DNA from: Mesorhizobium sp. 113-3-3
GTDB lineage: Bacteria > Pseudomonadota > Alphaproteobacteria > Rhizobiales > Rhizobiaceae
Assembly (NCBI RefSeq): GCF_016756495.1
Contig: NZ_AP023244.1
Location: 248,001-312,000, forward strand
Length of the DNA: 64,000 nucleotides
Direction: 5' to 3'
The notes under the pieces were generated by a model. That model ran no database searches, was not told where the DNA came from, and saw only the letters and a list, made by a program, of their open reading frames with translations. Of the stretch, positions 1 to 64,000 are shown one piece after another. Numbering within the stretch: the first letter of the stretch is position 1; each line of letters begins with the position of its first letter. The position numbers were made by a program, and so were the translations under genes.

Positions 1-131
1 CGCGCACGACCGACACGGTTGAAAACGTCTCGCCCATGCTTTCGCAAATCCAAAGGGACGCGAACAGCGCCCCCGTCACCATGACGACCGACGAACTTAT
101 GTCGGCCGTCAAGCAATATCAGGCTCAATAG
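1..131 (+). CDS. 3' end of an unidentified gene of the secretion cluster (partial)
   Basis: The last 42 codons of a frame entering from the left edge, ending VKQYQAQ at a TAG (129-131). No motif is visible. The stop is 12 bases before the next ATG, and the AGGAGAAAA ribosome site of the next gene overlaps it, so the two are probably co-transcribed. Its place just before a VirB5-like gene suggests a T4SS component or accessory protein, but the fragment is too short to name. Confidence 0.45.
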   Translation, partial: RTTDTVENVSPMLSQIQRDANSAPVTMTTDELMSAVKQYQAQ

Positions 132-143
132 GAGAAAAGCGCT

Positions 144-857
144 ATGCGTGGAATTCCGTTAACAGCGGCACTCTTGCTTGGCCTTGGCGGCATCGCCTTT
201 GCGCAGGTGCCTACGATCGACGAGGCCAATCTGGAACAGGCTCGGCAGATTGCATCGGCCACGAGCGAGATCCTCAGCACCGACCGCAACATCATGAACT
301 ATACGCAACAGACGCTCCAGGCCGTCACGGGCGACCGGTCGAGCCAGGCGGGCCAGCTCGCGCAGATGGCCTTGGGCAATGGCGGCTTCTCCATGGGGAG
401 CGCGCCTTCGCTTGGTAGCGTGATCTCGGGCGGCTCGTTGTCGTTCGCCGGCCTCGGCAATGGATCGCAGGGCATCGTTTCGAACATGATCAACGGCTTG
501 CAGCTGGTGAAAACCATTTCGGGTCTGATCAATGGCCAGACGACGCAGATGGATAAGAACTACAGCGCCCTGGTGAACGTCGCGGCCACTGTTACCGGGC
601 TGGTCGACTCCTCGCAAAATGGGGTGAAGACCCGTTCCAGCGCTTTTCAGTCGGGCGCTCAGCGGATCGGAACGGCGCAGGACATCAAGGGCTCTATCGA
701 TCAGAACAGCCAGATCATGGTGCAAACCGGTCTCACCGTGAACGAGCTGATCGGCGCGGTGAACACCGCGACGGCTGCCGCCAATCAGGAAAACATCGAT
801 CGTATGAACCTGATCACCCAGGCCTCGCGGGGGCTCGAATACAAGTCCGGCCAATGA
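144..857 (+). CDS. virB5: VirB5/TrbJ-like type IV secretion protein
   Basis: A 237-residue exported protein. Residues 1-20 form a signal peptide (basic start, LTAALLLGLGGIAFA core, Ala cleavage region). The rest is a Gln/Ser/Asn-rich helical protein with Gly/Ser-rich loops around residues 80-110, which fits the minor pilin VirB5/TrbJ family found at the pilus tip. Strong AGGAGAAAA ribosome site upstream. The position before the lipoprotein and VirB6 matches the canonical VirB order. VirB5 proteins diverge strongly, so the family call leans on layout as much as sequence. The stop overlaps the next start by 4 bases. Confidence 0.7.
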   Translation: MRGIPLTAALLLGLGGIAFAQVPTIDEANLEQARQIASATSEILSTDRNIMNYTQQTLQAVTGDRSSQAGQLAQMALGNGGFSMGSAPSLGSVISGGSLSFAGLGNGSQGIVSNMINGLQLVKTISGLINGQTTQMDKNYSALVNVAATVTGLVDSSQNGVKTRSSAFQSGAQRIGTAQDIKGSIDQNSQIMVQTGLTVNELIGAVNTATAAANQENIDRMNLITQASRGLEYKSGQ

Positions 858-1087
858 CGGTGCGCTTTCTTCTATCAGCGGCCGCCATCGTTGGCGCTGT
901 TGCAGCCTTGGGGTGCAGCCACAAGCCACTCAAGGCTCCATGCTCGCGCGACGAAGGACCAATGCAGCCACTGGCGTTCGCGGCGCCCGAACCAAAAACA
1001 GAACCGGCGAGGCCATTTGAGTGCGGTCCGATGCGGGCACTCAAGAGCGATCCATCTCTGTTTTCAGCTGGGATGGCGAAAAAATGA
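854..1087 (+). CDS. small VirB7-like lipoprotein
   Basis: A 77-residue protein starting in an ATGA overlap with the VirB5-like gene and ending in an ATGA overlap with virB6. The N-terminus is a lipoprotein signal with lipobox AALGC (Cys around residue 21). The rest is short, charged and has three further cysteines. In VirB systems the small lipoprotein in this slot is VirB7, which stabilises VirB9 in the outer-membrane core; entry-exclusion lipoproteins also sit here. The role is inferred from lipobox, size and position. Confidence 0.6.
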   Translation: MTVRFLLSAAAIVGAVAALGCSHKPLKAPCSRDEGPMQPLAFAAPEPKTEPARPFECGPMRALKSDPSLFSAGMAKK

Positions 1088-2154
1088 ACTTCAATATCAC
1101 GACGCTTCTGCAACAGGTCGACAAGTTCGGCAATAACTATGTATCGCAAGCCTACCAGAACCTGGCGTCGGCCCTGACCGGCGGGGGACAGGTGGGTGTC
1201 GCCGGCCTGATGCTGACGCTGTACGTGATATTCTGGGCCATCAGCATCTGGCAGGGAACCTCTACGGGATCGGGAAAGGAGATGGTCTGGCGCCTGTTCC
1301 GCGCCTTCGTCATCTACGCTCTGGCGACGAGTTGGGGGGACTTTCAAACATATGCCTATTCGTTCGCGAATGAGACACCTTCGGCGATCGGGAACAGCCT
1401 GCTCACGAGCGTTTCGGCCAATGTGACCGGGACATCAGCCGGGCTGAACTCCGTCAACTCCGTGCAGACGGCCCTGCAAAACATCTGGGATTCGCTCGCC
1501 AATTCCACGTCTGCCTTTATCAAGAGCCTTGGGGTGTTGAACTTCGGCGGCTACGTACTGGCGGCGATCATACTTGTCGTCGGCGCGCTGCTCATCGGTT
1601 ATGCGATCTTCCTCATCATCCTGTCGAAGATCTTTCTTTGGCTTTTGCTGGCGCTCGCCCCTGTGTTCATCATTCTCATGCTGTTCGGCTACACGACCCG
1701 GTTCTTTGCTGGCTGGATAACCGCGATCGTTCAGTACATGTGTGTGCAGATTCTGGTCTACGCTTTCTGCGCATTCTTCATCTCGATCACCCAGACCTAT
1801 TTCGACGCGGTCAACCGGTCGAATGGCGCTGCGACAACGACATTGACCGAAGCCGCGCCGCTCATCCTGATCTGCCTTGTTGGCGTGCTGCTGCTGTCGC
1901 AAATCACCAACGTTGCCGCCTCGCTCGCGGGCGGAATTGGTATTGGAACGCCTTCGTTTGGGCGGTTCTACGGCGGCGCTTTCGGATCGATGGGCCAAGC
2001 CGGTCAGCGGACGCTGATGGGACGCATGGGCTGGAGCACGAGGCAGGAACGCTTGGCGGGTCGCGAGCGGGCGCGCGTGAGCCTCGCACAAAGAAGGTAC
2101 GAGAATTCAGCGGAATATGCACGGCTTTCCCGGAAGCTGACGGATCCCGCATAG
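1084..2154 (+). CDS. virB6: VirB6/TrbL inner-membrane channel protein
   Basis: 356 residues from the ATG at 1084, which overlaps the previous stop as ATGA; an in-frame start at 1021 would lie inside the lipoprotein gene and is rejected. Several long hydrophobic segments are clear (around residues 35-55, 155-215, 225-255 and 275-300), as in polytopic VirB6/TrbL proteins that form the inner-membrane part of the DNA channel. The C-terminal 70 residues are charged and probably cytoplasmic (QERLAGRERARVSLAQ). Placed between the lipoprotein and VirB8, as expected. Confidence 0.88.
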   Translation: MNFNITTLLQQVDKFGNNYVSQAYQNLASALTGGGQVGVAGLMLTLYVIFWAISIWQGTSTGSGKEMVWRLFRAFVIYALATSWGDFQTYAYSFANETPSAIGNSLLTSVSANVTGTSAGLNSVNSVQTALQNIWDSLANSTSAFIKSLGVLNFGGYVLAAIILVVGALLIGYAIFLIILSKIFLWLLLALAPVFIILMLFGYTTRFFAGWITAIVQYMCVQILVYAFCAFFISITQTYFDAVNRSNGAATTTLTEAAPLILICLVGVLLLSQITNVAASLAGGIGIGTPSFGRFYGGAFGSMGQAGQRTLMGRMGWSTRQERLAGRERARVSLAQRRYENSAEYARLSRKLTDPA

Positions 2155-2166
2155 GTTTGGGCACCA

Positions 2167-2898
2167 ATGAGCGATGTGAAGGAAAGCGCTGGGCGACCGG
2201 CGAAGGAAACCGAGTCTCCATTGCCGTACTACGTGGATGCGGCAATCTGGGAAAAAGATATCGCGCGGCGCAATCGCTGGTCGCGATCTCTGGCGTGGTG
2301 TGTGGCAACTGTCGCCTCGGTCATTGCCGTTGCAGCGGTGGGAGCGCTGATCCTTGCGCTGCCGCTCAAGACTTATGAGCCCTACATGGTGGTGGTCGAC
2401 AAATCCACGGGGTTTGTCGAGGTGAAGCGGCCGCTGGCTGACGGGCCTTTGCAGCAGGACGAGTCGATGGGGATGTTCGATATCGTCCGTTATGTGAAAG
2501 CTCGCGAGACCTACGATCCGAAGGCGCTGAAGGACAACTTCGATCTCGCGCAATTGCTGAGCACCGGCGATGCCTCGAGGGAGCTCGTCGAGCTTTTCAG
2601 CCCGGCGAACAAGGTGACGAACCCCGTGGTGCTGTACGGGCGAAACACCGTCGTGGCTGTGACCGTGAAGTCCGTGACTTTTCCCAACCAAAGGACCGCC
2701 CTGGTCCGGTTCATGACGGAGGAAAAGAGCCAGGCCAACACAGTGCAGCGGCATTGGGTGTCGTTGATCCGGTTCCGCTACACCGGCGCGCCAGCCAAAA
2801 ACGAGATCCGCTTTCAAAATCCGCTCGGCTTCCAGGTGCTCGAATATCGGCGCGATCAGGAGACGGCGCCGGCACCCACCCCGGAGAGCCCGCAATGA
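2167..2898 (+). CDS. virB8: VirB8 inner-membrane assembly factor
   Basis: 243 residues: short cytoplasmic N-terminus with YYVDAAIWEKDIARRNRWSR, one membrane span at about residues 40-62, then a periplasmic NTF2-like domain. Typical VirB8 stretches are YMVVVDKSTGFVEV and VRYVKARETYD. VirB8 bridges the inner-membrane complex and the core and is essential for assembly. Length is close to the family norm. The stop overlaps virB9 as ATGA. Confidence 0.93.
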   Translation: MSDVKESAGRPAKETESPLPYYVDAAIWEKDIARRNRWSRSLAWCVATVASVIAVAAVGALILALPLKTYEPYMVVVDKSTGFVEVKRPLADGPLQQDESMGMFDIVRYVKARETYDPKALKDNFDLAQLLSTGDASRELVELFSPANKVTNPVVLYGRNTVVAVTVKSVTFPNQRTALVRFMTEEKSQANTVQRHWVSLIRFRYTGAPAKNEIRFQNPLGFQVLEYRRDQETAPAPTPESPQ

Positions 2899-3731
2899 AG
2901 GTCGCCGGCATCCTGACGGCAATCGGGCTCGCCGTTTGCGCGGTTCAGCCAACCCTTGCCGAACAGACCCCTCGGGCGGGATCTCGTGACAGTCGCATTC
3001 GCTTCGTCTGGTATCAGAAGGACGATGTGGTGTCGGTGCCGGCCAGCTATGGCGCCTCGACCATGATCGAATTCGGCGATGACGAGAAAATCGAAACCCT
3101 CGGCGCCGGCGACGTCCCGGCCTGGAGCATCGAGCCCAACAAGAAGGGCAACGTGCTTTTTGTGAAGCCAATCGAGAAGAATGCAGGCGGGAATCTCAAC
3201 GTCCTGACGAACAAGCGCAGCTATGTGTTCTTCCTGAAGGGCGAGTTTCGGCCGGTTGCGCAACAAGTCTATGCGATCAAGTTCCGCTATCCCGAAGAGG
3301 CTTCGGACGCGGCGCTGATGGACGAAGCCCGGGCTCGGGCGGCACAACCGAACCGGCAAGGCTTCAAGGCCGAAAACGCCAACTCGTCCTATGCCTATAA
3401 GGGGTCGTCCGCGAATAAGCCGCTCGTGATCTACGACGACGGCGTGAAGACCTGGTTCCGCTTCGATCCAGCAAGGGAAGTGCCGGCGATCTATGTCGTC
3501 GATAGCGAGCGCAATGAGACCCTTGTGAATTATCGCCGCGAGGGCGCGTACATCGTCGTCGACAAGGTCAATTACCAATGGACCTTGCGCAACGGACACG
3601 ACGCAACCTGCGTCTTCAATCTGAGACTGAACAACGTGAACGAACCGACCGGGCTTGAACCTTACGAGCCACAGCGTGTCGGCGGTGGGATTGTTCAGAA
3701 AGTGAGGGCACCCGATGCCATCTCCCAATGA
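2895..3731 (+). CDS. virB9: VirB9 outer-membrane core protein
   Basis: 278 residues from the ATG at 2895, overlapping the virB8 stop. Signal peptide at residues 1-22 ending TLAEQ. VirB9/TrbG features: RIRFVWYQKDDVVSVPA near the mature N-terminus, VFFLKGEFRPV, and a C-terminal domain with KTWFRF, PAIYVVDSERNETLVNYR and RNGHDATCVFN. With VirB7 and VirB10 it forms the envelope-spanning ring. It overlaps virB10 by 17 bases. Confidence 0.94.
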   Translation: MKVAGILTAIGLAVCAVQPTLAEQTPRAGSRDSRIRFVWYQKDDVVSVPASYGASTMIEFGDDEKIETLGAGDVPAWSIEPNKKGNVLFVKPIEKNAGGNLNVLTNKRSYVFFLKGEFRPVAQQVYAIKFRYPEEASDAALMDEARARAAQPNRQGFKAENANSSYAYKGSSANKPLVIYDDGVKTWFRFDPAREVPAIYVVDSERNETLVNYRREGAYIVVDKVNYQWTLRNGHDATCVFNLRLNNVNEPTGLEPYEPQRVGGGIVQKVRAPDAISQ

Positions 3732-5073
3732 GTACAGAATGCTCGCTGAGGAAGGCACGGCGGTCGCCGCGCCAAAATTCGGGACGAGCACATTCTTCAA
3801 GATCGCGGTGCCGCTGGGCGCGGTGGTCTTCGCCGGCTGGATGATCTATGCGGCGACGCGTGCGCCAGACAAGCCGCTGTTGACGGCGTCGGATGGCGAG
3901 GAGTTTCACACCACACAGTTTCCTGCACCTGGGCTCGATACGCCGCGTCCCCAGCTTGATAACGGGACCCTGAAAATCCCGACAGCTCCCGAGGAGGCGC
4001 CGGCCGCGCCGGCGCAGCCGCCGTCGACGATCGAGGCTCCCCCTCCCCCTCCGCCAGCCTTGCAACCGCCTGCAGCTCCACCGCAGGTTCAGGACAATTC
4101 CGAGGCCCGTCGTCTGGCTGAGGAAGAACGGCGCAGGCAGGAAGAAGAGGAGCGCCGCAAATGGGAGCGCTTGCGCGCCAAGCAGCTCGTCGTCGATAGC
4201 GGCGATGCGCCTGGCAGTGCGTCAGCATTGGGCGGCAATGGTACGGATGCAGCGGCGGCCGGAAACGCAGGCGAGGGCGAGGAGGACCCCAATCGGCGTT
4301 TTTTGGCAAGGGCGAGCCAGAGCGGAGCGGATACATCGAAGGCCACGATGAACCCGCGCACGGACGCTCTGGTCGCCCAAGGGACGATGATCAAGGGCGT
4401 ACTCGAGACCGCGATCCAGAGCGATCTTGCCGGTATGGTTCGGGCCGTCGTGTCGGAGGATGTGTGGTCGTTCGACGGTCGCAGGGTTTTGATCCCCGGT
4501 GGCTCCCGCCTTATCGGTGAATATCGCAGTGGCCTCGCAACCGGCCAAACGCGGGTGTTCATTGTGTGGACACGCCTGCTTCGATCGGACGGCATGTCGG
4601 TGCAGCTCGGTTCGACCGGCACCGACGAGCTCGGTCGCAGCGGCATGCCGGGCGAGGTCGACAACCATTATTTCGAGCGGTTCGGCTCGGCGATCCTTTT
4701 AAGTGTCGTGGGTGGCGCGACGCAGTTCATCGCCAACCTTGGCAACGATCAGAACGGGTCGAACACCAATCAGACCTATACTGATCCGCAGACCGGACAG
4801 ACGGTGACAATCCAGACGCAACCCAATCAGTACATGCAGAACGCGCGCCAGATCGGCGCGCAACAGGTCTCGCAAAGCCTCAACCGCATTGCTGAAGAGG
4901 CGCTTCGCAATTCGATTAATATCGCGCCCACAATCCATGTCGATCAGGGGTCGCGGATCATGGTGTTCGTCCGTCGCGACCTCGATTTTTCCGAGTTCTA
5001 TCCGGACCCGGTACGCGAGGCGTTGACGGAGATACGACGTGAGCGGGCAGCAAAGAACCGTCTTTCTAAATAG
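3715..5073 (+). CDS. virB10: VirB10 envelope-spanning core protein
   Basis: 452 residues. Order of parts: cytoplasmic N-terminus; one membrane span at about 28-46; a Pro/Ala-rich periplasmic linker (about 80-125); a charged coiled coil rich in EERRRQ (about 135-160); then the TrbI-like beta-barrel domain with KGVLETAIQSDLAGMVRAVV, DVWSFDGRRVLIPGGSRLIG and a C-terminal SRIMVFVRRDLDFSEFY. VirB10 senses ATP use by the ATPases and gates the outer-membrane pore. Overlaps virB11 by 35 bases. Confidence 0.95.
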   Translation: MPSPNEYRMLAEEGTAVAAPKFGTSTFFKIAVPLGAVVFAGWMIYAATRAPDKPLLTASDGEEFHTTQFPAPGLDTPRPQLDNGTLKIPTAPEEAPAAPAQPPSTIEAPPPPPPALQPPAAPPQVQDNSEARRLAEEERRRQEEEERRKWERLRAKQLVVDSGDAPGSASALGGNGTDAAAAGNAGEGEEDPNRRFLARASQSGADTSKATMNPRTDALVAQGTMIKGVLETAIQSDLAGMVRAVVSEDVWSFDGRRVLIPGGSRLIGEYRSGLATGQTRVFIVWTRLLRSDGMSVQLGSTGTDELGRSGMPGEVDNHYFERFGSAILLSVVGGATQFIANLGNDQNGSNTNQTYTDPQTGQTVTIQTQPNQYMQNARQIGAQQVSQSLNRIAEEALRNSINIAPTIHVDQGSRIMVFVRRDLDFSEFYPDPVREALTEIRRERAAKNRLSK

Positions 5074-6085
5074 GGCGCTGGAGCCCGTGCGGCGCTGGCT
5101 CGATGACGAGCACGTGGTCGAAATCTGTGCGAACGGGCCTGGACGGGTGTGGGTCGAAATCGTCGGCTCCACGCATATGGAGCCCTTCGACGTGCCCGAG
5201 CTCGACCGCTCCGCGATCACATACCTCATGGAACGTATAGCGGCGTCATCGTCGCAATCGGTCAGCGAGGAAAATCCATTGCTTTCGGCCGCCCTCCCCG
5301 GCGGCGAACGTTTTCAGGGCGTGCTTGCGCCGGCGACCCCGACAGGGGGCGCCTTCGCGATCCGCAAGCAGGTCGTGAAAGATATGCGCCTTGAGGATTA
5401 CCGGAAACGGGGGGCGTTCGATACGATCTCCGTCCGGGATCCCGGCGAATTGAGCGAGACCGACAGCGCCCTTTGCGAATATCTCGACGCTGGCAAGATT
5501 GAGGATTTCATCGGCTTGGCCGTGCGGGAACGGTATTCGATGTTGCTTTCAGGAGGCACATCGTCGGGCAAAACGACCTTTCTGAACGCGATTTTGCACG
5601 AGGTACCTTCGGATGAGCGGATCCTCACCATTGAGGATACGAGAGAAGTCAAACCACGCCAGCCCAACTATCTGCCCCTCGTCGTGTCAAAGGGCGACCA
5701 GGGCCTGGCGCACGTGACCGTTGAAACGCTGCTGCAGGCGGCCATGCGGTTGCGGCCGGATCGAATCTTCCTGGGCGAGATCCGGGGAGCGGAAGCCTAT
5801 TCGTTCTTGCGCGCCGTCAACACGGGCCATCCGGGATCGATCACGACGATCCATGCGGACAGCCCGACCGGTGCGTTCGAGCAGTTAGCCTTGATGGTCA
5901 TGCAGGCTGGGCTCGGGCTGAGCAAGGCGGAGATCATCGATTACGTGCGGTCTGTCCTGCCGATTGTGATCCAACAGACGCGTCGGGGCGGCTGGCGCGG
6001 TACTTCGGCGATCTGGTTCAACCGCATGACCGAATGGAGAGCCGCCAGAAAGGTTCCCCAGAATGTCTCGCGTATTCGCATATAG
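5039..6085 (+). CDS. virB11: VirB11 hexameric secretion ATPase
   Basis: 348 residues from a GTG at 5039 inside the end of virB10. Walker A GGTSSGKTT (about 172-180), Asp box RILTIEDTREV, Walker B RPDRIFLGEIRGAEA and His box GHPGSITTIHAD are all present in the order of the VirB11/GspE family. It powers pilus assembly and substrate transfer on the cytoplasmic face. Length is normal. The end overlaps virD4 by 23 bases. Confidence 0.95.
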   Translation: MSGQQRTVFLNRALEPVRRWLDDEHVVEICANGPGRVWVEIVGSTHMEPFDVPELDRSAITYLMERIAASSSQSVSEENPLLSAALPGGERFQGVLAPATPTGGAFAIRKQVVKDMRLEDYRKRGAFDTISVRDPGELSETDSALCEYLDAGKIEDFIGLAVRERYSMLLSGGTSSGKTTFLNAILHEVPSDERILTIEDTREVKPRQPNYLPLVVSKGDQGLAHVTVETLLQAAMRLRPDRIFLGEIRGAEAYSFLRAVNTGHPGSITTIHADSPTGAFEQLALMVMQAGLGLSKAEIIDYVRSVLPIVIQQTRRGGWRGTSAIWFNRMTEWRAARKVPQNVSRIRI

Positions 6086-8396
6086 GCTTTTCCTCGGCCT
6101 CATCGCCCTACTCGCCTTGTTCGCCCTTTGGAGCCTGGCCTACGAGCTGGTGGCGACATGGCGGTGGAATCCCGCTCTCCCTTCCGAAGGCGCCTCGCGC
6201 TGGGGGCTTCTAAAGTATCAGAACGCGCAACGCAGCCTAAGCGGCCTGATCGTTGCCTGGCAGCATTTCAGCCAGCGCCTGGCCTATCATCCCACGCAGG
6301 GCGAGACGATCATCCGCGGCGTGATCGCGGCCGCGGCTGTCGTGGCGATCGGCGTCGGCCTGATCTTTGCAAGCCTGATCAACCGCAAGCCAAAGCACTA
6401 CGGCGATGCGCGGTTCGGCACGATCATGGACGCCGAAAAGAAAAACCTGCTGGCAAAGCAAGGCTTGATCCTCGGCAAGATGGGTGGGGCGACGATCCGC
6501 TCGGATGATCCCGCGCACGTCCTGGTGGTCGGGCCGACCCGATCCGGCAAGGGCGTCAGCTTTGTGATTCCGAACGGTTATATGTGGCGAGGATCCTCGG
6601 TGTGGTTCGATCCGAAGCGGGAGAACTTCGAGGCGTTCGGTGCACACCGGCAGGCTCTCGGCGACAAGGTCTTTTTCTTTTCTCCCGGCGAGCGGGATTC
6701 GCATCGCTACAATCCGCTGGATTTCATCCGGCGCGATGCGCGCATGCCGACGGACTGCGCGGTGGTCTCCTCCTTCATCATCCCGGGGGCGACAGGAAGT
6801 TCCGAGATCTGGGCGCGCGCCGGCCGGCAGCTGCTTTCGGCCATGATCGGCTATGTGCTGACGTCACCGCGCTATGAGGGGCAGCGTCACTTGCGCGCCG
6901 TCGTGATGCTTCTTTCGACCGGCGTGGACTTTCTGAGGGTGCTGACGAATATCCGCAATGATGAGGAAAAATATCTGCCTTCGTGGGTCGTGCAGGGGCT
7001 CAACCAGTTCATTGCGCTGGAAAAGGAAACGCGAAACTCGGCCTACTTCAACCTGACGGCGGCTCTCAATCCCTGGACCAATGACCTCGTTGCGGCCGCT
7101 ACGGCGTCGACGGATTTCGATATCTCGAAGCTTCGCAAGGACCCGACGGCTCTCTTCATCGGCTGCTCGGTGGCGCAGCTCGACGTGTTCCGGCCCATCG
7201 TCAAAATCTTGGTCCAGCAAATCCATGATGTGCTGATGGCCTCCTTGCCGGGTCCGGACGAGCCCTATCAGGTTCTGGTGATGATCGACGAGTTTCGCCA
7301 ACTCGGCAAAATGGAGTCTATCGTTTCCAAGCTGGCGATCAACGCGGGCTATGGCTTCCGCATGGTTCTTGTCCTGCAGGACCTCGCCCAGCTCGACGAG
7401 GTCTATGGAAAAGCGACGCGCCAGACCACGGTGTCCGCATGCCAGGTGAAGCTTTTCATCCGCATGAACGACGTCGAGACATCGGAATATGTCTCTATAA
7501 TGCTGGGACCGACCACGATCGAGGTGCCCACACCGATAATTAGGGCCGGTCAAGGTATATTCGGGGCTCGAGACAAGAGTTTAAGTTACCAGGAAAGGCC
7601 GTTCCGGACGGCGGCGGAGCTTCGGCAAATGCCGGCTAAGCAGGCCGTGGTTCTGGTCCCGAGCGCACCTGGTTTCAGGGTGCGCAAGATCACCTACTAT
7701 AAGGACGCGCCCTATAAGGCGACCTACCAGCAATATCGCCACCGGCGCCTGAAAGTGCCGCCTCTCCCCCGCTGGCAGGATCTTCCGCTGCGCTCCATGG
7801 CGGACGTCCAAGCGGCGGCTAACACCGCGCCAGCGGCGCCTTTCGAGTTGCTGGACCCCGATACCGTCGAAGCGCCGGTTTCGGGCGATACAGCCTATGC
7901 CGGTGCGGCGCCGCCGGCGACTGGTGCGGCGGCTGAAGGGTTTGATCCCGTCGAGTCAAAGCCGAAAGTGAATAGCGACAGCTCGGACGCACCGCGGGCG
8001 CTGCCAAGCCCAGGCCGTCGAGCGGGTGGTGAGGCTGAAGCCAAGCGTGAGGACGCCGCTGAGGCTACGGAGTTGAAATCGAAGCGGACCGATCAGACGG
8101 CCGATGATGCGCCGCGGCCGCTTCCCACCCTGGGCCGGCGATCGGCGCCGGCGGCATCAAACACGTCCGACCCGAGTGCGTCTGTGGGCAAGGCCAGTGT
8201 CTTGCAATTCCAAGTCCGGCCGGGCAACAAGCCCATGTCTATCGCCGCGTTGCTCGCATCGCTCGATCAGGAGGTGGAGGCCGACGCTCGTTCACTGTCG
8301 CCGTCAGTGGATAGCGAAGATGTCGACGGAGCGCCGTCAGCCGCTATTGAGGCGTTGCAGGATCAAATTAGACGTCACGGCGATCGCCGGACGTGA
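6063..8396 (+). CDS. virD4: VirD4/TraG type IV coupling protein
   Basis: 777 residues. Two N-terminal membrane spans (about 8-29 and 85-105), Walker A GPTRSGKGVSF (about 157-167), Walker B LVMIDEFRQLGK and the ALFIGCSVAQLDVFRP stretch identify the coupling ATPase that brings the relaxase-DNA complex to the channel. After about residue 560 comes a long Ala/Pro/acidic tail without obvious domains, longer than in the shortest VirD4 proteins. Last gene of the operon; no clear intrinsic terminator was seen after it. Confidence 0.95.
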   Translation: MSRVFAYRLFLGLIALLALFALWSLAYELVATWRWNPALPSEGASRWGLLKYQNAQRSLSGLIVAWQHFSQRLAYHPTQGETIIRGVIAAAAVVAIGVGLIFASLINRKPKHYGDARFGTIMDAEKKNLLAKQGLILGKMGGATIRSDDPAHVLVVGPTRSGKGVSFVIPNGYMWRGSSVWFDPKRENFEAFGAHRQALGDKVFFFSPGERDSHRYNPLDFIRRDARMPTDCAVVSSFIIPGATGSSEIWARAGRQLLSAMIGYVLTSPRYEGQRHLRAVVMLLSTGVDFLRVLTNIRNDEEKYLPSWVVQGLNQFIALEKETRNSAYFNLTAALNPWTNDLVAAATASTDFDISKLRKDPTALFIGCSVAQLDVFRPIVKILVQQIHDVLMASLPGPDEPYQVLVMIDEFRQLGKMESIVSKLAINAGYGFRMVLVLQDLAQLDEVYGKATRQTTVSACQVKLFIRMNDVETSEYVSIMLGPTTIEVPTPIIRAGQGIFGARDKSLSYQERPFRTAAELRQMPAKQAVVLVPSAPGFRVRKITYYKDAPYKATYQQYRHRRLKVPPLPRWQDLPLRSMADVQAAANTAPAAPFELLDPDTVEAPVSGDTAYAGAAPPATGAAAEGFDPVESKPKVNSDSSDAPRALPSPGRRAGGEAEAKREDAAEATELKSKRTDQTADDAPRPLPTLGRRSAPAASNTSDPSASVGKASVLQFQVRPGNKPMSIAALLASLDQEVEADARSLSPSVDSEDVDGAPSAAIEALQDQIRRHGDRRT

Positions 8397-8627
8397 AATT
8401 CAGTTGAATAGTAAGAGCGATTCGTGCGTTCGGTGCCGATGTCGAGTGTGAGAACAAAACGAAGGGTTCCCTACCCGATATAACGGGCGCATCGAACGGT
8501 TTCTTTGAGCCCTCGGTGCTATGTGTGAGCCCGTTGGCGAGGATCACGCAGGATCGGCTAATCCGGTTCTTGGTGGGGACGTGAGCTGATTGCTGGTCCT
8601 GGCGAACGATTTTCACTCTAGCCAACC

Positions 8628-8645
8628 TGTATCAATACCGATACA
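8628..8645. promoter_or_regulatory. inverted repeat, likely operator of the HigBA-type pair
   Basis: TGTATC, six bases, GATACA, ending 9 bases before the toxin ATG. Antitoxins of this class usually repress their own promoter through such a repeat, so it is the best operator candidate. Confidence 0.55.
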
Positions 8646-8654
8646 CTGCGCGCG

Positions 8655-8978
8655 ATGAAGGTGATTGAATGGCTTGGAAGCAGCAGAGCGGATGTTCGAG
8701 CGTTTCCTGACGATGCACGGATAGAGGCCGGCTGGCAGCTCGAACTTGTCCAGCGCGGCGACGATCCCGACGACTGGAAACCGATGCAGATCGTAGGGGC
8801 CGGCGTCAGGGAAATCAGGGTTCGGGAGGCATCGGGAGCGTTTCGCGTCATCTATCTGGCAACACTAGAGGACCGCGTTTTGGTGCTTCATGCGTTCCAG
8901 AAGAAGATACAGGCCACATCCAGGAAAGACCTCGATCTAGCGGCTCAACGGCTAAAACGATGGAAGGCAGAACGATGA
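8655..8978 (+). CDS. HigB/RelE-superfamily toxin (Gp49-like)
   Basis: 107 residues. The stretches GAGVREIRVREASGAFRVIY and RVLVLHAFQKKIQATSRKDL are typical of the Gp49/HigB toxin family, where the basic residues make the ribosome-dependent mRNA nuclease surface. The toxin is first and overlaps the antitoxin gene as ATGA, the usual order for HigBA rather than RelBE. Likely a plasmid-maintenance (addiction) module. Confidence 0.88.
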   Translation: MKVIEWLGSSRADVRAFPDDARIEAGWQLELVQRGDDPDDWKPMQIVGAGVREIRVREASGAFRVIYLATLEDRVLVLHAFQKKIQATSRKDLDLAAQRLKRWKAER

Positions 8979-9256
8979 ACGTAGAAATCTATGAGAACGT
9001 CTGGGATGCCCTGGCGGACACCGAACAGGAGGCAGCAAACCTTAAAGCGCGCTCGGCGCTGCTCTACGAAATCCGTAAGGCAGTCCAGCGTTGGGACATT
9101 CCTCAGGAGGAAGCCGCCAAGCGGCTCGGCCTGACGCGTCCTCGCACCAATGATCTGCTGCGCGGTAAGCTCGCCAAATTCTCGCTTGACGCACTTGTCA
9201 ACATCGCCGCCTCCGCACACCTGGATATAGAAATCCGGGTAAAAGAGGCTGCATAA
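8975..9256 (+). CDS. XRE-family antitoxin (HigA-like)
   Basis: 93 residues from the ATG at 8975, overlapping the toxin stop. A helix-turn-helix at about residues 42-75 (QEEAAKRLGLTRPRTNDLLRGK) is followed by a short C-terminal LVNIAASAHLDIEIRV segment, as in HigA-type antitoxins. Expected to bind the toxin and repress the operon, probably at the repeat at 8628-8645. An upstream in-frame ATG at 8960 lies inside the toxin gene and is less likely. Confidence 0.88.
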   Translation: MNVEIYENVWDALADTEQEAANLKARSALLYEIRKAVQRWDIPQEEAAKRLGLTRPRTNDLLRGKLAKFSLDALVNIAASAHLDIEIRVKEAA

Positions 9257-9390
9257 TCACGAAGTGTCAAATCCCTCGTCTTTCCTCGGAGCGCATTTTG
9301 CGTTTTGTCGCGAGCGAGTGCCGGACGGAGCCCCAGCCAGAGCCCGGCTTAGGGAACAACGAGTCCACGCAGTGCTGCATGACGAGGCAA

Positions 9391-11658
9391 CTACTGCTTT
9401 TGCGGCTTCTGTGAATCCGGCTCTTCGCCTTCGACCGAAGCGGTGTTGATGCTCCTCGACTGCAGGCGCTGCAGTTCTTCGAGCCGTTCGCCTTTGACGA
9501 TCTCGGGATCAAGCCGCTCGTTGGGATTCTGCGCCAATGAACGCGCGGCTTCGCTTGCGGCTTGTGCCTCGCGGGCTTCCTTAGCAGCGATGCTTTCGGC
9601 GTTGCGCACCATTTCGCGGTCTTGTGCAACCTGCTCAAGCGAGGTCGGATCAGCCGATCCAGCTCGTTCGTCGCGGATCTCCTGCTCGATGGCGCGGTTG
9701 CGGATCTCGCGAGCGCGGTCGGCCTCAAGCCGCTCAGCGGCCTCGATCTCCTGGGCGCGATGGATCAAAGCTTCGGCGCGCGCGCCGGCAATCCGATGGG
9801 CTTGGTCTTCACTGACATGCGTGACACCGCCTTCCTGCAGGGATTTGAGATCCGTCCGGATCGCAAGCAGCTCCATGGTGGGCGCTGCGCGCCGTAAGAA
9901 CTCCGCTTTCGTCTGGCCGTTCATCATGGCCGCTGTCTTGTTAACGGTCTCGTTGATCTCTTTTAGGTTTTCCCGCATCTGGTCCGCGGTGGCATCTGAA
10001 CTCATTTGAACACCCTTTCCATCTCGGATAGCGACCACAACAGTACCGGATCGGACGGCTTGCGTCATCCGATCATTGAAGTGACTCGCTATCGTGTTAT
10101 CCGGCTGAGATGCGGCGACCGAGCGCCATTCCTGAAGGCCTGTCTGGGTGGCCTGCAGCTGGCGCGCCGAAATCGGAATCTTTATCGGGTTGGCCTTTGC
10201 GTAAGCGATCCGCTGGCGGGCTTTCTCGATGACGTGCGGGTTTGCAAGGGCGTAGGCGCGGTCCCGCGCCTCCCTGCCAGGCCGCGGCTTCTCGGCCGTG
10301 GCCACTATCGCCTTGTCGCGCGGACCATAGCTTTGTGATGACGCCCGATAGGCCGCGGAAGTCGCGACGATTTTCATGCCCTGCGCTTGGGCGTGCTGGG
10401 CATAGAGCGCGCGCCATTCGCGAAGCTGGGCCGGGCCTGGTCGCAAGCGCTCACCGTCCTCACCCTTCACGGCGACGATGGCATGGACATGAATATGGCC
10501 GCCCTCCTCGGCCATGTCGGCATGCATGCCGAAGGCGAATTTGTGATTGGGGAACTGCTCATGCAGGAACCCACGTGCGGACCTCACCAGAGCTTGCCTG
10601 TCCTCGCCCGCCTTGGCCGACAGGATCATGTGCATGGTGTCGCGAGGCTTGTAGGAATTCAGGGTCTTGTCCCAGGACTGCGCGGTCTGCCGAACCGCCT
10701 CCTCAGAAGCGATCGTGGCGCCGTCGGCGCCGATCGCCGCTCCGTCATGGGTAAGGCGCGAGAGCTGAAACACGACACCGGCTTTGCCGTGGCTGGGTTC
10801 CCCAATTGGCTTCACCGAAACGGCATCCTCCTCGACCCCAAGCGCCTCGGAGATCCGCGAGGCGATCATGGCCCGGGTGGGGGCCGAGAACTGGTGATCC
10901 TGCTGGCGTCGATCGGAAAGGTGAAACCGATGCTTCACCTTGTCGTCCCCGTTCTCACCCCGCACGACGCTGTATCCGGCCATGGTCGCGACGACACGCG
11001 CGACGCTCGATCCATCCTGCAGTGTGTCGATACGATAGGCAAAACCGTGGCCGGCGAAACCGGCCTGAACTGCCTGTGAGAGGCGCTCGGCGCTCTCCTC
11101 CCCTGCCAGCGAAAGCCGGAACGTCGCCACATCCTCGCTTTCCCGCCGCTTGTCGAAACCCTTGCCCCACTGTTTCATTTCCTCGGCAACGGCCCCCTGC
11201 GTTGCCAGGATGCGCGCATCATGCGTTTCGAGCGCGACGCCCTCCTTCTGGATGTATTGACCGATGGCGGCTGCCCTTGTGACGCCATGCCCGTAGGAAA
11301 TCACCTTCAGAACCGCCGGCTGATACCCGGCCGCCAGCCTGTCGGCAGCCGCCCTCGGCCGAGGTCCGCCGGCGAGCTTCCGCCGCTTCGTTGGCGGTGC
11401 GAGGTTTAGTCGCCCGGCTTTACCGCGCGGCGGCTCCAGCTCCCGAGGAGACGAGCGCGGCACGGCCGGTTCCGGTGACTGGCTTCTGCCGAAACCGCCC
11501 TCCCCCTTCCGGCCGCGAACCGTAAGCAACCAATCATCGTCATTTCCAGCAAAGGACAACATGGCCCGATGCCGGCGCTTGCGGTTCTCGTCTTCAAAAG
11601 CTGCGCTCGCGCGAATCCGATCGGCTATGGCCTGTATGGACGACTGGTCGAGGTTCAC
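9391..11658 (-). CDS. conjugative relaxase (VirD2/MobA type)
   Basis: 755 residues. The N-terminal region up to about 110 is basic and of unknown role. A relaxase-like start follows (AVLKVISYGHGVTRAAAIGQYI, about 115-136), where a tyrosine such as the one in QYI is a candidate nicking residue. The metal-binding histidine cluster HIHVHAIV is at about 388-395, after LHEQFPNHKFAFGMHADM. The C-terminal third is helical and highly charged, as in relaxases that carry translocation signals. It nicks oriT and leads the strand through the VirB channel. MobC overlaps its start by 4 bases. The HxHxH region is preceded by a related but histidine-free stretch (see findings). Confidence 0.9.
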   Translation of the reverse strand: MNLDQSSIQAIADRIRASAAFEDENRKRRHRAMLSFAGNDDDWLLTVRGRKGEGGFGRSQSPEPAVPRSSPRELEPPRGKAGRLNLAPPTKRRKLAGGPRPRAAADRLAAGYQPAVLKVISYGHGVTRAAAIGQYIQKEGVALETHDARILATQGAVAEEMKQWGKGFDKRRESEDVATFRLSLAGEESAERLSQAVQAGFAGHGFAYRIDTLQDGSSVARVVATMAGYSVVRGENGDDKVKHRFHLSDRRQQDHQFSAPTRAMIASRISEALGVEEDAVSVKPIGEPSHGKAGVVFQLSRLTHDGAAIGADGATIASEEAVRQTAQSWDKTLNSYKPRDTMHMILSAKAGEDRQALVRSARGFLHEQFPNHKFAFGMHADMAEEGGHIHVHAIVAVKGEDGERLRPGPAQLREWRALYAQHAQAQGMKIVATSAAYRASSQSYGPRDKAIVATAEKPRPGREARDRAYALANPHVIEKARQRIAYAKANPIKIPISARQLQATQTGLQEWRSVAASQPDNTIASHFNDRMTQAVRSGTVVVAIRDGKGVQMSSDATADQMRENLKEINETVNKTAAMMNGQTKAEFLRRAAPTMELLAIRTDLKSLQEGGVTHVSEDQAHRIAGARAEALIHRAQEIEAAERLEADRAREIRNRAIEQEIRDERAGSADPTSLEQVAQDREMVRNAESIAAKEAREAQAASEAARSLAQNPNERLDPEIVKGERLEELQRLQSRSINTASVEGEEPDSQKPQKQ

Positions 11659-12065
11659 GCGCCCTCACCCTCCAGCAGATGCGCCGTCTTCCGAAGTTTC
11701 AGGCCATGGGCGATCGTCATCGCCGTCAATTCGGCGTCGACAGCTTTCACCCTCTCATCCAGTGCTTCCCATATCGGCAACGCCGCCTCCATGGGGGCAG
11801 CGTGGCCGGAATGAATCGCATGGAGAAGCTGGCTGAGGTTTCGGCCGACCATCCGGACTTGCGAGGCCAACGCCGCGACGGTGCGTGAATTCTCAGCTGA
11901 CAGAGCGGGACCGACATCCAGGCTGGCCCGGATAATGCGCCGCAACGTCTCCGCTCGGTCAAGCTGGAACACCTTGCAGGCCTCATCCAGGAGCGCGCCC
12001 GCCTCCGGCCCGATATCGATCCGGGAGCGCTTTCGGGTGTCCTTGTGGGTGGCGCTGGTGTCCAA
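11655..12065 (-). CDS. MobC-like relaxosome accessory protein
   Basis: 136 residues. The N-terminal segment (RSRIDIGPEAGALLDEACKV, then DRAETLRRIIRASLDVG) looks like a ribbon-helix-helix/MobC DNA-binding region. The C-terminus is helical with the NLSQLLHAIHSG element common in MobC proteins. It would help the relaxase open oriT. Translationally coupled to the relaxase by a 4-base overlap, and it faces the palindrome-rich gap at 12066-12392 as expected for an oriT-binding protein. Confidence 0.82.
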   Translation of the reverse strand: MDTSATHKDTRKRSRIDIGPEAGALLDEACKVFQLDRAETLRRIIRASLDVGPALSAENSRTVAALASQVRMVGRNLSQLLHAIHSGHAAPMEAALPIWEALDERVKAVDAELTAMTIAHGLKLRKTAHLLEGEGA

Positions 12066-12138
12066 AATTCCTCGCTATGGCGGATGGGCCTCACGTCGAA
12101 GACGATCCAGGTCGAAGCGAAGCGACGACCTGCTCAGC

Positions 12139-12166
12139 CAATTTGGACCCAAATTGCGTATCTTGT
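12139..12166. other. candidate origin of transfer (oriT) with nic-like site
   Basis: A perfect inverted repeat, CAATTTGG AC CCAAATTG (12139-12156), is followed two bases later by TATCTTG and T (12159-12166). The arrangement of an inverted repeat with a YATCCTG-like nick sequence a few bases beyond recalls RP4-type oriT sites (known family feature). The gap lies directly between MobC/relaxase and the VirC1-like gene, where oriT normally sits. The nick position is inferred. Confidence 0.5.
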
Positions 12167-12237
12167 CAATTCAGCATGCAACATTATACTGACTCGATGA
12201 CCTCAAAGTCCGGAACCAATAATGCATCCCGGAATAT

Positions 12238-12307
12238 TGCACCGATGCGCAAATTCATATTATCACATAGGCACTTATGTGCCTTCCCACTTTGTCGCAT
12301 CGGTGCA
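12238..12307. promoter_or_regulatory. nested inverted repeats before the VirC1-like gene
   Basis: A 12-bp perfect repeat (TGCACCGATGCG at 12238-12249 with its complement at 12296-12307) encloses two overlapping smaller ones: CACATA/TATGTG (12264-12269, 12276-12281) and GGCAC/GTGCC (12270-12274, 12279-12283). A 12-bp palindrome, TTTGGCGCCAAA, follows at 12331-12342. These may be operator sites for the ParA-like/ribbon-helix-helix pair or part of the oriT structure. Confidence 0.5.
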
Positions 12308-12392
12308 TAGGCATAATGCAAGAAAGTCACTTTGGCGCCAAATCGCCTATGTGTCTTGACGCCAAAGTCGAACGCGAACATTGGGAAAAACA

Positions 12393-13085
12393 ATGCCGGA
12401 GCAACGCGCGGTGCAAATCACAGTGGCCTCTCCCAAAGGCGGGGTCGGCAAGACCATGACCACCATCCTGCTCGCTGGCGAATTCGCCGCCGCCGGTCAT
12501 CGGGTGACGGTGCTCGACACCGATCCGCAACTGTCCGCGGTAGAGTGGAGCAAAAACAGTCGCCGCGCCGGGTACGCTCTTTCAAACATCGACGTCATCC
12601 CTATCGGCTCAACCGACGAACTGATCGATCGCCTGGCGCAATCCGACGCCGAGGACCTGCTGCTGGTGGATGTGCAGGGCACTGCCGTGGCCGCACTCGG
12701 CCCGGCCGTCGCCAACGCCGACTTCGTGCTGATTCCGACGAAAGCGCATGTCTTCGATGTCAAGCAATGCCTCGGTCTGATCCGGCACATCCGCTCACTT
12801 GGAGGGCGCCACCGCGAAATTCCCTACGCGGTAATGCTCAACATGGTTTCCGGGATCGAGCACAACACGATGGCCTTCCGCACAGCAATCCAGCTGCTGC
12901 GGCAGGCCAACGCCAGCGTGCTTGAGACCTTCTTGTCGCAACGGCCGACCTTCGCCTCAATCGCAACGGCCGGGACGCTCTACGAAGTCCAGCCTGTGAA
13001 CAAGGCCGTGCAGGACGCTCGCGACCAGACGAATGCCCTGACTGCCGAGATCATCCGCAAACTGAACGGAGCCAACACGCCATGA
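12393..13085 (+). CDS. VirC1/ParA-like ATPase
   Basis: 230 residues from the ATG at 12393; an in-frame TTG at 12381 is also possible. Deviant Walker A PKGGVGKT (about 14-21), Walker A' LDTDPQLSAVEWS and Walker B DLLLVDVQGT are those of the ParA/MinD/VirC1 family. VirC1 recruits relaxosomes to the coupling protein in Agrobacterium. The position next to oriT, away from the repABC partition genes, favours a VirC1-like role over replicon partition. The stop overlaps the next gene as ATGA. Confidence 0.82.
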   Translation: MPEQRAVQITVASPKGGVGKTMTTILLAGEFAAAGHRVTVLDTDPQLSAVEWSKNSRRAGYALSNIDVIPIGSTDELIDRLAQSDAEDLLLVDVQGTAVAALGPAVANADFVLIPTKAHVFDVKQCLGLIRHIRSLGGRHREIPYAVMLNMVSGIEHNTMAFRTAIQLLRQANASVLETFLSQRPTFASIATAGTLYEVQPVNKAVQDARDQTNALTAEIIRKLNGANTP

Positions 13086-13423
13086 ACGAGAAAACCGATC
13101 GGACTGCAAACCAGCCGCCGCTGCCCGCCTTAAAACCGCGTGCCCGTTCGGATGATCCGTTCTCGCGCAACATGGCTGCCATAGTGGAATCCAGCATCAG
13201 CGAAACGGACAGGCTGGAGCAGCAGACGAGAGCCCAGTCTGCCAGAGCGGCGAAAGCGAAGCTCGAGAGGCCAAAGGCAGACGGTGAGATAGCCCGGTTG
13301 CACACGCGCATTCCGGTCTCGCAGATGATCGAGCTGCAGGTCCATTGCGCGCGCAATAGGACAACCATGCAGGAGGTGGTGCAGGGCCTGATAACGGAAT
13401 TCCTTGCCCGGCAGCCGAAGTAG
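13082..13423 (+). CDS. small DNA-binding partner of the ParA-like protein
   Basis: 113 residues. The C-terminal 45 residues (LHTRIPVSQMIELQVHCARN, then TTMQEVVQGLITEFL) have the strand-helix-helix look of a ribbon-helix-helix domain. The N-terminal half is polar and probably disordered. Small proteins paired with VirC1/ParA usually bind DNA at oriT or the centromere. Coupled by a 4-base overlap with the ATPase. The family is not certain; VirC2 is longer. Confidence 0.65.
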   Translation: MNEKTDRTANQPPLPALKPRARSDDPFSRNMAAIVESSISETDRLEQQTRAQSARAAKAKLERPKADGEIARLHTRIPVSQMIELQVHCARNRTTMQEVVQGLITEFLARQPK

Positions 13424-13636
13424 CCAGACGCGCCGATCAGCGTCGATTTTCGTTACGACCGACCACGCATGACTCGGGCCCACCGAGGATACGATACATC
13501 TCTCCGGGAAAGCCATCAAAGACGCTGCTGGACGACTGACGCTCGGTTCCATCCATCACGAGAGTGAATCGATCCGCGTCCGCTGATTCAAACCATTCGT
13601 TGGACGCGCGCGTCCGGCTGCGCGATTCTCTCCCCT

Positions 13637-13936
13637 ATGATCGCGCAGCTCTATCGCCTCCATATCGAACGCCGCGACGCGGATCGGAACATGGCGCGCT
13701 TCTATGCGCTGTCGATCGAGGAGACTCTGTTAGGCCAGACCTGCCTGGTCCGCCGTTGGGGCCGGATCGGAACCACCGGCCGCACGGTACAACACTCCTT
13801 CGATACCGAGGGCGAAGCCGTCGAGCTTTTCCTCAAGCTGCTGCGCGCCAAGCGGGTGCGCGGCTATCAGCCGCGATCAGCCTACCCGACGCGCAGAAGC
13901 GATCCCGTCTGGGTGACAGGGCAGCCGCTGGGGTGA
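13637..13936 (+). CDS. WGR-domain protein
   Basis: 99 residues, essentially one WGR domain: MARFYALSIEETLLGQTCLV, then RRWGRIGTTG (the W-G-R signature at about 41-43) and FDTEGEAVELFLKLLRAK. WGR domains bind nucleic acids, and stand-alone copies are common on rhizobial plasmids. No partner gene is evident. The 213 bases before it hold nothing recognisable. Confidence 0.85.
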   Translation: MIAQLYRLHIERRDADRNMARFYALSIEETLLGQTCLVRRWGRIGTTGRTVQHSFDTEGEAVELFLKLLRAKRVRGYQPRSAYPTRRSDPVWVTGQPLG

Positions 13937-14358
13937 CGGGAGCCGCCCTTGGAACGAAAGTCGTCCGGGTTCTCGGTCTGGTTGAAGCTGTCGCGATTGG
14001 GTCAAGCGAGGAATTCGACGGCGTCGACGATGATTTTGGAGCTGTTGTCGCTCGATGCCCGCCTTCATGTAGTGGTCATGCCCACGCACCCCGACCGACA
14101 TGCCCTTGACGCTTCTGCAACGTCTCGGCGAGGTGTTAGAGCAATTGATGCGCGGCCATTCGATGTCCTGCACCGCGTAGCCGTTTCGCCTTGACCACTA
14201 TGCCATCGGCCCGGCGCGGGCGAGATGTCGCCAACCGTAAATCAGTCATCTTGACACTGCCACAGGTCGCACTTTCGAGCCGCCGCTGATTTGCAGTCAA
14301 CGTTCCCCAGGCCCGCCGCCAGCGCAGTAGAAAATAGGACAACGGCTGCCCCTGTGGT
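13937..14358. other. 422-bp stretch without a recognisable gene
   Basis: Open frames here are short, low in complexity and lack ribosome sites. No strong hairpin or repeat was seen. It may be decayed DNA between the WGR gene and the end of the thermonuclease gene. Confidence 0.4.
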
Positions 14359-15207
14359 TTAACGCTTTGCTTTCCGCCAACCGGCGGCCACCGCCTCTTC
14401 CTCGTTGCAGAACCACCGCTCTCCCTTGCCGGTCGTTATCACGGTGCGATCGTAATATTCTTGGCCGGGCACGTGATAGATGTGCTCACCGCGAGCATTG
14501 ATGTTGCCCTTGATGTTGCAGGCACTGGGCGACGCAGCGAGCAAGGGAGCGATCGCCGATGGCTGTTCATTGTCAGCGCGATGCTCGGCACGCCAATCCC
14601 AAGGCGCTTCAAACGTTCCTGCCCAGATGCCAACCCTTGCCGCCTTGGCCTTCTCCTGTAGCATGGCGTAGGCACCATGGCTGTATTTTGGCCAATCAAG
14701 AGCTTGGCCGTTCTCGACCATCCAGGCGGCGACGCTGACCCCATCGGCCCGGCTACAATTGCCTACATAGCGGCCGTACCGATCCCATGACACAAACACG
14801 CACTGGGTCGGCCGGGAGGCGGCGAGAAAGGCATCGAGGGCGGCGGCAGACTTGGCGCCACATTGATACTGGAAGCCGTTTGCGTCGTTGCACAGCTGTG
14901 CTGACTCCGGTGCATCGACACCATTGAAGCGAATGCGCTGGCCATGGATCTCGATCGTGTCGCCATCGATCACAGATGCGACCCCAGCAATTGCTACCGG
15001 TCTCGGCTTGATTAAGTTCTGCAGATTGATTTCCGGCAGCGATCCGCTGTTATGCATGACAAACTGCGTCACCAGAGCGAAAGCCGCAGCGATGGTGACG
15101 AAGACCAGCCGCATCGGCACGCTGGCCCAGCGCCGTACGAGCGAGGGTCCTGCGCCAGTCCGCTTGCGCCACGGGCTCGACCGATCATTATAGCGGGATT
15201 TATCCAA
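14359..15207 (-). CDS. membrane-anchored thermonuclease (SNase family)
   Basis: About 282 residues if started at the TTG at 15207; the ATG at 15114 (252 residues) is the other good choice, and a longer ATG frame reaches 15384. A basic leader and one membrane span (MRLVFVTIAAAFALVTQFV) precede the SNase fold: VIDGDTIEIHG, RFNGVDAPE and RYGRYVGNC hold the expected Asp, Arg and Glu residues. The last 40 residues (YHVPGQEYYDRT, then ERWFCNEEEAVAAGWR) form the sunset-like extension often fused to such nucleases. Likely a secreted or periplasm-facing nuclease; its role in transfer is unknown. Confidence 0.88.
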   Translation of the reverse strand: MDKSRYNDRSSPWRKRTGAGPSLVRRWASVPMRLVFVTIAAAFALVTQFVMHNSGSLPEINLQNLIKPRPVAIAGVASVIDGDTIEIHGQRIRFNGVDAPESAQLCNDANGFQYQCGAKSAAALDAFLAASRPTQCVFVSWDRYGRYVGNCSRADGVSVAAWMVENGQALDWPKYSHGAYAMLQEKAKAARVGIWAGTFEAPWDWRAEHRADNEQPSAIAPLLAASPSACNIKGNINARGEHIYHVPGQEYYDRTVITTGKGERWFCNEEEAVAAGWRKAKR

Positions 15208-15415
15208 GCCCCTTGTCCCCGGCGCAAGAATGCGCCCAAAATACACGAAAAGTCCAGAACCCCATCGAAAGTGCTTGGATTGGTCGAGGCGTTTCAGCAG
15301 CGTCGTGGATTCCGTCGCGCTTAGGACGATCGCCGCCACCGTTGCCCTCGATAGCGAGGCGGCGACTTTGCCTGGGCAATCCACGCCAATGCGCTAGGCT
15401 AAAAATGTTCTCGCC

Positions 15416-15703
15416 ATGTTCAGGCATGATCGGTTGTTTCGTTGTGCCACCATCGCCGCTGTTCTAGCTTTGATCTTTCTGGTTGTCAGTATGGTTCAGC
15501 ATGTCGGCGGACACAGCACAGGCGGCCTGACTTTCATGCCCCGCCAAGGCGCAGAGAGGCGCGGTCACCGGCTGACAAAGTTCGCGGTTCAGCCAATCTC
15601 AGAAATTCGTCAAGGCTCTCTCGGGCTGCCGTTCCGGCAGCGACGTTGTCTTCGATTAGAACTTTCCAAGAATTTTTGCCGAGAGTACCCCTTTAGGGGT
15701 TGA
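15416..15703 (+). CDS. possible small membrane protein
   Basis: A 95-codon frame with one convincing membrane span (about 10-30: ATIAAVLALIFLVVSMVQ) after a basic start. The rest is Arg-rich and overlaps the first copy of the repeated regulatory element, so the frame may end differently or not be real. No homologue is recognised. Confidence 0.25.
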   Translation: MFRHDRLFRCATIAAVLALIFLVVSMVQHVGGHSTGGLTFMPRQGAERRGHRLTKFAVQPISEIRQGSLGLPFRQRRCLRLELSKNFCREYPFRG

Positions 15704-15750
15704 CCGCGGTAAGCAGGCGGTCGTTACAAAGGCGACATGAAACGGGAATC
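15670..15750 (+). repeat. repeated structured regulatory element, copy 1
   Basis: About 80 bp nearly identical to 17434-17514. Contents in order: GCCGAGAGT; inverted repeat ACCCC-TTTA-GGGGT (15687-15700); GACCGC-9-GCGGTC (15702-15722); then TACAAAGGCGACATGAAA with an ATG (15737) behind an AAAGG ribosome site. Stems are identical in both copies while the first loop differs. TTGACC at the start of the second repeat could be a -35 box. The 39-residue frame begun by this ATG ends one base before the XRE regulator start at 15858. Confidence 0.7.
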
Positions 15751-15857
15751 GTCCCGGATGTGGCGGAAGGAAAAGGACCCCGGCCGTCATCGCCAAACCG
15801 CATGCTCCGACGCGAACCGGATCGACGCAAGAAGCGGCTTTTGGCCTGATAGGTAGT

Positions 15858-16421
15858 ATGAGGCAGCGACCTGTGGTCAAGAACACTGTTCCGTATGAGG
15901 AAAAGGCCGGCCTGGTGGAAACGTCGGATCCTGAGATCGACAAGCCGATCTTTCGTCGTTCCGGATTCGCGGGAATAGACCAGCTTGGCGAAATGGACGA
16001 GCGGATTTCGGCCTTCCTCCTCAAGGCGCGGCGTGATGTGGGTCTTACAAGAGAGGAACTCGCGCGCTTGCTGGGCTTGTCCACCCAAGTGTTCGGGCGC
16101 TACGAGAAAGCGATCTCGAAGCTGCATGTGACGCGACTGGTGCACCTGAGCGAAATCCTCGGCTTTTATCCGATGGAACTGGTCTATGCCGCGGCGCCCC
16201 ATCTCTTTGGCAAGAGGCCCGAGGAAGCGGAGGACCAGATAAAACTCGCCAAGCTGATCTGGACTCTGCCGCCCAGCACGGTCAGCGCGTTGGTCCACTT
16301 GGTCGATGAAATGCACCCCATGTCCGCCGGCGGCGAGGGATCAACGGAGAAGTCGACACCCGTTCGGGCGGAAGAAAGGTTTGGGAAAGCCTCAGGCCAA
16401 GCGCTCGTGGTCGATCGGTAG
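15858..16421 (+). CDS. XRE-family transcriptional regulator
   Basis: 187 residues. A helix-turn-helix lies at about 48-105 (ISAFLLKARRDVGLTREELA, then LLGLSTQVFGRYEKAISKLH), followed by LVHLSEILGFYPMELVYAAA. The C-terminal 60 residues are polar without a known domain. The gene starts one base after a short frame that begins in the repeated element at 15670-15750, so it may be the regulator of that element. A strong hairpin terminator follows. Confidence 0.8.
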   Translation: MRQRPVVKNTVPYEEKAGLVETSDPEIDKPIFRRSGFAGIDQLGEMDERISAFLLKARRDVGLTREELARLLGLSTQVFGRYEKAISKLHVTRLVHLSEILGFYPMELVYAAAPHLFGKRPEEAEDQIKLAKLIWTLPPSTVSALVHLVDEMHPMSAGGEGSTEKSTPVRAEERFGKASGQALVVDR

Positions 16422-16486
16422 TTCACCAGACTTGCGCAGCTAGGCGTGGGGTTTCCAGTCGGTTGCGGCGATTCAACGCTCGCTAT

Positions 16487-16537
16487 GCGCAAAAAAAGAC
16501 CGGCGACGGACAATGCCATCGCCGGTCTTTTTTGCGC
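16487..16537. terminator. bidirectional intrinsic terminator
   Basis: A-run, GACCGGCGA stem (16498-16506), 12-base loop, TCGCCGGTC (16519-16527) and a T-run; the flanking GCGC bases also pair. Works on both strands, ending the XRE gene on + and the 16567-16884 gene on -. Confidence 0.9.
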
Positions 16538-16566
16538 GTTCGCCTATTCGGATCGACTGAGGCGCT

Positions 16567-16884
16567 TCAGGGCTCCGCCGAGGTGCCGTCACGCTCTGGT
16601 CGACCGATGTCGACTGCTCGGTCCTCGATCAGCTTTATGCTGAGTTCGGTCGGCAGCGGCATGAAGGTGTAGCCGAGCGCAATGGCTGCATGGCGAAGAT
16701 CCTCAAGCGCTTCGAACGCGCGGTCGCGGGTGCCGAGCCAGAGCGCGGGCTCGTCGGTTTCTTCGTGCGGGAACGCCTGCAGGAAGTAGGTCCGAAGCGG
16801 TGGGTCGTAACCGATGACAGCGTCTGGATCCGAGCGAACCTGTCCGGTGACGGTGCCAGTGACAGTGATGGTGTAGCGGCTCAT
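16567..16884 (-). CDS. conserved-looking protein of unknown function
   Basis: 105 residues beginning SRYTITVTGTVTGQVRSDPD, with a beta-rich N-terminus and an amphipathic helix (RAFEALEDLRHAAIALGYTF). The ribosome site AAAGGAGG lies before the ATG. Downstream of DUF736 on the same strand and before the shared terminator, so probably in one transcript with it. Family not recognised. Confidence 0.7.
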   Translation of the reverse strand: MSRYTITVTGTVTGQVRSDPDAVIGYDPPLRTYFLQAFPHEETDEPALWLGTRDRAFEALEDLRHAAIALGYTFMPLPTELSIKLIEDRAVDIGRPERDGTSAEP

Positions 16885-16942
16885 CGCATCCTCCTTTCGC
16901 CGGTGGCGAAGCCGGCCCCTTGGGGGGCCGGCTTCCGATACC

Positions 16943-17263
16943 TCACTGGGGGTTGTTCCAGAGGATGACCTTCTTGTTCTCCTCGCCGCCGGGGGCTGGG
17001 GCGACGTTGCCGAAGATCACGCCGATCTCGGGCGCCTCGAGCTTGACGGAGAGGTACTCTTCGCCAGACCGCTGCGAGCGGCGATACCAGCCCGCGCCGA
17101 TCTCGAAGCCGGTGCGCTTGTTGAGGATGCGGTAGTCGGGCGCGTCCTCGCTGGCCTTGGAGTTCGGCACGAGGGCGATCGGAGCGTTGATCCGGAGCGT
17201 GGCGAAGACGCCTTCCATTGAGCCGTCGGACTTGGTGGTGAGGTTAGCGATCGTGGTAGCCAT
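16943..17263 (-). CDS. DUF736 family protein
   Basis: 106 residues from the ATG at 17263 behind AAAAGGAGAC; a longer frame to 17350 is less likely. Typical DUF736 pattern: MATTIANLTTKSDGSMEGVF, ALVPNSKASEDAPDYRILN, EIGAGWYRRSQRSGEEYLSV and KLEAPEIGVIFGNVAPAPGG. Small DUF736 proteins are abundant in the leading regions of alphaproteobacterial conjugative elements; their biochemical role is unknown. Confidence 0.93.
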   Translation of the reverse strand: MATTIANLTTKSDGSMEGVFATLRINAPIALVPNSKASEDAPDYRILNKRTGFEIGAGWYRRSQRSGEEYLSVKLEAPEIGVIFGNVAPAPGGEENKKVILWNNPQ

Positions 17264-17340
17264 GGTGATGTCTCCTTTTCGGTTGCATCGGAAACCATTC
17301 CCGATGGCGTCGAAGGAGAGGGCCGTCCTGCTGCGGTCAT

Positions 17341-17447
17341 CTCGGCGCAAATTCTGGAAAATTCTATTTTCGAAAGAACGCGGGCAGGCCCTTCGCCTGC
17401 CCGCAAACCAAAGAACAGAAATCGAATTTTCCTGAATTTGCGCCGAG
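17341..17447. repeat. long inverted repeat enclosing a GC-rich hairpin
   Basis: Arms of 24 bp (17341-17364 and 17424-17447, beginning CTCGGCGCAAATTC) match at 23 positions. Inside is a second perfect 10-bp stem, GCGGGCAGGC-5-GCCTGCCCGC (17380-17404). The right arm runs into copy 2 of the repeated element. It lies upstream of DUF736 (on -). Confidence 0.75.
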
Positions 17448-17514
17448 AGTACCCCGCAAGGGGTTGACCGCGGTAAGCAGGCGGTCCTCTACAAAGGCGA
17501 CATGAAAAGGGATT
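17434..17514 (+). repeat. repeated structured regulatory element, copy 2
   Basis: Matches 15670-15750: GCCGAGAGT; ACCCC-GCAA-GGGGT (17451-17464); GACCGC-9-GCGGTC (17466-17486); TACAAAGGCGACATGAAA with the ATG at 17502. The frame from this ATG gives MKRDWFALQ and stops after 47 residues at 17645. The first stem is conserved while its loop changed from TTTA to GCAA, as expected for an operator pair or an RNA hairpin. Confidence 0.7.
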
Positions 17515-18053
17515 GGTTCGCGTTGCAGCCGAAGCCGGGGCGATTACCGCTGGCCGCTCCGATCGCGCCCCAGCAGCTCCCGCCGGCGATCGCTGGGATG
17601 GTTTGGCCGCTCCCAATCGTCGCCCCTGCACCGCCGTTCCGGTAGCTGCCCCATCCAGCGAGGAAGCGCGTGGGCTTGCGCAGCCTCCGCAAGCCGACGA
17701 CACCCGTCGATCATAGCTATGGTTTTGCAGGTCGCAGCGGTCCGGCGATGAGGCCACTTCGCCGAGTGTGGCGTTCGCCTGCGCGAGCTTTCGCTCTGTC
17801 GCGCGGGCCGCCGATAGAGGAGACGATGATGTCGAACTCCTCGGGGGCGACCCGCAAATGAGCGGAGGTGCCGACACAGCAAGCGGCCGGTAGCCCCTGC
17901 CGCAATCGGCTGCCAAACAGGCGTACGGACATTGTCGCCGACCGGCCATTGGAACGTGCCGTCATTGGCTGCGATCCGACGGGCGGTGTCACTAACCGCA
18001 TGCGGTACCGCATGCGGTTAGTGCACCCAGCCAATTGCGTGGGAACTGCAGGC
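17502..18053. other. region without a confident gene, holding a 34-bp perfect palindrome
   Basis: A possible 47-residue + peptide (17502-17645, Pro/Ala-rich) follows the repeat; no family recognised. Several - frames look coding-like in short runs (for example ERKLAQANATLGEV) but are not supported by starts, and may be a decayed gene. At 17990-18023 is a perfect 34-bp palindrome made of two tandem copies of ACCGCATGCGGT flanked by CACTA and TAGTG. Confidence 0.5.
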
Positions 18054-18590
18054 TCATCCCGGCGTCATCGCGCGCCGCTCATCCGGCGTCATGCACGCTG
18101 CAAGGACATCCCGGATGTCCGGGTCGGCGCGTGACAGCATGGTTCGCCAGTCGACGACGTTGCGGGTGGTCGCCATCAACCCATTGGCGACATCGTAGGT
18201 GACGCAGGGCTTTTCGGCCATTGCAAGCCGCAGCACGTTGAGGACGGTGCCAGGGCTCGTCCCGTTCCAGATCATCAGACCGTAGTCGGCGCGTCGGACC
18301 ATTTCGCGATCCTTCTGCGCCTCCGCTTCGAACCCATGTGTGTCGGGCAGCGGCGGAACGTTGTAGACGGCCCAATCCCCGAGATTGTTGCGCGGTTTAC
18401 TCCCGGTGCAAAAGACGCCGACATGCTCGTAGCCATGCCCGCCGAGCAAAGCCTGCACTTCCGTGTCGGCGCCGGGTGCATCGCCGACGAGAACGCCGTG
18501 TTCGGCTGCCATGATCGAGGCGATCCGCCCGACTATCGCGTCGGGCAGTTCGACGATGTCGCGTGAGCCGCCAATAAAAATCATCGCCAT
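18054..18590 (-). CDS. SLOG/DUF2493-like protein
   Basis: 178 residues. The start MAMIFIGGSRDI and HGVLVGDAPGADTEVQALLG give the Rossmann-like GGSR and G-x-A-x-GAD signature of SLOG/DUF2493 (YspA-like) proteins, thought to bind nucleotides. YGLMIWNGTSPGTVLNVLRL matches the family's C-terminal strand and helix. Such proteins recur in plasmid accessory regions next to DUF736. The exact ligand is unknown. Confidence 0.8.
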   Translation of the reverse strand: MAMIFIGGSRDIVELPDAIVGRIASIMAAEHGVLVGDAPGADTEVQALLGGHGYEHVGVFCTGSKPRNNLGDWAVYNVPPLPDTHGFEAEAQKDREMVRRADYGLMIWNGTSPGTVLNVLRLAMAEKPCVTYDVANGLMATTRNVVDWRTMLSRADPDIRDVLAACMTPDERRAMTPG

Positions 18591-18692
18591 GGTGTCTCTC
18601 TTTCTCTCTAGCAGCCCCGCCCCGCTCCAGCCCCCTCTCCCTCGCGCGACTCGCGTGCCACGCGATCAATCCTTGAAAAGCCGCGCGTCAAC

Positions 18693-18725
18693 TGTCATAT
18701 TGAAAAGAGACAAGTGACGTATTGA
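18693..18725. promoter_or_regulatory. tandem operator-like repeat before the RES-Xre pair
   Basis: TCATATTGA (18695-18703) and ACGTATTGA (18717-18725), 22 bp apart and matching at 7 of 9 positions, end 9 bases before the antitoxin start. Two turns of the helix apart, which suits binding by a dimeric Xre antitoxin. Confidence 0.4.
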
Positions 18726-18734
18726 GGTAATGCC

Positions 18735-19220
18735 ATGGTGATCGCGGCCGAGAACATAGCCCCACACAGAGGTGTCGGCGACCTGCAGAAAGTGGCGGAC
18801 CTGTTGGGCGGCGCCCGCGTCCTGTCGCGACGCGTGACCAGCGCGCTCGATGCTCATGAGCTGCTTTTGAATGGGTTGCCGACCTCGGCGCTGGATTATC
18901 TCGTCGGGCGTCTGGTGTTCATTCATAAGGCCGAGTCGCTCGAAAAGGCCGTGGGCATGAGCGTACGCACCTATCAGCGGCGCAAGGATACACCGTCGAA
19001 GCCGCTCAGCCAGGAGCAGAGTGGGCGGACGTGGAAGTTTGCCGAGATCCTGGCCAAGGCAACGGATGTGCTGGGATCGCAGGCCGAGGCGGAGCAGTGG
19101 CTTGAGCGCGCGGCGATCGGTCTGGACCAGCGGCGGCCGATCGATCTCCTGGCGACGCCGGCGGGCGTCGAGCTTGTCGAGGATTACCTCGAAAGGCTCG
19201 AATACGGCGTCTATGCATGA
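18735..19220 (+). CDS. Xre/MbcA/ParS-type antitoxin of a RES toxin
   Basis: 161 residues. The N-terminal Xre-like domain (SLEKAVGMSVRTYQRRKDTP, about 75-95) is followed by the C-terminal toxin-binding DUF2384 domain (FAEILAKATDVLGSQAEAEQ, then WLERAAIGLDQRRPIDLLAT, about 105-145). These antitoxins neutralise RES toxins and repress the operon. The stop overlaps the toxin start as ATGA. Confidence 0.93.
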   Translation: MVIAAENIAPHRGVGDLQKVADLLGGARVLSRRVTSALDAHELLLNGLPTSALDYLVGRLVFIHKAESLEKAVGMSVRTYQRRKDTPSKPLSQEQSGRTWKFAEILAKATDVLGSQAEAEQWLERAAIGLDQRRPIDLLATPAGVELVEDYLERLEYGVYA

Positions 19221-19726
19221 CGCCGCTGCCGGCGGCGCTCGGCGGTACAGAGTTTCTCGTCTGGCGCCTCGATCAGGCCCGCTTTGCGCCAACCTGGGAC
19301 AGCGGTGAGGGTGCGTATCGGGTCGGCGGGCGGTGGAACAGCAAGGGCGTGCGTGCCGTCTATTGTTCCATCGATCCCTCGACCGCGATTCTCGAAGTGG
19401 CGGTCCATAAGGGCTTCAGAACGCTCGACATAGTCCCGCATGTGATGACGGCTGCCGTCATAACCGACGCAACAGATGTCCATGTCGTGGATCCTGGCGC
19501 GGTTCCCAACCCCAACTGGCTGCGTCCGGGCATTCCCAGTGCCGGGCAGCAAGCGTTCGGCGACGACCTTCTGCGGCGTCATCGCTTCGTGGCGATTCCC
19601 AGTGCTGTTTCCTCGCATAGCTGGAATCTCGTCTTCGTCGCCAGTGTCGCTGCGGACGCTTATGCGCTGAAGCTCCAGGAGCTTTTTGCGCTCGATACGC
19701 GCCTGCATCCACCGGCAACACCATGA
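19217..19726 (+). CDS. RES-domain toxin
   Basis: 169 residues. The conserved Arg is in YRVGGRWNSKG, the Glu in STAILEVAVHKG and the Ser in IPSAVSSHSWN, giving the R-E-S triad. Members degrade or modify NAD+ and so stop growth. Downstream of its antitoxin in the standard order; likely plasmid addiction or abortive defence. Confidence 0.94.
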   Translation: MTPLPAALGGTEFLVWRLDQARFAPTWDSGEGAYRVGGRWNSKGVRAVYCSIDPSTAILEVAVHKGFRTLDIVPHVMTAAVITDATDVHVVDPGAVPNPNWLRPGIPSAGQQAFGDDLLRRHRFVAIPSAVSSHSWNLVFVASVAADAYALKLQELFALDTRLHPPATP

Positions 19727-19780
19727 TGGCGACGTGCATAGATTGAGGAACGGTGACGGCGCTTACCAGACCGCGTCGAA

Positions 19781-19807
19781 ACGCCATGCGGATTTTCCGC
19801 ATGGCGT
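19781..19807. terminator. hairpin after the RES-Xre operon
   Basis: Perfect 11-bp stem ACGCCATGCGG with a 5-base ATTTT loop, 54 bases after the toxin stop. No clear T-run follows, so factor-independent termination is uncertain. Confidence 0.4.
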
Positions 19808-19870
19808 CCTCGTGTAGTCGACTGCCCGCGCTGGCTTGACCCATTTCAGCCTGTCCTGTTCACATGCGGC

Positions 19871-20500
19871 ATGTTTAAGACCATCAACGCAGTCCTGATT
19901 CACGTTTCGCTGGATGAGATCCAGCCGAAAATCTGGCGTCGACTTGTTTTGCCGTCAGGCTGGACTCTTGAACAGCTCCACCTTGCCATTCAGGCGGCCT
20001 TCAACTGGTGGAACTATCATTTGCACGAGTTCAACATCGGTGGCCTGCGCTATGGCGATGTCGAGCTCCTGACGGAGGATGCCGCTGAAGACGACCCCCG
20101 CGTCTTTGATTGTCAAGAGGTTCGCCTCCGCGACTTCGGGCGGGGAGCCCTGTTCAAATACATCTATGACTTCGGTGATAACTGGTCTCACACAGTCGCG
20201 ATCGAGGAACTCGTTGCCCTTGACGTCGCGCCCAAGCACGGGACCTGCATCGATGGAGCGCGCGCCAGGCCGCCCGAAGATGTTGGCGGTATCCCCGGTT
20301 ATGAGCGCTTCCTGGAAATCATGTCGGACAAGACAGACCCTGAACACGCCGACACCAAGCGGTGGTGTGGAGGATATTTCGATCGGGACTGGTTCGACCT
20401 GGCTGTGGTGGACAAGGATGTGCGCAATGCACTGCGCCCGAATGTTAGGCGTCGGCTGCATCAGCCAAAGCCAAAGCGTAGCGGACCGACAACTGCTTAA
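19871..20500 (+). CDS. plasmid pRiA4b ORF-3 family protein
   Basis: 209 residues. Family signatures: VSLDEIQPKIWRRLVLPSGW, LEQLHLAIQAAFNWWNYHLH, FKYIYDFGDNWSHTVAIEEL, and RWCGGYFDRDWFDLAVV. The family is widespread on rhizobial plasmids and in other genomes; its function is unknown. Starts at an ATG with no strong ribosome site. It stands alone in its operon. Confidence 0.93.
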   Translation: MFKTINAVLIHVSLDEIQPKIWRRLVLPSGWTLEQLHLAIQAAFNWWNYHLHEFNIGGLRYGDVELLTEDAAEDDPRVFDCQEVRLRDFGRGALFKYIYDFGDNWSHTVAIEELVALDVAPKHGTCIDGARARPPEDVGGIPGYERFLEIMSDKTDPEHADTKRWCGGYFDRDWFDLAVVDKDVRNALRPNVRRRLHQPKPKRSGPTTA

Positions 20501-20921
20501 ATCAACAGGCGACGATTTGACCGCCATGATCGAACGGGCGTCGACAGCATCGGCTCGTTCGGCGCAGATCGGCCGATAGCATCACGGGCTTTTGCCCGAG
20601 CGTAAGAACAACGCCCATGCAATCCCCTGTCTGCAGCTTCACGGTCGAAATCAGGCTCGTGGGCGAATCCAAGTCCTCGATATTGTCCGGTGTTTCGCTC
20701 CAGGGGGCAAGAAGGGCCGAACGAGGACAAGCGGGAGTCCGAATGGGGTTGCAAAAACATGATGAACATAAGCCTGCGCCGAGCGGCAGGACCCTCCCCG
20801 ATCTGTCGTCGAATGCAAACGCAGCAGGCGAGCACGACATTCTGAAACGCGGCAACGAGACATAACTCCCGGCATTTCGATCGCCGGGAGCTTGCTCGCA
20901 ATAGCACCCGTGGGGTCACTG
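20501..20921. other. 421-bp stretch without a confident gene
   Basis: A - frame around 20560-20700 contains TPDNIEDLDSPTSLISTVKL, and a + frame at 20617-20865 covers the same bases. Neither has a ribosome site or known family. Possibly a decayed gene. Confidence 0.4.
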
Positions 20922-21863
20922 TCACGCGCCGCCATCTCCGAAGCGCCAGACCGGGATGCCGAGGCGGCGGGCCTTGTCGGCGAGATTGCCGGTGATGCCG
21001 GAACCGGGGAAGACGATCAGGCCGGACGGCATGACCGACAGCATCTCGTCGTTCCGGCGGAACGGGGCTGCCTTGGCGTGGCGGGTCCAGTTCGGCTTGA
21101 AGGCGATCTGCGTCACCTTGCGGCTTTCGGCCCAGCACGCCGCGATCCGCTCGGCACCTCGCGGCGATCCGCCGTGCAGGAGCACCATATCGGGGAACCT
21201 GGCGCGGGCCCGGTCGAGCGCATCCCAGATCAGCTCGTGATCGTTGAAGTCCATGCCGCCGGAGAAGGCGATCTTGGTGCCAGCCGGGATCAGCACCTCG
21301 GTCTCGGCCCGGCGGCGCGCCGAGAGGAAGTCGCGGCTGTCGATCATGGCGGCGGTCAGGTTGGCGTGGTTGACCTTCGAGCCGGTGCGCGGTCGCCAGA
21401 TCGAGCCGGTCTGCGCCTCGAACAGGTCGGCCGCGAAGTCGCGCATGAACTCCAAGGCGTTGCGGCGCTCAAGAAGCGTAATGCCCTCGGCCACGTGGCG
21501 CTCCAGCTCGACCGACTTGACCTCGGTGCCGTCCTGTTCGCGCTGTCCGCTGCGCTGCGCATCCTCGTTGCGCTGCAGGTCCCGCTGGATGCGGTCGCCG
21601 GCGCGGTGGAAGAGATTGACGGTCGACCAGAGCAGGTCTTCCAGGTCGGGCTCCAGCCGTGTGTCGCCGAGCATTTCGGCGAAGGCGTCGAAGATGGCCG
21701 TGAGCGCAGACTGGACAGCCGGCTCCTCGGGCAACGGCCGCGGATCGGGTTCGTCCTGGAAGGGGCGATGGCCGTAGAGCTGCATCTCGAAGATGTAGCG
21801 GGCGGTCGGCGAGGACGCGTGGGGAGGCTCGTAGCTGTCGTCGAGGGGAAGGGTCAGGTTCAT
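20922..21863 (-). CDS. DUF2493 domain protein (SLOG superfamily)
   Basis: 313 residues from the ATG at 21863, which has a GGAGA site 5 bases upstream; an ATG four codons earlier is possible. The N-terminal 190 residues are helical (FDAFAEMLGDTRLEPDLEDL). The C-terminal DUF2493 domain has IAFSGGMDFNDHELIWDALD, DMVLLHGGSPRGAERIAACW and MLSVMPSGLIVFPGSGITGN. This long form recurs next to the Toprim and Strawberry-notch genes on alphaproteobacterial plasmids. Nucleotide binding is likely; the role is unknown. Confidence 0.9.
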   Translation of the reverse strand: MNLTLPLDDSYEPPHASSPTARYIFEMQLYGHRPFQDEPDPRPLPEEPAVQSALTAIFDAFAEMLGDTRLEPDLEDLLWSTVNLFHRAGDRIQRDLQRNEDAQRSGQREQDGTEVKSVELERHVAEGITLLERRNALEFMRDFAADLFEAQTGSIWRPRTGSKVNHANLTAAMIDSRDFLSARRRAETEVLIPAGTKIAFSGGMDFNDHELIWDALDRARARFPDMVLLHGGSPRGAERIAACWAESRKVTQIAFKPNWTRHAKAAPFRRNDEMLSVMPSGLIVFPGSGITGNLADKARRLGIPVWRFGDGGA

Positions 21864-21883
21864 GGGATTCTCCATCGGGTTAG

Positions 21884-21902
21884 GGCCGCGTCTCTCGCGG
21901 CC
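21884..21902 (-). promoter_or_regulatory. AGAGA-loop hairpin in the DUF2493 leader
   Basis: On the - strand: GGCCGCG-AGAGA-CGCGGCC, 20 bases before the start. It resembles hairpins before the ParB-like, DUF932 and Strawberry-notch genes (see findings). Confidence 0.5.
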
Positions 21903-21952
21903 TGACGGCGATCCCCTCCCACGCGCTCTGCGGGCCGGAACCGCGAGCTCCC

Positions 21953-21999
21953 GGCATGATCCCCAAAAGCGGGAACCGCTTTTGGGAACAGATCATGCC
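21953..21999. repeat. intergenic palindromic repeat of rhizobial type
   Basis: GGCATGATC and GATCATGCC frame an 11-bp stem CCCAAAAGCGG-GAA-CCGCTTTTGGG. The layout (GCATGATC, purine-rich arm, GAACCG turn) resembles dispersed palindromes common between genes in Hyphomicrobiales chromosomes. The rest of the 439-bp gap (21864-22302) is GC-rich with no gene. Confidence 0.6.
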
Positions 22000-22302
22000 G
22001 CAAAGGGAGCGAAGCGGCCGAGCGTAGCGCTGGGCGGCGCCAAGGCAGGTTTCCTGGCCCGCGAGGAATGGCCGGCCCCGCACGTCGGCCGGGAAGCCGG
22101 GCAGCGGCTTTCCGGTGCGCCGATGTGCGAAAAAAGGCCGGCCAGGGGAGGAAACCTGCCGGGCGCTGCTGAAGGCCCGGATGTCGCGTGGTAGGGGTCG
22201 CCTCCCGGCAGGCCCGCGGGCGCGCCCTTCCCGGCAATGGAGAAGCCTGGGAGCCGGTCTTCCGCACGGCCACAGCCTGCGCCTGCGCGTCCGTGCCCCG
22301 AG

Positions 22303-23340
22303 TCACGTCGCGAGGAAGGCCATCGCGTCTTCCGGAACGAGCTGTTCGCGAAGCCGCTCCATGAGCCTGTCCGGTCCGAGACGGCGCAGATCCTCGTTGA
22401 AATCGCCGAGCTCCGGCGAAAGCACGAGCGGCAGCAGACCAGCAGCCTGCGCGCGGCGGCTCAGCTGATCGATGCCATGCCGGCCGGCCGCATCGGCATC
22501 GGCAGCGATATAGAGGCGGCTGCTACCGGGCGGGAAGCGGAAGGCCGAGAGGTGATTGGCCGAGAGGGCTGCGACCACCGGCATGGCCGGCATCACCGCG
22601 TTGAGGGACAGGATCGTTTCGATGCCTTCGCCCGCCGCCATGATCGGGACCGGGCCGATCGTCGGGAACGAGAAGCGCACGGCATTGCCGAGAAGGCCGC
22701 CGAGCGATCGCCTTGGATTGTCGACCGGAGCCTTGCCGGCTCCGCATGGATCGAGCCAGGTCCGATGTACGCCGGTGATCGTGCCGGCGGCATCGGTGAC
22801 GGCTGCGATCATAGCTGGGAATGTTGATGTCGCGCCCGTCGTGAGATCCCGATAATAGCAGGAGGGATGGAAGCGGAGCGAGCCGTGGCGCGCGGCCGCA
22901 ACGATGCCACGATGGCGCAGATATGCCTCGGCCAGACTGCCATGGAACGCACCGCTCATCGCGAAGAGGCGTCGCGCGCGTTCGCTCGCTGACGACACGC
23001 CGCCAACCGGCCTTCTATCGCTGGCCGTTGACCGCGAAGGCTCAGGGTTCGGCAAGCTCAGGAAGCGCCGCGCCTCGTCGGCGACGTCATGGAAGTCGAC
23101 AAGCCCGCAGGTCTCGCGCACGAGATCGAGGAGATCGCCGAACTGGGCCGTGGCCTCGTCTGCCCATCTGCCTCGACGCGGCCCGGAAAGATGGACATAG
23201 AGGGAGCGGCCTTTGCTGTTCCTGACGTCACCGACGATCCAGTAATTGCCCGCACGTCGGCCGGCGGAGAGATAATGACGGCAAACCGCCTCGGCGCTCT
23301 GCGCGAGGCGGTCCGCGAGTTCGGATGCGGAGGCGCGCAT
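22303..23340 (-). CDS. Toprim-domain, primase-like protein
   Basis: 345 residues. The N-terminal half has GNYWIVGDVRNSKGRSLYVH, RWADEATAQFGDLLDLVRET and a central YLRHRGI block, as in the DnaG-like plasmid proteins with a DUF7146/Toprim layout. The Toprim part has VPIMAAGEGIETILSLNAVM (Glu of motif 1) and RLYIAADADAAGRHGIDQLS (the DxD motif). Probably a nucleic-acid enzyme used when the plasmid enters as single strand. Only 16 bases separate it from the large helicase gene upstream, so they form one operon. Confidence 0.87.
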   Translation of the reverse strand: MRASASELADRLAQSAEAVCRHYLSAGRRAGNYWIVGDVRNSKGRSLYVHLSGPRRGRWADEATAQFGDLLDLVRETCGLVDFHDVADEARRFLSLPNPEPSRSTASDRRPVGGVSSASERARRLFAMSGAFHGSLAEAYLRHRGIVAAARHGSLRFHPSCYYRDLTTGATSTFPAMIAAVTDAAGTITGVHRTWLDPCGAGKAPVDNPRRSLGGLLGNAVRFSFPTIGPVPIMAAGEGIETILSLNAVMPAMPVVAALSANHLSAFRFPPGSSRLYIAADADAAGRHGIDQLSRRAQAAGLLPLVLSPELGDFNEDLRRLGPDRLMERLREQLVPEDAMAFLAT

Positions 23341-23356
23341 AACAACCGCCCCTCCG

Positions 23357-26300
23357 TCAGACGCGGCTGGCGATGTCGACCAGGCGATGGCGTTCCATCA
23401 GCCGGGAAAGGATCGCGATGGCCTCGCCGGTCATCGGCACGAAGAACCGAGTTTTCCACTGGATCATCTCGCAAAACAGCCCGATCGCCTTCAGCCAGTC
23501 GCACATGCCGTCGGTGAAGCCGTTGAGTTCGACGCGATAGTCGTTCATGACTTTCACGCGCCGTAACGTCATGTCGCCGGCAAGGCCGATCACGGACGAG
23601 TCGTTGGTGAGCGCGGCCCAGACCTGTTCGGGACTGATCGTCTGGACTTGGTCCAGGCCAAGATTGCGGCATAGCGCCGGCAGATGCGCGGGCGCTATCG
23701 TGCGGCCGACGATCCTTTCGCCATCGTCGGTCTGCAGCCGGAAGACGCGGCAATAGTCCTGCGGCAGCAGGCGCCAGATCGGCAGCAGCAGCCCTGTGAT
23801 GATATGCAGCTGCGAGTCAGAAAATTGCGGAACCTTCGCGACCTCGGCCTGCCAGGATGCGGCGAACAGCACTTCGTCGGCCTCGTCCCAATTGGTGTCT
23901 TCGAGCTGGCGAACTTCGTAGCGCAGTTCGTCCATTGGCCGGATGAGCGCGACGCGCGGTTCGATCGTGCCATCGTCCAGCATGACGCTACGGGTCGGCA
24001 TCATGACTGCCGCACGACCGGATTTGGCATTGACCATCAACGTGGCGCGACGATCGCACTTGGTCATCGCAAGTGCGTCCGAGAGGGACATCGGCTTGTT
24101 GCGTGTACGCTGTGTGATGGTCAGGAGATGCGACTGAGCGCCGCTGCCGGGATGGGTGTAGACGACCTGACGATCCGTGACCATCATGCTGTCGGCTTCA
24201 AGTGTCTCCAGGCCCTTGTCGTAAATGCCGGCGGCGATCGCGCCATCGATGCGCGCTGCCAGAAGTTGTTCAAAGGCGTCGAAGAGCAGATTTTGCATTG
24301 CGATCGTCAACGCAAGCATACGATTGAGAAAGGTCGTGATGGGCGGTAGTTCGTCTTTGAGGCCGCCCTCTTCGGTGGTCAGCGCCAGGCCGGTGATGGC
24401 TTCGAACTGGCTGAGCGAGCAGCCCTCGACCTTGCCCTGGCGGATGAGCAGGTAGAACTGGCGTAGCGCATCGCGCGCATACTGGGATTCCAGGTTGTCC
24501 TCGCTTCGAAAAAGCCCCTGTCCGCCCGTTTGCCGCTGCCCGCGGGTGATCGCGCCGAGTGTGTCGAGGCGGCGTGCGATCGTCGACAGGAAGCGCCGCT
24601 CGGCCTTGACGTTGGTGGCGATCGGCCGAAACAGCGGTGGCTGCTTCTGGTTGGTGCGGTTGGTGCGACCGAGCCCCTGAATTGCGGTGTCGGCCCGCCA
24701 GCCGGCTTCCAGCAGATAGTGGACGCGCAGGCGCGTGTTCCGCGCCGACAACTCGGCGTGGTAGCTGCGTCCTGTCCCGCCGGCATCGCTGAAGACGAGA
24801 ATACGTTTCTCATCGTCCATGAAGGCCCTCACGTCATCGAGGCCCGCCGAGCCGGGCCGGGTCTCGACCGCGAACCGCTCGATGCGCCCGCCGATATCGC
24901 GACGGACAATACGACGGGAGCGGCCGGTGATCTCCGCAACCTGTTCCGTCCCGAAATGCTGGACGATCTGATCGAGCGCGGTCGGAACGGCAGGCAGCGA
25001 GCCGAGTTTTTCGAAAAGCGCGTCACGACGGGCGACGGCCTCGCGGCATATGACGGGATTGCCGTCCTCGTCGAAGACCGGCCGGGAACTGATATTGCCG
25101 CTCTCGTCGGAGAACGCCTCGAAGAGCTGCGTCGGGAACGAATGCATAAGGTAGTCAGCTACAAATTCCCTCGGGGTCACATCAACCTGGATGTCGCCCC
25201 ATTCTTCGGTCGGAATCTGGGCAAGGCGACGCTCGGTGAGGGCTTCCCCGGTCGAAACGATCTGAATGACGGCGGCGTGGCCTTCCGCCAGATCGCGCTC
25301 GATCGTGCGCATCAGCGTCGGCGTCTTCATCGCGGTGAGGAGGTGGTTGAAGAAACGCAGCTTGGAGGATTCCAATGCCGACCGCGCCGCCGACTTAGCG
25401 TTGCGATTGAGCGTGCCTGACTGCCCGGTGATGCCGGACGCTTCCATGGCGGCGTCGAGGTTGGTGTGGATGACCTGGTACGCCTCGGCCCAGGAATCAT
25501 AGATCCTAACCTGCTCTTCCGTCAGTTCATGCTCGACCATCTCGTATTCGACGCCGTCATAGGAAAGCGAGCGTGAGGTATAGAGGCCGAGGGCTTTCAG
25601 ATCACGCGCGAGCACCTCCATGGCTGCGACGCCGCCGTCCTCGATGGCCGCGACGAAATCCGATCGCGTCGGAAACGGGAAATCGGCGGCGCCCCACAGT
25701 CCCAGACGCTCGGCATAGGCCAGATTCTCGACGTCCGTCGCACCCGTCGCCGAGACATAGACCACGCGCGCATGGGGCAAGGCGCGTTGAAGCCGCAGGC
25801 CAGCCCTGCCCTGTTGCGATCCGGGTTTATCGCCACGCTCGGTCTTGCCGCCGGCGGCGTTGGCCATGGCGTGGCCTTCGTCGAAGATGATGACGCCGTC
25901 GAAATCTTCGCCGAGCCAGTCCACGATCTGCTGAACGCGCGAGCGTTTGCCTTCGCGCTCGTCGGAGCGAAGCGTCGCGAATGTGGTGAACAGGATCCCT
26001 TCCGCGAGACGGATCGGCGTGCCCTGCCGGAAACGCGACAGCGGCGTGACCAGTAGTTTCTCCTGACCAAGCGCCGACCAATCTCGCTGGGAATCCCAAT
26101 GCAATTTTTCGGATTTTGTAATCCACAGATGGCGACGGCGACCCTTCAGCCAGTTGTCCAGCAGGATGCCGGCGACTTGCCGTCCCTTGCCGGCGCCTGT
26201 CCCGTCACCGAGAAACCAGCCACGGCGAAAGCGGACGGCGCCGGCGGTTTCCTTGCTGGCCGCCTGAACATTGTCCCAGGATTTGTCGACTGTCCAAAAC

Positions 26301-27793
26301 CCGGCGAGATAGCCAGCGTGGGCTTCGCCCGCATAGATCACGCTTTCGAGCTGCGCGTCGGAGAGGATGCCATGCTCGATGACGTGCTCGGGCAGATGCG
26401 GGCGGTAGCTCGGCCTGGGGGGAGCGACTGATGCCATTGCGGTCGACTCAACGAGCTTGTCCGGATGGGGTTTGGCGCCGGGGATGCTGATCGCCTGAAG
26501 CCGATAGGGTTCGTAGATCCCGTCCGTCAGATTGCCGCGTGTTTCGTCGGCGGCTTCACGAATCTCGTAGGCGAGCTCGACGATGGGTGGCGATGGCGGC
26601 GACACGGGGCCGGTCGCTGGCAGGGCGCGGTGCTGGGACGCCCCTGGCCGTGCTGGCGCTGCCGTCATCGGTGTGGGCCGCAGCGTGTCAGCGCTCCTGC
26701 GTGCCGCCCTCTTTGCCGCCACGGCCCGCAGGATTCCGTTGGAGAGCGCGCCGATAGAGTCCGGCGACGTCGTCGGCGAGCGCGGCGGCAGCACTGTCAT
26801 CCAATCGAGGAGCGCTTGCAGGTCCGGGGCTGTGCCATGTGAGGCGATCAGGCGGGCGGGATCCTGCGCCGGAATCTTGTCCAGGACGGTAAGCCGCGTC
26901 TCCACATTGGTGCCGTGCCGTACATAGACGCTGCCGTCGATCGCCGCGGAGAACAGGATGCGGCCACGCTCCTGCAATCGGACGAAGGCGTCGCGCCATT
27001 TCGGATTGTCGGGAGCTAGGCTCGAACCGGTGATCGCGACCAGGCGTCCGCCGGGCGCCAGTCGCGCGAAGGCGGACGCGAGGTGACGCCAGGCCGCGTC
27101 TGAAACCCTGCCCTCGACGTGAGCGCCGACCGAGAATGGCGGGTTCATGAGGACGACGGTCGGGCTGGCGGATCGATCCAGGTAATCGTCGATGTGGGCA
27201 GCATCGTGCCGCGTGGTCCGGGCATTCGGGAAAAGCTGCGACAGCAAGGCCTGCCGGACGGGCGCGTAGTCGTTCAGCATCAGTCGCGCCTGGGCGATTT
27301 CCGCGAAGATAGCGAGAAGGCCTGTGCCCGCGGACGGTTCGAGCACGATGTCGCCGGCGATCATGCCGGCGGCGCGAGACACGACATACGCCAGGGGCAT
27401 CGGTGTCGACAGCTGCTGCAGCGCCTGCGATTCATCCGATCGGCGCGTATGGGTCGGCACGAGATGCGCGACCTTCGCCAGCATGGCGAGCGCATCGGTT
27501 TGAAAACGGGCGAGAATTGCTGGTCCGAACTTGCGCAGGAAAAGAACCTGTGCCGCCTCGCAGGCTTCATAGGCGTCTTTCCAGACCCAGCATCCCTGGG
27601 CATCGCTGCCGTCGAAGGCGTGGGTCATGATTGGACGAAGATCGCTCGCGGCGATCGGCTGACCCCGTTCGAGGAAGGGCAGAATCTGGTTGGCGGCCTG
27701 CAGAATTTGGGTGGCGCGGCTGGTCCGGTCGGAGACGATCGGATCGAGGGAGCCAGCCGGAATGCCGGTGGCTCGTGCGGGGATCGCGTTCAT
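23357..27793 (-). CDS. giant methyltransferase-helicase of the Strawberry-notch family
   Basis: 1478 residues from the ATG at 27793 behind CAGGACT; the open frame extends to 28009 but with no ribosome site there. Residues 130-320 form a class I N6-methyltransferase-like domain (EPSAGTG about 152-158, NPPF about 217-220). Residues 500-1100 form an SF2 helicase: GDGTGAGKGRQ (about 529-539), FDEGH (about 637-641), SATGATDVENLAYAERLGLW, and LGRTNRTNQ for motif VI. The Strawberry-notch C-terminal domain follows. The family is frequent on alphaproteobacterial conjugative elements; roles in DNA entry or antirestriction have been suggested, but the reaction is unknown. Confidence 0.93.
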   Translation of the reverse strand: MNAIPARATGIPAGSLDPIVSDRTSRATQILQAANQILPFLERGQPIAASDLRPIMTHAFDGSDAQGCWVWKDAYEACEAAQVLFLRKFGPAILARFQTDALAMLAKVAHLVPTHTRRSDESQALQQLSTPMPLAYVVSRAAGMIAGDIVLEPSAGTGLLAIFAEIAQARLMLNDYAPVRQALLSQLFPNARTTRHDAAHIDDYLDRSASPTVVLMNPPFSVGAHVEGRVSDAAWRHLASAFARLAPGGRLVAITGSSLAPDNPKWRDAFVRLQERGRILFSAAIDGSVYVRHGTNVETRLTVLDKIPAQDPARLIASHGTAPDLQALLDWMTVLPPRSPTTSPDSIGALSNGILRAVAAKRAARRSADTLRPTPMTAAPARPGASQHRALPATGPVSPPSPPIVELAYEIREAADETRGNLTDGIYEPYRLQAISIPGAKPHPDKLVESTAMASVAPPRPSYRPHLPEHVIEHGILSDAQLESVIYAGEAHAGYLAGFWTVDKSWDNVQAASKETAGAVRFRRGWFLGDGTGAGKGRQVAGILLDNWLKGRRRHLWITKSEKLHWDSQRDWSALGQEKLLVTPLSRFRQGTPIRLAEGILFTTFATLRSDEREGKRSRVQQIVDWLGEDFDGVIIFDEGHAMANAAGGKTERGDKPGSQQGRAGLRLQRALPHARVVYVSATGATDVENLAYAERLGLWGAADFPFPTRSDFVAAIEDGGVAAMEVLARDLKALGLYTSRSLSYDGVEYEMVEHELTEEQVRIYDSWAEAYQVIHTNLDAAMEASGITGQSGTLNRNAKSAARSALESSKLRFFNHLLTAMKTPTLMRTIERDLAEGHAAVIQIVSTGEALTERRLAQIPTEEWGDIQVDVTPREFVADYLMHSFPTQLFEAFSDESGNISSRPVFDEDGNPVICREAVARRDALFEKLGSLPAVPTALDQIVQHFGTEQVAEITGRSRRIVRRDIGGRIERFAVETRPGSAGLDDVRAFMDDEKRILVFSDAGGTGRSYHAELSARNTRLRVHYLLEAGWRADTAIQGLGRTNRTNQKQPPLFRPIATNVKAERRFLSTIARRLDTLGAITRGQRQTGGQGLFRSEDNLESQYARDALRQFYLLIRQGKVEGCSLSQFEAITGLALTTEEGGLKDELPPITTFLNRMLALTIAMQNLLFDAFEQLLAARIDGAIAAGIYDKGLETLEADSMMVTDRQVVYTHPGSGAQSHLLTITQRTRNKPMSLSDALAMTKCDRRATLMVNAKSGRAAVMMPTRSVMLDDGTIEPRVALIRPMDELRYEVRQLEDTNWDEADEVLFAASWQAEVAKVPQFSDSQLHIITGLLLPIWRLLPQDYCRVFRLQTDDGERIVGRTIAPAHLPALCRNLGLDQVQTISPEQVWAALTNDSSVIGLAGDMTLRRVKVMNDYRVELNGFTDGMCDWLKAIGLFCEMIQWKTRFFVPMTGEAIAILSRLMERHRLVDIASRV

Positions 27794-27833
27794 GGGAAAG
27801 TCCTGTCGAGAGCGGCGAAAGGGTCGGCCTGCA

Positions 27834-27854
27834 CCGGGCGCTCTCTCAACCCAG
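27834..27854 (-). promoter_or_regulatory. purine-rich leader with hairpin before the Strawberry-notch gene
   Basis: On the - strand CTGGG, a loop containing GAGAGAG, then CCCGG, 41 bases before the start. Upstream is GCAGAGGAAGAGGG, also found before the DUF932 gene at 44.1 kb. Confidence 0.4.
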
Positions 27855-27942
27855 CCAGGCCAACCCTTCCCGGCTTCCCTCTTCCTCTGCAGCCGAGCCG
27901 CCACCCCCGGCCACTCTCCCCCAAGGGTGGCATCTGTTGCTC

Positions 27943-28257
27943 TTAGCGACCTGGCCGGTCGGCTTTGAGCCTGACCATCGATACGTCTCGCATCAGACAG
28001 TCTGCCCAACTATCGGCCGGCTTTTGAAAAGGTATCCCGCGTTTGCAGCCGTCTATAGTCGCTTGGATCAATTCAATCGGATGATGTGGATCCAGGCGGA
28101 TGCGCCAGTTCAGGATTGGGGCACCGGTTATCGCTGTCCACGGTGAGCGGCGATATATTGGAGCATCGGCTGACCGGCGGGCTCTTGCCACAAACGCTTT
28201 CCGCGGCTTTCGCGGAGCTTCTTTGCTGTCGGAACTAGTAGGGTGCGGAAACGACAT
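27943..28257 (-). CDS. possible small protein of unknown function
   Basis: A 104-codon frame whose C-terminal part (NWRIRLDPHHPIELIQATID, then GCKRGIPFQKPADSWADCLM) reads like a folded protein. No family is recognised and no good ribosome site is seen. Confidence 0.3.
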   Translation of the reverse strand: MSFPHPTSSDSKEAPRKPRKAFVARARRSADAPIYRRSPWTAITGAPILNWRIRLDPHHPIELIQATIDGCKRGIPFQKPADSWADCLMRDVSMVRLKADRPGR

Positions 28258-28324
28258 TGATCAGCGGCGGATACCACCTTATTCATAGGGCTAGCACAGC
28301 AGTTCCCCTACCTAGCCGAGCAAC

Positions 28325-28921
28325 ATGAGTAGATACAAAGACTATCGCAAGCCCCGTCGGCATCGAGATGACGACGAGCCGCTTGCTCTTCCAGAACGGG
28401 CTTTCGAGCCCAGCTTCTTTCAGCGGCCATCACCTGCGATTGCAGAGCCTGTCGACGCGCAGGTGAAGTGGTTCAACGCGGGCAAAGGATTTGGCTTCAT
28501 CAAAGTCTCAGACGGCAGGGAGGCCTATCTGCCGCTACGCGTGTTGGAGGGGATCGGAAGCCGCGATGTCGCGGCGGGAGCTCGTCTCAAAGTCACCTTG
28601 GAAGAAACGCGAAAGGGGCATCAGGTTGCGCAGGTGTTGGAGATCGGAGAAGTTACCCCGACCGCGCTGACAAATGCGGGTGTCGACGAAGCATCCGTTG
28701 TTCCGGGGGCGCGGGTTGAAACTGCTGGTACCGTGAAGTGGTACAATCCTGACAAAGGCTTTGGCTTCATAGCTCCTGAAACCGGCGGCAAGGACGTCTT
28801 CATTCACGCCAACCAGTTGTCCCGCGCCGGGCTCACCGTACTGGTAGAGGGACAGAAGGTGCTTTTCGAACACGGGCAAGGCAAAAAAGGTCCCGAGGCC
28901 CAGAGCATTCGCCTTGGTTAG
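28325..28921 (+). CDS. double cold-shock-domain protein
   Basis: 198 residues with two cold-shock domains. The first (about 42-108) has VKWFNAGKGFGFIKVSDGRE; the second (about 134-196) has VKWYNPDKGFGFIAPETGGK, then DVFIHANQLSRAG. The RNP1 motif KGFGFI is intact in both; RNP2 (VFIHA) is intact only in the second, while the first has AYLPL. A basic N-terminal tail (KDYRKPRRHRDDDEP) precedes them. Such tandem proteins bind single-stranded nucleic acid and are typical of Alphaproteobacteria. Confidence 0.94.
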   Translation: MSRYKDYRKPRRHRDDDEPLALPERAFEPSFFQRPSPAIAEPVDAQVKWFNAGKGFGFIKVSDGREAYLPLRVLEGIGSRDVAAGARLKVTLEETRKGHQVAQVLEIGEVTPTALTNAGVDEASVVPGARVETAGTVKWYNPDKGFGFIAPETGGKDVFIHANQLSRAGLTVLVEGQKVLFEHGQGKKGPEAQSIRLG

Positions 28922-29637
28922 AGCGTTATAGCGGCACCGGTCGATCGGTTGAGAGATGCCCAGGTCAGGACAATTTTGCCAACAGCTCGTCAGGCCTCAG
29001 CTGGGCTAAGGCCGCACAGCCAGATCGGGTACGATCAACCTAGTCTCAGCCCGGCCGGTCATAAAGGCTTGCTGTGGTCTAGCAGCATTCAAAGAACGGC
29101 TGACCGGCGACCAACGCATACTCTTAGAGGTTGGGGGTTACATGAAAGCGTCGGTCGCCGGCACTAGGCGGGGCCGCGTCAGCAATGACGCGCGGGGCGG
29201 ATTAGGCGCCGAGAGACGCCGTCGATAGGGATGCCAGATCATGGTAAAGAAGACGTTACCACCCGCAGCGCCGTCAGATTTGGGGACCCTCAATCGGTTG
29301 GTCTGACGGTAGGGCCTGGTCAGGTCGGCCGCGTCGGTCAGTCTACCAATTGGCCAAGTCGGCTATCCACCTTGGGGCCCCTGCTTACAAGGCTCGCGAG
29401 GAATGCAACAGCGTCAAGGGATTGCACTTCAATCTGGCGCCCGACCAGCCAATCGTCTGCGTTACCTTGCCGGTGGCCATGTATATCGTGCCGGGCGACG
29501 CCAGCTCGAAATAGGTAGCGGGCGCTCGCCCAGATGGACCGAGCGCGGCCGGAAATGACGCCATAGGTCTGGCGATCATCGGACGGTGAAATGCCGTTCC
29601 CGGACTACCGGAAATCCCGGACCTGATGGCCCTGGCA
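28922..29637. other. 716-bp region with a probable decayed gene
   Basis: From the ATG at 29241 the frame reads MVKKTLPPAAPSDLGTLNR and stops at 29304. A +1 frame then gives VYQLAKSAIHLGAPAYKARE, CNSVKGLHFNLAPDQPIVCV and ends at a TAG (29512-29514). Together they look like one small gene broken by frameshift. No family is recognised. The rest of the region shows nothing. Confidence 0.3.
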
Positions 29638-30036
29638 TCACCGTGTCAGGACGGTGATGCCGATGCTGTTTTCATCGAGCTCGATACGCAGATGAGTTGC
29701 CGATGGCCGCGTATCCGCGATGGCAAGGATTTCCTCGGCGGCGAGGAATTCGATGCCGTTATCGCCGCCAAAATGGCGGCGCTTGTATCCCCACCAGTCC
29801 GCGTTGCTGCCGGGATTGCATTCGTCCGCATAGCAGACCATCGGTTCGCCTCCTTCTGGAAGCTTGCCGTTCGAAGCTGCATAAACCCCTTGGTGACCAA
29901 CCAGCCAAAGACCGGGTTTTTCATCCTTGCCCGGCGCCAGGCCGAAATGGGGATTGCGGAAGCCGCCGTTGGCGGCGGCATCCAGCTCGCCGCGCGCAAT
30001 GATAGCGCGCACCGCTGAAAGCGGGAACGTGAACAT
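29638..30036 (-). CDS. DUF3085 family protein
   Basis: 132 residues from the ATG at 30036 behind CAGGAGAAAATC. Family pattern: FPLSAVRAIIARGELDAAAN, PGLWLVGHQGVYAASNGKLP, PMVCYADECNPGSNADWWGY and RRHFGGDNGIEFLAAEEI. Common in plasmid leading regions with DUF736 and DUF1419; function unknown. Confidence 0.9.
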   Translation of the reverse strand: MFTFPLSAVRAIIARGELDAAANGGFRNPHFGLAPGKDEKPGLWLVGHQGVYAASNGKLPEGGEPMVCYADECNPGSNADWWGYKRRHFGGDNGIEFLAAEEILAIADTRPSATHLRIELDENSIGITVLTR

Positions 30037-30188
30037 GATTTTCTCCTGAGCTTGAGAGGACTCGCCGTAATCGGTCAAAGCGGCGAATGGTTGAATTTAG
30101 TAGTGGTCAGCAGTTATCGATTGCAGCCGACGACGTTCGACGAACTGTCATAGCCTTGTGCCGGTAGCGATCGATCGCGAGCCGGGTA

Positions 30189-30791
30189 TCAAGCGCCAGT
30201 GGACGGCTTTCCCGTGCGGAGTTTGTCTTCGATTTCTTCATCGGTCAGATCTTCCAGGAGTTTCAGGATGGTGCGATGGCCGCCTGCATTGACGAGGATA
30301 GTGCGCTTGCCGCGATGCTCGGCTGGCCAGGCGCTTGGGTCGGCGGAACCTGCGATGCCACGAAAATCGGGATGCGTGCCGGCCCAGATTGCCTCAAGCT
30401 TCTCTTCGCGCGTCATGCTGTCGGGCAACTGACTCTCGTAAGCGATGATGGCTTCCCGCATCGCGTCGGGGCTTTGGCGGTCGGACAGGTCGCAAAACCC
30501 AGTGAACCATCGCCGCCGGCCGCGAATGGTGATTTCGAAGAAGACGCTGGTGATATAACCGGCCTTGAACTCCGACATTCCGAACATGCCGGCTCTAAGG
30601 AAGAGCGGCGGCAGCATGTCGAGCATGAAGTAATATGCACTTGCTTCGATCTCGAACCATTGGCAAGCATAGGCCGTGCCCGAGATACGATCCTCGGGCG
30701 GTGCTTCATGGTCGCGATTAAACAGCGAAATCATCTCTTCGCGCGTTGCGATATTCTCAAAAATCTTTCTGAAGGATGGGTGATCAGGCAT
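30189..30791 (-). CDS. DUF1419 family protein
   Basis: 200 residues from the ATG at 30791 with GAAAGGAGC upstream. Typical stretches: REEMISLFNRDHEAP, YACQWFEIEASAYYFMLDML, PPLFLRAGMFGMSEF and TSVFFEITIRGRRRWFTGFC. DUF1419 proteins are rhizobial plasmid-associated and of unknown function. Same strand and similar ribosome sites as its neighbours. Confidence 0.88.
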   Translation of the reverse strand: MPDHPSFRKIFENIATREEMISLFNRDHEAPPEDRISGTAYACQWFEIEASAYYFMLDMLPPLFLRAGMFGMSEFKAGYITSVFFEITIRGRRRWFTGFCDLSDRQSPDAMREAIIAYESQLPDSMTREEKLEAIWAGTHPDFRGIAGSADPSAWPAEHRGKRTILVNAGGHRTILKLLEDLTDEEIEDKLRTGKPSTGA

Positions 30792-30957
30792 GGAATGCTC
30801 CTTTCGGGCATGGCGAAGGGGCCGTTGGAGCGGCGTTCGCATTCTTCATAGTGGCGGGGGGTGCAGAGCCGGCGGCTCAGGCGATGAGCGGCAATCGGTT
30901 CAGCGATGACCTGGTGGTCTGGTCCGGAAGGCGAGACGTCCAGAAACGAAAAAGGAT

Positions 30958-31347
30958 TCAGGCTGCTCGCGGCACGGCAGATCTCGGAGAACTTCCCACG
31001 CCGCTGATTGCGTGAACGAGCGCTGCGAGCGCAGGAATGTCGTCGAGCAGAGTGAGATCGGCCAAGTGATTGGGGCCACCGGTGTAGTCCTGCCGACCCT
31101 TGCAGGTCCGGATCAGAATTCCGTGTCCAGAGGAAAGACCGAACTGGCCAACCTGGATATAAACGCGACGGTGATGCAGGGTTATTTCACCGGCGACGGC
31201 TATGCCTGCCTTGTTCGAACGCAGATCGTACGATCCGGCTGGCAGGTGCAATTCGGCGGCAAGCTTCTTCAAACGCGAGCGCGCGGTTGAATGAAAGCGC
31301 CTCTTCTGCTCTTCGTCATAAGAGCAAGACTTGGTCCACTGAAACAT
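30958..31347 (-). CDS. plasmid accessory protein of unknown function
   Basis: 129 residues, ATG behind ACGGAGATC. The N-terminus is basic and helical (RRFHSTARSRLKKLAAELHL); the middle is beta-rich (SYDLRSNKAGIAVAGEITLH, then RVYIQVGQFGLSSGHGILIR). No family is recognised. Part of the - strand run from 29.6 to 34.1 kb. Confidence 0.75.
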   Translation of the reverse strand: MFQWTKSCSYDEEQKRRFHSTARSRLKKLAAELHLPAGSYDLRSNKAGIAVAGEITLHHRRVYIQVGQFGLSSGHGILIRTCKGRQDYTGGPNHLADLTLLDDIPALAALVHAISGVGSSPRSAVPRAA

Positions 31348-31429
31348 CGTGATCTCCGTTAAACAAAAGCGCCCGGCGATCGCGGTGCGATGCCGGGCTG
31401 TGAGGGATTGATGGTGAAGGCGACGCCGA

Positions 31430-31906
31430 TCAGGCCGCTATCCGGCCTTCGACGACGTCGGCGCCGACCTCGTCGGCTGTGACCTCTTCTAGAACCGTGT
31501 GCGAATAGGGATGCATTGCCAGCCACAGTTCGGCGGCCTCACGGCTGTCGGCCAGGTGAAGCAACTCGATGTTGTCGTCGTAGACACGCAGCACCCGCAC
31601 CATTCCGATCGCGGGCCGCTCGATGATCTTGAAGATCAGATCGCTATCGACTGAATACGTGCGCCTCACCGTGACCAGGATGACGGAGCCACTCGAGAAA
31701 TCACCCTCATGGAGGGTGATGGCGGCGGGCGACGACCATGTTTCGCGCTCGCGCGGCGGGGTCTTCTTGACCAGCTGGCCAACGCCATTCCGCCCTTCCC
31801 ATGCGGCGAGCTTCTTCGTGAAACGGGCGGGCGGTTTGGGGGCATGATCACCATATTTGATGACGCTCCCGAGTGGGGCGTTCTCGTAAATGTTGCTTGC
31901 GGACAT
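31430..31906 (-). CDS. plasmid accessory protein of unknown function
   Basis: 158 residues from the ATG at 31906 behind CAAGGAGAAAAC; the open frame reaches 32206 but overlaps the ParB-like gene. Contains WSSPAAITLHEGDFSSGSVI and a C-terminal LLHLADSREAAELWLAMHPY. No family is recognised. 73 bases downstream of the ParB-like gene, with a GGCCCGGC...GCCGGGCC hairpin between. Confidence 0.78.
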   Translation of the reverse strand: MSASNIYENAPLGSVIKYGDHAPKPPARFTKKLAAWEGRNGVGQLVKKTPPRERETWSSPAAITLHEGDFSSGSVILVTVRRTYSVDSDLIFKIIERPAIGMVRVLRVYDDNIELLHLADSREAAELWLAMHPYSHTVLEEVTADEVGADVVEGRIAA

Positions 31907-31979
31907 ATGTTTTCTCCTTGTCCAGAAACAGAAAAGGCCCGGCGCGATGGCCGGGCCTTCGGTGGTGGCATGAGGGTGG

Positions 31980-34121
31980 TTACTCGGCGGCGAGGAGGTG
32001 ATCGCCGTCGCCGTCCTCGGCATCGTTAGCGCTGATCCCCGCCTGATCGGCAAGGAAGGCTGGCAGTTCTGATGCAGTGTCGGCGGGTGTGTCTTCCACC
32101 GGCTCATCGACCACATCGTCGAGTGCATCGACGACCTGAGAGGAGGGTGCCAGGCGAAGCGGCTCGGGCAGCCAGTTCGACCCTTCGAGAAGACGGGCAG
32201 CCTCACGTGCCATCAAGTCCTTCTTCATGTGGTCGATCAGCTGCGCGGAGTCCTCGCCGCGCGCTTCGCGCACCGCCTGGACGATCCGGGCCTTGGTGAC
32301 GCGGCCGAGATAGTTGTCGACGGTGGGCTCCCAGCCGGCCGTGACCATGTCGAACTGAAGCGTGGCCGCGACTGCATCGGCATGGGCAAGCGCGCCAGGG
32401 CGCCTGTTCCAGGGCTCGACGACTGCGTTCAGCGAGAGCGACGCGCAGTGCGCGAACAGCGCCTTGCGGCTCGCTTCATCGAGACCGAGCAGGAAATCCC
32501 ATAGCTTGTCGCTGTCGGGCATATCCCTGTCCCAGGCCTCGTGCCGCTCGGCGATTTCCTTCGCCCACAAGGTCTCGGCCAGGTCTTGCGCCTGGCCGAA
32601 ACTGTTGCTTGTCATGCTGATCTCGAGGCAGCTGTCCTTGGCGAACCTGAAGAACACCTGCAGCACGAGTGCATGGAGAACTGCGACGAAGGCGATGTCG
32701 ACGTCGCTGGCGAGCGCGTTGCGCAGCGCGAGCGTCTTCTGCGCGGTGAGATCGAAGACGAGACGATCGGGCAGCGGCTTTATGCCTTCATCCTCGGGTT
32801 CTTCCGCACCGTCGGAAGTACCGTTCACGGACCGACCGTTGACAACAACGCCATTGCCGCTGTCAACCTCGGACTGTGACGCGTCGCGATCCTCGCCGTC
32901 GCCCTCCTCGTCGTCATCGTCTGTCTCGACCCGCGGTTCGTCCTCTGGACGGACAAAGCCGGCTTCGATCTGCATCTGGCCGTTGGCACCGAGCGTGACA
33001 AACGCTCCGGCGATAGTCTTCTGCGTCGGATCATAGACATGGGGACGATCGCTGAAGCCGTCGAGTTCAGCGCCGAGCTGATCGAGCTTGTCCTCGATCT
33101 CCTGGTCGGCCTCCTCCATCTCGGCATACTTGGCGTCGAGCGCATCATACTCGGCCTTCACCGCGTCGTAGCGATCGATCTCCTCGGCGCTCATCTCCGG
33201 CTGTTCGGCATAGACGCGCCGCATGCCGGAGGTGTGGCCATAGGGAAAGCTGATCGCCGCCTCGACCCACTTCCAGCCGTCGGCGCGAACGGTCTCGGCG
33301 TCCAGCTTCAGCTTATCGAAGACCAACTGCTCAAGAAGAGCTGCATCCTGGAACCAGCCCCCGGAATCCTGCTCGAACAGATCGCGCAGGACAACGCCGC
33401 CCGCAGCTTCATAGGCCTCAGCGCCGACATAGACCGCCCGGCGATCGTCGGCACGAACCGTCGTCTCCGTCAGCAAGCGCCTGATGTAGTACGGCTCCTG
33501 CACGCTCGAGTTGTTGGAGATGCGCTCCCAGACTTGCTCCTGACGCGCATGGTCGTCGGAGATCGAAAACGCCATGATTTGCTCGAGACGGATTTCATCC
33601 TGTTCGTAGAGCTCGAGCAGCTTTGGCGAAACCGAGGCGAGTTTCAGCCGCTGCTTAACGGTCGCCGCCGACACGAAGAAGCGGGCGGCGATCTCTTCGA
33701 CATCGAGGCCTTGGTCGCTGAGGGCTCTAAACGCCCTGAACTGGTCGAGCGGATGCAGGTTCTCGCGATGCACGTTCTCGGCAAGCGAGTCCTCTTCGGC
33801 GGAAGTCGTTCCGCTGCGATTGACGATGCACGGAATCGGCTCGTTCTTTGCCAGACGCTTCTGCTTGACGAGAATGCCGAGCGCCAGATAGCGGCGGCCG
33901 CCGGCCGGCACTTCGAAGGTGCCGGTCTCCTCTCCGTTCCCGTCGAGTACGGGACGAACGTTCAGGCTCTGCAGGAGCTTTCGCCGGCCGATGTCCTCGG
34001 CGAGCTGCTCGATGGACACGCCGTCCTTTACCCGGCGGACATTCTCCTGCGACAGCACGAGCTTGTCGTAGGCGATATTCTCCGAAGGGTTCATTGCGAT
34101 CTTCTGATTGGCCTTTGCCAT
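31980..34121 (-). CDS. large ParB-like nuclease/DNA-binding protein
   Basis: 713 residues from the ATG at 34121 (GGAGA 8 bases upstream; an in-frame ATG at 34136 precedes it). The N-terminal ParB/sulfiredoxin-like domain has LVLSQENVRRVKDGVSIEQL, EVPAGGRRYLALGIL and ENVHRENLHPLDQFRAFRAL; a helix-turn-helix follows (VEEIAARFFVSAATVKQRLK). A coiled coil (about 330-365) and an acidic stretch (about 400-425) come before a helical C-terminal half. Too long for plasmid partition ParB and distant from any parA, so likely an accessory protein of the leading region. Confidence 0.92.
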   Translation of the reverse strand: MAKANQKIAMNPSENIAYDKLVLSQENVRRVKDGVSIEQLAEDIGRRKLLQSLNVRPVLDGNGEETGTFEVPAGGRRYLALGILVKQKRLAKNEPIPCIVNRSGTTSAEEDSLAENVHRENLHPLDQFRAFRALSDQGLDVEEIAARFFVSAATVKQRLKLASVSPKLLELYEQDEIRLEQIMAFSISDDHARQEQVWERISNNSSVQEPYYIRRLLTETTVRADDRRAVYVGAEAYEAAGGVVLRDLFEQDSGGWFQDAALLEQLVFDKLKLDAETVRADGWKWVEAAISFPYGHTSGMRRVYAEQPEMSAEEIDRYDAVKAEYDALDAKYAEMEEADQEIEDKLDQLGAELDGFSDRPHVYDPTQKTIAGAFVTLGANGQMQIEAGFVRPEDEPRVETDDDDEEGDGEDRDASQSEVDSGNGVVVNGRSVNGTSDGAEEPEDEGIKPLPDRLVFDLTAQKTLALRNALASDVDIAFVAVLHALVLQVFFRFAKDSCLEISMTSNSFGQAQDLAETLWAKEIAERHEAWDRDMPDSDKLWDFLLGLDEASRKALFAHCASLSLNAVVEPWNRRPGALAHADAVAATLQFDMVTAGWEPTVDNYLGRVTKARIVQAVREARGEDSAQLIDHMKKDLMAREAARLLEGSNWLPEPLRLAPSSQVVDALDDVVDEPVEDTPADTASELPAFLADQAGISANDAEDGDGDHLLAAE

Positions 34122-34123
34122 AA

Positions 34124-34438
34124 TCAGGGTCTCCATGACGGGCGGCCCGGGGCCTCTCCCCGAACCTCCAAACCCGTCGGAAACCCTCCCTCCCCCCTCT
34201 GCCTCTCGCGGCGCCGCGCCGGCGCAGGCCGGCGGCCTCGATGCGGATCGGCGACATCGACCCGGCCAGCCTTGCGCAGAGCCTCGAGCATGCGGGCATG
34301 GTCCATGAGGATATGGATGAGCGCCTGGCGATCGACAGTGACGGTTTTGCTGGTACTGCGTGTGCGATCCTGCCGCTCATGCAGGGCCTCGAACTCATCC
34401 ATGGTGGTGTAAAGTTGGAGAAGGGTGCGGCCGCTCAT
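34124..34438 (-). CDS. small protein of unknown function
   Basis: 104 residues from the ATG at 34438 behind GGAAGG. Helical N-terminal part: SGRTLLQLYTTMDEFEALHE, then VDRQALIHILMDHARMLEAL. The Arg/Pro-rich C-terminal third overlaps the ParB leader (purine tract and hairpin). Overlaps the upstream gene by 4 bases. No family recognised. Confidence 0.65.
   Translation of the reverse strand: MSGRTLLQLYTTMDEFEALHERQDRTRSTSKTVTVDRQALIHILMDHARMLEALRKAGRVDVADPHRGRRPAPARRRERQRGEGGFPTGLEVRGEAPGRPSWRP
34148..34162 (-). promoter_or_regulatory. AGAGG-loop hairpin in the ParB-like gene leader
   Basis: On the - strand CGGGG-AGAGG-CCCCG, 26 bases before the ATG at 34121, after a purine-rich GGCAGAGGGGGGAGGGAGGG tract. 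Confidence 0.45.
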
Positions 34439-34836
34439 GGTACGGCCTTCCGTTCGGCCGGCACAGACGCCGTTTCGACGTCGGGGATGTTCCAGACCTC
34501 TGCGCCGGCGGCGGCGTAGAGGATGGCGACCGCGCGCAACGGTGCGTAGGAGAGCCCGTGCCACGGGGCTGGCTGCGCATCGCGGCCGACGGCGACCAGC
34601 GGTCCGCGCAGCGTCAGTTGCACTACGATGTCGAACGCCACACACCGGCTGTCGATGACCGGAAGGCCGGCGGCGATGCATTGGGCTTTGATAGCCTGGC
34701 AGCTATAGCCGGAGAGCGTTGCGCCGTTGCGATAATGCAGGGTGAAACCGCCGCGGCCGATGGAGAGGTGGCCGCCGGGTGTTGCCAGAGCGGCGGCGAT
34801 GTCGGCGGAATAGTCTGTCACGGGTTGTTGCAGCAT
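34435..34836 (-). CDS. plasmid accessory protein of unknown function
   Basis: 133 residues starting MLQQPVTDYSADIAAALATP. Contains GGHLSIGRGGFTLHYRNGAT, LSGYSCQAIKAQCIAAGLPV and AYAPLRAVAILYAAAG-like helices. No known domain. The end overlaps the next gene as ATGA, so the two are coupled. Confidence 0.72.
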   Translation of the reverse strand: MLQQPVTDYSADIAAALATPGGHLSIGRGGFTLHYRNGATLSGYSCQAIKAQCIAAGLPVIDSRCVAFDIVVQLTLRGPLVAVGRDAQPAPWHGLSYAPLRAVAILYAAAGAEVWNIPDVETASVPAERKAVP

Positions 34837-34962
34837 GAGGGGATCTCCGCGACGGCCGACGGAGGGGTCCGCCTGAAAGCCGTCACGGCGAAAGCCACCC
34901 CCTCGGACGAAAGGGATGGCCGGTGCTGTCGGATGTTTGGTTCGATGACTGCGACCGGGCGG

Positions 34963-35304
34963 CTACAGTGGCGAAAAGATCGGTCGCATGGCGTCGACGC
35001 GGTATTTTCGCCGGATTGCTTCGATAGCTGCGTCCTGGCGCTCGACCTTGCAGCGCAGTCGCTCGAGGTCTGCGGCTGCGTTGTCTGTGAGCCGGTCGAG
35101 GATCCGGAGATACGCTTCCTCGTCCGCGCCGCTCCAGTTCGACATGCGGCGATTGTAGCGATGCCTTTTCGGACGCGAGCTGATCGCCTCTGCCTCCGCA
35201 CGATCGCGCAGAGACCGTTCGAGCTCGTAAAGATTGTGGCGCGTTTCGCGCAACCGGGCTTCCATTTGAGACAAAGCCGTGCAGGTTTCAGGATGGCTCA
35301 TCAT
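34963..35304 (-). CDS. coiled-coil protein of unknown function
   Basis: 113 residues, mostly helical: SQMEARLRETRHNLYELERS and DNAAADLERLRCKVERQDAA form two coiled-coil stretches separated by a basic loop (RPKRHRYNRR). Overlaps the upstream gene by 4 bases. No family recognised. Confidence 0.72.
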   Translation of the reverse strand: MMSHPETCTALSQMEARLRETRHNLYELERSLRDRAEAEAISSRPKRHRYNRRMSNWSGADEEAYLRILDRLTDNAAADLERLRCKVERQDAAIEAIRRKYRVDAMRPIFSPL

Positions 35305-35843
35305 TGTGCCTCGCCCTCCCGCTCGCCAGAAATCAGCTTTGCGACGCGACGCACAATGACGGGGCGGGTGTCAGCCTCCTGGGCAAGGCGGCGGATCAGC
35401 TCGAGTTCGACATCCGGGCAGTCGCCGCACACCTCGAGATCGATCCAGCGACCGGCTCGCCCGACATGGGAATCGCGAAGCCGGTGGCTGGAGGAGGTAT
35501 GGTAGCTCTCATGCGGATCGTTGAGCCTGATGCGCGTGCGTAGGAAGAGGATGCCTGAACCGAGATTGCCGCAGAACAGGAACTCGTCGGCCGGCGTAGT
35601 CTTCGGGCCGCAGCCGATTTTTCGATGGCCGATCTCGCGGAAGGCTTCGTCGAAGCTGGACGGATCAGGCGTGACGGGCGCTTGCCGTCGAAGACCCAGG
35701 GCGGCCGATGGGATCGACACCGCCGACCGCGATCTGATGAAGCAGATCGAGCAGATAGGTGGGATCAGCCGGATAGGGGCAACTCCGCCAGACGTTGCGT
35801 ATCGTCCGACGGAGCGGATCGGAGAGCGCAACGAGCCGGGCAC
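35301..35843 (-). CDS. plasmid accessory protein of unknown function (start uncertain)
   Basis: The convincing part is the last 120 residues: SSFDEAFREIGHRKIGCGPK, EFLFCGNLGSGILFLRTRIR and WIDLEVCGDCPDVELELIRR, ending in VIVRRVAKLISGE. The only ATG in frame (35843) lies 178 bases inside the upstream gene, so translation more likely starts near 35660-35690 at a codon I could not fix. Includes a CGDC pair that could bind metal. No family recognised. Confidence 0.6.
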   Translation of the reverse strand: MPGSLRSPIRSVGRYATSGGVAPIRLIPPICSICFIRSRSAVSIPSAALGLRRQAPVTPDPSSFDEAFREIGHRKIGCGPKTTPADEFLFCGNLGSGILFLRTRIRLNDPHESYHTSSSHRLRDSHVGRAGRWIDLEVCGDCPDVELELIRRLAQEADTRPVIVRRVAKLISGEREGEAQ

Positions 35844-36072
35844 GGGCTTCGCGCCAACGGGCGGCGCGCTGGGCGCGCTGCTCGTGTTCGCGCTGTTCCC
35901 ACCAGACGTGCCGGCGGGTCATTTCTTCCTCGACGCTGTGCTGTCGGGCCGCGATCATCTCGGCGAAGAGCGGCAATGCCTCGCGCTCTAGGCGCTGCTT
36001 GCGCTTGAAGGCGGCGCGTTTGCGCGACGTGTCCCGATAGGGTTCGGGTTTCGGCCAGGGACGGAAACGCAT
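35665..36072 (-). CDS. small highly charged protein of unknown function
   Basis: 135 residues. Basic N-terminus (YRDTSRKRAAFKRKQRLERE) and a long Arg/Glu-rich helix (EEEMTRRHVWWEQREHEQRA), ending with NVWRSCPYPADPTYLLDLLH. ATG overlaps the upstream stop as ATGA. No family recognised. Confidence 0.65.
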   Translation of the reverse strand: MRFRPWPKPEPYRDTSRKRAAFKRKQRLEREALPLFAEMIAARQHSVEEEMTRRHVWWEQREHEQRAQRAARWREARARLVALSDPLRRTIRNVWRSCPYPADPTYLLDLLHQIAVGGVDPIGRPGSSTASARHA

Positions 36073-36242
36073 CAGACCCCCTCCCCGCGTCCAGCCTGCG
36101 CGGCATTGGAAAGGATACGGATGGCTGTGGTGATGCTGCCGGTCTCACACGCGGCCTCGGCATAAGCGGAGAGCGGGAACGCGCCGGTGAAGAAGATGTC
36201 GCGCTCGTGGTGATGGTTTCCTGAGAAGTCTCCTTCACTCAA
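36072..36242 (-). CDS. very small protein between DUF932 and its neighbours
   Basis: About 56 residues if read from the TTG at 36242, which overlaps the DUF932 stop. Contains HHHERDIFFTGAFPLSAYAE and AACETGSITTAIRILSNAAQ, clearly protein-like. A GAAGGAG ribosome site lies just inside this frame, so the true start may be a lost or unusual codon. ATGA overlap with the downstream gene. Confidence 0.45.
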   Translation of the reverse strand: MSEGDFSGNHHHERDIFFTGAFPLSAYAEAACETGSITTAIRILSNAAQAGRGEGV

Positions 36243-36608
36243 TTGATCGCGCCGACACGGCGCACCCAGAGGTTGCGATTCTGGCACACTGCACGAAGAT
36301 AAAAGCCTGCGATTCCAAGTGTCCTGGCGCCGACTTCCGAGTTCCAACAGTAGAAGCCGTGGAAGAAGAGATCAGGTTCACCGTTCGGAAGCTTTCCGGC
36401 CTCAATCGGATTGAGATCGTCGACCAGAAAGAGAAAGACATCACGATCGGATGCATAAAGCGTCGTCGTATCTTTCGAGATGTCGACATTGGGATTGTAG
36501 ATTCCCGTCGACCAATCGAGCACGCCGGGCGTTTTCCAGCGTGTGTCCCCGGTCCCGTTGCCGGCGATCTTCTGCACGGCCTCGACCAGTTCGTGGTCGA
36601 AAATTCTC
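36239..36608 (-). pseudogene. 3' part of a DUF932 gene cut by a transposon
   Basis: Reads RIFDHELVEAVQKIAGNGTG, then YASDRDVFLFLVDDLNPIEA and FFHGFYCWNSEVGARTLGIA, the C-terminal core of DUF932 proteins (phage/plasmid proteins, some linked to antirestriction). The reading frame enters straight from the transposon end. Its missing 5' part is at 43529-44004; the two pieces add up to 846 bases, exactly 282 codons with the stop. Confidence 0.88.
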
Positions 36609-36621
36609 CCGTTATCCAGAC
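36609..36621 (+). repeat. left terminal inverted repeat of the transposon
   Basis: CCGTTATCCAGAC; matches the right end at 11 of 13 bases. The outermost 8 bases (CCGTTATC) are identical. Confidence 0.75.
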
Positions 36622-36706
36622 TCTGTGTACCTGTCTTACAGACGTCAGGGTTGGCGCTTAGTATCGCTGACAGTCAGACAGATAGAATCGTCGAGTGATG
36701 CCGGTG

Positions 36707-36756
36707 CGAAGTTTTTGCCGGGGGCGGGCTCGAGCCCGTCCCCGGCAAAAACTTCG
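36707..36756. promoter_or_regulatory. 50-bp near-perfect palindrome before the first recombinase
   Basis: Arms of 17 bp (CGAAGTTTTTGCCGGGG and its complement) surround a 14-bp palindrome CGGGCTCGAGCCCG; only one base pair in the whole 50 bp fails, and that would be a G-U pair in RNA. It ends 18 bases before the TTG start of intA, covering the leader just before its ribosome site. Possible attenuator, operator or recombinase-binding site. Confidence 0.7.
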
Positions 36757-36774
36757 GCGCCGTTGGGAGGTCCT

Positions 36775-38235
36775 TTGCCGCAGGTATTCTTTACCGATCT
36801 TTGCGCCGTGCACCGCTCCGTGACGGTCCACGGCACGACATACGAGTTGTCCTCAGACGAGATAGCGGCCGCGGACAACGTCGGCCTCATTGAGGGCATG
36901 CCGTTCATTCCGGGAAGCGACGGCGCCTACGATCACCACCTCAACCGTTTCCTCCGATCGTGCCCGATCATGGGCGTGCGCTCGATGAACAGCCTTCGCG
37001 CCTATGCGCGGGACGTCGTCGTCTGGATGCGCTTCCTCGAAGAGCGGCGGAATGGCAAGTCTCTCTGGTCAGCCGATCGCGATGATATCGCCGCATTCCA
37101 CGACGCCCGGCGCATGTCCGAACCGCCGTTCCGGATATCGGCCTCATCCTGGAACCGGATGATCGCGGCGCTCGATAAGCTTTATCGGTGGGCAGTCGAT
37201 GAGAAGATCATTGCCGCCGCTCCGTTCACCTATCGGCAGCTCTGGTCCCGCGCATCAGCGTCAGGTGCGGTCATCGCCATGGCGGTGAACTGCGCCAAGG
37301 AAAGCGGAGCCCGCAATGGCGACATGCGCTTCCTCGACATGCCGCGCTATCTGGCATTCCGCGATGTCGGGCTGCGCGGCAGGCTTCCGGATGGCAGGGA
37401 AGACCCGACATGGCGAGGCCGCAATGGAGAGCGCAATGCGCTGTTCGCGGAACTGCTGATCACGACCGCCCTGCGGTTGCAGGAAGCCTCAAGCTTGCTG
37501 CTGAGCGAACTGCCGGAACTGAACGTGCACCTGGACACCACTGCTCGATCGCTGCCCTTCCGACTGGCGGCTGCGACCGCAAAGGGCTCGCGCGGTCGGG
37601 ACATCCGCATGCCGATCCGTCTGATCGGGCAGTTGCACGACTACGTCCGGATCGAACGGCACAACGCGCTTGGGCGAGTTCGGCGGAGGGGTCGCATCCG
37701 CCAGCGTAGCCCGATCCCGGTTGTCGCATGCGAGCACCGTGCCCTTCACCTGAGCGATGGCGACCGCGCCTTGAAGATAAGCGTCGATCAGTTGACGCCG
37801 TCGGAGCGGACGCGCCTTGTCGACGCCGAGACGGGCGTGCCGCTGGCGCTCTGGCTGACAGAAGACGGGGAGCCGATGCCGATGGCGTCGTGGGAGGCCG
37901 TGTTCGGACGCGCCAGCGAGAGATGCCGTCGCCTCGGCTTCACGGATATGCACGTGACCCCTCACATGCTGCGACACAGCTTTGCCGTCCACATGCTGAC
38001 GCTGCTTCTGCGTGAGCAGGTCGCCTGGGTGGTCAGCGAGCGATCGCGGCATCTCGGCTCCGCCTATCGTCGAATGATTGGTGATCCTCTGCTGAAGCTC
38101 CAAAGATTGATGGGGCATAGCAGAATCGAGAGCACCTACATCTATCTCGATCACCTCGCAGATAGCCAGGAGATCGTCGATGCGGCGGGGGGCAACCTTG
38201 GTCTCGACGTGACCTCCGGGGAACTCGCGTCATGA
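36775..38235 (+). CDS. tyrosine recombinase A of the trio
   Basis: 486 residues from the TTG at 36775, which has GGGAGG 4 bases upstream; the open frame continues left beyond the transposon end, so earlier starts are rejected. Catalytic residues: Arg in TALRLQEAS (about 234), HxxRH in TPHMLRHSF (about 397-401), His in RLMGHS (about 448) and Tyr in STYIYL (455 or 457). The N-terminal half carries the SAM-like core-binding region. Overlaps the next gene as ATGA, so the trio is translationally coupled. Confidence 0.9.
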   Translation: MPQVFFTDLCAVHRSVTVHGTTYELSSDEIAAADNVGLIEGMPFIPGSDGAYDHHLNRFLRSCPIMGVRSMNSLRAYARDVVVWMRFLEERRNGKSLWSADRDDIAAFHDARRMSEPPFRISASSWNRMIAALDKLYRWAVDEKIIAAAPFTYRQLWSRASASGAVIAMAVNCAKESGARNGDMRFLDMPRYLAFRDVGLRGRLPDGREDPTWRGRNGERNALFAELLITTALRLQEASSLLLSELPELNVHLDTTARSLPFRLAAATAKGSRGRDIRMPIRLIGQLHDYVRIERHNALGRVRRRGRIRQRSPIPVVACEHRALHLSDGDRALKISVDQLTPSERTRLVDAETGVPLALWLTEDGEPMPMASWEAVFGRASERCRRLGFTDMHVTPHMLRHSFAVHMLTLLLREQVAWVVSERSRHLGSAYRRMIGDPLLKLQRLMGHSRIESTYIYLDHLADSQEIVDAAGGNLGLDVTSGELAS

Positions 38236-39785
38236 GCCGGGGGCGACGGGCAACATTCCCGCCGCAGCCGGAGGCTCCGGATAAGAGCACCGTTACCGCC
38301 GTGATCGTCGCCGATCCCCGCCGCTTCGCTGTGCGCGTCGATACGGGCGGCGAGATCATCGTCGACCTGAGTTCCTGGTCGAACCCCTCCTTCGTTGCCG
38401 AGATCGCCCCGCTGATGCGGGAACGCATCCGCCAGATGGGCCCGACGCCGATCGGACGTTCGGTGCAGCGCAAGGTGCTCAATCTCCGCCGGTTCTGGTC
38501 GTTCCTGGATGATCGGAAGATCGTCCCGCACGGATTGGGCGACATCACCGTCGAGTTGATCAACGATTATGAGACGTGGCTCGAACAGAATGCCGGGAGC
38601 CGACTATTCCAAAGGCACCTTCTGGCGGCGCTGATCAGCGTGCTGCGCATCGCGGTCGAGGACCGTCCCGGCGCGCTGACCCCGGACGTCGTGTCCCGCC
38701 TGCGCTATCTCGGTCATGGCGACAGTGGGGGCAGCCGGCCCCGCGACGCCTATAGCAGCGGGATCGCCGAGGCACTACGTGCGGCGGCACGAGCTCAGAT
38801 CATCGAGGCTCGTCAGCGCATCGCGCTCGGCGACGACGTTCCGCTGCCGCCGCCGGGAATGGATACATGCGCGCGGCTGCGCGTACATCATGATGTCGTC
38901 ATCGCCGAGATCGTGCGATCCGGACAGATCGAGACGCGGCACCCTGCCTTCAAGCGCTTCGTCAATCTCGCTGCCTACCGCAAGGTCGATCGCAGAATCG
39001 AAGTGCCGCATCGCGGGTTCCACCTCACGCCGATCGACCTTGCGGCGTTCATGACCCTGCTGTCGCTGGAGACGGGCATGGAGATGGAATGCCTGGTCCG
39101 CCTGAAGGCCGACTGCCTGCGCAATCCCACCAAGGGCTATGTCGAGATCGAGTATTACAAACGCCGGGCACGGGGCTCGGAGTGGAAGCGTCTGCGAGTT
39201 CGGGACGGGTCGAGCGCCACGCCCGGCGGGCTGGTCAGAATGGCGATCGCGCTCACCGAACGCGCTCGGCGTCACACTGGGTCGGATCGTCTGTGGGTAC
39301 TCTGGACTATCGACGGCCTGCGCCCGGCCAACGAAGAAGGCGGCCAGGGCATCGCCACCTTCGTCGATCGCTACCACCTGGTCGATGACGATGGCGCGCC
39401 GCTGCGGCTGCGACTGTCGCGGTTGCGCAAGACCCACAAGGCCGAATGGTATCGACGCACGAACGGCCAGCTCGAGCAGTTCGCCGTCGGTCACTCGATC
39501 GGCGTCGCAGCCCGTCATTATGCGGACATACCCGCCCTTCGTCATGTTCACGAGCAAACCTTGGCCGCCGCGTTCCACGATGCTCTCGACGCTGCGCTGA
39601 AGCCGCGCATCGCCACGAGCGAGCGGAAAGACCTTGTCGTGGAGCGGCAAGAGCCGCCTCCGGCGACAGAGGAACAGGATGTCTGGCTCGCGCGATGCGG
39701 CGGCTTTTACGAGAGCCTGTTCACGGAAGCTGGCAAACCCTGCCCGACCCCGTTCTGGGGCGCCTCGAATGCGAGAATGCCGTGA
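38232..39785 (+). CDS. tyrosine recombinase B of the trio (frameshifted near its end)
   Basis: 517 residues as it stands. The recombinase domain shows RLRKTHKAEWYRR and VGHSIGVAARHYADIP with the C-terminal His and Tyr; the usual first Arg motif reads TGMEMEC, so that position is atypical. The frame ends NARMP at 39785, but the +2 frame continues from about 39761 as LECENAVITERKLPALIAF to 40009, where it overlaps recombinase C as ATGA. One missing base near 39760 (in PFWG, before CLEC-like) explains this. Either a real inactivation or a sequencing error. Confidence 0.85.
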   Translation: MSRGRRATFPPQPEAPDKSTVTAVIVADPRRFAVRVDTGGEIIVDLSSWSNPSFVAEIAPLMRERIRQMGPTPIGRSVQRKVLNLRRFWSFLDDRKIVPHGLGDITVELINDYETWLEQNAGSRLFQRHLLAALISVLRIAVEDRPGALTPDVVSRLRYLGHGDSGGSRPRDAYSSGIAEALRAAARAQIIEARQRIALGDDVPLPPPGMDTCARLRVHHDVVIAEIVRSGQIETRHPAFKRFVNLAAYRKVDRRIEVPHRGFHLTPIDLAAFMTLLSLETGMEMECLVRLKADCLRNPTKGYVEIEYYKRRARGSEWKRLRVRDGSSATPGGLVRMAIALTERARRHTGSDRLWVLWTIDGLRPANEEGGQGIATFVDRYHLVDDDGAPLRLRLSRLRKTHKAEWYRRTNGQLEQFAVGHSIGVAARHYADIPALRHVHEQTLAAAFHDALDAALKPRIATSERKDLVVERQEPPPATEEQDVWLARCGGFYESLFTEAGKPCPTPFWGASNARMP

Positions 39786-40009
39786 TCACCGAGCGCAAGC
39801 TGCCGGCGCTCATCGCATTCCAGTCCTTCATGACCGATCAGCGCGCCGTCCTCGACGCCGCCGAGTGGTCGATCAAGTTTGGCCGCCCCTGGCATCGTAT
39901 CACGAAGCAGATCCTGCCCGCCTTTGCGCCGCAGGCCGTTGAAGCGGCACGGATCGCGGAGCAAGGGCCGACGGTCCTTTATCTACCGGTGGAGGCGACG
40001 GCACGATGA
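39761..40009 (+). pseudogene. detached C-terminus of recombinase B
   Basis: About 82 residues in the frame shifted relative to the main gene: LECENAVITERKLPALIAFQ, FMTDQRAVLDAAEWSIKFGR and ITKQILPAFAPQAVEAARIA. It ends in the ATGA overlap with recombinase C, which is where an intact recombinase B should stop. The cysteines around the break (CPTPFWG and LECEN) look like a zinc-binding end. Confidence 0.75.
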
Positions 40010-42147
40010 CGGCGCTCAACAGCGCGCAGGCTACAGGCCCATCGGCGATACGCAGCCCCAGCGACATCGTGCTCTGCTCGATGAAGCTCAAGGACGGGAC
40101 CGATCGGAACACGCTCTCGCGCTTCGGCGACGACGTATGGGATCTCGATCCGGTAATCTTCCATGTGACTGCGCGCAATGCCTTCCGAACGATCGACTTC
40201 ACCGATATTGCCTGCCCGGTGGAGCGGGTGACGGCCAAGGAATACATCTTCGCCTGGCTCAACGAACGCCTGCCGGACCGCTCGGGACGGCTGCGGCCGT
40301 TGAGCGCGCGGGCAGCGCTTGCCACCCTGCGCCAGTTCATGGCGTTCGTTCGGGAACGAGAGGGCCGGTTCGATGCCGCGCTCATCGATCAGGATCTGCT
40401 CGACGCTTACCTCGCTCTCCAGAAGAACCGTTCCGTGTTGCCGACCCGGGTTGGCGCCTGCCTCAGACCGGCCGTTCAGCTTCATCGGCTGGCCCGCTTC
40501 CTGACCCATGGTGGCCTCGACTTCGTGCCCTGGAACGGAACGCCGATCTTCAAGGTAGCCGGCTGCGGCGGCCGACCATATGAGAACATGACGCCACGCA
40601 TTCCCGAGCCGGTGATCGGCGGATTGCTCCGCTGGTCGCTGCGCTATGTCGAGCTGTTCTCGACCGATATCCTCGCTGCTCGCGACGAACTCGATTCCCT
40701 CGAGGCCGCCTATGCAGCGCGCCCGCGCTATGCCCGGCGCGGCAGCGTCGAAGGGCGGCTGGCGGACTGGATCGAGCGGCGACGTCAAGCGGAACGAGGC
40801 ATTCCCGTCTGGAACGAGCCCGAGCGCATGGGTGGCATCTGTGGTGCGATCGCGCTCGACCAGCGGCTGGATGGCCATGTCCTGAACATCCGGCTGATCT
40901 CGTTGCAAAGCGGCGTGCATCCCACCAACCTCATCCAGAACAAGACGGCCTATGGCCTGCTTCTCGACGCTGTGAAGGAACTCGGCGTCGAGCCAGGCGG
41001 CATGGACACACCGATCTCCAACGATCCCGAGAGCGGCCAGCCATGGCGGTCGCGCTTCGATGCTTTTGTGCTGGCGCACGAGGAACGCCAGCTTCAGACC
41101 GCCGCCTACATCCTGTGCGCCTATTTGACCGGCATGCGCGACAGTGAAGTTCAGGCCATGCAACCCGGTTGCCTTCAACGCAGGCGCAGCGCCGACGGCA
41201 TGATCGAACGGCTGACAATACGCAGCGTCGTCTACAAGGGTCGGCAGGAGCGCGGAGACCCGGAGGAATGGGTGACGATCGAGCCGGTCGGCCGCGCCGT
41301 GGAGATTGCCGAACATCTGGCGGCAAGGCATAGGCCATGGCGCAAGGACGACGGCATCTGGATCGTTCTGCATCGCGCCGTTGCGCTCGATCGCGGCGTG
41401 CCCCATGTGGTGCGGCAGATCAATCGGTATCGCGAGCATCTGGACGAGCACTTCGGCGCGCCGGATGAGCCGACAATCCCGCTTGTTGAAGGACGGAATT
41501 GGATCTTCAACACACGGCAGTTCCGCCGAACCGTGGCATGGTATATCGCCAACCGGCCATTCGGAGTGGTCGCCGGCAAGATCCAGTACAAGCATGCCTC
41601 TGTCGCAATGTTCGACGGCTATGCCGGATCATCGGCTTCCGGCTTCCGTCAGGAGGTGGAGCAAGAACATTATCTGGGACAGCTCGACGACATCGTTGCG
41701 CACTACGAAGCGGCGCAGCGTGGCGAACGACTGGCCGGCCCCGGCGCTTCCCGCGTCACGCACGAGATGGACCGTGCCGCCCGGGAGGTCGGTCCTCTGC
41801 CAGGAACGATCGCAGACGGCAAACGGGTGAAGGCGATGCTTGCTCACCTCGCGCGCACGCTGCACGTCGGCTACCTGAACGACTGCTTCTTCGAGCCAGC
41901 GACCGCGCTTTGTCTTGGCCGGTCGACAGGTTCGGAGAGCCAGCCCATCCTGTCGAACTGCGCCCCTGACCGCTGCCCGAACTCCTGCATTGCCCGTCGT
42001 CATCTGCCGCCATGGCAGGCCGCAATCGCTCACGCCGAGGCGATGCTGGAAGAGAAGAGATTGTCGAACGTGCAGCGAACCGCGATCCGGCAGGACCGGG
42101 ACCGAATGCGCAAGCTGATAGCGCCGCTGCTGGAGGAACGCTCGTGA
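40006..42147 (+). CDS. tyrosine recombinase C of the trio (large, Tn554 TnpB-like)
   Basis: 713 residues. Catalytic features: Arg in YLTGMRDSEVQAM, RQFRRTVAWYI in the HxxR position, and KHASVAMFDGYAG with the Tyr. The last 120 residues carry a Cys-rich tail (NCAPDRCPNSCI) typical of the large recombinase of Tn554-like sets. Coupled by 4-base overlaps to its neighbours on both sides (GTGA with the small gene downstream). Confidence 0.9.
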   Translation: MTALNSAQATGPSAIRSPSDIVLCSMKLKDGTDRNTLSRFGDDVWDLDPVIFHVTARNAFRTIDFTDIACPVERVTAKEYIFAWLNERLPDRSGRLRPLSARAALATLRQFMAFVREREGRFDAALIDQDLLDAYLALQKNRSVLPTRVGACLRPAVQLHRLARFLTHGGLDFVPWNGTPIFKVAGCGGRPYENMTPRIPEPVIGGLLRWSLRYVELFSTDILAARDELDSLEAAYAARPRYARRGSVEGRLADWIERRRQAERGIPVWNEPERMGGICGAIALDQRLDGHVLNIRLISLQSGVHPTNLIQNKTAYGLLLDAVKELGVEPGGMDTPISNDPESGQPWRSRFDAFVLAHEERQLQTAAYILCAYLTGMRDSEVQAMQPGCLQRRRSADGMIERLTIRSVVYKGRQERGDPEEWVTIEPVGRAVEIAEHLAARHRPWRKDDGIWIVLHRAVALDRGVPHVVRQINRYREHLDEHFGAPDEPTIPLVEGRNWIFNTRQFRRTVAWYIANRPFGVVAGKIQYKHASVAMFDGYAGSSASGFRQEVEQEHYLGQLDDIVAHYEAAQRGERLAGPGASRVTHEMDRAAREVGPLPGTIADGKRVKAMLAHLARTLHVGYLNDCFFEPATALCLGRSTGSESQPILSNCAPDRCPNSCIARRHLPPWQAAIAHAEAMLEEKRLSNVQRTAIRQDRDRMRKLIAPLLEERS

Positions 42148-42509
42148 AGCCTGTCAGCACTTCAACAGAGGGAGCGCTTCGCGAAGCGCTCACCCGTCTT
42201 GTCTCAGGGAATGCGTTCAGGTCGGAGGGCCGCCTGACGGTTGCCGATCTGGCACGGGAAGCCGGCGTCAGCCGCGCAACCGCGAACCGTGCTCCAGCCA
42301 TACTCGCAGAACTGCGGGAGGCGGCCGAGGCGGCGAAGCTGTGCCGGCTCGAGGAGCCCCGCCCCTCGCAGATTGACGTGGAGCGGCAGCGGCGTGATCG
42401 GGAGAATGTGATCGCCCAGCACGTCCAGGTTCGCGCTTTGCTACAACGCGCCGACGAGAACAGGAGAAGCAAGGTGGCCCGCCTCCGTCTCATCGGTGAC
42501 GTTGGATGA
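42144..42509 (+). CDS. DUF6262/TnpC-like small transposition protein
   Basis: 121 residues from a GTG at 42144 overlapping the previous stop as GTGA. A helix-turn-helix (RLTVADLAREAGVSRATANR) is followed by a charged helix (DVERQRRDRENVIAQHV), the layout of the small fourth gene in Tn554-type recombinase sets, where it affects the efficiency or orientation of insertion. The end overlaps the 3' end of ardC on the other strand by 69 bases. Confidence 0.8.
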   Translation: MKPVSTSTEGALREALTRLVSGNAFRSEGRLTVADLAREAGVSRATANRAPAILAELREAAEAAKLCRLEEPRPSQIDVERQRRDRENVIAQHVQVRALLQRADENRRSKVARLRLIGDVG

Positions 42510-43400
42510 CGCGGGCGCAGGTTGCTGTTCATGCATCCAATCGGCTGCCTGCTGGGCTTTGCCGGCAGCCGTGAAGATGGCGCGGGGATCCTCCTTCAAT
42601 ACTTTGATCCACGAGGCAATGTACGCGGCATGATCAGGGCGCGGATGGTGGGCGATGCCGAGATCGGCAAGCACAAGCCCGCTGAGAATCTCCACGCAGC
42701 ACTCCTCGGCCGCGTAGGCAGCCGAGCCGAACCGGCCCGAGAGATCACGGTCCAGCCTGTGCTTTGCCCCGGAGGCGTGGCCGTTCTCATGCAGCCAGAC
42801 CCCGTAGAACGACGCGGCATCCCGGAAAGAAGCGAAGTCCGGCATGAACACCGTGTCCGAGGAAGGAACGTAGCAGGCTTCCGAACCGCCGAACACGGTC
42901 TTGATCCCGAGGTTGGCGATGAAGGCCTCGGCGTGAGCCAGACGTTCTTCCTCCGGCAAGATGCTCGTTGGCGGACGTTCGTATCCATCCACCTGCGCGA
43001 TGTTGAACACCGAGAAGGCTCGGGCGAACATCCGAACACGGCCGCTGTCGTCGCCATCATCGTCATCCGCCGAGTCGGACGAAGCGATCTGCTTCCACAG
43101 CACGACGGTGGTCGAGCGTTCGCCCTTGCGCACCTGCGCTCCGGCGTCCTGCCATTGCCGATAGGTGCCCCATAGGCCATCGCCGTAACCGTTGGCCATG
43201 GCTGCGACCCACAGTGCCACCGTGTTGATACCGCGGTAGCGCCTGTCCGATGCGACGTTGGTCGGGCGGGCGGCGCTGGTTCCGTTGTGGAACCAGGGCG
43301 CGCGCCAATCACCTGCACCTTCTTCGATTGCCGCTATGATCTCGGCGGTGATGCGCGTGTAAACGTCGGCGCGCGCTCCGGACTGTATCCTGGTAGACAT
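42441..43400 (-). CDS. ardC: ArdC-type antirestriction protein (zincin metalloprotease-like)
   Basis: 319 residues from the ATG at 43400 behind AAGGAGC. The N-terminal ssDNA-binding domain has DWRAPWFHNGTSAARPTNV and YRGINTVALWVAAM; the C-terminal domain has YGVWLHENGHASGAKHRLDR, where HENGH sits in the HExxH-like site, and YAAEECCVEILSGLVLADLG supplies a third ligand. ArdC proteins protect incoming single-stranded plasmid DNA against host restriction. Here it lies inside the transposon, as cargo. Its last 20 residues run past the usual end and overlap the TnpC-like gene. Confidence 0.9.
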   Translation of the reverse strand: MSTRIQSGARADVYTRITAEIIAAIEEGAGDWRAPWFHNGTSAARPTNVASDRRYRGINTVALWVAAMANGYGDGLWGTYRQWQDAGAQVRKGERSTTVVLWKQIASSDSADDDDGDDSGRVRMFARAFSVFNIAQVDGYERPPTSILPEEERLAHAEAFIANLGIKTVFGGSEACYVPSSDTVFMPDFASFRDAASFYGVWLHENGHASGAKHRLDRDLSGRFGSAAYAAEECCVEILSGLVLADLGIAHHPRPDHAAYIASWIKVLKEDPRAIFTAAGKAQQAADWMHEQQPAPASSNVTDETEAGHLASPVLVGAL

Positions 43401-43515
43401 CGTGATAGCTCCTTGGGAGCGACGCAAGCGCACGAGATCGCCACCGCTCGCGGGCAGCGTCGGGCGCAACGTCGGTGGAATGGGATCAGTGAAAAGCTGG
43501 TGAGACAGCTTGACT

Positions 43516-43528
43516 GTTTAGATAACGG
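43516..43528 (-). repeat. right terminal inverted repeat of the transposon
   Basis: GTTTAGATAACGG on the + strand; its complement CCGTTATCTAAAC matches the left end. Confidence 0.75.
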
Positions 43529-44004
43529 CCATAATCCGGACCCGTAACCGCTCGCAGTTCGAGGCGGCCGTTCTCAATCTCGAGCGTTTTGACCTGCTCT
43601 GCCCGTTGTGAGGTCAGGCCGTACTGCAGATTGATCGCTGCCAGCGGGGCCGGGAGCTGGCGCAGATAGGTGGCCGGCGCGCCGACCAGGCTGGCAAGCT
43701 GACCAAAACTCCAGTGTGTGGGCGCAACCGGTGCCTCCGCGTCTGGCAGCATGAGCGTGAGACGTTCCGCGTCGTTGCGACTGGCTTCAACGCGGATACG
43801 TTCGCTTTCGACGATGCGCGTACGGCTGCGCTGGGACCGGGCTTTCACCGAATTCCAGAGGTCGCTGAGGGACAGGTATCGCTCGTCGGCCGGGCGGTTG
43901 AACCATTCCGAAGACACGCGGCCGATACGCTGGCCGCGGCTCACATCCACCTTATAGCCTGCCCGCATGTTCCGCGTTGGCGATTGAATTTCCATCTGTG
44001 TCAT
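43529..44004 (-). pseudogene. 5' part of the interrupted DUF932 gene
   Basis: 158 codons from the ATG at 44004 (CGGAGC site upstream) to the transposon end: THWSFGQLASLVGAPATYLR, then NLQYGLTSQRAEQVKTLEIE and ELRAVTGPDYGR, the N-terminal core of DUF932. Within the transposon the frame adds a short foreign tail (YLNSQAVSPAFH) and stops at 43486. A truncated protein of about 172 residues could still be made. Confidence 0.88.
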
Positions 44005-44025
44005 GGGTTTGCTCCGCGGCGGACG

Positions 44026-44044
44026 CCGGGAGCCTCTCTCCCGG
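44026..44044 (-). promoter_or_regulatory. AGAGG-loop hairpin in the DUF932 leader
   Basis: On the - strand CCGGGAG-AGAGG-CTCCCGG, 21 bases before the ATG, behind GCAGAGGAAGAGGG as in the Strawberry-notch leader. Confidence 0.5.
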
Positions 44045-44159
44045 ACCTGCGACCGCCACCGCAAGCCCCGCCTGCCCTCTTCCTCTGCTGGCCGGTCCGC
44101 CGCGCTGACGCGTCCGTCATTCCGTCAAGGGCGCGCCGACTTGCTTCGATGGCAAAACT

Positions 44160-45428
44160 ATGAGTCAATGGGGGCGTGGGGATGCGGCGGCGTCCGGAGC
44201 AATGGAGGCGATGCGACGTTTCAGTCTTGCTGACCAGGTGATCGAGGAGGCGGCGCCGGATCTTCAGGATGCGCTTGCGGATGCTTATCGGAGGAAAGTC
44301 CGGCCGCTTTGCCTGTGCAAGGAGCCGGGCCCCGCGATGTATATCGCGCAGGTTGGTGATCAATATGTCGTCAAACGGATGCCGCTGTCCGGCGGTGGTC
44401 ATGATCCTTCCTGTTTCTCGTACGAGCCGCCCGACGAACTGTCAGGGCTCGGCGTGCTGATGGGCAGCGCGATCCAAGTCGATTCAGAGAGCGGGATGGC
44501 GGCGCTCAAGCTGGATTTCAGTCTTTCGAAAGTTGGCGCTCGATCGGCGCCTCCTGTGGGCGCCGGAGGATCGGACAGTGTGGCCGGGGACACGAAGAAA
44601 CTGTCGCCGCGCGGCCTACTTCATTACCTGTGGCATGAAGCCGAACTCAACGTCTGGACATCCCGATGGGCTGGTAAACGCCATTGGTGGAACATCCGTT
44701 GGCACCTCATCGAGGCCGCGCGCCAGATGACGGTCAAGGGCGGACCGCTGAGCGACATATTGTTCGTACCAGAACCGTTCCGGTCCCCCGACAAAACCGC
44801 GATAGAACAGAGACGCGCGGAGGCGCTTGCGTCTGCGGTACCCCCCAAGAGCGGTCCAAGAAAGCTGATGATCCTTGTCGGTGAGGTCAAGGAATTCGGC
44901 GTTGCCCGCAGCGGTCACAAGCTGGTCGTCAAGCACATGCCCGGGTTCGTGTTCCTTCTCGACGATGGTCTGTACCGTCGGCTCCAAACCCGTTTTGAAC
45001 CCGAGATGGCTCTCTGGGGTGCGGATGAGGCATCCCATTTGATCGCTATTGCCACCTTCGGGTTGACGCCGGCGGGGCTGGCGGTGATCGAGGAAATGGC
45101 AGTCATGGTGGTGGCGGAGAATTGGGTGCCTTACGAGTCCGCCTATGAAAAGAAGCTGCTCGATGCGCTCGCCAGGGTGAGAGAGCGAAGTGTGAAGAGT
45201 CTGCGCTACAGCTTGCCGCTGGACAAGCCGGCCGTGGCCGCGATGTTGCAAATTCCGCCGCGACCGGTTGGACTTTACGTCGTTCCTCCTTCTTCCGATC
45301 ACGCATATGAGGAGACGCTGGGCGAATTGATCGCATCACGACCGGAGTTCGATTCCTGGATCTGGCGGACGGCCGATGGTGAGATGCCGCCATTGCCCGT
45401 CCGGCAGGACCGTGTGCCCGTCACATGA
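44160..45428 (+). CDS. DUF1173 family protein
   Basis: 422 residues. Typical stretches: VRPLCLCKEPGPAMYIAQVG, YVVKRMPLSGGGHDPSCFSY with Cys/His that may bind zinc, GLLHYLWHEAELNVWTSRWA, and RKLMILVGEVKEFGVARSGH. DUF1173 proteins are found on alpha- and betaproteobacterial plasmids near DUF932 genes; function unknown. Divergent from the DUF932 gene, sharing a 155-bp control region. Confidence 0.9.
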   Translation: MSQWGRGDAAASGAMEAMRRFSLADQVIEEAAPDLQDALADAYRRKVRPLCLCKEPGPAMYIAQVGDQYVVKRMPLSGGGHDPSCFSYEPPDELSGLGVLMGSAIQVDSESGMAALKLDFSLSKVGARSAPPVGAGGSDSVAGDTKKLSPRGLLHYLWHEAELNVWTSRWAGKRHWWNIRWHLIEAARQMTVKGGPLSDILFVPEPFRSPDKTAIEQRRAEALASAVPPKSGPRKLMILVGEVKEFGVARSGHKLVVKHMPGFVFLLDDGLYRRLQTRFEPEMALWGADEASHLIAIATFGLTPAGLAVIEEMAVMVVAENWVPYESAYEKKLLDALARVRERSVKSLRYSLPLDKPAVAAMLQIPPRPVGLYVVPPSSDHAYEETLGELIASRPEFDSWIWRTADGEMPPLPVRQDRVPVT

Positions 45429-45477
45429 CGCCATGGCGGCGAGTCTCGCCCGCCTTTCCAACGCACTTCAATCACAT

Positions 45478-45545
45478 AAAACAAAACCCCGCCGAAAATC
45501 GACGGGGAATATCAGCGGTCTGAGGGCGGCATTGCTGCCGCCCTC
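45478..45545 (-). terminator. terminator hairpins after groEL
   Basis: Two stems follow groEL on the - strand: a perfect 10-bp stem GAGGGCGGCA-TTGC-TGCCGCCCTC (45522-45545), then CCCCGTCG-ATTTT-CGGCGGGG (45487-45507; one mismatch) followed by TTTTGTTTTATG. The second has the form of an intrinsic terminator. Confidence 0.8.
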
Positions 45546-45568
45546 CCGAGTTGTTGAGCCGTGAGGAC

Positions 45569-47269
<1,701 letters not shown>

Positions 47270-47292
47270 TTAGATGACGGTGAGGCCGATAT

Positions 47293-47589
47293 TCAGCCGA
47301 TGATGCCCATGATGTCGGATTCCTTCATGATCAGAAGGTCTTCGCCATTGAGCTTGACTTCGGTGCCCGACCACTTGCCGAACAGGATGCGGTCGCCAGC
47401 CTTGACGTCCAGGGGGACGAGCTTGCCGGCTTCGTCGCGGGCGCCGGAACCGACGGCGATGATCTCGCCTTCCTGCGGCTTTTCCTTCGCCGTATCCGGG
47501 ATGATGATCCCGCCGGCGGTCTTGGATTCGGATTCAACCCGGCGAACGACCACGCGGTCATGAAGCGGGCGGAACTTCGACTTTGCCAT
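47293..47589 (-). CDS. groES: co-chaperonin GroES (10 kDa)
   Basis: 98 residues from the ATG at 47589 (GGATATCC region upstream); the longer frame to 47655 would include the operator and is rejected. [20 protein letters not shown], the mobile loop [20 protein letters not shown], and [20 protein letters not shown] are classic. Caps the GroEL cavity. First gene of groESL. Confidence 0.98.
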
Positions 47590-47641
47590 TTTTGGATATC
47601 CCTGGTGCGGATGTTGACTGGTTCTCCGTCGCCGGAGCCCG

Positions 47642-47668
47642 TTAGCACTCGCCACACGCGAGTGCTAA
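47642..47668. promoter_or_regulatory. CIRCE operator for HrcA
   Basis: TTAGCACTC, nine bases, GAGTGCTAA: a perfect match to the CIRCE consensus. It lies 52 bases before groES, where the HrcA repressor would block transcription until heat shock. Confidence 0.96.
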
Positions 47669-47709
47669 CGCGACGGTGGGATAGGCGGTCGGCTGGTACT
47701 AGTCAAGAC

Positions 47710-48629
47710 GGAAGAGGAGACGAGTGAAGAGTAAAACAAGCACGCACGTGAGATTTGCACCCGATCCGCAGATCACCATACCGACCAGCAGCTTCGACAA
47801 GTGCCGCGCTCAAAGGCCTGACCGAAGACCGCATTCGATCATACGTTCAGACAGTCAGAAACTCCTTGTACACCGGACGGCAACACGAAGCGGAAGCTTC
47901 ACGGCTTTCCATCCGAGCGCAACGGCTGCGGATTTGGTCCATCAACCGGCAAAGAATTCGCGCCGATTCTATGAGCGCTTTTGCCGTCAGTCTTTGAAAA
48001 GTCCCGTAGTCAGGAGCCACACCAGCCGATCGAGATGACTGCGAACCGCGTCGCGGGCGCGAACTGGCTCCTCCCACGGATCGATACCCAATATTTCGGC
48101 CATCTCTTCTCAAGGGACATGGGTAGATACAGAAGAAGCTTTATTAGGAATTTGCGATCTATACTCCATGATATCTCCCCCTACGCAATTCTGACCCCGC
48201 CTTTGACGCGTCTAGACTATCGTCAATTGTGGAAATTTCAACATTTCTCGGCCGCGCAACCGGCGGCGATGGCAGTGAAGGCCGGCCCCTCGCCAGGGGC
48301 GTCGCTGGAGCTAGCCGTTTACAAATTCGGCGAAGCGCGCTGGGCGGATATCCTTCGGGTCGGCGTTCAACCGAAAGCAGACCATGCCGGGGCAGATCCG
48401 CCGCGCTTTTTCGTTGCCATCCCCCGCGACATAATACCGGCTGACCTGGTGCTCAGACTTAGCTTGAAAACCGGACCCGACAGGCCTTCTCAAAAGCCAG
48501 TTTTCGACGGATCCGTCTTGCACCGAGGGTCCTGGTTCGGTTTCGCTGTCAGCAGGAGACGGTTTGCGACCAGCAAGCCGATGACCGCGGCCCGAGGGGC
48601 CACCATCCGGATATATGACAGGCCGCGAG
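47710..48629. other. 920-bp region downstream of repC without a confident gene
   Basis: A 247-codon + frame (47981-48724) overlaps the end of repC in antisense and has no family match. On the - strand a 70-codon frame (48311-48523) ends in a protein-like CFRLNADPKDIRPARFAEFV. Neither is well supported; one of them may be a small real or decaying gene. Confidence 0.4.
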
Positions 48630-49835
48630 TCATCCTGTCATCCTTGAGGTCGTCCCATTGGCTTTCAGCGCGGCCATCAGCATCGGTCCAACCGAAAACT
48701 CCCCTCCCCTCGCCTTTTCGGTGAGTACCCGCATATAACCGCCAGCCGAGTTGATGTGCTGCGCCCGTTGCAGAATGCAGGCAATCACGATCGCCGCGGT
48801 CTCCTGGCCCATCACATGGCAAGCCTCCTCATACGCTGAAGGCGAAACCCCCAGAAAACCCCGCACCTGGGCGGCCGTTATCATGAGATCGCGCCAATTG
48901 CCGATCCCGTCGACGGCATAATCCGCAATTTCGGGACAGGCCTTCAGCACCATCCCCAGCGGGTATGTTTTCGGCGCCTCCGCGGTCCTCGTCCTGGGCT
49001 CGGCCGTCGCCTCGCTTTTCTCTAAAGCAGGTTCAAATTCAAGAATAGAGTCGGTGTTTGAATCAGATTGCTGCCGCTCATTTTGAGAGTCATTGCCGCT
49101 CGGATTTGCAGATTTCATGTGAATTTCCAGCAGCTTATCCACTTCGTCATGCAATGCGGCAAGCTCAGCCACGATCGGTTCCAGCTCGGCAATGCAGGCT
49201 CGGCGCGGGATTGCCTCCACAACGCCGCGGAAACGCTTCCACAGGCCTCCCCAGTCGCCCGGGACATCTTCGTCAACGGCCGCTTCGATCAGCTTGTGGA
49301 TGTCACGGCGGTGCAAGGTGATCCGCTCGCGCATAAGCCTGAGCGCCCGGTTGCCGGCACGAACACGCTCGGCCGCGGCCTCAAACTCGTAAGCACGGGC
49401 CAGCAGCGGAGCCAGGGAGAAGCCAAATGCTTCCTCGATCTGCCCTCCCCGGCCCTTGCGGGCGTAACGCTTGCCGTTCGGGCTATCCCGACGGATGATC
49501 AGCCCGCAGTCAACAAGAGCCGCCAGGTGCCGCCTGACCGTGGGCTCCGGCATCCCGTGCGCCCTAAGCGACAGCTGTGCGTTCGAGGGAAAGACGATGA
49601 GATCGTTTTCCTCGCTCAATTCGCTGTCGGGATAGAATGATAGCAACGCATTGAGCACGGCCAAAGCGCGATCGCCGATGCCGACGATGCTCTTGCCCTC
49701 GCAGAGATTGCGGTAGATCTGCCATTTGTCGACGACCCTGCCCTTGGGGATTTCACGTGAATCGTTTTGCGATGCCAGCATGGCAAGCGACATCGGCCGC
49801 CGCCCAAAGGGCGTCGTTGCAATACCCGTCTCCAT
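48630..49835 (-). CDS. repC: replication initiator RepC
   Basis: 401 residues. N-terminal winged-helix part: TTPFGRRPMSLAMLASQ, GDRALAVLNALLSFYPDSEL, and IVFPSNAQLSLRAHGMPEPT with VRRHLAALVDCGLIIRRDSP. The C-terminal part shows MITAAQVRGFLGVSPSAYEE and AAIVIACILQRAQHINSAGG. RepC binds the origin, which in this family lies within repC itself, and starts replication. Third gene of repABC; its level is limited by the antisense RNA just upstream. Confidence 0.97.
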   Translation of the reverse strand: METGIATTPFGRRPMSLAMLASQNDSREIPKGRVVDKWQIYRNLCEGKSIVGIGDRALAVLNALLSFYPDSELSEENDLIVFPSNAQLSLRAHGMPEPTVRRHLAALVDCGLIIRRDSPNGKRYARKGRGGQIEEAFGFSLAPLLARAYEFEAAAERVRAGNRALRLMRERITLHRRDIHKLIEAAVDEDVPGDWGGLWKRFRGVVEAIPRRACIAELEPIVAELAALHDEVDKLLEIHMKSANPSGNDSQNERQQSDSNTDSILEFEPALEKSEATAEPRTRTAEAPKTYPLGMVLKACPEIADYAVDGIGNWRDLMITAAQVRGFLGVSPSAYEEACHVMGQETAAIVIACILQRAQHINSAGGYMRVLTEKARGGEFSVGPMLMAALKANGTTSRMTG

Positions 49836-49895
49836 TTTTCCTTCGCCTTCAATTAGGCAAAAGAAATCCGCTCGCCGAATCGACGCCTAGACTCT

Positions 49896-49988
49896 TGACA
49901 GTGATTCGTGGAAATGCGATTCTCAGTTTGCGACAACTTTGAAAGAGGCTTCCACGGCTAAGGTCGTTTGGGGGCCTTTTTCTTTTGC
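49896..49988 (+). ncRNA. counter-transcribed RNA (ctRNA) between repB and repC
   Basis: On the strand opposite to repABC, TTGACA (49896-49901), 17 bases and GATTCT (49919-49924) give a promoter with start near 49931. The transcript would end in the stem AGGCUUCC/GGGGGCCU (G-U pairs allowed, 49947-49978) and UUUUUCUUUU. Known repABC plasmids carry such a short antisense RNA here that controls RepC synthesis and incompatibility. Confidence 0.75.
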
Positions 49989-49991
49989 GGT

Positions 49992-50999
49992 TTACTCCTG
50001 CTTCGATTTTCTGTTTGCCTGCCAGTCGGCATAGAGATCGTCCAGCCGTTCTGTCAGATATCCGCCAAAACCTTCATCGGCTCCGGCAGTCTTGAGGGAG
50101 AGCGTATAGGCCCTCCCGGTGTCCTTGATCTTTGCCGCGACCTTGCCGCCGTTCGGTTTCCACTCCCTGATCTGTTCTCGCTGCGGCTTCTTCGAAACTT
50201 CAGCCAAAACCATCATGAAGCGTTCGTCCGAGCCCAAGGCCTCGAACTCAGGCCTGTGGATGGCATTTTTGGCGGCTTCTAGCGCTTTGGGATCAGTGAT
50301 CTTTTCGGCAATATCCATCCACCTGCGACGGCCCATAGAGGGTGCGGCACCGATGACTTTGACCAGGCTGTCTGGAATGCCCTTGGCGACGGACAGCAGT
50401 TTCGACAGTTCCGTCTTGTCAGTGCTTAACGCCTGCATGATCAGATCGCGGCCGAAGCCGTGTGTTTCGAGGCTTAGGGCAAAGACGGCTCTCTCGATAT
50501 AAGAGAGATCCTTTCTCGCGGTGTTTTCGATACCTTGCGCGACTACGAGTTCATTGTCCGATAATGGCCTGACAACCGCCCTTACCTTCCGCCTCAGGAG
50601 CCGGACAGCACGAAGCCTCCTATGGCCATAGGCAACCTGATATCGTCCTTCGATATCGGGGTGCTGCCTGACGAGGATGGGCACTTCTTGGCCGTTTTCC
50701 TCGATCGACCTCACAATATCGTCCGTAGCGGCTACCTCGCCGTCGAGACGATCACGCACGAATGAACCGTCAATGAGTTCGGGATCGAGTTCGACAACCC
50801 TCTCGCCGGACTTCAAGGCTTCTTGAAGTTCTCTGGCTTCCTGGTCCATGCGGTCGAGGGCAAGTCCCATCGTCCTTACAGGCCCCGCCAGAACACGACC
50901 GCTATCCGTCTCTCTGGAAAAGTTGGCCGCGGCCAACTCTCGCGTCGTATCGGCAAATATTCCGTTCAGAACGTCTCGCCTGCTCATGACCTCCCCCAT
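49992..50999 (-). CDS. repB: partition protein RepB (ParB family)
   Basis: 335 residues. ParB/Srx-type domain with QEVPILVRQHPDIEGRYQVA, YGHRRLRAVRLLRRKVRAVV and ENTARKDLSYIERAVFALSL; HTH-like region with RDLIMQALSTDKTELSKLLS. It binds parS sites and works with RepA. Its start region overlaps repA by 16 bases. One parS palindrome lies inside the gene (50922-50937), where it encodes LAAAN. Confidence 0.96.
   Translation of the reverse strand: MGEVMSRRDVLNGIFADTTRELAAANFSRETDSGRVLAGPVRTMGLALDRMDQEARELQEALKSGERVVELDPELIDGSFVRDRLDGEVAATDDIVRSIEENGQEVPILVRQHPDIEGRYQVAYGHRRLRAVRLLRRKVRAVVRPLSDNELVVAQGIENTARKDLSYIERAVFALSLETHGFGRDLIMQALSTDKTELSKLLSVAKGIPDSLVKVIGAAPSMGRRRWMDIAEKITDPKALEAAKNAIHRPEFEALGSDERFMMVLAEVSKKPQREQIREWKPNGGKVAAKIKDTGRAYTLSLKTAGADEGFGGYLTERLDDLYADWQANRKSKQE
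50922..50937. other. parS-type centromere site inside repB
   Basis: Perfect 16-bp palindrome GTTGGCCGCGGCCAAC, identical to the two sites upstream of repA and of the parS form used by repABC plasmids. Confidence 0.85.
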
Positions 51000-52198
51000 G
51001 CCTTTTCGATGTCGCCGAGGATTTCCCCGTTGACTGCATCAAGAGATTCGAGTGCCCGGTCGAATGTCGAGCGGCGAACTTGTCCACGTTCGATCTCATA
51101 GAGTGTCTGTTTCGTAAGCCCGGCATCGGCGATCGCCGTCGATTTCAAGACTGTCGCCGCCAAAACCTCTTCCCCAAAGAGACTTCTCAACAGGGCAACG
51201 ATCTGTGCTTGCGGACCATCATGCGGCTCATGGCGCGTTATGACATACCGGATGAAATCGTGGTTTAGATCGCCGCCTGCGTTCCGGACGACCGACAGAA
51301 GGTCGGAAGTCATGAGCAGAAACTGCGACATTGACGCCACGTCGACCATCTGAGGATGGACGGTGATGAGAAGCGATGTCGCTGCACAAACCGCACCGAG
51401 TGTCAGGTATCCGAGTTGCGGCGGGCAATCGACCACCACAATATCATAATCGGCTTCAACTTCGGCTAAGGCCATGCCGACGCGCCGAAAGAAGATTCCG
51501 CTATTGCTTGGTTTCCGCTGCCCCATCAGCGCAGTCGGGGTTTCGTGTTCGAACTCCATCAGTTCCAAATTTCCGGGAACGAGGTCGAGGCCAGCGAAGT
51601 ACGTTTTTCTGATTATTTCCTTCAGCGGCCGCCGTTTCTCGTCGTAACGGATCGCACCGTAGAGGGTATCGCCTTCCGCGAGATCGAACTCCGGCTGAAC
51701 ACCGAGCATCGACGACAACGAAGCCTGCGGGTCGAGATCAACCGCGAGAACGCGATATCCCTGCAGAGCAAGATACTGTGCGAGGTAGATGGACGTCGTT
51801 GTCTTTGCACTACCGCCCTTGAAGTTGGCGACGGCAATCGTCTGGAGCTTCTCACCTCTCTGCCGCCACGGAAGGTAAGTGAGTGCATCCTTCGGCTTGA
51901 TAGAAGCCATGTATTGACGCAACTCATGAATTTGGGAGAGAGAGTACGAACGTCGTCCCGTCTGGGACACCTCAGGCGTAGGGCCTCTGCCATCTATGGA
52001 AAGCTGCCGTAAATAGCCGTCTGATACTCCGACGAGCTGAGCGGCCTCGCCGGAGGTGAACGTTTTCAACATCTTCTGGGAGGACGGTGGGAACAGGCGC
52101 TCTCGCAGTAGCTGCAGCTGCATGGACAGCTGGCGCGCATGATGAGCAATCCGCGCGTCGGAAGAAATGGCCGTCGATACGTTTTGAGTCTGCAACAT
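50984..52198 (-). CDS. repA: partition ATPase RepA (ParA family)
   Basis: 404 residues. An N-terminal helix-turn-helix (TFTSGEAAQLVGVSDGYLRQ) sits before the ATPase: deviant Walker A FKGGSAKTTTS (about 128-138), RVLAVDLDPQASLSSMLGV and DYDIVVVDCPPQLGYLTLGA. It moves plasmid copies apart and represses repABC. First gene of the operon. Confidence 0.97.
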   Translation of the reverse strand: MLQTQNVSTAISSDARIAHHARQLSMQLQLLRERLFPPSSQKMLKTFTSGEAAQLVGVSDGYLRQLSIDGRGPTPEVSQTGRRSYSLSQIHELRQYMASIKPKDALTYLPWRQRGEKLQTIAVANFKGGSAKTTTSIYLAQYLALQGYRVLAVDLDPQASLSSMLGVQPEFDLAEGDTLYGAIRYDEKRRPLKEIIRKTYFAGLDLVPGNLELMEFEHETPTALMGQRKPSNSGIFFRRVGMALAEVEADYDIVVVDCPPQLGYLTLGAVCAATSLLITVHPQMVDVASMSQFLLMTSDLLSVVRNAGGDLNHDFIRYVITRHEPHDGPQAQIVALLRSLFGEEVLAATVLKSTAIADAGLTKQTLYEIERGQVRRSTFDRALESLDAVNGEILGDIEKAWGRS

Positions 52199-52219
52199 CG
52201 ATTTCCCCTTTCGATGCGC

Positions 52220-52243
52220 TTTTTAGCGGCGAATTGCTAAAAA
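52220..52243. promoter_or_regulatory. operator-like inverted repeat before repA
   Basis: TTTTTAGC (52220-52227) and GCTAAAAA (52236-52243), 21 bases before the repA start. Candidate site for RepA autorepression. Confidence 0.5.
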
Positions 52244-52323
52244 ACCGTATTGAAAATGGCACGATTCGGTAACCATGCCAAGAACCCTTGGGATTCAACG
52301 GTTTCCGGCGAACCACGGTCAAA

Positions 52324-52339
52324 GTTGGCCGCGGCCAAC
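52324..52339. other. parS-type site upstream of repA
   Basis: GTTGGCCGCGGCCAAC, identical to the other two copies in this window. Confidence 0.88.
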
Positions 52340-52399
52340 TGCTTATTTCTGGAGAATCGCTTGCCGCCAATAGTGCCTCCGTCATGGTCAAAGTGCAAA

Positions 52400-52415
52400 G
52401 TTGGCCGCGGCCAAC
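52400..52415. other. second parS-type site upstream of repA
   Basis: GTTGGCCGCGGCCAAC, 76 bases from the previous copy. Both are preceded by the bases GGTCAAAG or GTGCAAA. Confidence 0.88.
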
Positions 52416-54009
52416 TCGACGTTCTGGCACCGCCGCTATTGTGCTGCTCGCCGGCCCGGCCGGCTGGTGACTGCGCGAAGTCGTCGCTAGATCGCGCCGG
52501 GCAATTAGCCGAGAAGGCGGCGACAACGCACTGGGGCAAACTTATGGTCAAGCCGGGAGGCTGGGTTCGCGCGATGAGTATTGCGTTCGCGCCAAAACAT
52601 GCGTCGAATTTTACAGCCTCTGACATCGCGGAAAGTTGCTCTGCCTCTCGTGTCGACGGGAAGCGCGAATTTGCGTGTCAGAGGCATTTGGAGCCCGGCG
52701 GGAGCATTTTCAGCCGAACAGCACGGCGTGATGTGGACGATGCCGCCACCGGCGTGGCCGGGCAGCCGGTATACGAGTCCGGCAAGCGCGCGCGTCGATC
52801 ACAGGCTCGCGCCGCACCCAGGTCGGCGAAGTCCGCGACGCCCGGCCCGGTCGGCCCAAAGGCGAAGGCGCTGACGCCGCGCCATTCGGCGAAGCTTTTC
52901 CTGTCCTCGCCGATACCAGTTCCAGAAGGCAGTGAGGTCGCCGTTGAGTTCGATCAGCTCCCTTCGATCCAGGGCACGGTGGTTGCCGCAACAATTGCCG
53001 TCGGCAGCGACAACAGCGTGAGGATTCCTCCAATTGGGATCGTCGATCGTCACGACGGTGAAGGCAAAGCCTAGAAAGGGGCCTTATTGAGGGCAGGGGC
53101 GAGCTTGGCGTCGACCGACTGCTACTTCACAGATGCGAGCTCGGTTTCGACGGAAGCGCGGTCGGGCAGAGGGGTCCCGTGGTCAGGCAAGGCTCTCTTC
53201 GGCAGAGCGAAAGAAACGCGTATCGGTGGCAAGGCCGACTGTCATCGCCGGCGACATCTGGAGGAATTTTGGTCGATTTGGTCGGCGAGATCAACCAGAG
53301 GTCACTATCGGAGCGGACGCCGACGGCAAGCGCGTCTACCTAGGCCCCGAGAGCGACATGGGTGCAGATCACGAAGAGGGGGGCTCGATCCGCTCCATGG
53401 GGCATAGACGGTGGCTGCAATGCTTGTCTCGACGAGCATCATCGAAGGCATGAAAACCGAGCATGACCGGGAACCGACGCCCGATGAAACCGCCGGAATG
53501 GTGTGGTGAACTCACTTTCCGAGGCTGATCGCGCGGCTTGGCTGACGCGGGCTGGCAGCGCCGTTCCAGCCGATGCCTGGGCCGTGTACAAGCGGTTCGA
53601 AGATGTCGACGGTCAGCCGCGGATCAAAGACTGAAGGCTGATCTGAAGCGAGGACAACGTCCTTTGGTCATTCGTCAGGTGGCGGGCGGTTCGGCGACGA
53701 GACCAACCCGGGGGGCTGGATCGAGCAGGTTTCTGACTGATGCGTCCGACCAATTTGCAGTCGCTCATGGGGTTCGCTCATGCAGGTGCTCGAGTTGGTA
53801 GCGATCTCACGTAGCGATATGGCTGCCCGAGCGCGCAACCCGACTATTGCAGCGCCGAGGGGTCGTTTTTAGAGAAATAGGTACAGACAGACTGCTTCGC
53901 ACTGAGTAGCAGCTTGCGAGATCCGACAAGATCATCAGTTATCGGCACCGGCGCGGGCGAACCAATGTCCAGGCCGTCCAACACGACGCTCATGCGATGC
54001 GTGGGCAGG
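52416..54009. other. 1.6-kb decayed region
   Basis: No intact gene. It holds the gene fragment described at 52700-53071 and, on the + strand, short protein-like pieces such as VIAGDIWRNFGRFGRRD and EVTIGADADGKRVYLGPESD (53240-53360) that do not join into one frame. Probably eroded remains of earlier insertions beside the replication genes. Confidence 0.5.
52700..53071 (-). pseudogene. degenerate copy of part of the gene at 55189-56286
   Basis: Read on the - strand, ALDRRELIELNGDLTAFWNW resembles AWVERELEELSGDLIAFWNR of the intact gene, and in another frame TWVRREPVIDA matches SWVRREPATDA. DNA similarity runs across the block, with an internal deletion and frameshifts. A partial duplication now eroding. 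Confidence 0.75.
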
Positions 54010-55179
54010 TCAGACGATCAGCCGCGCGGCGCGTCCCAATTGGCGCTCGGCGTCGTTGTAATAACGCGATGCCTGTTGCACGGAGCGATGCTGCGATTGC
54101 TGCATGGCTTCCGACAGCGGAATGCCGCGGCGGGCGGTCTCGGTCAGAAAACCGGAGCGCAGGCCGTGGGCGGAAAAAAGCTTTGGATCGAGCCCGGCCT
54201 GGGCGATGCGGCGTTTCAGGATCAGGTTGACGGCTTGTGGGGTGAGGGCCTTTCGCTCGAGATGGCCCCAACGGTCGATGCCGCGAAACACTGAACCTTC
54301 TGTGATCGCCGATCGTTCCAACCACTCCTGCAGCGCCAGCACGGGCCGTCCGACCAGCAGGACAAAAGCGTCCGCGTCGGCCTCGGTGGTTTTGGTTCGG
54401 CCGAGCCGGATTTTCAGGCAAGGCAACGATGGGCTTTCAGGATCCTTCGGATCGGCCGGGACCGGATCCTGCGCAACGATCTGCTCGACGCGCAGGGCCG
54501 CAACCTCGCTGCGACGGCGGCCGCCGGAGGCGAAGGCGACGAGCAGCACGGCGCGGTCGCGCAGGTCGACAAGGCGGTCGCCGGCGCAGGTTTTGAGGAC
54601 CGCGCCCAGAATGTCGGCCGTCACCGCCTTCTGGCTTTTTCGTCCGCGCGGCCGCGGGCTGGCGCGGACAGCGAGTTTTAAGGCGCTGCGCAGCCCCGGC
54701 GCATTGAATTTTCCCGCAAAGCCGCGCCATTGCGTCAGCGTCGACCAGCTGGCCATACGCCGGCGCACCGTGTTCGGCGCATGCGGTCCGTCGCTGCGCA
54801 AAAGCCCTTGCAATTTCAGCGTCGCCGCGACGTCGGCCGGCATGCCGTGCGCCGGATCGGTTTCGCGTTTCGCAGAATCCCAGAGGTGATGCGCGACGAA
54901 TTTTATCAAAAGCGCCTCCGGCGCCGGCCAGGGTAGGGGCTGTCCAGTGGACGCCTGGCACCAGGCCTCGAGATAGCCAAGGTCGGAAGCGAGCGCCCGA
55001 AGAGAGTTGTCGCCAATCCCTTCCCTGGCGAGGTGGCGCAGCGTCTCGACGTCATCGTCGGAGAGGAGCTCGGCCAGGCGGTCGCGGCGGTCGAAGGGCA
55101 GCACCGAATCCAGTGCGTCAAGCGCCTCTGCACGGCGCAGTTTTTGGTCTGATACGGGTTTTGGCAGGCGAAGGTCCAT
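54010..55179 (-). CDS. tyrosine recombinase/integrase
   Basis: 389 residues. SAM-like N-terminal core-binding region (about 40-165: NSLRALASDLGYLEAWCQAS), then the catalytic domain with Arg in ASGGRRRSEVAAL, HxxR in AHGLRSGF, His in QSQHRSVQQ and Tyr in SRYYND. Unrelated in layout to the transposon trio. Common on rhizobial plasmids next to RHE_PE00001-type genes. The 35-bp palindrome at 56402-56436 could be its site. Confidence 0.92.
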   Translation of the reverse strand: MDLRLPKPVSDQKLRRAEALDALDSVLPFDRRDRLAELLSDDDVETLRHLAREGIGDNSLRALASDLGYLEAWCQASTGQPLPWPAPEALLIKFVAHHLWDSAKRETDPAHGMPADVAATLKLQGLLRSDGPHAPNTVRRRMASWSTLTQWRGFAGKFNAPGLRSALKLAVRASPRPRGRKSQKAVTADILGAVLKTCAGDRLVDLRDRAVLLVAFASGGRRRSEVAALRVEQIVAQDPVPADPKDPESPSLPCLKIRLGRTKTTEADADAFVLLVGRPVLALQEWLERSAITEGSVFRGIDRWGHLERKALTPQAVNLILKRRIAQAGLDPKLFSAHGLRSGFLTETARRGIPLSEAMQQSQHRSVQQASRYYNDAERQLGRAARLIV

Positions 55180-55188
55180 GGCGACCGC

Positions 55189-56286
55189 TCAGAACAGATA
55201 GCGCCGGTCGGCCCAGGCGAGCAGGACGCCGGCGTCTCGACGGGGCAAACGCACCCGTCCTTGGCGCACGCCTTCAGCGATCGCCTCGCCGACGTCCGGA
55301 TCGACCCAGTGGCCGTGGGTCATCAGAAAAAACCAGGCGAAGCGGAGCCCAATCTCGGTATCGATCGCCTCGGTCCGCTCCATCAGGCGGTGCACCGAAA
55401 GGCCGTCTTCCAACACCAGCTTCTCGGCAGGCATTTTGAGCGGGCGCGGGATAAAACCGATCTCGCGCCGGCCACCATGCTCAAGATCGTGGATGTCGAA
55501 GGCCCAATGGTGAAAGATGCGGTGGGTGCAGGCGCTCGACCGCTCCCAGTCGGCAAAAAAGCGGTTCTCGCGCGGCACGAAATCGAACCAGTCCGGATTG
55601 GCGTCCAAAAACGCGGTGTCGCGTGTGCCGTCGGGGCCGACCTGACGGATGATGCGGGCCTCGAGTTCCGGGCGCTGTGCCTGCCGCTGTTCTGCTTCGA
55701 TGCGCGCCCGACGCGCCAGGAAACTGCGCATGTGAACGATGCCGCCGGCGGCGCGGCCGCCCAGCCTGTAGAGCGGTCCGGAAAGCAGCGGCGCGTCCGT
55801 GGCTGGCTCGCGCCGCACCCAGGACGGGTCCAAAAGATCGTCGGCGCTATAAGGGCGATAATCGGGATCGACCACCGGGCCGGCGAGAACCTCGATCTCG
55901 CGGCCAAGCGAGAGCTGGACAAAATCGGCGACGCCCGGGCCGGTCGGCGCGAAGGCGACGACGGAGGTGCCGCGCCATTCGGCAAACCTCAGCGCGCCCG
56001 TACGATACCGGTTCCAGAAGGCGATGAGGTCGCCGCTGAGTTCTTCCAGCTCGCGTTCGACCCAGGCACGGTGGTCGCCGATGCGCGTGCCGTCGGCGGC
56101 AAGAACCGTGCGGGCATCGCCGCGCCAGTAAAAATCGTCGACCGCCGCGGTCGTGAAATCAAAGCCTGGAAAAGCGTTGGCGAGGGCAGGGACGAGCTCG
56201 GCGTCGGCCGAGGCGGGATTGAGGCTGGCGAGCACGGCCTCGACGGTTGCGGCGTCGGGCAGGCGGACGGGTTTTTCTTCGCTCAT
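55189..56286 (-). CDS. protein of unknown function linked to the integrase
   Basis: 365 residues from the ATG at 56286 (weak ribosome site; the open frame extends to 56493 through the palindrome, judged non-coding). No domain is recognised; the sequence is rich in Trp, Arg and Asp, for example PDWFDFVPRENRFFADWERS and THRIFHHWAFDIHDLEHGGR with many His/Asp, which could bind metal. Ends 9 bases before the integrase start on the same strand, so they form one unit. A degenerate partial copy lies at 52700-53071. Confidence 0.8.
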   Translation of the reverse strand: MSEEKPVRLPDAATVEAVLASLNPASADAELVPALANAFPGFDFTTAAVDDFYWRGDARTVLAADGTRIGDHRAWVERELEELSGDLIAFWNRYRTGALRFAEWRGTSVVAFAPTGPGVADFVQLSLGREIEVLAGPVVDPDYRPYSADDLLDPSWVRREPATDAPLLSGPLYRLGGRAAGGIVHMRSFLARRARIEAEQRQAQRPELEARIIRQVGPDGTRDTAFLDANPDWFDFVPRENRFFADWERSSACTHRIFHHWAFDIHDLEHGGRREIGFIPRPLKMPAEKLVLEDGLSVHRLMERTEAIDTEIGLRFAWFFLMTHGHWVDPDVGEAIAEGVRQGRVRLPRRDAGVLLAWADRRYLF

Positions 56287-56401
56287 GCCGGGCGGCCCTT
56301 TTTTGCGCGGCAAAACGCCCGCGCCTTGCTTTTTAGCCCGTGCCGAACGTCGCCAGCGGGCATCTGAAGGGCGATTCTGGCTGATTTGCGCCGCGAAAAC
56401 A

Positions 56402-56436
56402 ATCACTATCGATAAGAGGTACTTATCGATAGTGAT
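56402..56436. other. 35-bp palindromic site with 5-bp centre
   Basis: Arms ATCACTATCGATAAG and CTTATCGATAGTGAT are perfect complements around AGGTA. The size (15+5+15) is like a tyrosine-recombinase core site or a strong operator. It lies in the gap between the divergent 55189-56286 and 56640-57788 genes. Confidence 0.75.
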
Positions 56437-56639
56437 AATACGCCGCTGAGAGACCCAGTGTGAGTGAAGTAAAGTGTACAATAGCTTCAGCACGGCGAAT
56501 CGGCTAAAGCGATATCAATGGCTTACGAAGTCGCCAGTTTGCATCAGGAGAGGCTCGCGGCGGCCCGCGAGCGGGTGCGCCGATTTTTACCTAAGAATTT
56601 CAATTGGCAGCGGCAGGGCGAAGGCCGGAACGACGCCCG

Positions 56640-57788
56640 ATGACTCTTTTTGACTTTGATCCTACCAATGCGATCCCGTGGCGCGAGCTTGCGGGGCCGC
56701 TCGTCACCGCGGAGGATTGTTTGGCGCGCCTCGATGAGCGGCTGGCCAAAAGTGCGGTGCGCGAGGGTTTTGTCGCGCGCACGCATTTCTACGACGCCGC
56801 CGCCGCACTGTGGCTCGAGGGCGAGCTTGTCCATGTCGAGGATCTGGTCCTGCACGACACCCACATGGACATCCGCACGCCGACCCACGAACTCACCCGT
56901 GCCCATGCCGTGCTGCGGGCACGGCGGCTGATTGTTGCCAACCGGCCGGACTGGGCACTGAGCCCGAACGGCCTAGGACAATTGCGCGGGCGTGGCGCCA
57001 GCACTCAGGACGCTCTGCCACCGGAGAGTCATGCGGCGGCGGCGATGGGCGGCGGCGATGAAGCGGCGGACGAGCCGGCCAACGACGATCTGAACGATGG
57101 CCTCGGCGGCGAATTTGCCGCCATCGATGCGCTGCTCGATCGCACGCGCAATGTGCTCGACGGGCTCGCCGCCGCGCCGGTGTCGCGACCGCAGCAGGTA
57201 CCGATGGGCGAAAAAAGTCCGCTCGTCTACGATCTGGACTGGAACGAGGACGAACGGCTGTCGGAGTGGCGGGCCGTGTTGAACCGGACCACCGGCAAGC
57301 CGCCCGTGCTGAGCGCCGCCCTGCTATGGGATGCGTGGGAAACAAAAGAACCGCTGCAGCATCTGCCCTGGCTCGGAAACCTGCTCGTCGGCGCCATGCT
57401 CAGGCAGGCCCGAAAAACGAGCGCCCACCTGGTCTGTCTCAACACCGGGCTGCGCGCCATTCCGCGCGAAAGGCGGCGCGCCCGCGACGGGACGGCGCGG
57501 CTGATCGGGTTTCTGGAGGGCGTCACCGAAGCGGCCATGGCCGGGCTGAAGGAACATGATCGGCTGATGCTCGCCCGCGAGCAGATGGGGCGCCGCCTGC
57601 GCGGCCGGCGGGGACATTCGAAGCTGCCGCAACTCGTCGACCTCGTGCTCGCACGGCCGCTCGTCTCCAGCGCGATGATCGAAAAGGACCTGAAGGTGAC
57701 GACGCGCGGGGCGCTTAATCTCGTCGCCGAACTCGGCCTGCGCGAGATCACGGGCAGGGGACGCTACCGGGCGTGGGGAATCCTCTGA
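56640..57788 (+). CDS. RHE_PE00001-type protein (DUF1612/HTH)
   Basis: 382 residues from the ATG at 56640. The N-terminal half has LVTAEDCLARLDERLAKSAV, REGFVARTHFYDAAAALWLE and DTHMDIRTPTHELTRAHAVL; a central disordered Gly/Ala/Asp stretch (about 130-160); and a C-terminal HTH domain (RPLVSSAMIEKDLKVTTRGA, then LNLVAELGLREITGRGRYRA). The family is typical of rhizobial plasmids and thought to be a DNA-binding regulator. Divergent from the integrase unit across the 35-bp palindrome. Confidence 0.88.
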   Translation: MTLFDFDPTNAIPWRELAGPLVTAEDCLARLDERLAKSAVREGFVARTHFYDAAAALWLEGELVHVEDLVLHDTHMDIRTPTHELTRAHAVLRARRLIVANRPDWALSPNGLGQLRGRGASTQDALPPESHAAAAMGGGDEAADEPANDDLNDGLGGEFAAIDALLDRTRNVLDGLAAAPVSRPQQVPMGEKSPLVYDLDWNEDERLSEWRAVLNRTTGKPPVLSAALLWDAWETKEPLQHLPWLGNLLVGAMLRQARKTSAHLVCLNTGLRAIPRERRRARDGTARLIGFLEGVTEAAMAGLKEHDRLMLAREQMGRRLRGRRGHSKLPQLVDLVLARPLVSSAMIEKDLKVTTRGALNLVAELGLREITGRGRYRAWGIL

Positions 57789-58499
57789 TAGCGCTTGGTC
57801 CCGGCAGCGGGCGGCCAAGGCTGCTGTCGATGCGCGGCCCGGACCTCGACCGGCAGCGCGCAGATCTTGGCACGACCGGTTGCCACCGAGGAAAAGTGTC
57901 CGCGGCGCGACGCGATCGGCCCGGCGCTTGTGCGGATTTGCGCCCAGCTGGTACCCTCGGGAGTAAACCACTGCCGTTTGGCGTCCAGCAGGAACTGCGG
58001 TGGCCTAAGCGCTCTCACGCCAGATGGCGGCGGAAATGGGTAAACCAGTTTTTGCGAGCGCAATCGATATGCAATCGAGCGGTCATTGAAATCGTTAGCG
58101 AAAATTTGCGCCTCTGACAGCATGCAAACCTAACCGGCATATGACGTTCGGGCGATTGAAATCGGCAAGTAAAAGCGACACAGGGCCATCGTCGACGAGA
58201 TCCGGCGGGCGCCCGACCTCCTGCTGGCGATCAAGAAGACGGTGGACGAAGACTACCGCCCCGGCCGCTTTCTGCTGACCGGCTCCGCCAACGTGCTCAC
58301 TTGCCCCGGGGTCGCCGACAGCCTGGCTGGACGGATGGAACCCTCCAGATGCTGCCACTGGCCCGCTCCGAAATAACGGGCAGGGTGCCGGCTGCTCCGC
58401 CATGACAGGGTGATCCTGGATTCGGCCCGCTACCCCGGTCTGGTCCAGCTCAGTTGGCAGGGACTGTGCAGCTATCTAGACAATCGGGAATGTGGCGGA
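57789..58499. other. 711-bp region with a remnant gene only
   Basis: Nothing recognisable to about 58180; then the ATPase fragment described below, then a short non-coding stretch to the end of the helicase gene. Confidence 0.45.
58182..58376 (+). pseudogene. fragment of an AAA_14/DUF4143-type ATPase
   Basis: AIVDEIRRAPDLLLAIKKTV, then YRPGRFLLTGSANVLTCPGV and ADSLAGRME is the Walker B/sensor part of this ATPase family (where the Asp-Glu and TGSAN motifs are hallmarks). The beginning and end are missing and the frame runs into a stop at 58374. Confidence 0.75.
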
Positions 58500-61400
58500 T
58501 CAGGCGCTGCCGATGACCCGCAGTTTCATCGCTCGGGTCTCCAGCAGATATGTCTCGACCGCAGCCAAGAGATGCAGGCCTTCTTCGGTGATGGCTGCCC
58601 GCGACAGACCGGGTTGGACGATGCGGACATCGAATTCATATCGGTAGTCCTGCCAGCTCGCCTTCAGCTTCTTGAGGAAAGCCGCGTTTCCCTGTTCGAA
58701 GCGAGAGGTCTGACCCTTTTCCAGGCGGAGCTTCTCCCGTCTCAGCATATGCGTGAACATGCGATTGGGACGATCGCGCCAACGCGCGGATTTCTGGGCC
58801 TGGCCGCAGACTTCATAGAGATCTTTGACGCGGGCGCCCGGCGTTTCCGCGCTGGAATATTTGCAGTGGTGGAGAGTTACCTGAACGAGGCCTTCGGTCA
58901 CACGAAGCGTGACCACGTCCGCGATCTCACCGGCACCATCGTCGTCAAAGATGAGATCATAGGCGTTGCCTTCTTCGAGCAAGGTTTCGATGACGCGCCG
59001 CTGCACCGAGTCCATCCGCTTCTCCGGCCCTTGCGCCTCGGCCCGGATGTTGGTCTTCGACCAATCCCACGGCTCGATCCCGCCCACGGGATAGGGCTCA
59101 GAAACGACGCCGTCAGGCAACGCGTAAAGGTGGCTGTAGATCAGCAGCGAGCCGTCCCCAAAGTCGATCTGTGGGGAGTCCTCGCCGAAGGATTCCGACA
59201 GGGGCTTCACCTTACCACCAACCTTGATGGTTGCCTTCGGACCCGAACGCTGCGGATAACGCGCGCCGCCCTCGGCAAACATGATTTCGAACTCGGCGAC
59301 GTAACCATCGCTGCGCACCGCAAAGCGCAGCGGCCCGGTGCGTTCATGATCCAGCAGCTCGATGTCGCATTCGGCGAAGGGCACAGCCTCGTCGCCGAAA
59401 CTGATCTCAATACGGTCCTCGATCTGTGTCAGCAGCGATTCCGGCCAGTGGATCGCGACCGGCGGCACAGCGGGGCGTTCGCTGATCTGGCGGGGCCGCA
59501 TCGCGCTCTTGAACACGGTGTCGGTGGTGATCCCCGGATCATTCACCGCCTTGCCGATGTCCGCGCACCACTCAACCCAATCGGTCAGATCGCGGACCGG
59601 AGAAATTGACCAGAACTTACCTTTCGCCGAGCAGCCGCGTGAGGCAGGAACGCCATCGAGGAAACCGGTCGCGAAGACATTGTTTTTGATACGCGACTGG
59701 GACTTGGCCGTGTCGAGGCCATCGGCGACATCGACGCCCATATACATGGAGTAGCGAACGCCACGGCCTTGGTGGTGGGTCAGACCGAGGTTGCGCAGGA
59801 TGAGGCGATTGAAGCCATGCAAGCTGCGGAAGACTTCCTCGCCTTCGACGCGGCGCGTTGTGTCGCCACACACCGTCTTGGCCAGCCGGTCATAGGGGCC
59901 CTTAGCCGAACTGCTGATATAGACAAGCTGCCGATCGGAATCCCAATGCATCATATGCAGGTCCCAAATGACGTTGGTCGCATGCTGAGCAGTCGTCCAG
60001 CCGGCTTGTTCCTCGGAACGAGTAACGAAGATGGCGACGCGCTGGTGAGGGTTGACCTTCATGCCCAGATAAACGCCAGGATTATACAGATCCTCCGCTC
60101 GCAGCGGCTCCCAGCCATCGCAGTTCGTGCGATAAACCACCGCGTTCATCTTGGGTTCGAGCGTCTGTAAGGGAATGTCGCTGAGATCGCCAACGAATCC
60201 CTTAAACATTTCGGCGCGGCGGACCTGGCGGTCGATCTTTGCAGTGCTGAGCGCTTCAACCAGTGCGTTCCAGTCGGCGTCCTCTGCATAGAGTTTGGCC
60301 AAGGATCGATCGATGTCGTCCACACCGGTGTTGGCGATGACGGTCGCATCGCCCAGGCGCGGGTCCTGGCGGGTAAAGCGGCCGACAAATTGGATGGTAA
60401 CGGCAATGCTCTTGTGCGGGTCGTGCAGAGCCGCGATCTTGAGTTCTGGCAGATCGAATCCTTCGCCCAGCATGTCGACGCAGACGATGATGCGACTGTC
60501 GAAGCGGCGCAGTGCGGCAAGGTTCGCGCGTCGCTCGCGGATCGGCTGCTGGCTGTGAACGATGACTGGCCGGAATTCTGGATATATCGCGCTATAGAGC
60601 TGGTGGAGATCCTTCGCGCGCTCGATGGTCTGGCAGCGCGCCATGGCGAGATGATTGAGTCCGGCATCCAGGTCGCCCTGAAGGATTTCGCCAAGCTTCT
60701 CCGCGATGGCGAAATCGGCGTCCGCCTGGTCGAGGCCGAACACCGCCTCGAAGCGGATCGGCTTGAAATAGCCTTCGGCCTGCGCCTTCTTAAGCGGATA
60801 GGTGTAGATGAACTCGCCATCGACGCGCCGACCGTCCTCACGGAAAGGCGTGGCGGTGAACTGGACGATCGGGAGCGGCGGCTCACGGTCGGTAAACAGG
60901 CCGCGGAAGCGGGCCCAGGTCGGGGCGCCGATGTGATGCGCTTCGTCGATGAACAGCGCTGAGGCGCGTGCCGCCATCTCCTCCTGCACCGCCGCTTCGG
61001 CGCGGCCGGCAATTTGCATCGTGGTGACGACGACATTGGCGCTGTCGAAGATCTCATCGACCTCCGCCGCGGTGGTCGGAATGTGCGAGAGGCGCATGAC
61101 CAAGGGAAGGGCCGCCTTATCTTCCAGGCATTGCTGTTGCCGCAGCACACCGAAGGTCTCGAACTTGCCGGCAATCTGCTCGCGCAGGGCGTCTGTCGGC
61201 ACCACCACGAGCAGGCGCTCGAAGCGCTGGTGGGAATTGAGCGCGAGCATGGTTTCGGTCTTGCCGGTGCCGGTCGGCATGACGATGGTCGCCGGATCGG
61301 TCGACCGCGTCGCATGGGCAAGAGCCGCGTGAAGCGCGCCAATCTGCGGACGCCGCAACCCTGGCCGCGCCGGCTGGCCAGCGGTGGCGGCTCGTCCTTC

Positions 61401-61856
61401 ACGCAAATGAACGGCATCCGTCCACGATGCCGATACCGCAGTCAGCCGCTCTACGCGCGCAGGGCGGTCCAGCACCTCGATCCGGGTCGGCAGTGCATTC
61501 ATCCATCGACCTTCGCCGAGGTCGAGCGCCTCGGCGATCCGCTCCGGCTCAGTCACGCCACGAACCAGCAGAATAAGATCGGCCTCCAACGGCGTCGCGG
61601 TCTTCGCACTAATGATCTTCAGCGTCTCGCCGGAAGGGAGCGTGGTTTCATGACCCGCCACGCGGCGGATCGAAAAAGGCCGCAACCGGCAACGCACGCG
61701 CAGGGCCGGAACCGCCAACTGCCGCACCGGGCTTCCCAGCACCTTGCCCTCGACTGCAAGCCGCGCTGGGAGGAGCAGTTCGATCTCCGGGTTGAAGAGA
61801 TCGTCCTGGCGCGGACGGGCGGCGCGTGTGCGCGAAACCATGGTGGCGCCCTCCAT
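58500..61856 (-). CDS. large SF2 helicase with a possible nuclease C-terminus
   Basis: 1118 residues from the ATG at 61856 (a second ATG is five codons later). Helicase motifs: I MPTGTGKTETML (about 192-203), II FIDEAHH, III FTATPF, IV-VI with VIVHSQQPIRERRANLAALR, DMLGEGFDLPELKIAALHD and QFVGRFTRQ. The last 150 residues contain DDDGAGEIADVV then HHCKYS, which resembles a PD-(D/E)xK nuclease core (Asp, Glu and Lys spaced like it). Overlaps the UvrD-like gene upstream by one base (TGATG), so both are made together. Could serve in DNA repair or phage/plasmid defence. Confidence 0.9.
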   Translation of the reverse strand: MEGATMVSRTRAARPRQDDLFNPEIELLLPARLAVEGKVLGSPVRQLAVPALRVRCRLRPFSIRRVAGHETTLPSGETLKIISAKTATPLEADLILLVRGVTEPERIAEALDLGEGRWMNALPTRIEVLDRPARVERLTAVSASWTDAVHLREGRAATAGQPARPGLRRPQIGALHAALAHATRSTDPATIVMPTGTGKTETMLALNSHQRFERLLVVVPTDALREQIAGKFETFGVLRQQQCLEDKAALPLVMRLSHIPTTAAEVDEIFDSANVVVTTMQIAGRAEAAVQEEMAARASALFIDEAHHIGAPTWARFRGLFTDREPPLPIVQFTATPFREDGRRVDGEFIYTYPLKKAQAEGYFKPIRFEAVFGLDQADADFAIAEKLGEILQGDLDAGLNHLAMARCQTIERAKDLHQLYSAIYPEFRPVIVHSQQPIRERRANLAALRRFDSRIIVCVDMLGEGFDLPELKIAALHDPHKSIAVTIQFVGRFTRQDPRLGDATVIANTGVDDIDRSLAKLYAEDADWNALVEALSTAKIDRQVRRAEMFKGFVGDLSDIPLQTLEPKMNAVVYRTNCDGWEPLRAEDLYNPGVYLGMKVNPHQRVAIFVTRSEEQAGWTTAQHATNVIWDLHMMHWDSDRQLVYISSSAKGPYDRLAKTVCGDTTRRVEGEEVFRSLHGFNRLILRNLGLTHHQGRGVRYSMYMGVDVADGLDTAKSQSRIKNNVFATGFLDGVPASRGCSAKGKFWSISPVRDLTDWVEWCADIGKAVNDPGITTDTVFKSAMRPRQISERPAVPPVAIHWPESLLTQIEDRIEISFGDEAVPFAECDIELLDHERTGPLRFAVRSDGYVAEFEIMFAEGGARYPQRSGPKATIKVGGKVKPLSESFGEDSPQIDFGDGSLLIYSHLYALPDGVVSEPYPVGGIEPWDWSKTNIRAEAQGPEKRMDSVQRRVIETLLEEGNAYDLIFDDDGAGEIADVVTLRVTEGLVQVTLHHCKYSSAETPGARVKDLYEVCGQAQKSARWRDRPNRMFTHMLRREKLRLEKGQTSRFEQGNAAFLKKLKASWQDYRYEFDVRIVQPGLSRAAITEEGLHLLAAVETYLLETRAMKLRVIGSA

Positions 61857-64000
61857 CAGGCCGCCATCGTCTGGGGCGAGGGCATGACGTGGATGACCCT
61901 CGCGCTCGTCATCAGAACGATCAGGCCCTGTTCGGCGCCGGTCATGTCGAGATAGGCCCGAACCTGAGCCCGATAATGATCGAGCGTCTGCGGGCCGGGG
62001 TTCACGTCGCTCTTCCAGTCCACAACCACCAACGGTCGGCCGTCCGGAGCGATCGTCAGAGCATCCGCGATGCCGGCGGTCGCGACGAGTTCGGCATCTC
62101 CACGACGAAGGGTATAGATCGGGAATTCGGCGAGCAGCGCAGGCCGCAGGGCAGCGATCTCAGGCAGGGCCAGTGTCCGTGTGACACAAAGCGCAAGTTC
62201 GTCGGCAGTGAGCCCGTTCGTCGGATCGGGGGAAGGGGCCTTGCCGAGCGCACGGATGAGAGCTTCGGCCCGCGCGCGGAGCGTCCCTGCAGCTTCGTCA
62301 CATTCTCCGGTGAGCACCTCTTCCATGAGCTTGTGCAGGATGAGACCGCGTTCGCGCCCGCCCTGGATCAGTGCAGAAGTTTCGAGCTCGGGCGCCGGAC
62401 CATCCTCCGGGCCGACCCAGACGTCTGGTTCCTCTGACTGAAGCACTGGGCTGGTCGCGTTCTCGTCGCGGCTCGGCGCAAGCCATGTCAGGCGAAGCTG
62501 CCGGCTGGCGATCGCGCTGGCCTCGACGGCGAATTGCTCGCGCGTCTGATCATTGCCTTCATCAACTCTCACTGCAATCGGATCGAGGGGCAGATGCGAC
62601 GCGTCGAGGGCCGGAAGCGCGGTGAGCGACAGATCGACCAGACCGATCCAGGCCGACTTGGAAGGCACCACATCGAGCCGCGGCAGCACCAGGAGCTCCC
62701 GAGCACGTGTCGCTGCGACATACCAGAGCCTAACCCGCTCGCGATCCAGCTCATCCTTCTCAGCCTGGCGGACCATGTCGTAGCCGGATGGCGGAACGCC
62801 GAGGATCGGGCAGTAGAAGGTGTCGGTCAGGCGATCGATCACGGCGCTGTCGGGCGCCATAACACCTGTCATGGTGTTGATGGGAATGACGACGGGCCAT
62901 TCGAGGCCCTTCGCCGCGTGAATGGTGTAGAGGGCGACGGCTTCCTCCTGCGCATCGGGGCGGCCTTCGACCGCGCGGGCCTCCTCGGTCCAGGCAGCGG
63001 TCATTGCCTCGGAGAAGGCCCGCAGGCCGCGCACGGCGAAGCTGGTCGAAAGACTGAGGTAAAGATCGACATTGGCGAGTGCGCGCTCGGCCTGACCTCG
63101 ATGACGGTCGAAGAGAATCGGTCGGACTCGAAAGACGTCCACCGCCTGCGAAAGAAGGTCGTGCGGCGTCGTGCTGTTGCCGCGCCGTTGGAGCGCCTGC
63201 AGCCGTTCGATAACATCGCGGGCCAGCGGATGGTTGATTGTCGCGGGATCGACGCCGAGGTCGAAGCGCGGAGTCCGGTCGGGATCCTCCTCGGACCGCG
63301 GAAGAGTCCAGACGATGTCGAGCAAATCTTCTTCGCTGATGCCTACCAATGGGCCACGCAGCAGCGCCCCGAGCGCCAGCGTGTCGCGGCGATCGGCGAG
63401 CGTCCGCGTCAATGCGATGAGGTCCTGCACTTCTTGCCGGCGGAACAGTCCCTTGCCGGCTTGGGTCGCGACCGGGATACCGCGTCGCTCGAGAGCTTCC
63501 TCATACCGCCAGAGGTCTGCGCCGGTCGGGGCGAGCAGAGCGATGTCGCCGGGCTGGCAAGGGCGGTCCTCGCCGGTCTTGCGGTCGAGGACGGGATGGC
63601 TGCCGATCATCCGGGCACAGAGTTCAGCCACTGCGTCGGCCTCGGCGTCGCGTTGTTGCTCGGCGCTGGCCTTGCCGCTCTCGTCGGCCACAGCGATGTC
63701 CAGCGCGGCGACGCAAAGGCCATCGTCGCGATCGTCGTGGAAAGGATCGAGCGCAGTGAAGCCGGGCTGACCATCGGCCGACAGGATGGCCTCGAACCGT
63801 TCGTTGACGAAGGTGAGGATCGAAGCGCGGGAGCGGAAATTGGTCGAGATCGACACAAGGCCATCCGCGTCCTGAATCGAAAAGGCAGTGCGGGCCTGGA
63901 CATAGGCGCCGACGTCCGCGCCACGGAAGCGATAGATCGCCTGTTTGGGGTCGCCGACGAGAAAAAGGGCGCCGGGGCGGATTCGGAAGCTGGTCCAGTC
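61856..64000 (-). CDS. UvrD-family helicase with RecB-like nuclease (AddA-like), 5' end missing
   Basis: The C-terminal 714 residues of a gene running off the right edge. Helicase pieces: LVGDPKQAIYRFRGADVGAY (motif III region), STNFRSRASI, YTIHAAKGLEWPVVIPI (motif V) and RVRLWYVAATRARELLVLPR (motif VI). The C-terminus carries a RecB-type PD-(D/E)xK core with VDWKSDVNPGPQTLDHYRAQ. This is the architecture of AddA-type helicase-nucleases. The stop overlaps the SF2 helicase start, so the two genes likely act together. Confidence 0.93.
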   Translation of the reverse strand, partial: DWTSFRIRPGALFLVGDPKQAIYRFRGADVGAYVQARTAFSIQDADGLVSISTNFRSRASILTFVNERFEAILSADGQPGFTALDPFHDDRDDGLCVAALDIAVADESGKASAEQQRDAEADAVAELCARMIGSHPVLDRKTGEDRPCQPGDIALLAPTGADLWRYEEALERRGIPVATQAGKGLFRRQEVQDLIALTRTLADRRDTLALGALLRGPLVGISEEDLLDIVWTLPRSEEDPDRTPRFDLGVDPATINHPLARDVIERLQALQRRGNSTTPHDLLSQAVDVFRVRPILFDRHRGQAERALANVDLYLSLSTSFAVRGLRAFSEAMTAAWTEEARAVEGRPDAQEEAVALYTIHAAKGLEWPVVIPINTMTGVMAPDSAVIDRLTDTFYCPILGVPPSGYDMVRQAEKDELDRERVRLWYVAATRARELLVLPRLDVVPSKSAWIGLVDLSLTALPALDASHLPLDPIAVRVDEGNDQTREQFAVEASAIASRQLRLTWLAPSRDENATSPVLQSEEPDVWVGPEDGPAPELETSALIQGGRERGLILHKLMEEVLTGECDEAAGTLRARAEALIRALGKAPSPDPTNGLTADELALCVTRTLALPEIAALRPALLAEFPIYTLRRGDAELVATAGIADALTIAPDGRPLVVVDWKSDVNPGPQTLDHYRAQVRAYLDMTGAEQGLIVLMTSARVIHVMPSPQTMAA

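Follow-up and report, generated by a model that had tools for sequence, protein, structure and literature searches.

The window, a 64,000-nucleotide stretch of contig NZ_AP023244.1 from Mesorhizobium sp. 113-3-3 (positions 248,001 to 312,000), contains a transposon-like element within a DUF932 gene. From position 36612 to position 43525 of the window the order is C terminal motif, hairpin, IntA, Tfp-like protein, IntB, small HTH protein, ArdC (on the opposite strand) and C′ terminal motif. Recombinase genes, similar ends and a split DUF932 gene were already placed correctly in a preliminary description, whose tyrosine-recombinase transposon stands, while its count of three recombinases becomes four recombination genes plus ArdC.

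Genes, ends and hairpin

IntA (36775..38235, plus strand, TTG start) is a tyrosine recombinase of 486 aa matching Pfam Phage_int_SAM_1 and Phage_integrase, with the catalytic R, H, R, H and Y in all 29 aligned rows (for catalytic residues, rows are the window plus loci passing a length filter, with shorter matches and identical sequences dropped). The Tfp-like gene that follows (38232..39785, plus strand) is frameshifted. Its first ORF has 517 aa and the conserved tail continues in another frame to about 40009; the 594 aa Tfp protein of locus L012 aligns with the window as two HSPs in different frames, 38232-39764 and 39743-39994, the whole protein being about 600 aa. In this protein E replaces R-I in 28 of 31 rows and R is found there in 0/31, with R-II and Y kept throughout (31/31). 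The frameshift falls at a motif of four C-terminal-region Cys that are invariant in 14/14 rows of alphaproteobacterial and Pseudomonas-group proteins. Since the tfp ORF is frameshifted, the window copy is probably immobile, a fossil.

IntB (40006..42147, plus strand), a large tyrosine recombinase of 713 aa, is recognized by its catalytic residues and by a profile match to SE IntB. R-I is present in 33/33 rows, R-II in 32/33 and both H-III and Y in 31/33, with H-II replaced by R in 28/33. Overlapping the IntB stop is a GTG-started gene for a Srap/GinD-like protein of 121 aa (42144..42509, plus strand), which has the same place in relatives and whose HTH matches fall under Pfam cut-offs. The second and third proteins gave no Pfam or NCBIfam match at 1e-3. 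The cargo is a gene for an anti-restriction protein, ArdC, of 319 aa (42441..43400, minus strand; Pfam ArdcN 2.1e-41, MPTase-PolyVal 3.4e-45), with a homolog in all six relatives examined at the same DUF932 site (L001, L012, L013, L014, L015 and L016).

The C motif (36612..36641, minus strand; TTATCCAGACTCTGTGTACCTGTCTTACAG on the plus strand, beginning TTATCC) is conserved at the intA end of relatives and the C′ motif (43500..43525, plus strand; GTGAGACAGCTTGACTGTTTAGATAA, ending GATAA) at their cargo end. The two are imperfect inverted repeats within the 13-19 bp range of the SE type, and the earlier finding that the ends match at 11/13 positions in inverted order holds, the chance of this at fixed positions being about 1.1e-5. 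The same description ran the element from 36609 to 43528; the net length is right and the borders are not, the conserved family ends being 36612 and 43525. Among 385 genomes of the class, the exact C′ motif has 1 match, in the window's own genome.

A hairpin with core GGGCTCGAGCCC (36707..36756, plus strand), delineated by comparison of relatives and by folding, lies 18 nt upstream of the IntA start. Seven distinct hairpins share this core, 16-19 nt upstream of IntA in the eight loci for which both start and hairpin were located (the IntA start was not located in five loci of the comparison); in L005 and L027 there is just a 10-bp stem, at a greater distance. Positions 1-20 are paired in all seven, position 8 excepted, and the window stretch folds at -62.5 kcal/mol (z -6.06). 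In the window, L012 and L016 the mismatches readable as wobble are G-U pairs when the intA-sense strand is taken, an indication that the hairpin acts as RNA; it may serve as a leader by which the operon is insulated or tuned. On inspection of the sequence no T run follows on either strand, and an intrinsic terminator was rejected. An Rfam search of 36200-44100 gave three matches, none above the gathering score.

The split DUF932 gene

The 5′ part of DUF932 (43532..44004, minus strand) matches the uninterrupted DUF932 of Mesorhizobium sp. 131-2-5 with 95.5% identity along 464 bp, and the second part (36266..36605, minus strand), which reaches an intron remnant, has 80.7% over 326 bp to the uninterrupted gene in L002. 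Between these parts and the element are the attL hexamer (36606..36611; CTCCCG on the plus strand, CGGGAG in DUF932 sense) and the attR hexamer (43526..43531; CGGCCA on the plus strand, TGGCCG in DUF932 sense), the latter varying between insertions. The net insert is 6,920 bp, the element plus 6 bp. Searching 72,556 plasmids by BLAST with each DUF932 half gave 310 and 297 matching records; the best 60 of each were used, lists that favour intact DUF932 genes, and in 25/25 records common to both the halves are joined with gap 0. Alignment to plasmids with an uninterrupted gene, as had been proposed, bears out a precise insertion in DUF932. Among the matches listed, the closest empty site is in plasmid MesoLj131b2 of Mesorhizobium sp. 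131-2-5, which is syntenic on both sides and to which 47% of a 14.5-kb query aligns at 92.9% identity. The rebuilt junction offered earlier, GAT TAT GGG AGA ATT TTC, mixes the two hexamers: the T of its TAT derives from the attR hexamer, and the form TAC GGG AG is intact in L002, L087 and L089. The attL hexamer of the window, found together with the next bases in intact L087 and L089, probably comes from the target. The crossover stretch corresponds to the conserved codons D-Y-G-R, and a related element occupies the same DUF932 point in Novosphingobium sp. PP1Y. Mesorhizobium NZP2077 (L003), where ArdC adjoins DUF932, was considered as a second insertion and rejected, its site being uninterrupted.

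The element is single copy in its own genome, and its arrival need not have been by a hop at this site. Homologous recombination could have brought it, with part of DUF932, from another plasmid, as might be indicated by identity to MesoLj131b2, which is 95.5% ahead of the site and 80.7% past it. However, the second DUF932 part is near no compared gene (best 82.1%), and the swap could instead lie in MesoLj131b2; this origin is considered rather unlikely.

That the 846 bases, or 282 codons, of the joined halves amount to a whole gene is not upheld. The uninterrupted gene in L002 has 398 codons; in the window, homology to DUF932 breaks off near 36265 and picks up again some 795 bp further along L002, and the 3′ third is lost in the window copy. 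At the break is a 52-bp remnant of the 5′ end of a group II intron (36214..36265, minus strand), with 0 differences from the start (GTGCG...) of an intron of Mesorhizobium sp. AR10 that splits DUF932 at the same codon, and the stop codon of the 282-codon reading is inside this remnant. The AR10 intron has an RF00029 match (E 1.2e-10) and a reverse transcriptase/maturase ORF. (The AR10 DUF932 is itself a broken gene.)

A conservative cut-and-paste element whose excision restores DUF932, and so turns it on or off, had been envisaged, and the exactness of the net insertion is what such a switch would leave. Nevertheless, intron remnant and deletion truncate DUF932, the second recombinase ORF is frameshifted and the switch idea therefore fails for the window copy. 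The genome, moreover, yielded no further DUF932 match, and laboratory-studied SEs leave no empty site according to PMC10214605, although some GInts do leave one. The idea is accordingly very improbable.

Family members and their hexamers

When genome contigs were scanned with an IntB alignment, 42 loci emerged. BLAST at 1e-3 recovered all four genes in unchanged order from most of the alphaproteobacterial loci, from three actinobacterial ones (L035, L046 and L049) and from one of a Gemmatimonadota MAG (L042); in the remaining loci a gene was missed by BLAST or the contig is cut. Within the window's family an IntB match occurs in 12 of 199 genomes, nearly full length in 5 including its own. The closest relative is Chelativorans multitrophicus (L012), with 91% IntB identity. 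Sinorhizobium sp. M14 has two relatives that look complete, one on pSinA and one on pSinB. A 9,701-bp member with mercury-resistance cargo is present in L017, L018, L019, L020 and L045, pairs differing by 1-4, and five plasmid records carry it with 1-4 differences from L017. Flanks are common to L017, L020 and L143. Those of L018 and L045 are unlike the L017 group and unlike one another (ungapped identity of 0.26-0.28 across 2 kb on the left), and near-identical copies in unlike flanks show recent mobility. The L019 contig spans exactly C to five bases past C′ and is either a circle or a collapsed multi-copy repeat. Metal-resistance and anti-restriction cargo is carried by elements that move between plasmids.

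Such a collection of natural insertions supplies a test of the 6-bp rule without experiment. Both ends were seen in 19 of the 32 sources examined, giving 17 distinct contexts. The attL and attR hexamers differ in 11/17 distinct complete insertions. For ten of the insertions the comparison set was 31 intact DUF932 genes, at two positions, and 30 intact copies of a second target, a small plasmid gene; in three of these ten (L016, L018 and L033) the two hexamers are equal. Seven of the differing insertions were tested, L014, L015, L032 and L139 also differing and being outside the comparison, and the fit of attL to the target is clear in 3, mixed in 3 and against in 1.

The clear cases are L012 (attL form in 8/31 intact sites, attR form in 0/31), L108, a reversed insertion at a second DUF932 point (5/31 and 0/31), and L017 (5/30 and 1/30, with the five nearest genes all closer to attL). 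The window is mixed: attL is in 3/31 and attR in 9/31 intact sites, 3/5 nearest intact genes favour attL, and L087 and L089, which share the window's following bases, carry its attL form exactly. Mixed too are L045, with attL and attR in 1/30 each, the nearest genes (L115, L116) closer to attR, and its attL form carried by L109, which has the same preceding bases; and L022 (attL 2/30, attR 5/30). PP1Y is against, with 0/31 for attL and 9/31 for attR. By mean distance over all intact sites attR is closer in 5/7 (window, L017, L045, L022 and PP1Y), a result also expected had the last donor been another copy of the same target gene. The comparisons support a tendency, not a uniform one, for the target hexamer to go to attL and the element-carried hexamer to attR.

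PP1Y and Novosphingobium mathurense (L015) form a pair. Both carry one and the same 6,871-bp element (9 differences between the copies) in DUF932 alleles whose second parts agree at only 75%, and the hexamers are swapped: CGGGCG at attL and TGGCCG at attR in PP1Y, the reverse in L015. Transfer of the donor's attL hexamer predicts such a swap, with the proviso that TGGCCG is common enough for a chance match.

Relationship to SEs and GInts

The likely reading is a tyrosine-recombinase transposon of 6.9 kb with four recombination genes, which is of the SE/GInt type and represents an alphaproteobacterial family. Closest in architecture are the SEs, the other candidate being the GInts. Like SE-6945 and SE-6283, strand-biased circularizing integrative elements described in PMC9345347 and PMC10214605, the element has imperfect C/C′ repeats, 6-bp hexamers and chosen target genes. 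The gene order IntA-Tfp-IntB-Srap is shared; SE-6945 proteins of 408, 581, 720 and 135 aa resemble those of the window in size, and SE-6945 also has opposite-strand cargo beside srap, as ArdC is here. The differences are that the window family is on alphaproteobacterial plasmids, published SE hosts being gammaproteobacterial, that it has ArdC or mer cargo and a hairpin before intA, and that its Tfp has no direct match and its Srap a weak one. An RHRY motif in both IntA and IntB is a further SE trait; here it is complete in IntA (29/29 rows), and IntB has R at H-II in 28/33. The literature searches made here, within one library, listed no SE from Alphaproteobacteria.

Direct BLAST of window against SE proteins at E 1e-3 gave no match. 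In a search of 19 proteins the IntB profile matches IntB of SE-6945 and SE-6283 (E 1.2e-22 and 7.2e-17) as well as proteins of Pseudomonas, Klebsiella and Alteromonas plasmids, and the match to SE Srap is weak (E 7e-5 and 0.0011). The Tfp profile found no SE Tfp when compared directly (probability 1.1), though it matches a Pseudomonas/betaproteobacterial group (probability 99.9, 476 columns) that in turn matches SE Tfp (93.7, 473 columns), and groups that have been called distinct are thereby bridged by sequence. The tree of IntB joins the window with L012 (support 100/99); the SE branches are long and their place is unsure.

Whether the family is instead one of GInts, with three integrases and GinD, a circle formed by 6-nt staggered cuts and heteroduplexes repaired in either direction, which would let each hexamer end up at attL or at attR, is a question to which we would give real but minority weight. 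As described in PMC5385486, GInts (ginABCD) likewise have four recombination genes, 6-nt staggered cuts, site specificity and chimeric att sites with imperfect direct repeats, and a repeat of that kind (10-17 nt in GInts) is present here, the left end and right flank agreeing at 8/11 positions (CCGTTATCCAG and CCATAATCCGG, from reading the sequence). The mixed hexamer results are in keeping with repair in either direction. The survey in PMC10214605 has Tfp/Srap homologs absent from Alpha- and Betaproteobacteria and GInts present in the latter; since named members of the middle Tfp group, the nearest outside Alphaproteobacteria, include betaproteobacteria, that group may itself consist of GInts. 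The same survey, however, gives no ginC-ginD blocks in Alphaproteobacteria, for which PMC5385486 had earlier described gin-like operons. In GInts it is GinC, third if the letters give the order, that has no first Arg; here it is the second protein. The cargo stated for GInts, 2.5 to at least 70 kb, compares with about 1 kb (GInts being compared by description only). The element probably works like an SE or a GInt and has the gene order of an SE; it is assigned to neither class, its Tfp reaching SEs only by way of the middle group and its kinship to GInts being no more than putative.

Two further systems that had been suggested are set aside by gene content. RITs share inverted ends and a row of three tyrosine-recombinase-like genes. 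Yet in the account of PMC10214605 they have three proteins of 315-410 aa, all with the catalytic Tyr, 34-bp repeats and no fourth gene; the window proteins of 486, about 600 and 713 aa and the fourth gene exclude this, and the second recombinase, contrary to RIT, is without R-I. Tn554, with three genes (tnpABC) in the same account, has no counterpart of the second of the four genes here, Tfp.

For the SE/GInt-type transposon the following course is proposed. IntA, a Tfp-like helper, IntB and a small HTH protein would be made from overlapping genes, and the four would, on the analogy of SE and GInt genetics, join C to C′ by recombination and so form a circle. This circle would then enter its target through a crossover of 6 bp within a run of conserved codons in a plasmid gene, the target hexamer tending to end at attL and the element-carried one at attR, as in SEs and Tn554. 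ArdC might ease spread from plasmid to plasmid.

More tentatively, and with a chance put somewhat below even, SE-type transposition may reach well beyond marine Gammaproteobacteria, as a broad four-gene family that homes to conserved codons and whose attR hexamer is the previous address; the family would then span Alphaproteobacteria, Actinomycetota, betaproteobacteria and Pseudomonas/Klebsiella plasmids. If so, past addresses at attR would let movements be read from genomes. On the main reading, the element places a little-studied, possibly copy-out mode of tyrosine-recombinase transposition in a class for which the survey (PMC10214605) has neither SEs nor GInts.

The interrupted DUF932 gene

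Comparison of the window's DUF932 gene (36239-44004) with its counterpart on MesoLj131b2, the syntenic plasmid of Mesorhizobium sp. 131-2-5 in which the site is empty, gives an identity that steps from about 95% to about 81%, with the change at the insertion point. The window gene also retains the first 52 bp of a group II intron (36214-36265), and after them comes a deletion which, in the coordinates of a source with an uninterrupted DUF932 gene (L002), extends into the adjacent DUF2958 gene.

A palindrome upstream of IntA

Immediately upstream of the IntA start is a near-perfect palindrome (36707-36756) with compensatory changes among relatives, and its wobble pairs are consistent with an intA-sense RNA.

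Relatives and unusual contigs

A related element in reverse orientation (L108:2592-15309), whose ArdC homolog has 59.5% identity, occupies a second point, preceding R-A-E-Q, of a different DUF932 gene. A four-gene relative (L144:2235-7597), its IntB 37% identical to the window's across 56% of its length, is on an IncN/IncR plasmid of Klebsiella pneumoniae. Both of two Sinorhizobium sp. M14 plasmids (L140, L141) carry the 9,701-bp mercury-resistance (mer) element, with the same hexamers. One contig (L019:1-9706) consists of a single element, from C, the intA end, through five bases beyond C', the cargo end, and is possibly a circle or a collapsed repeat. Two C' ends spaced 149 bp apart at an N-containing scaffold stretch (L013:6889-7059) may be an assembly artefact.
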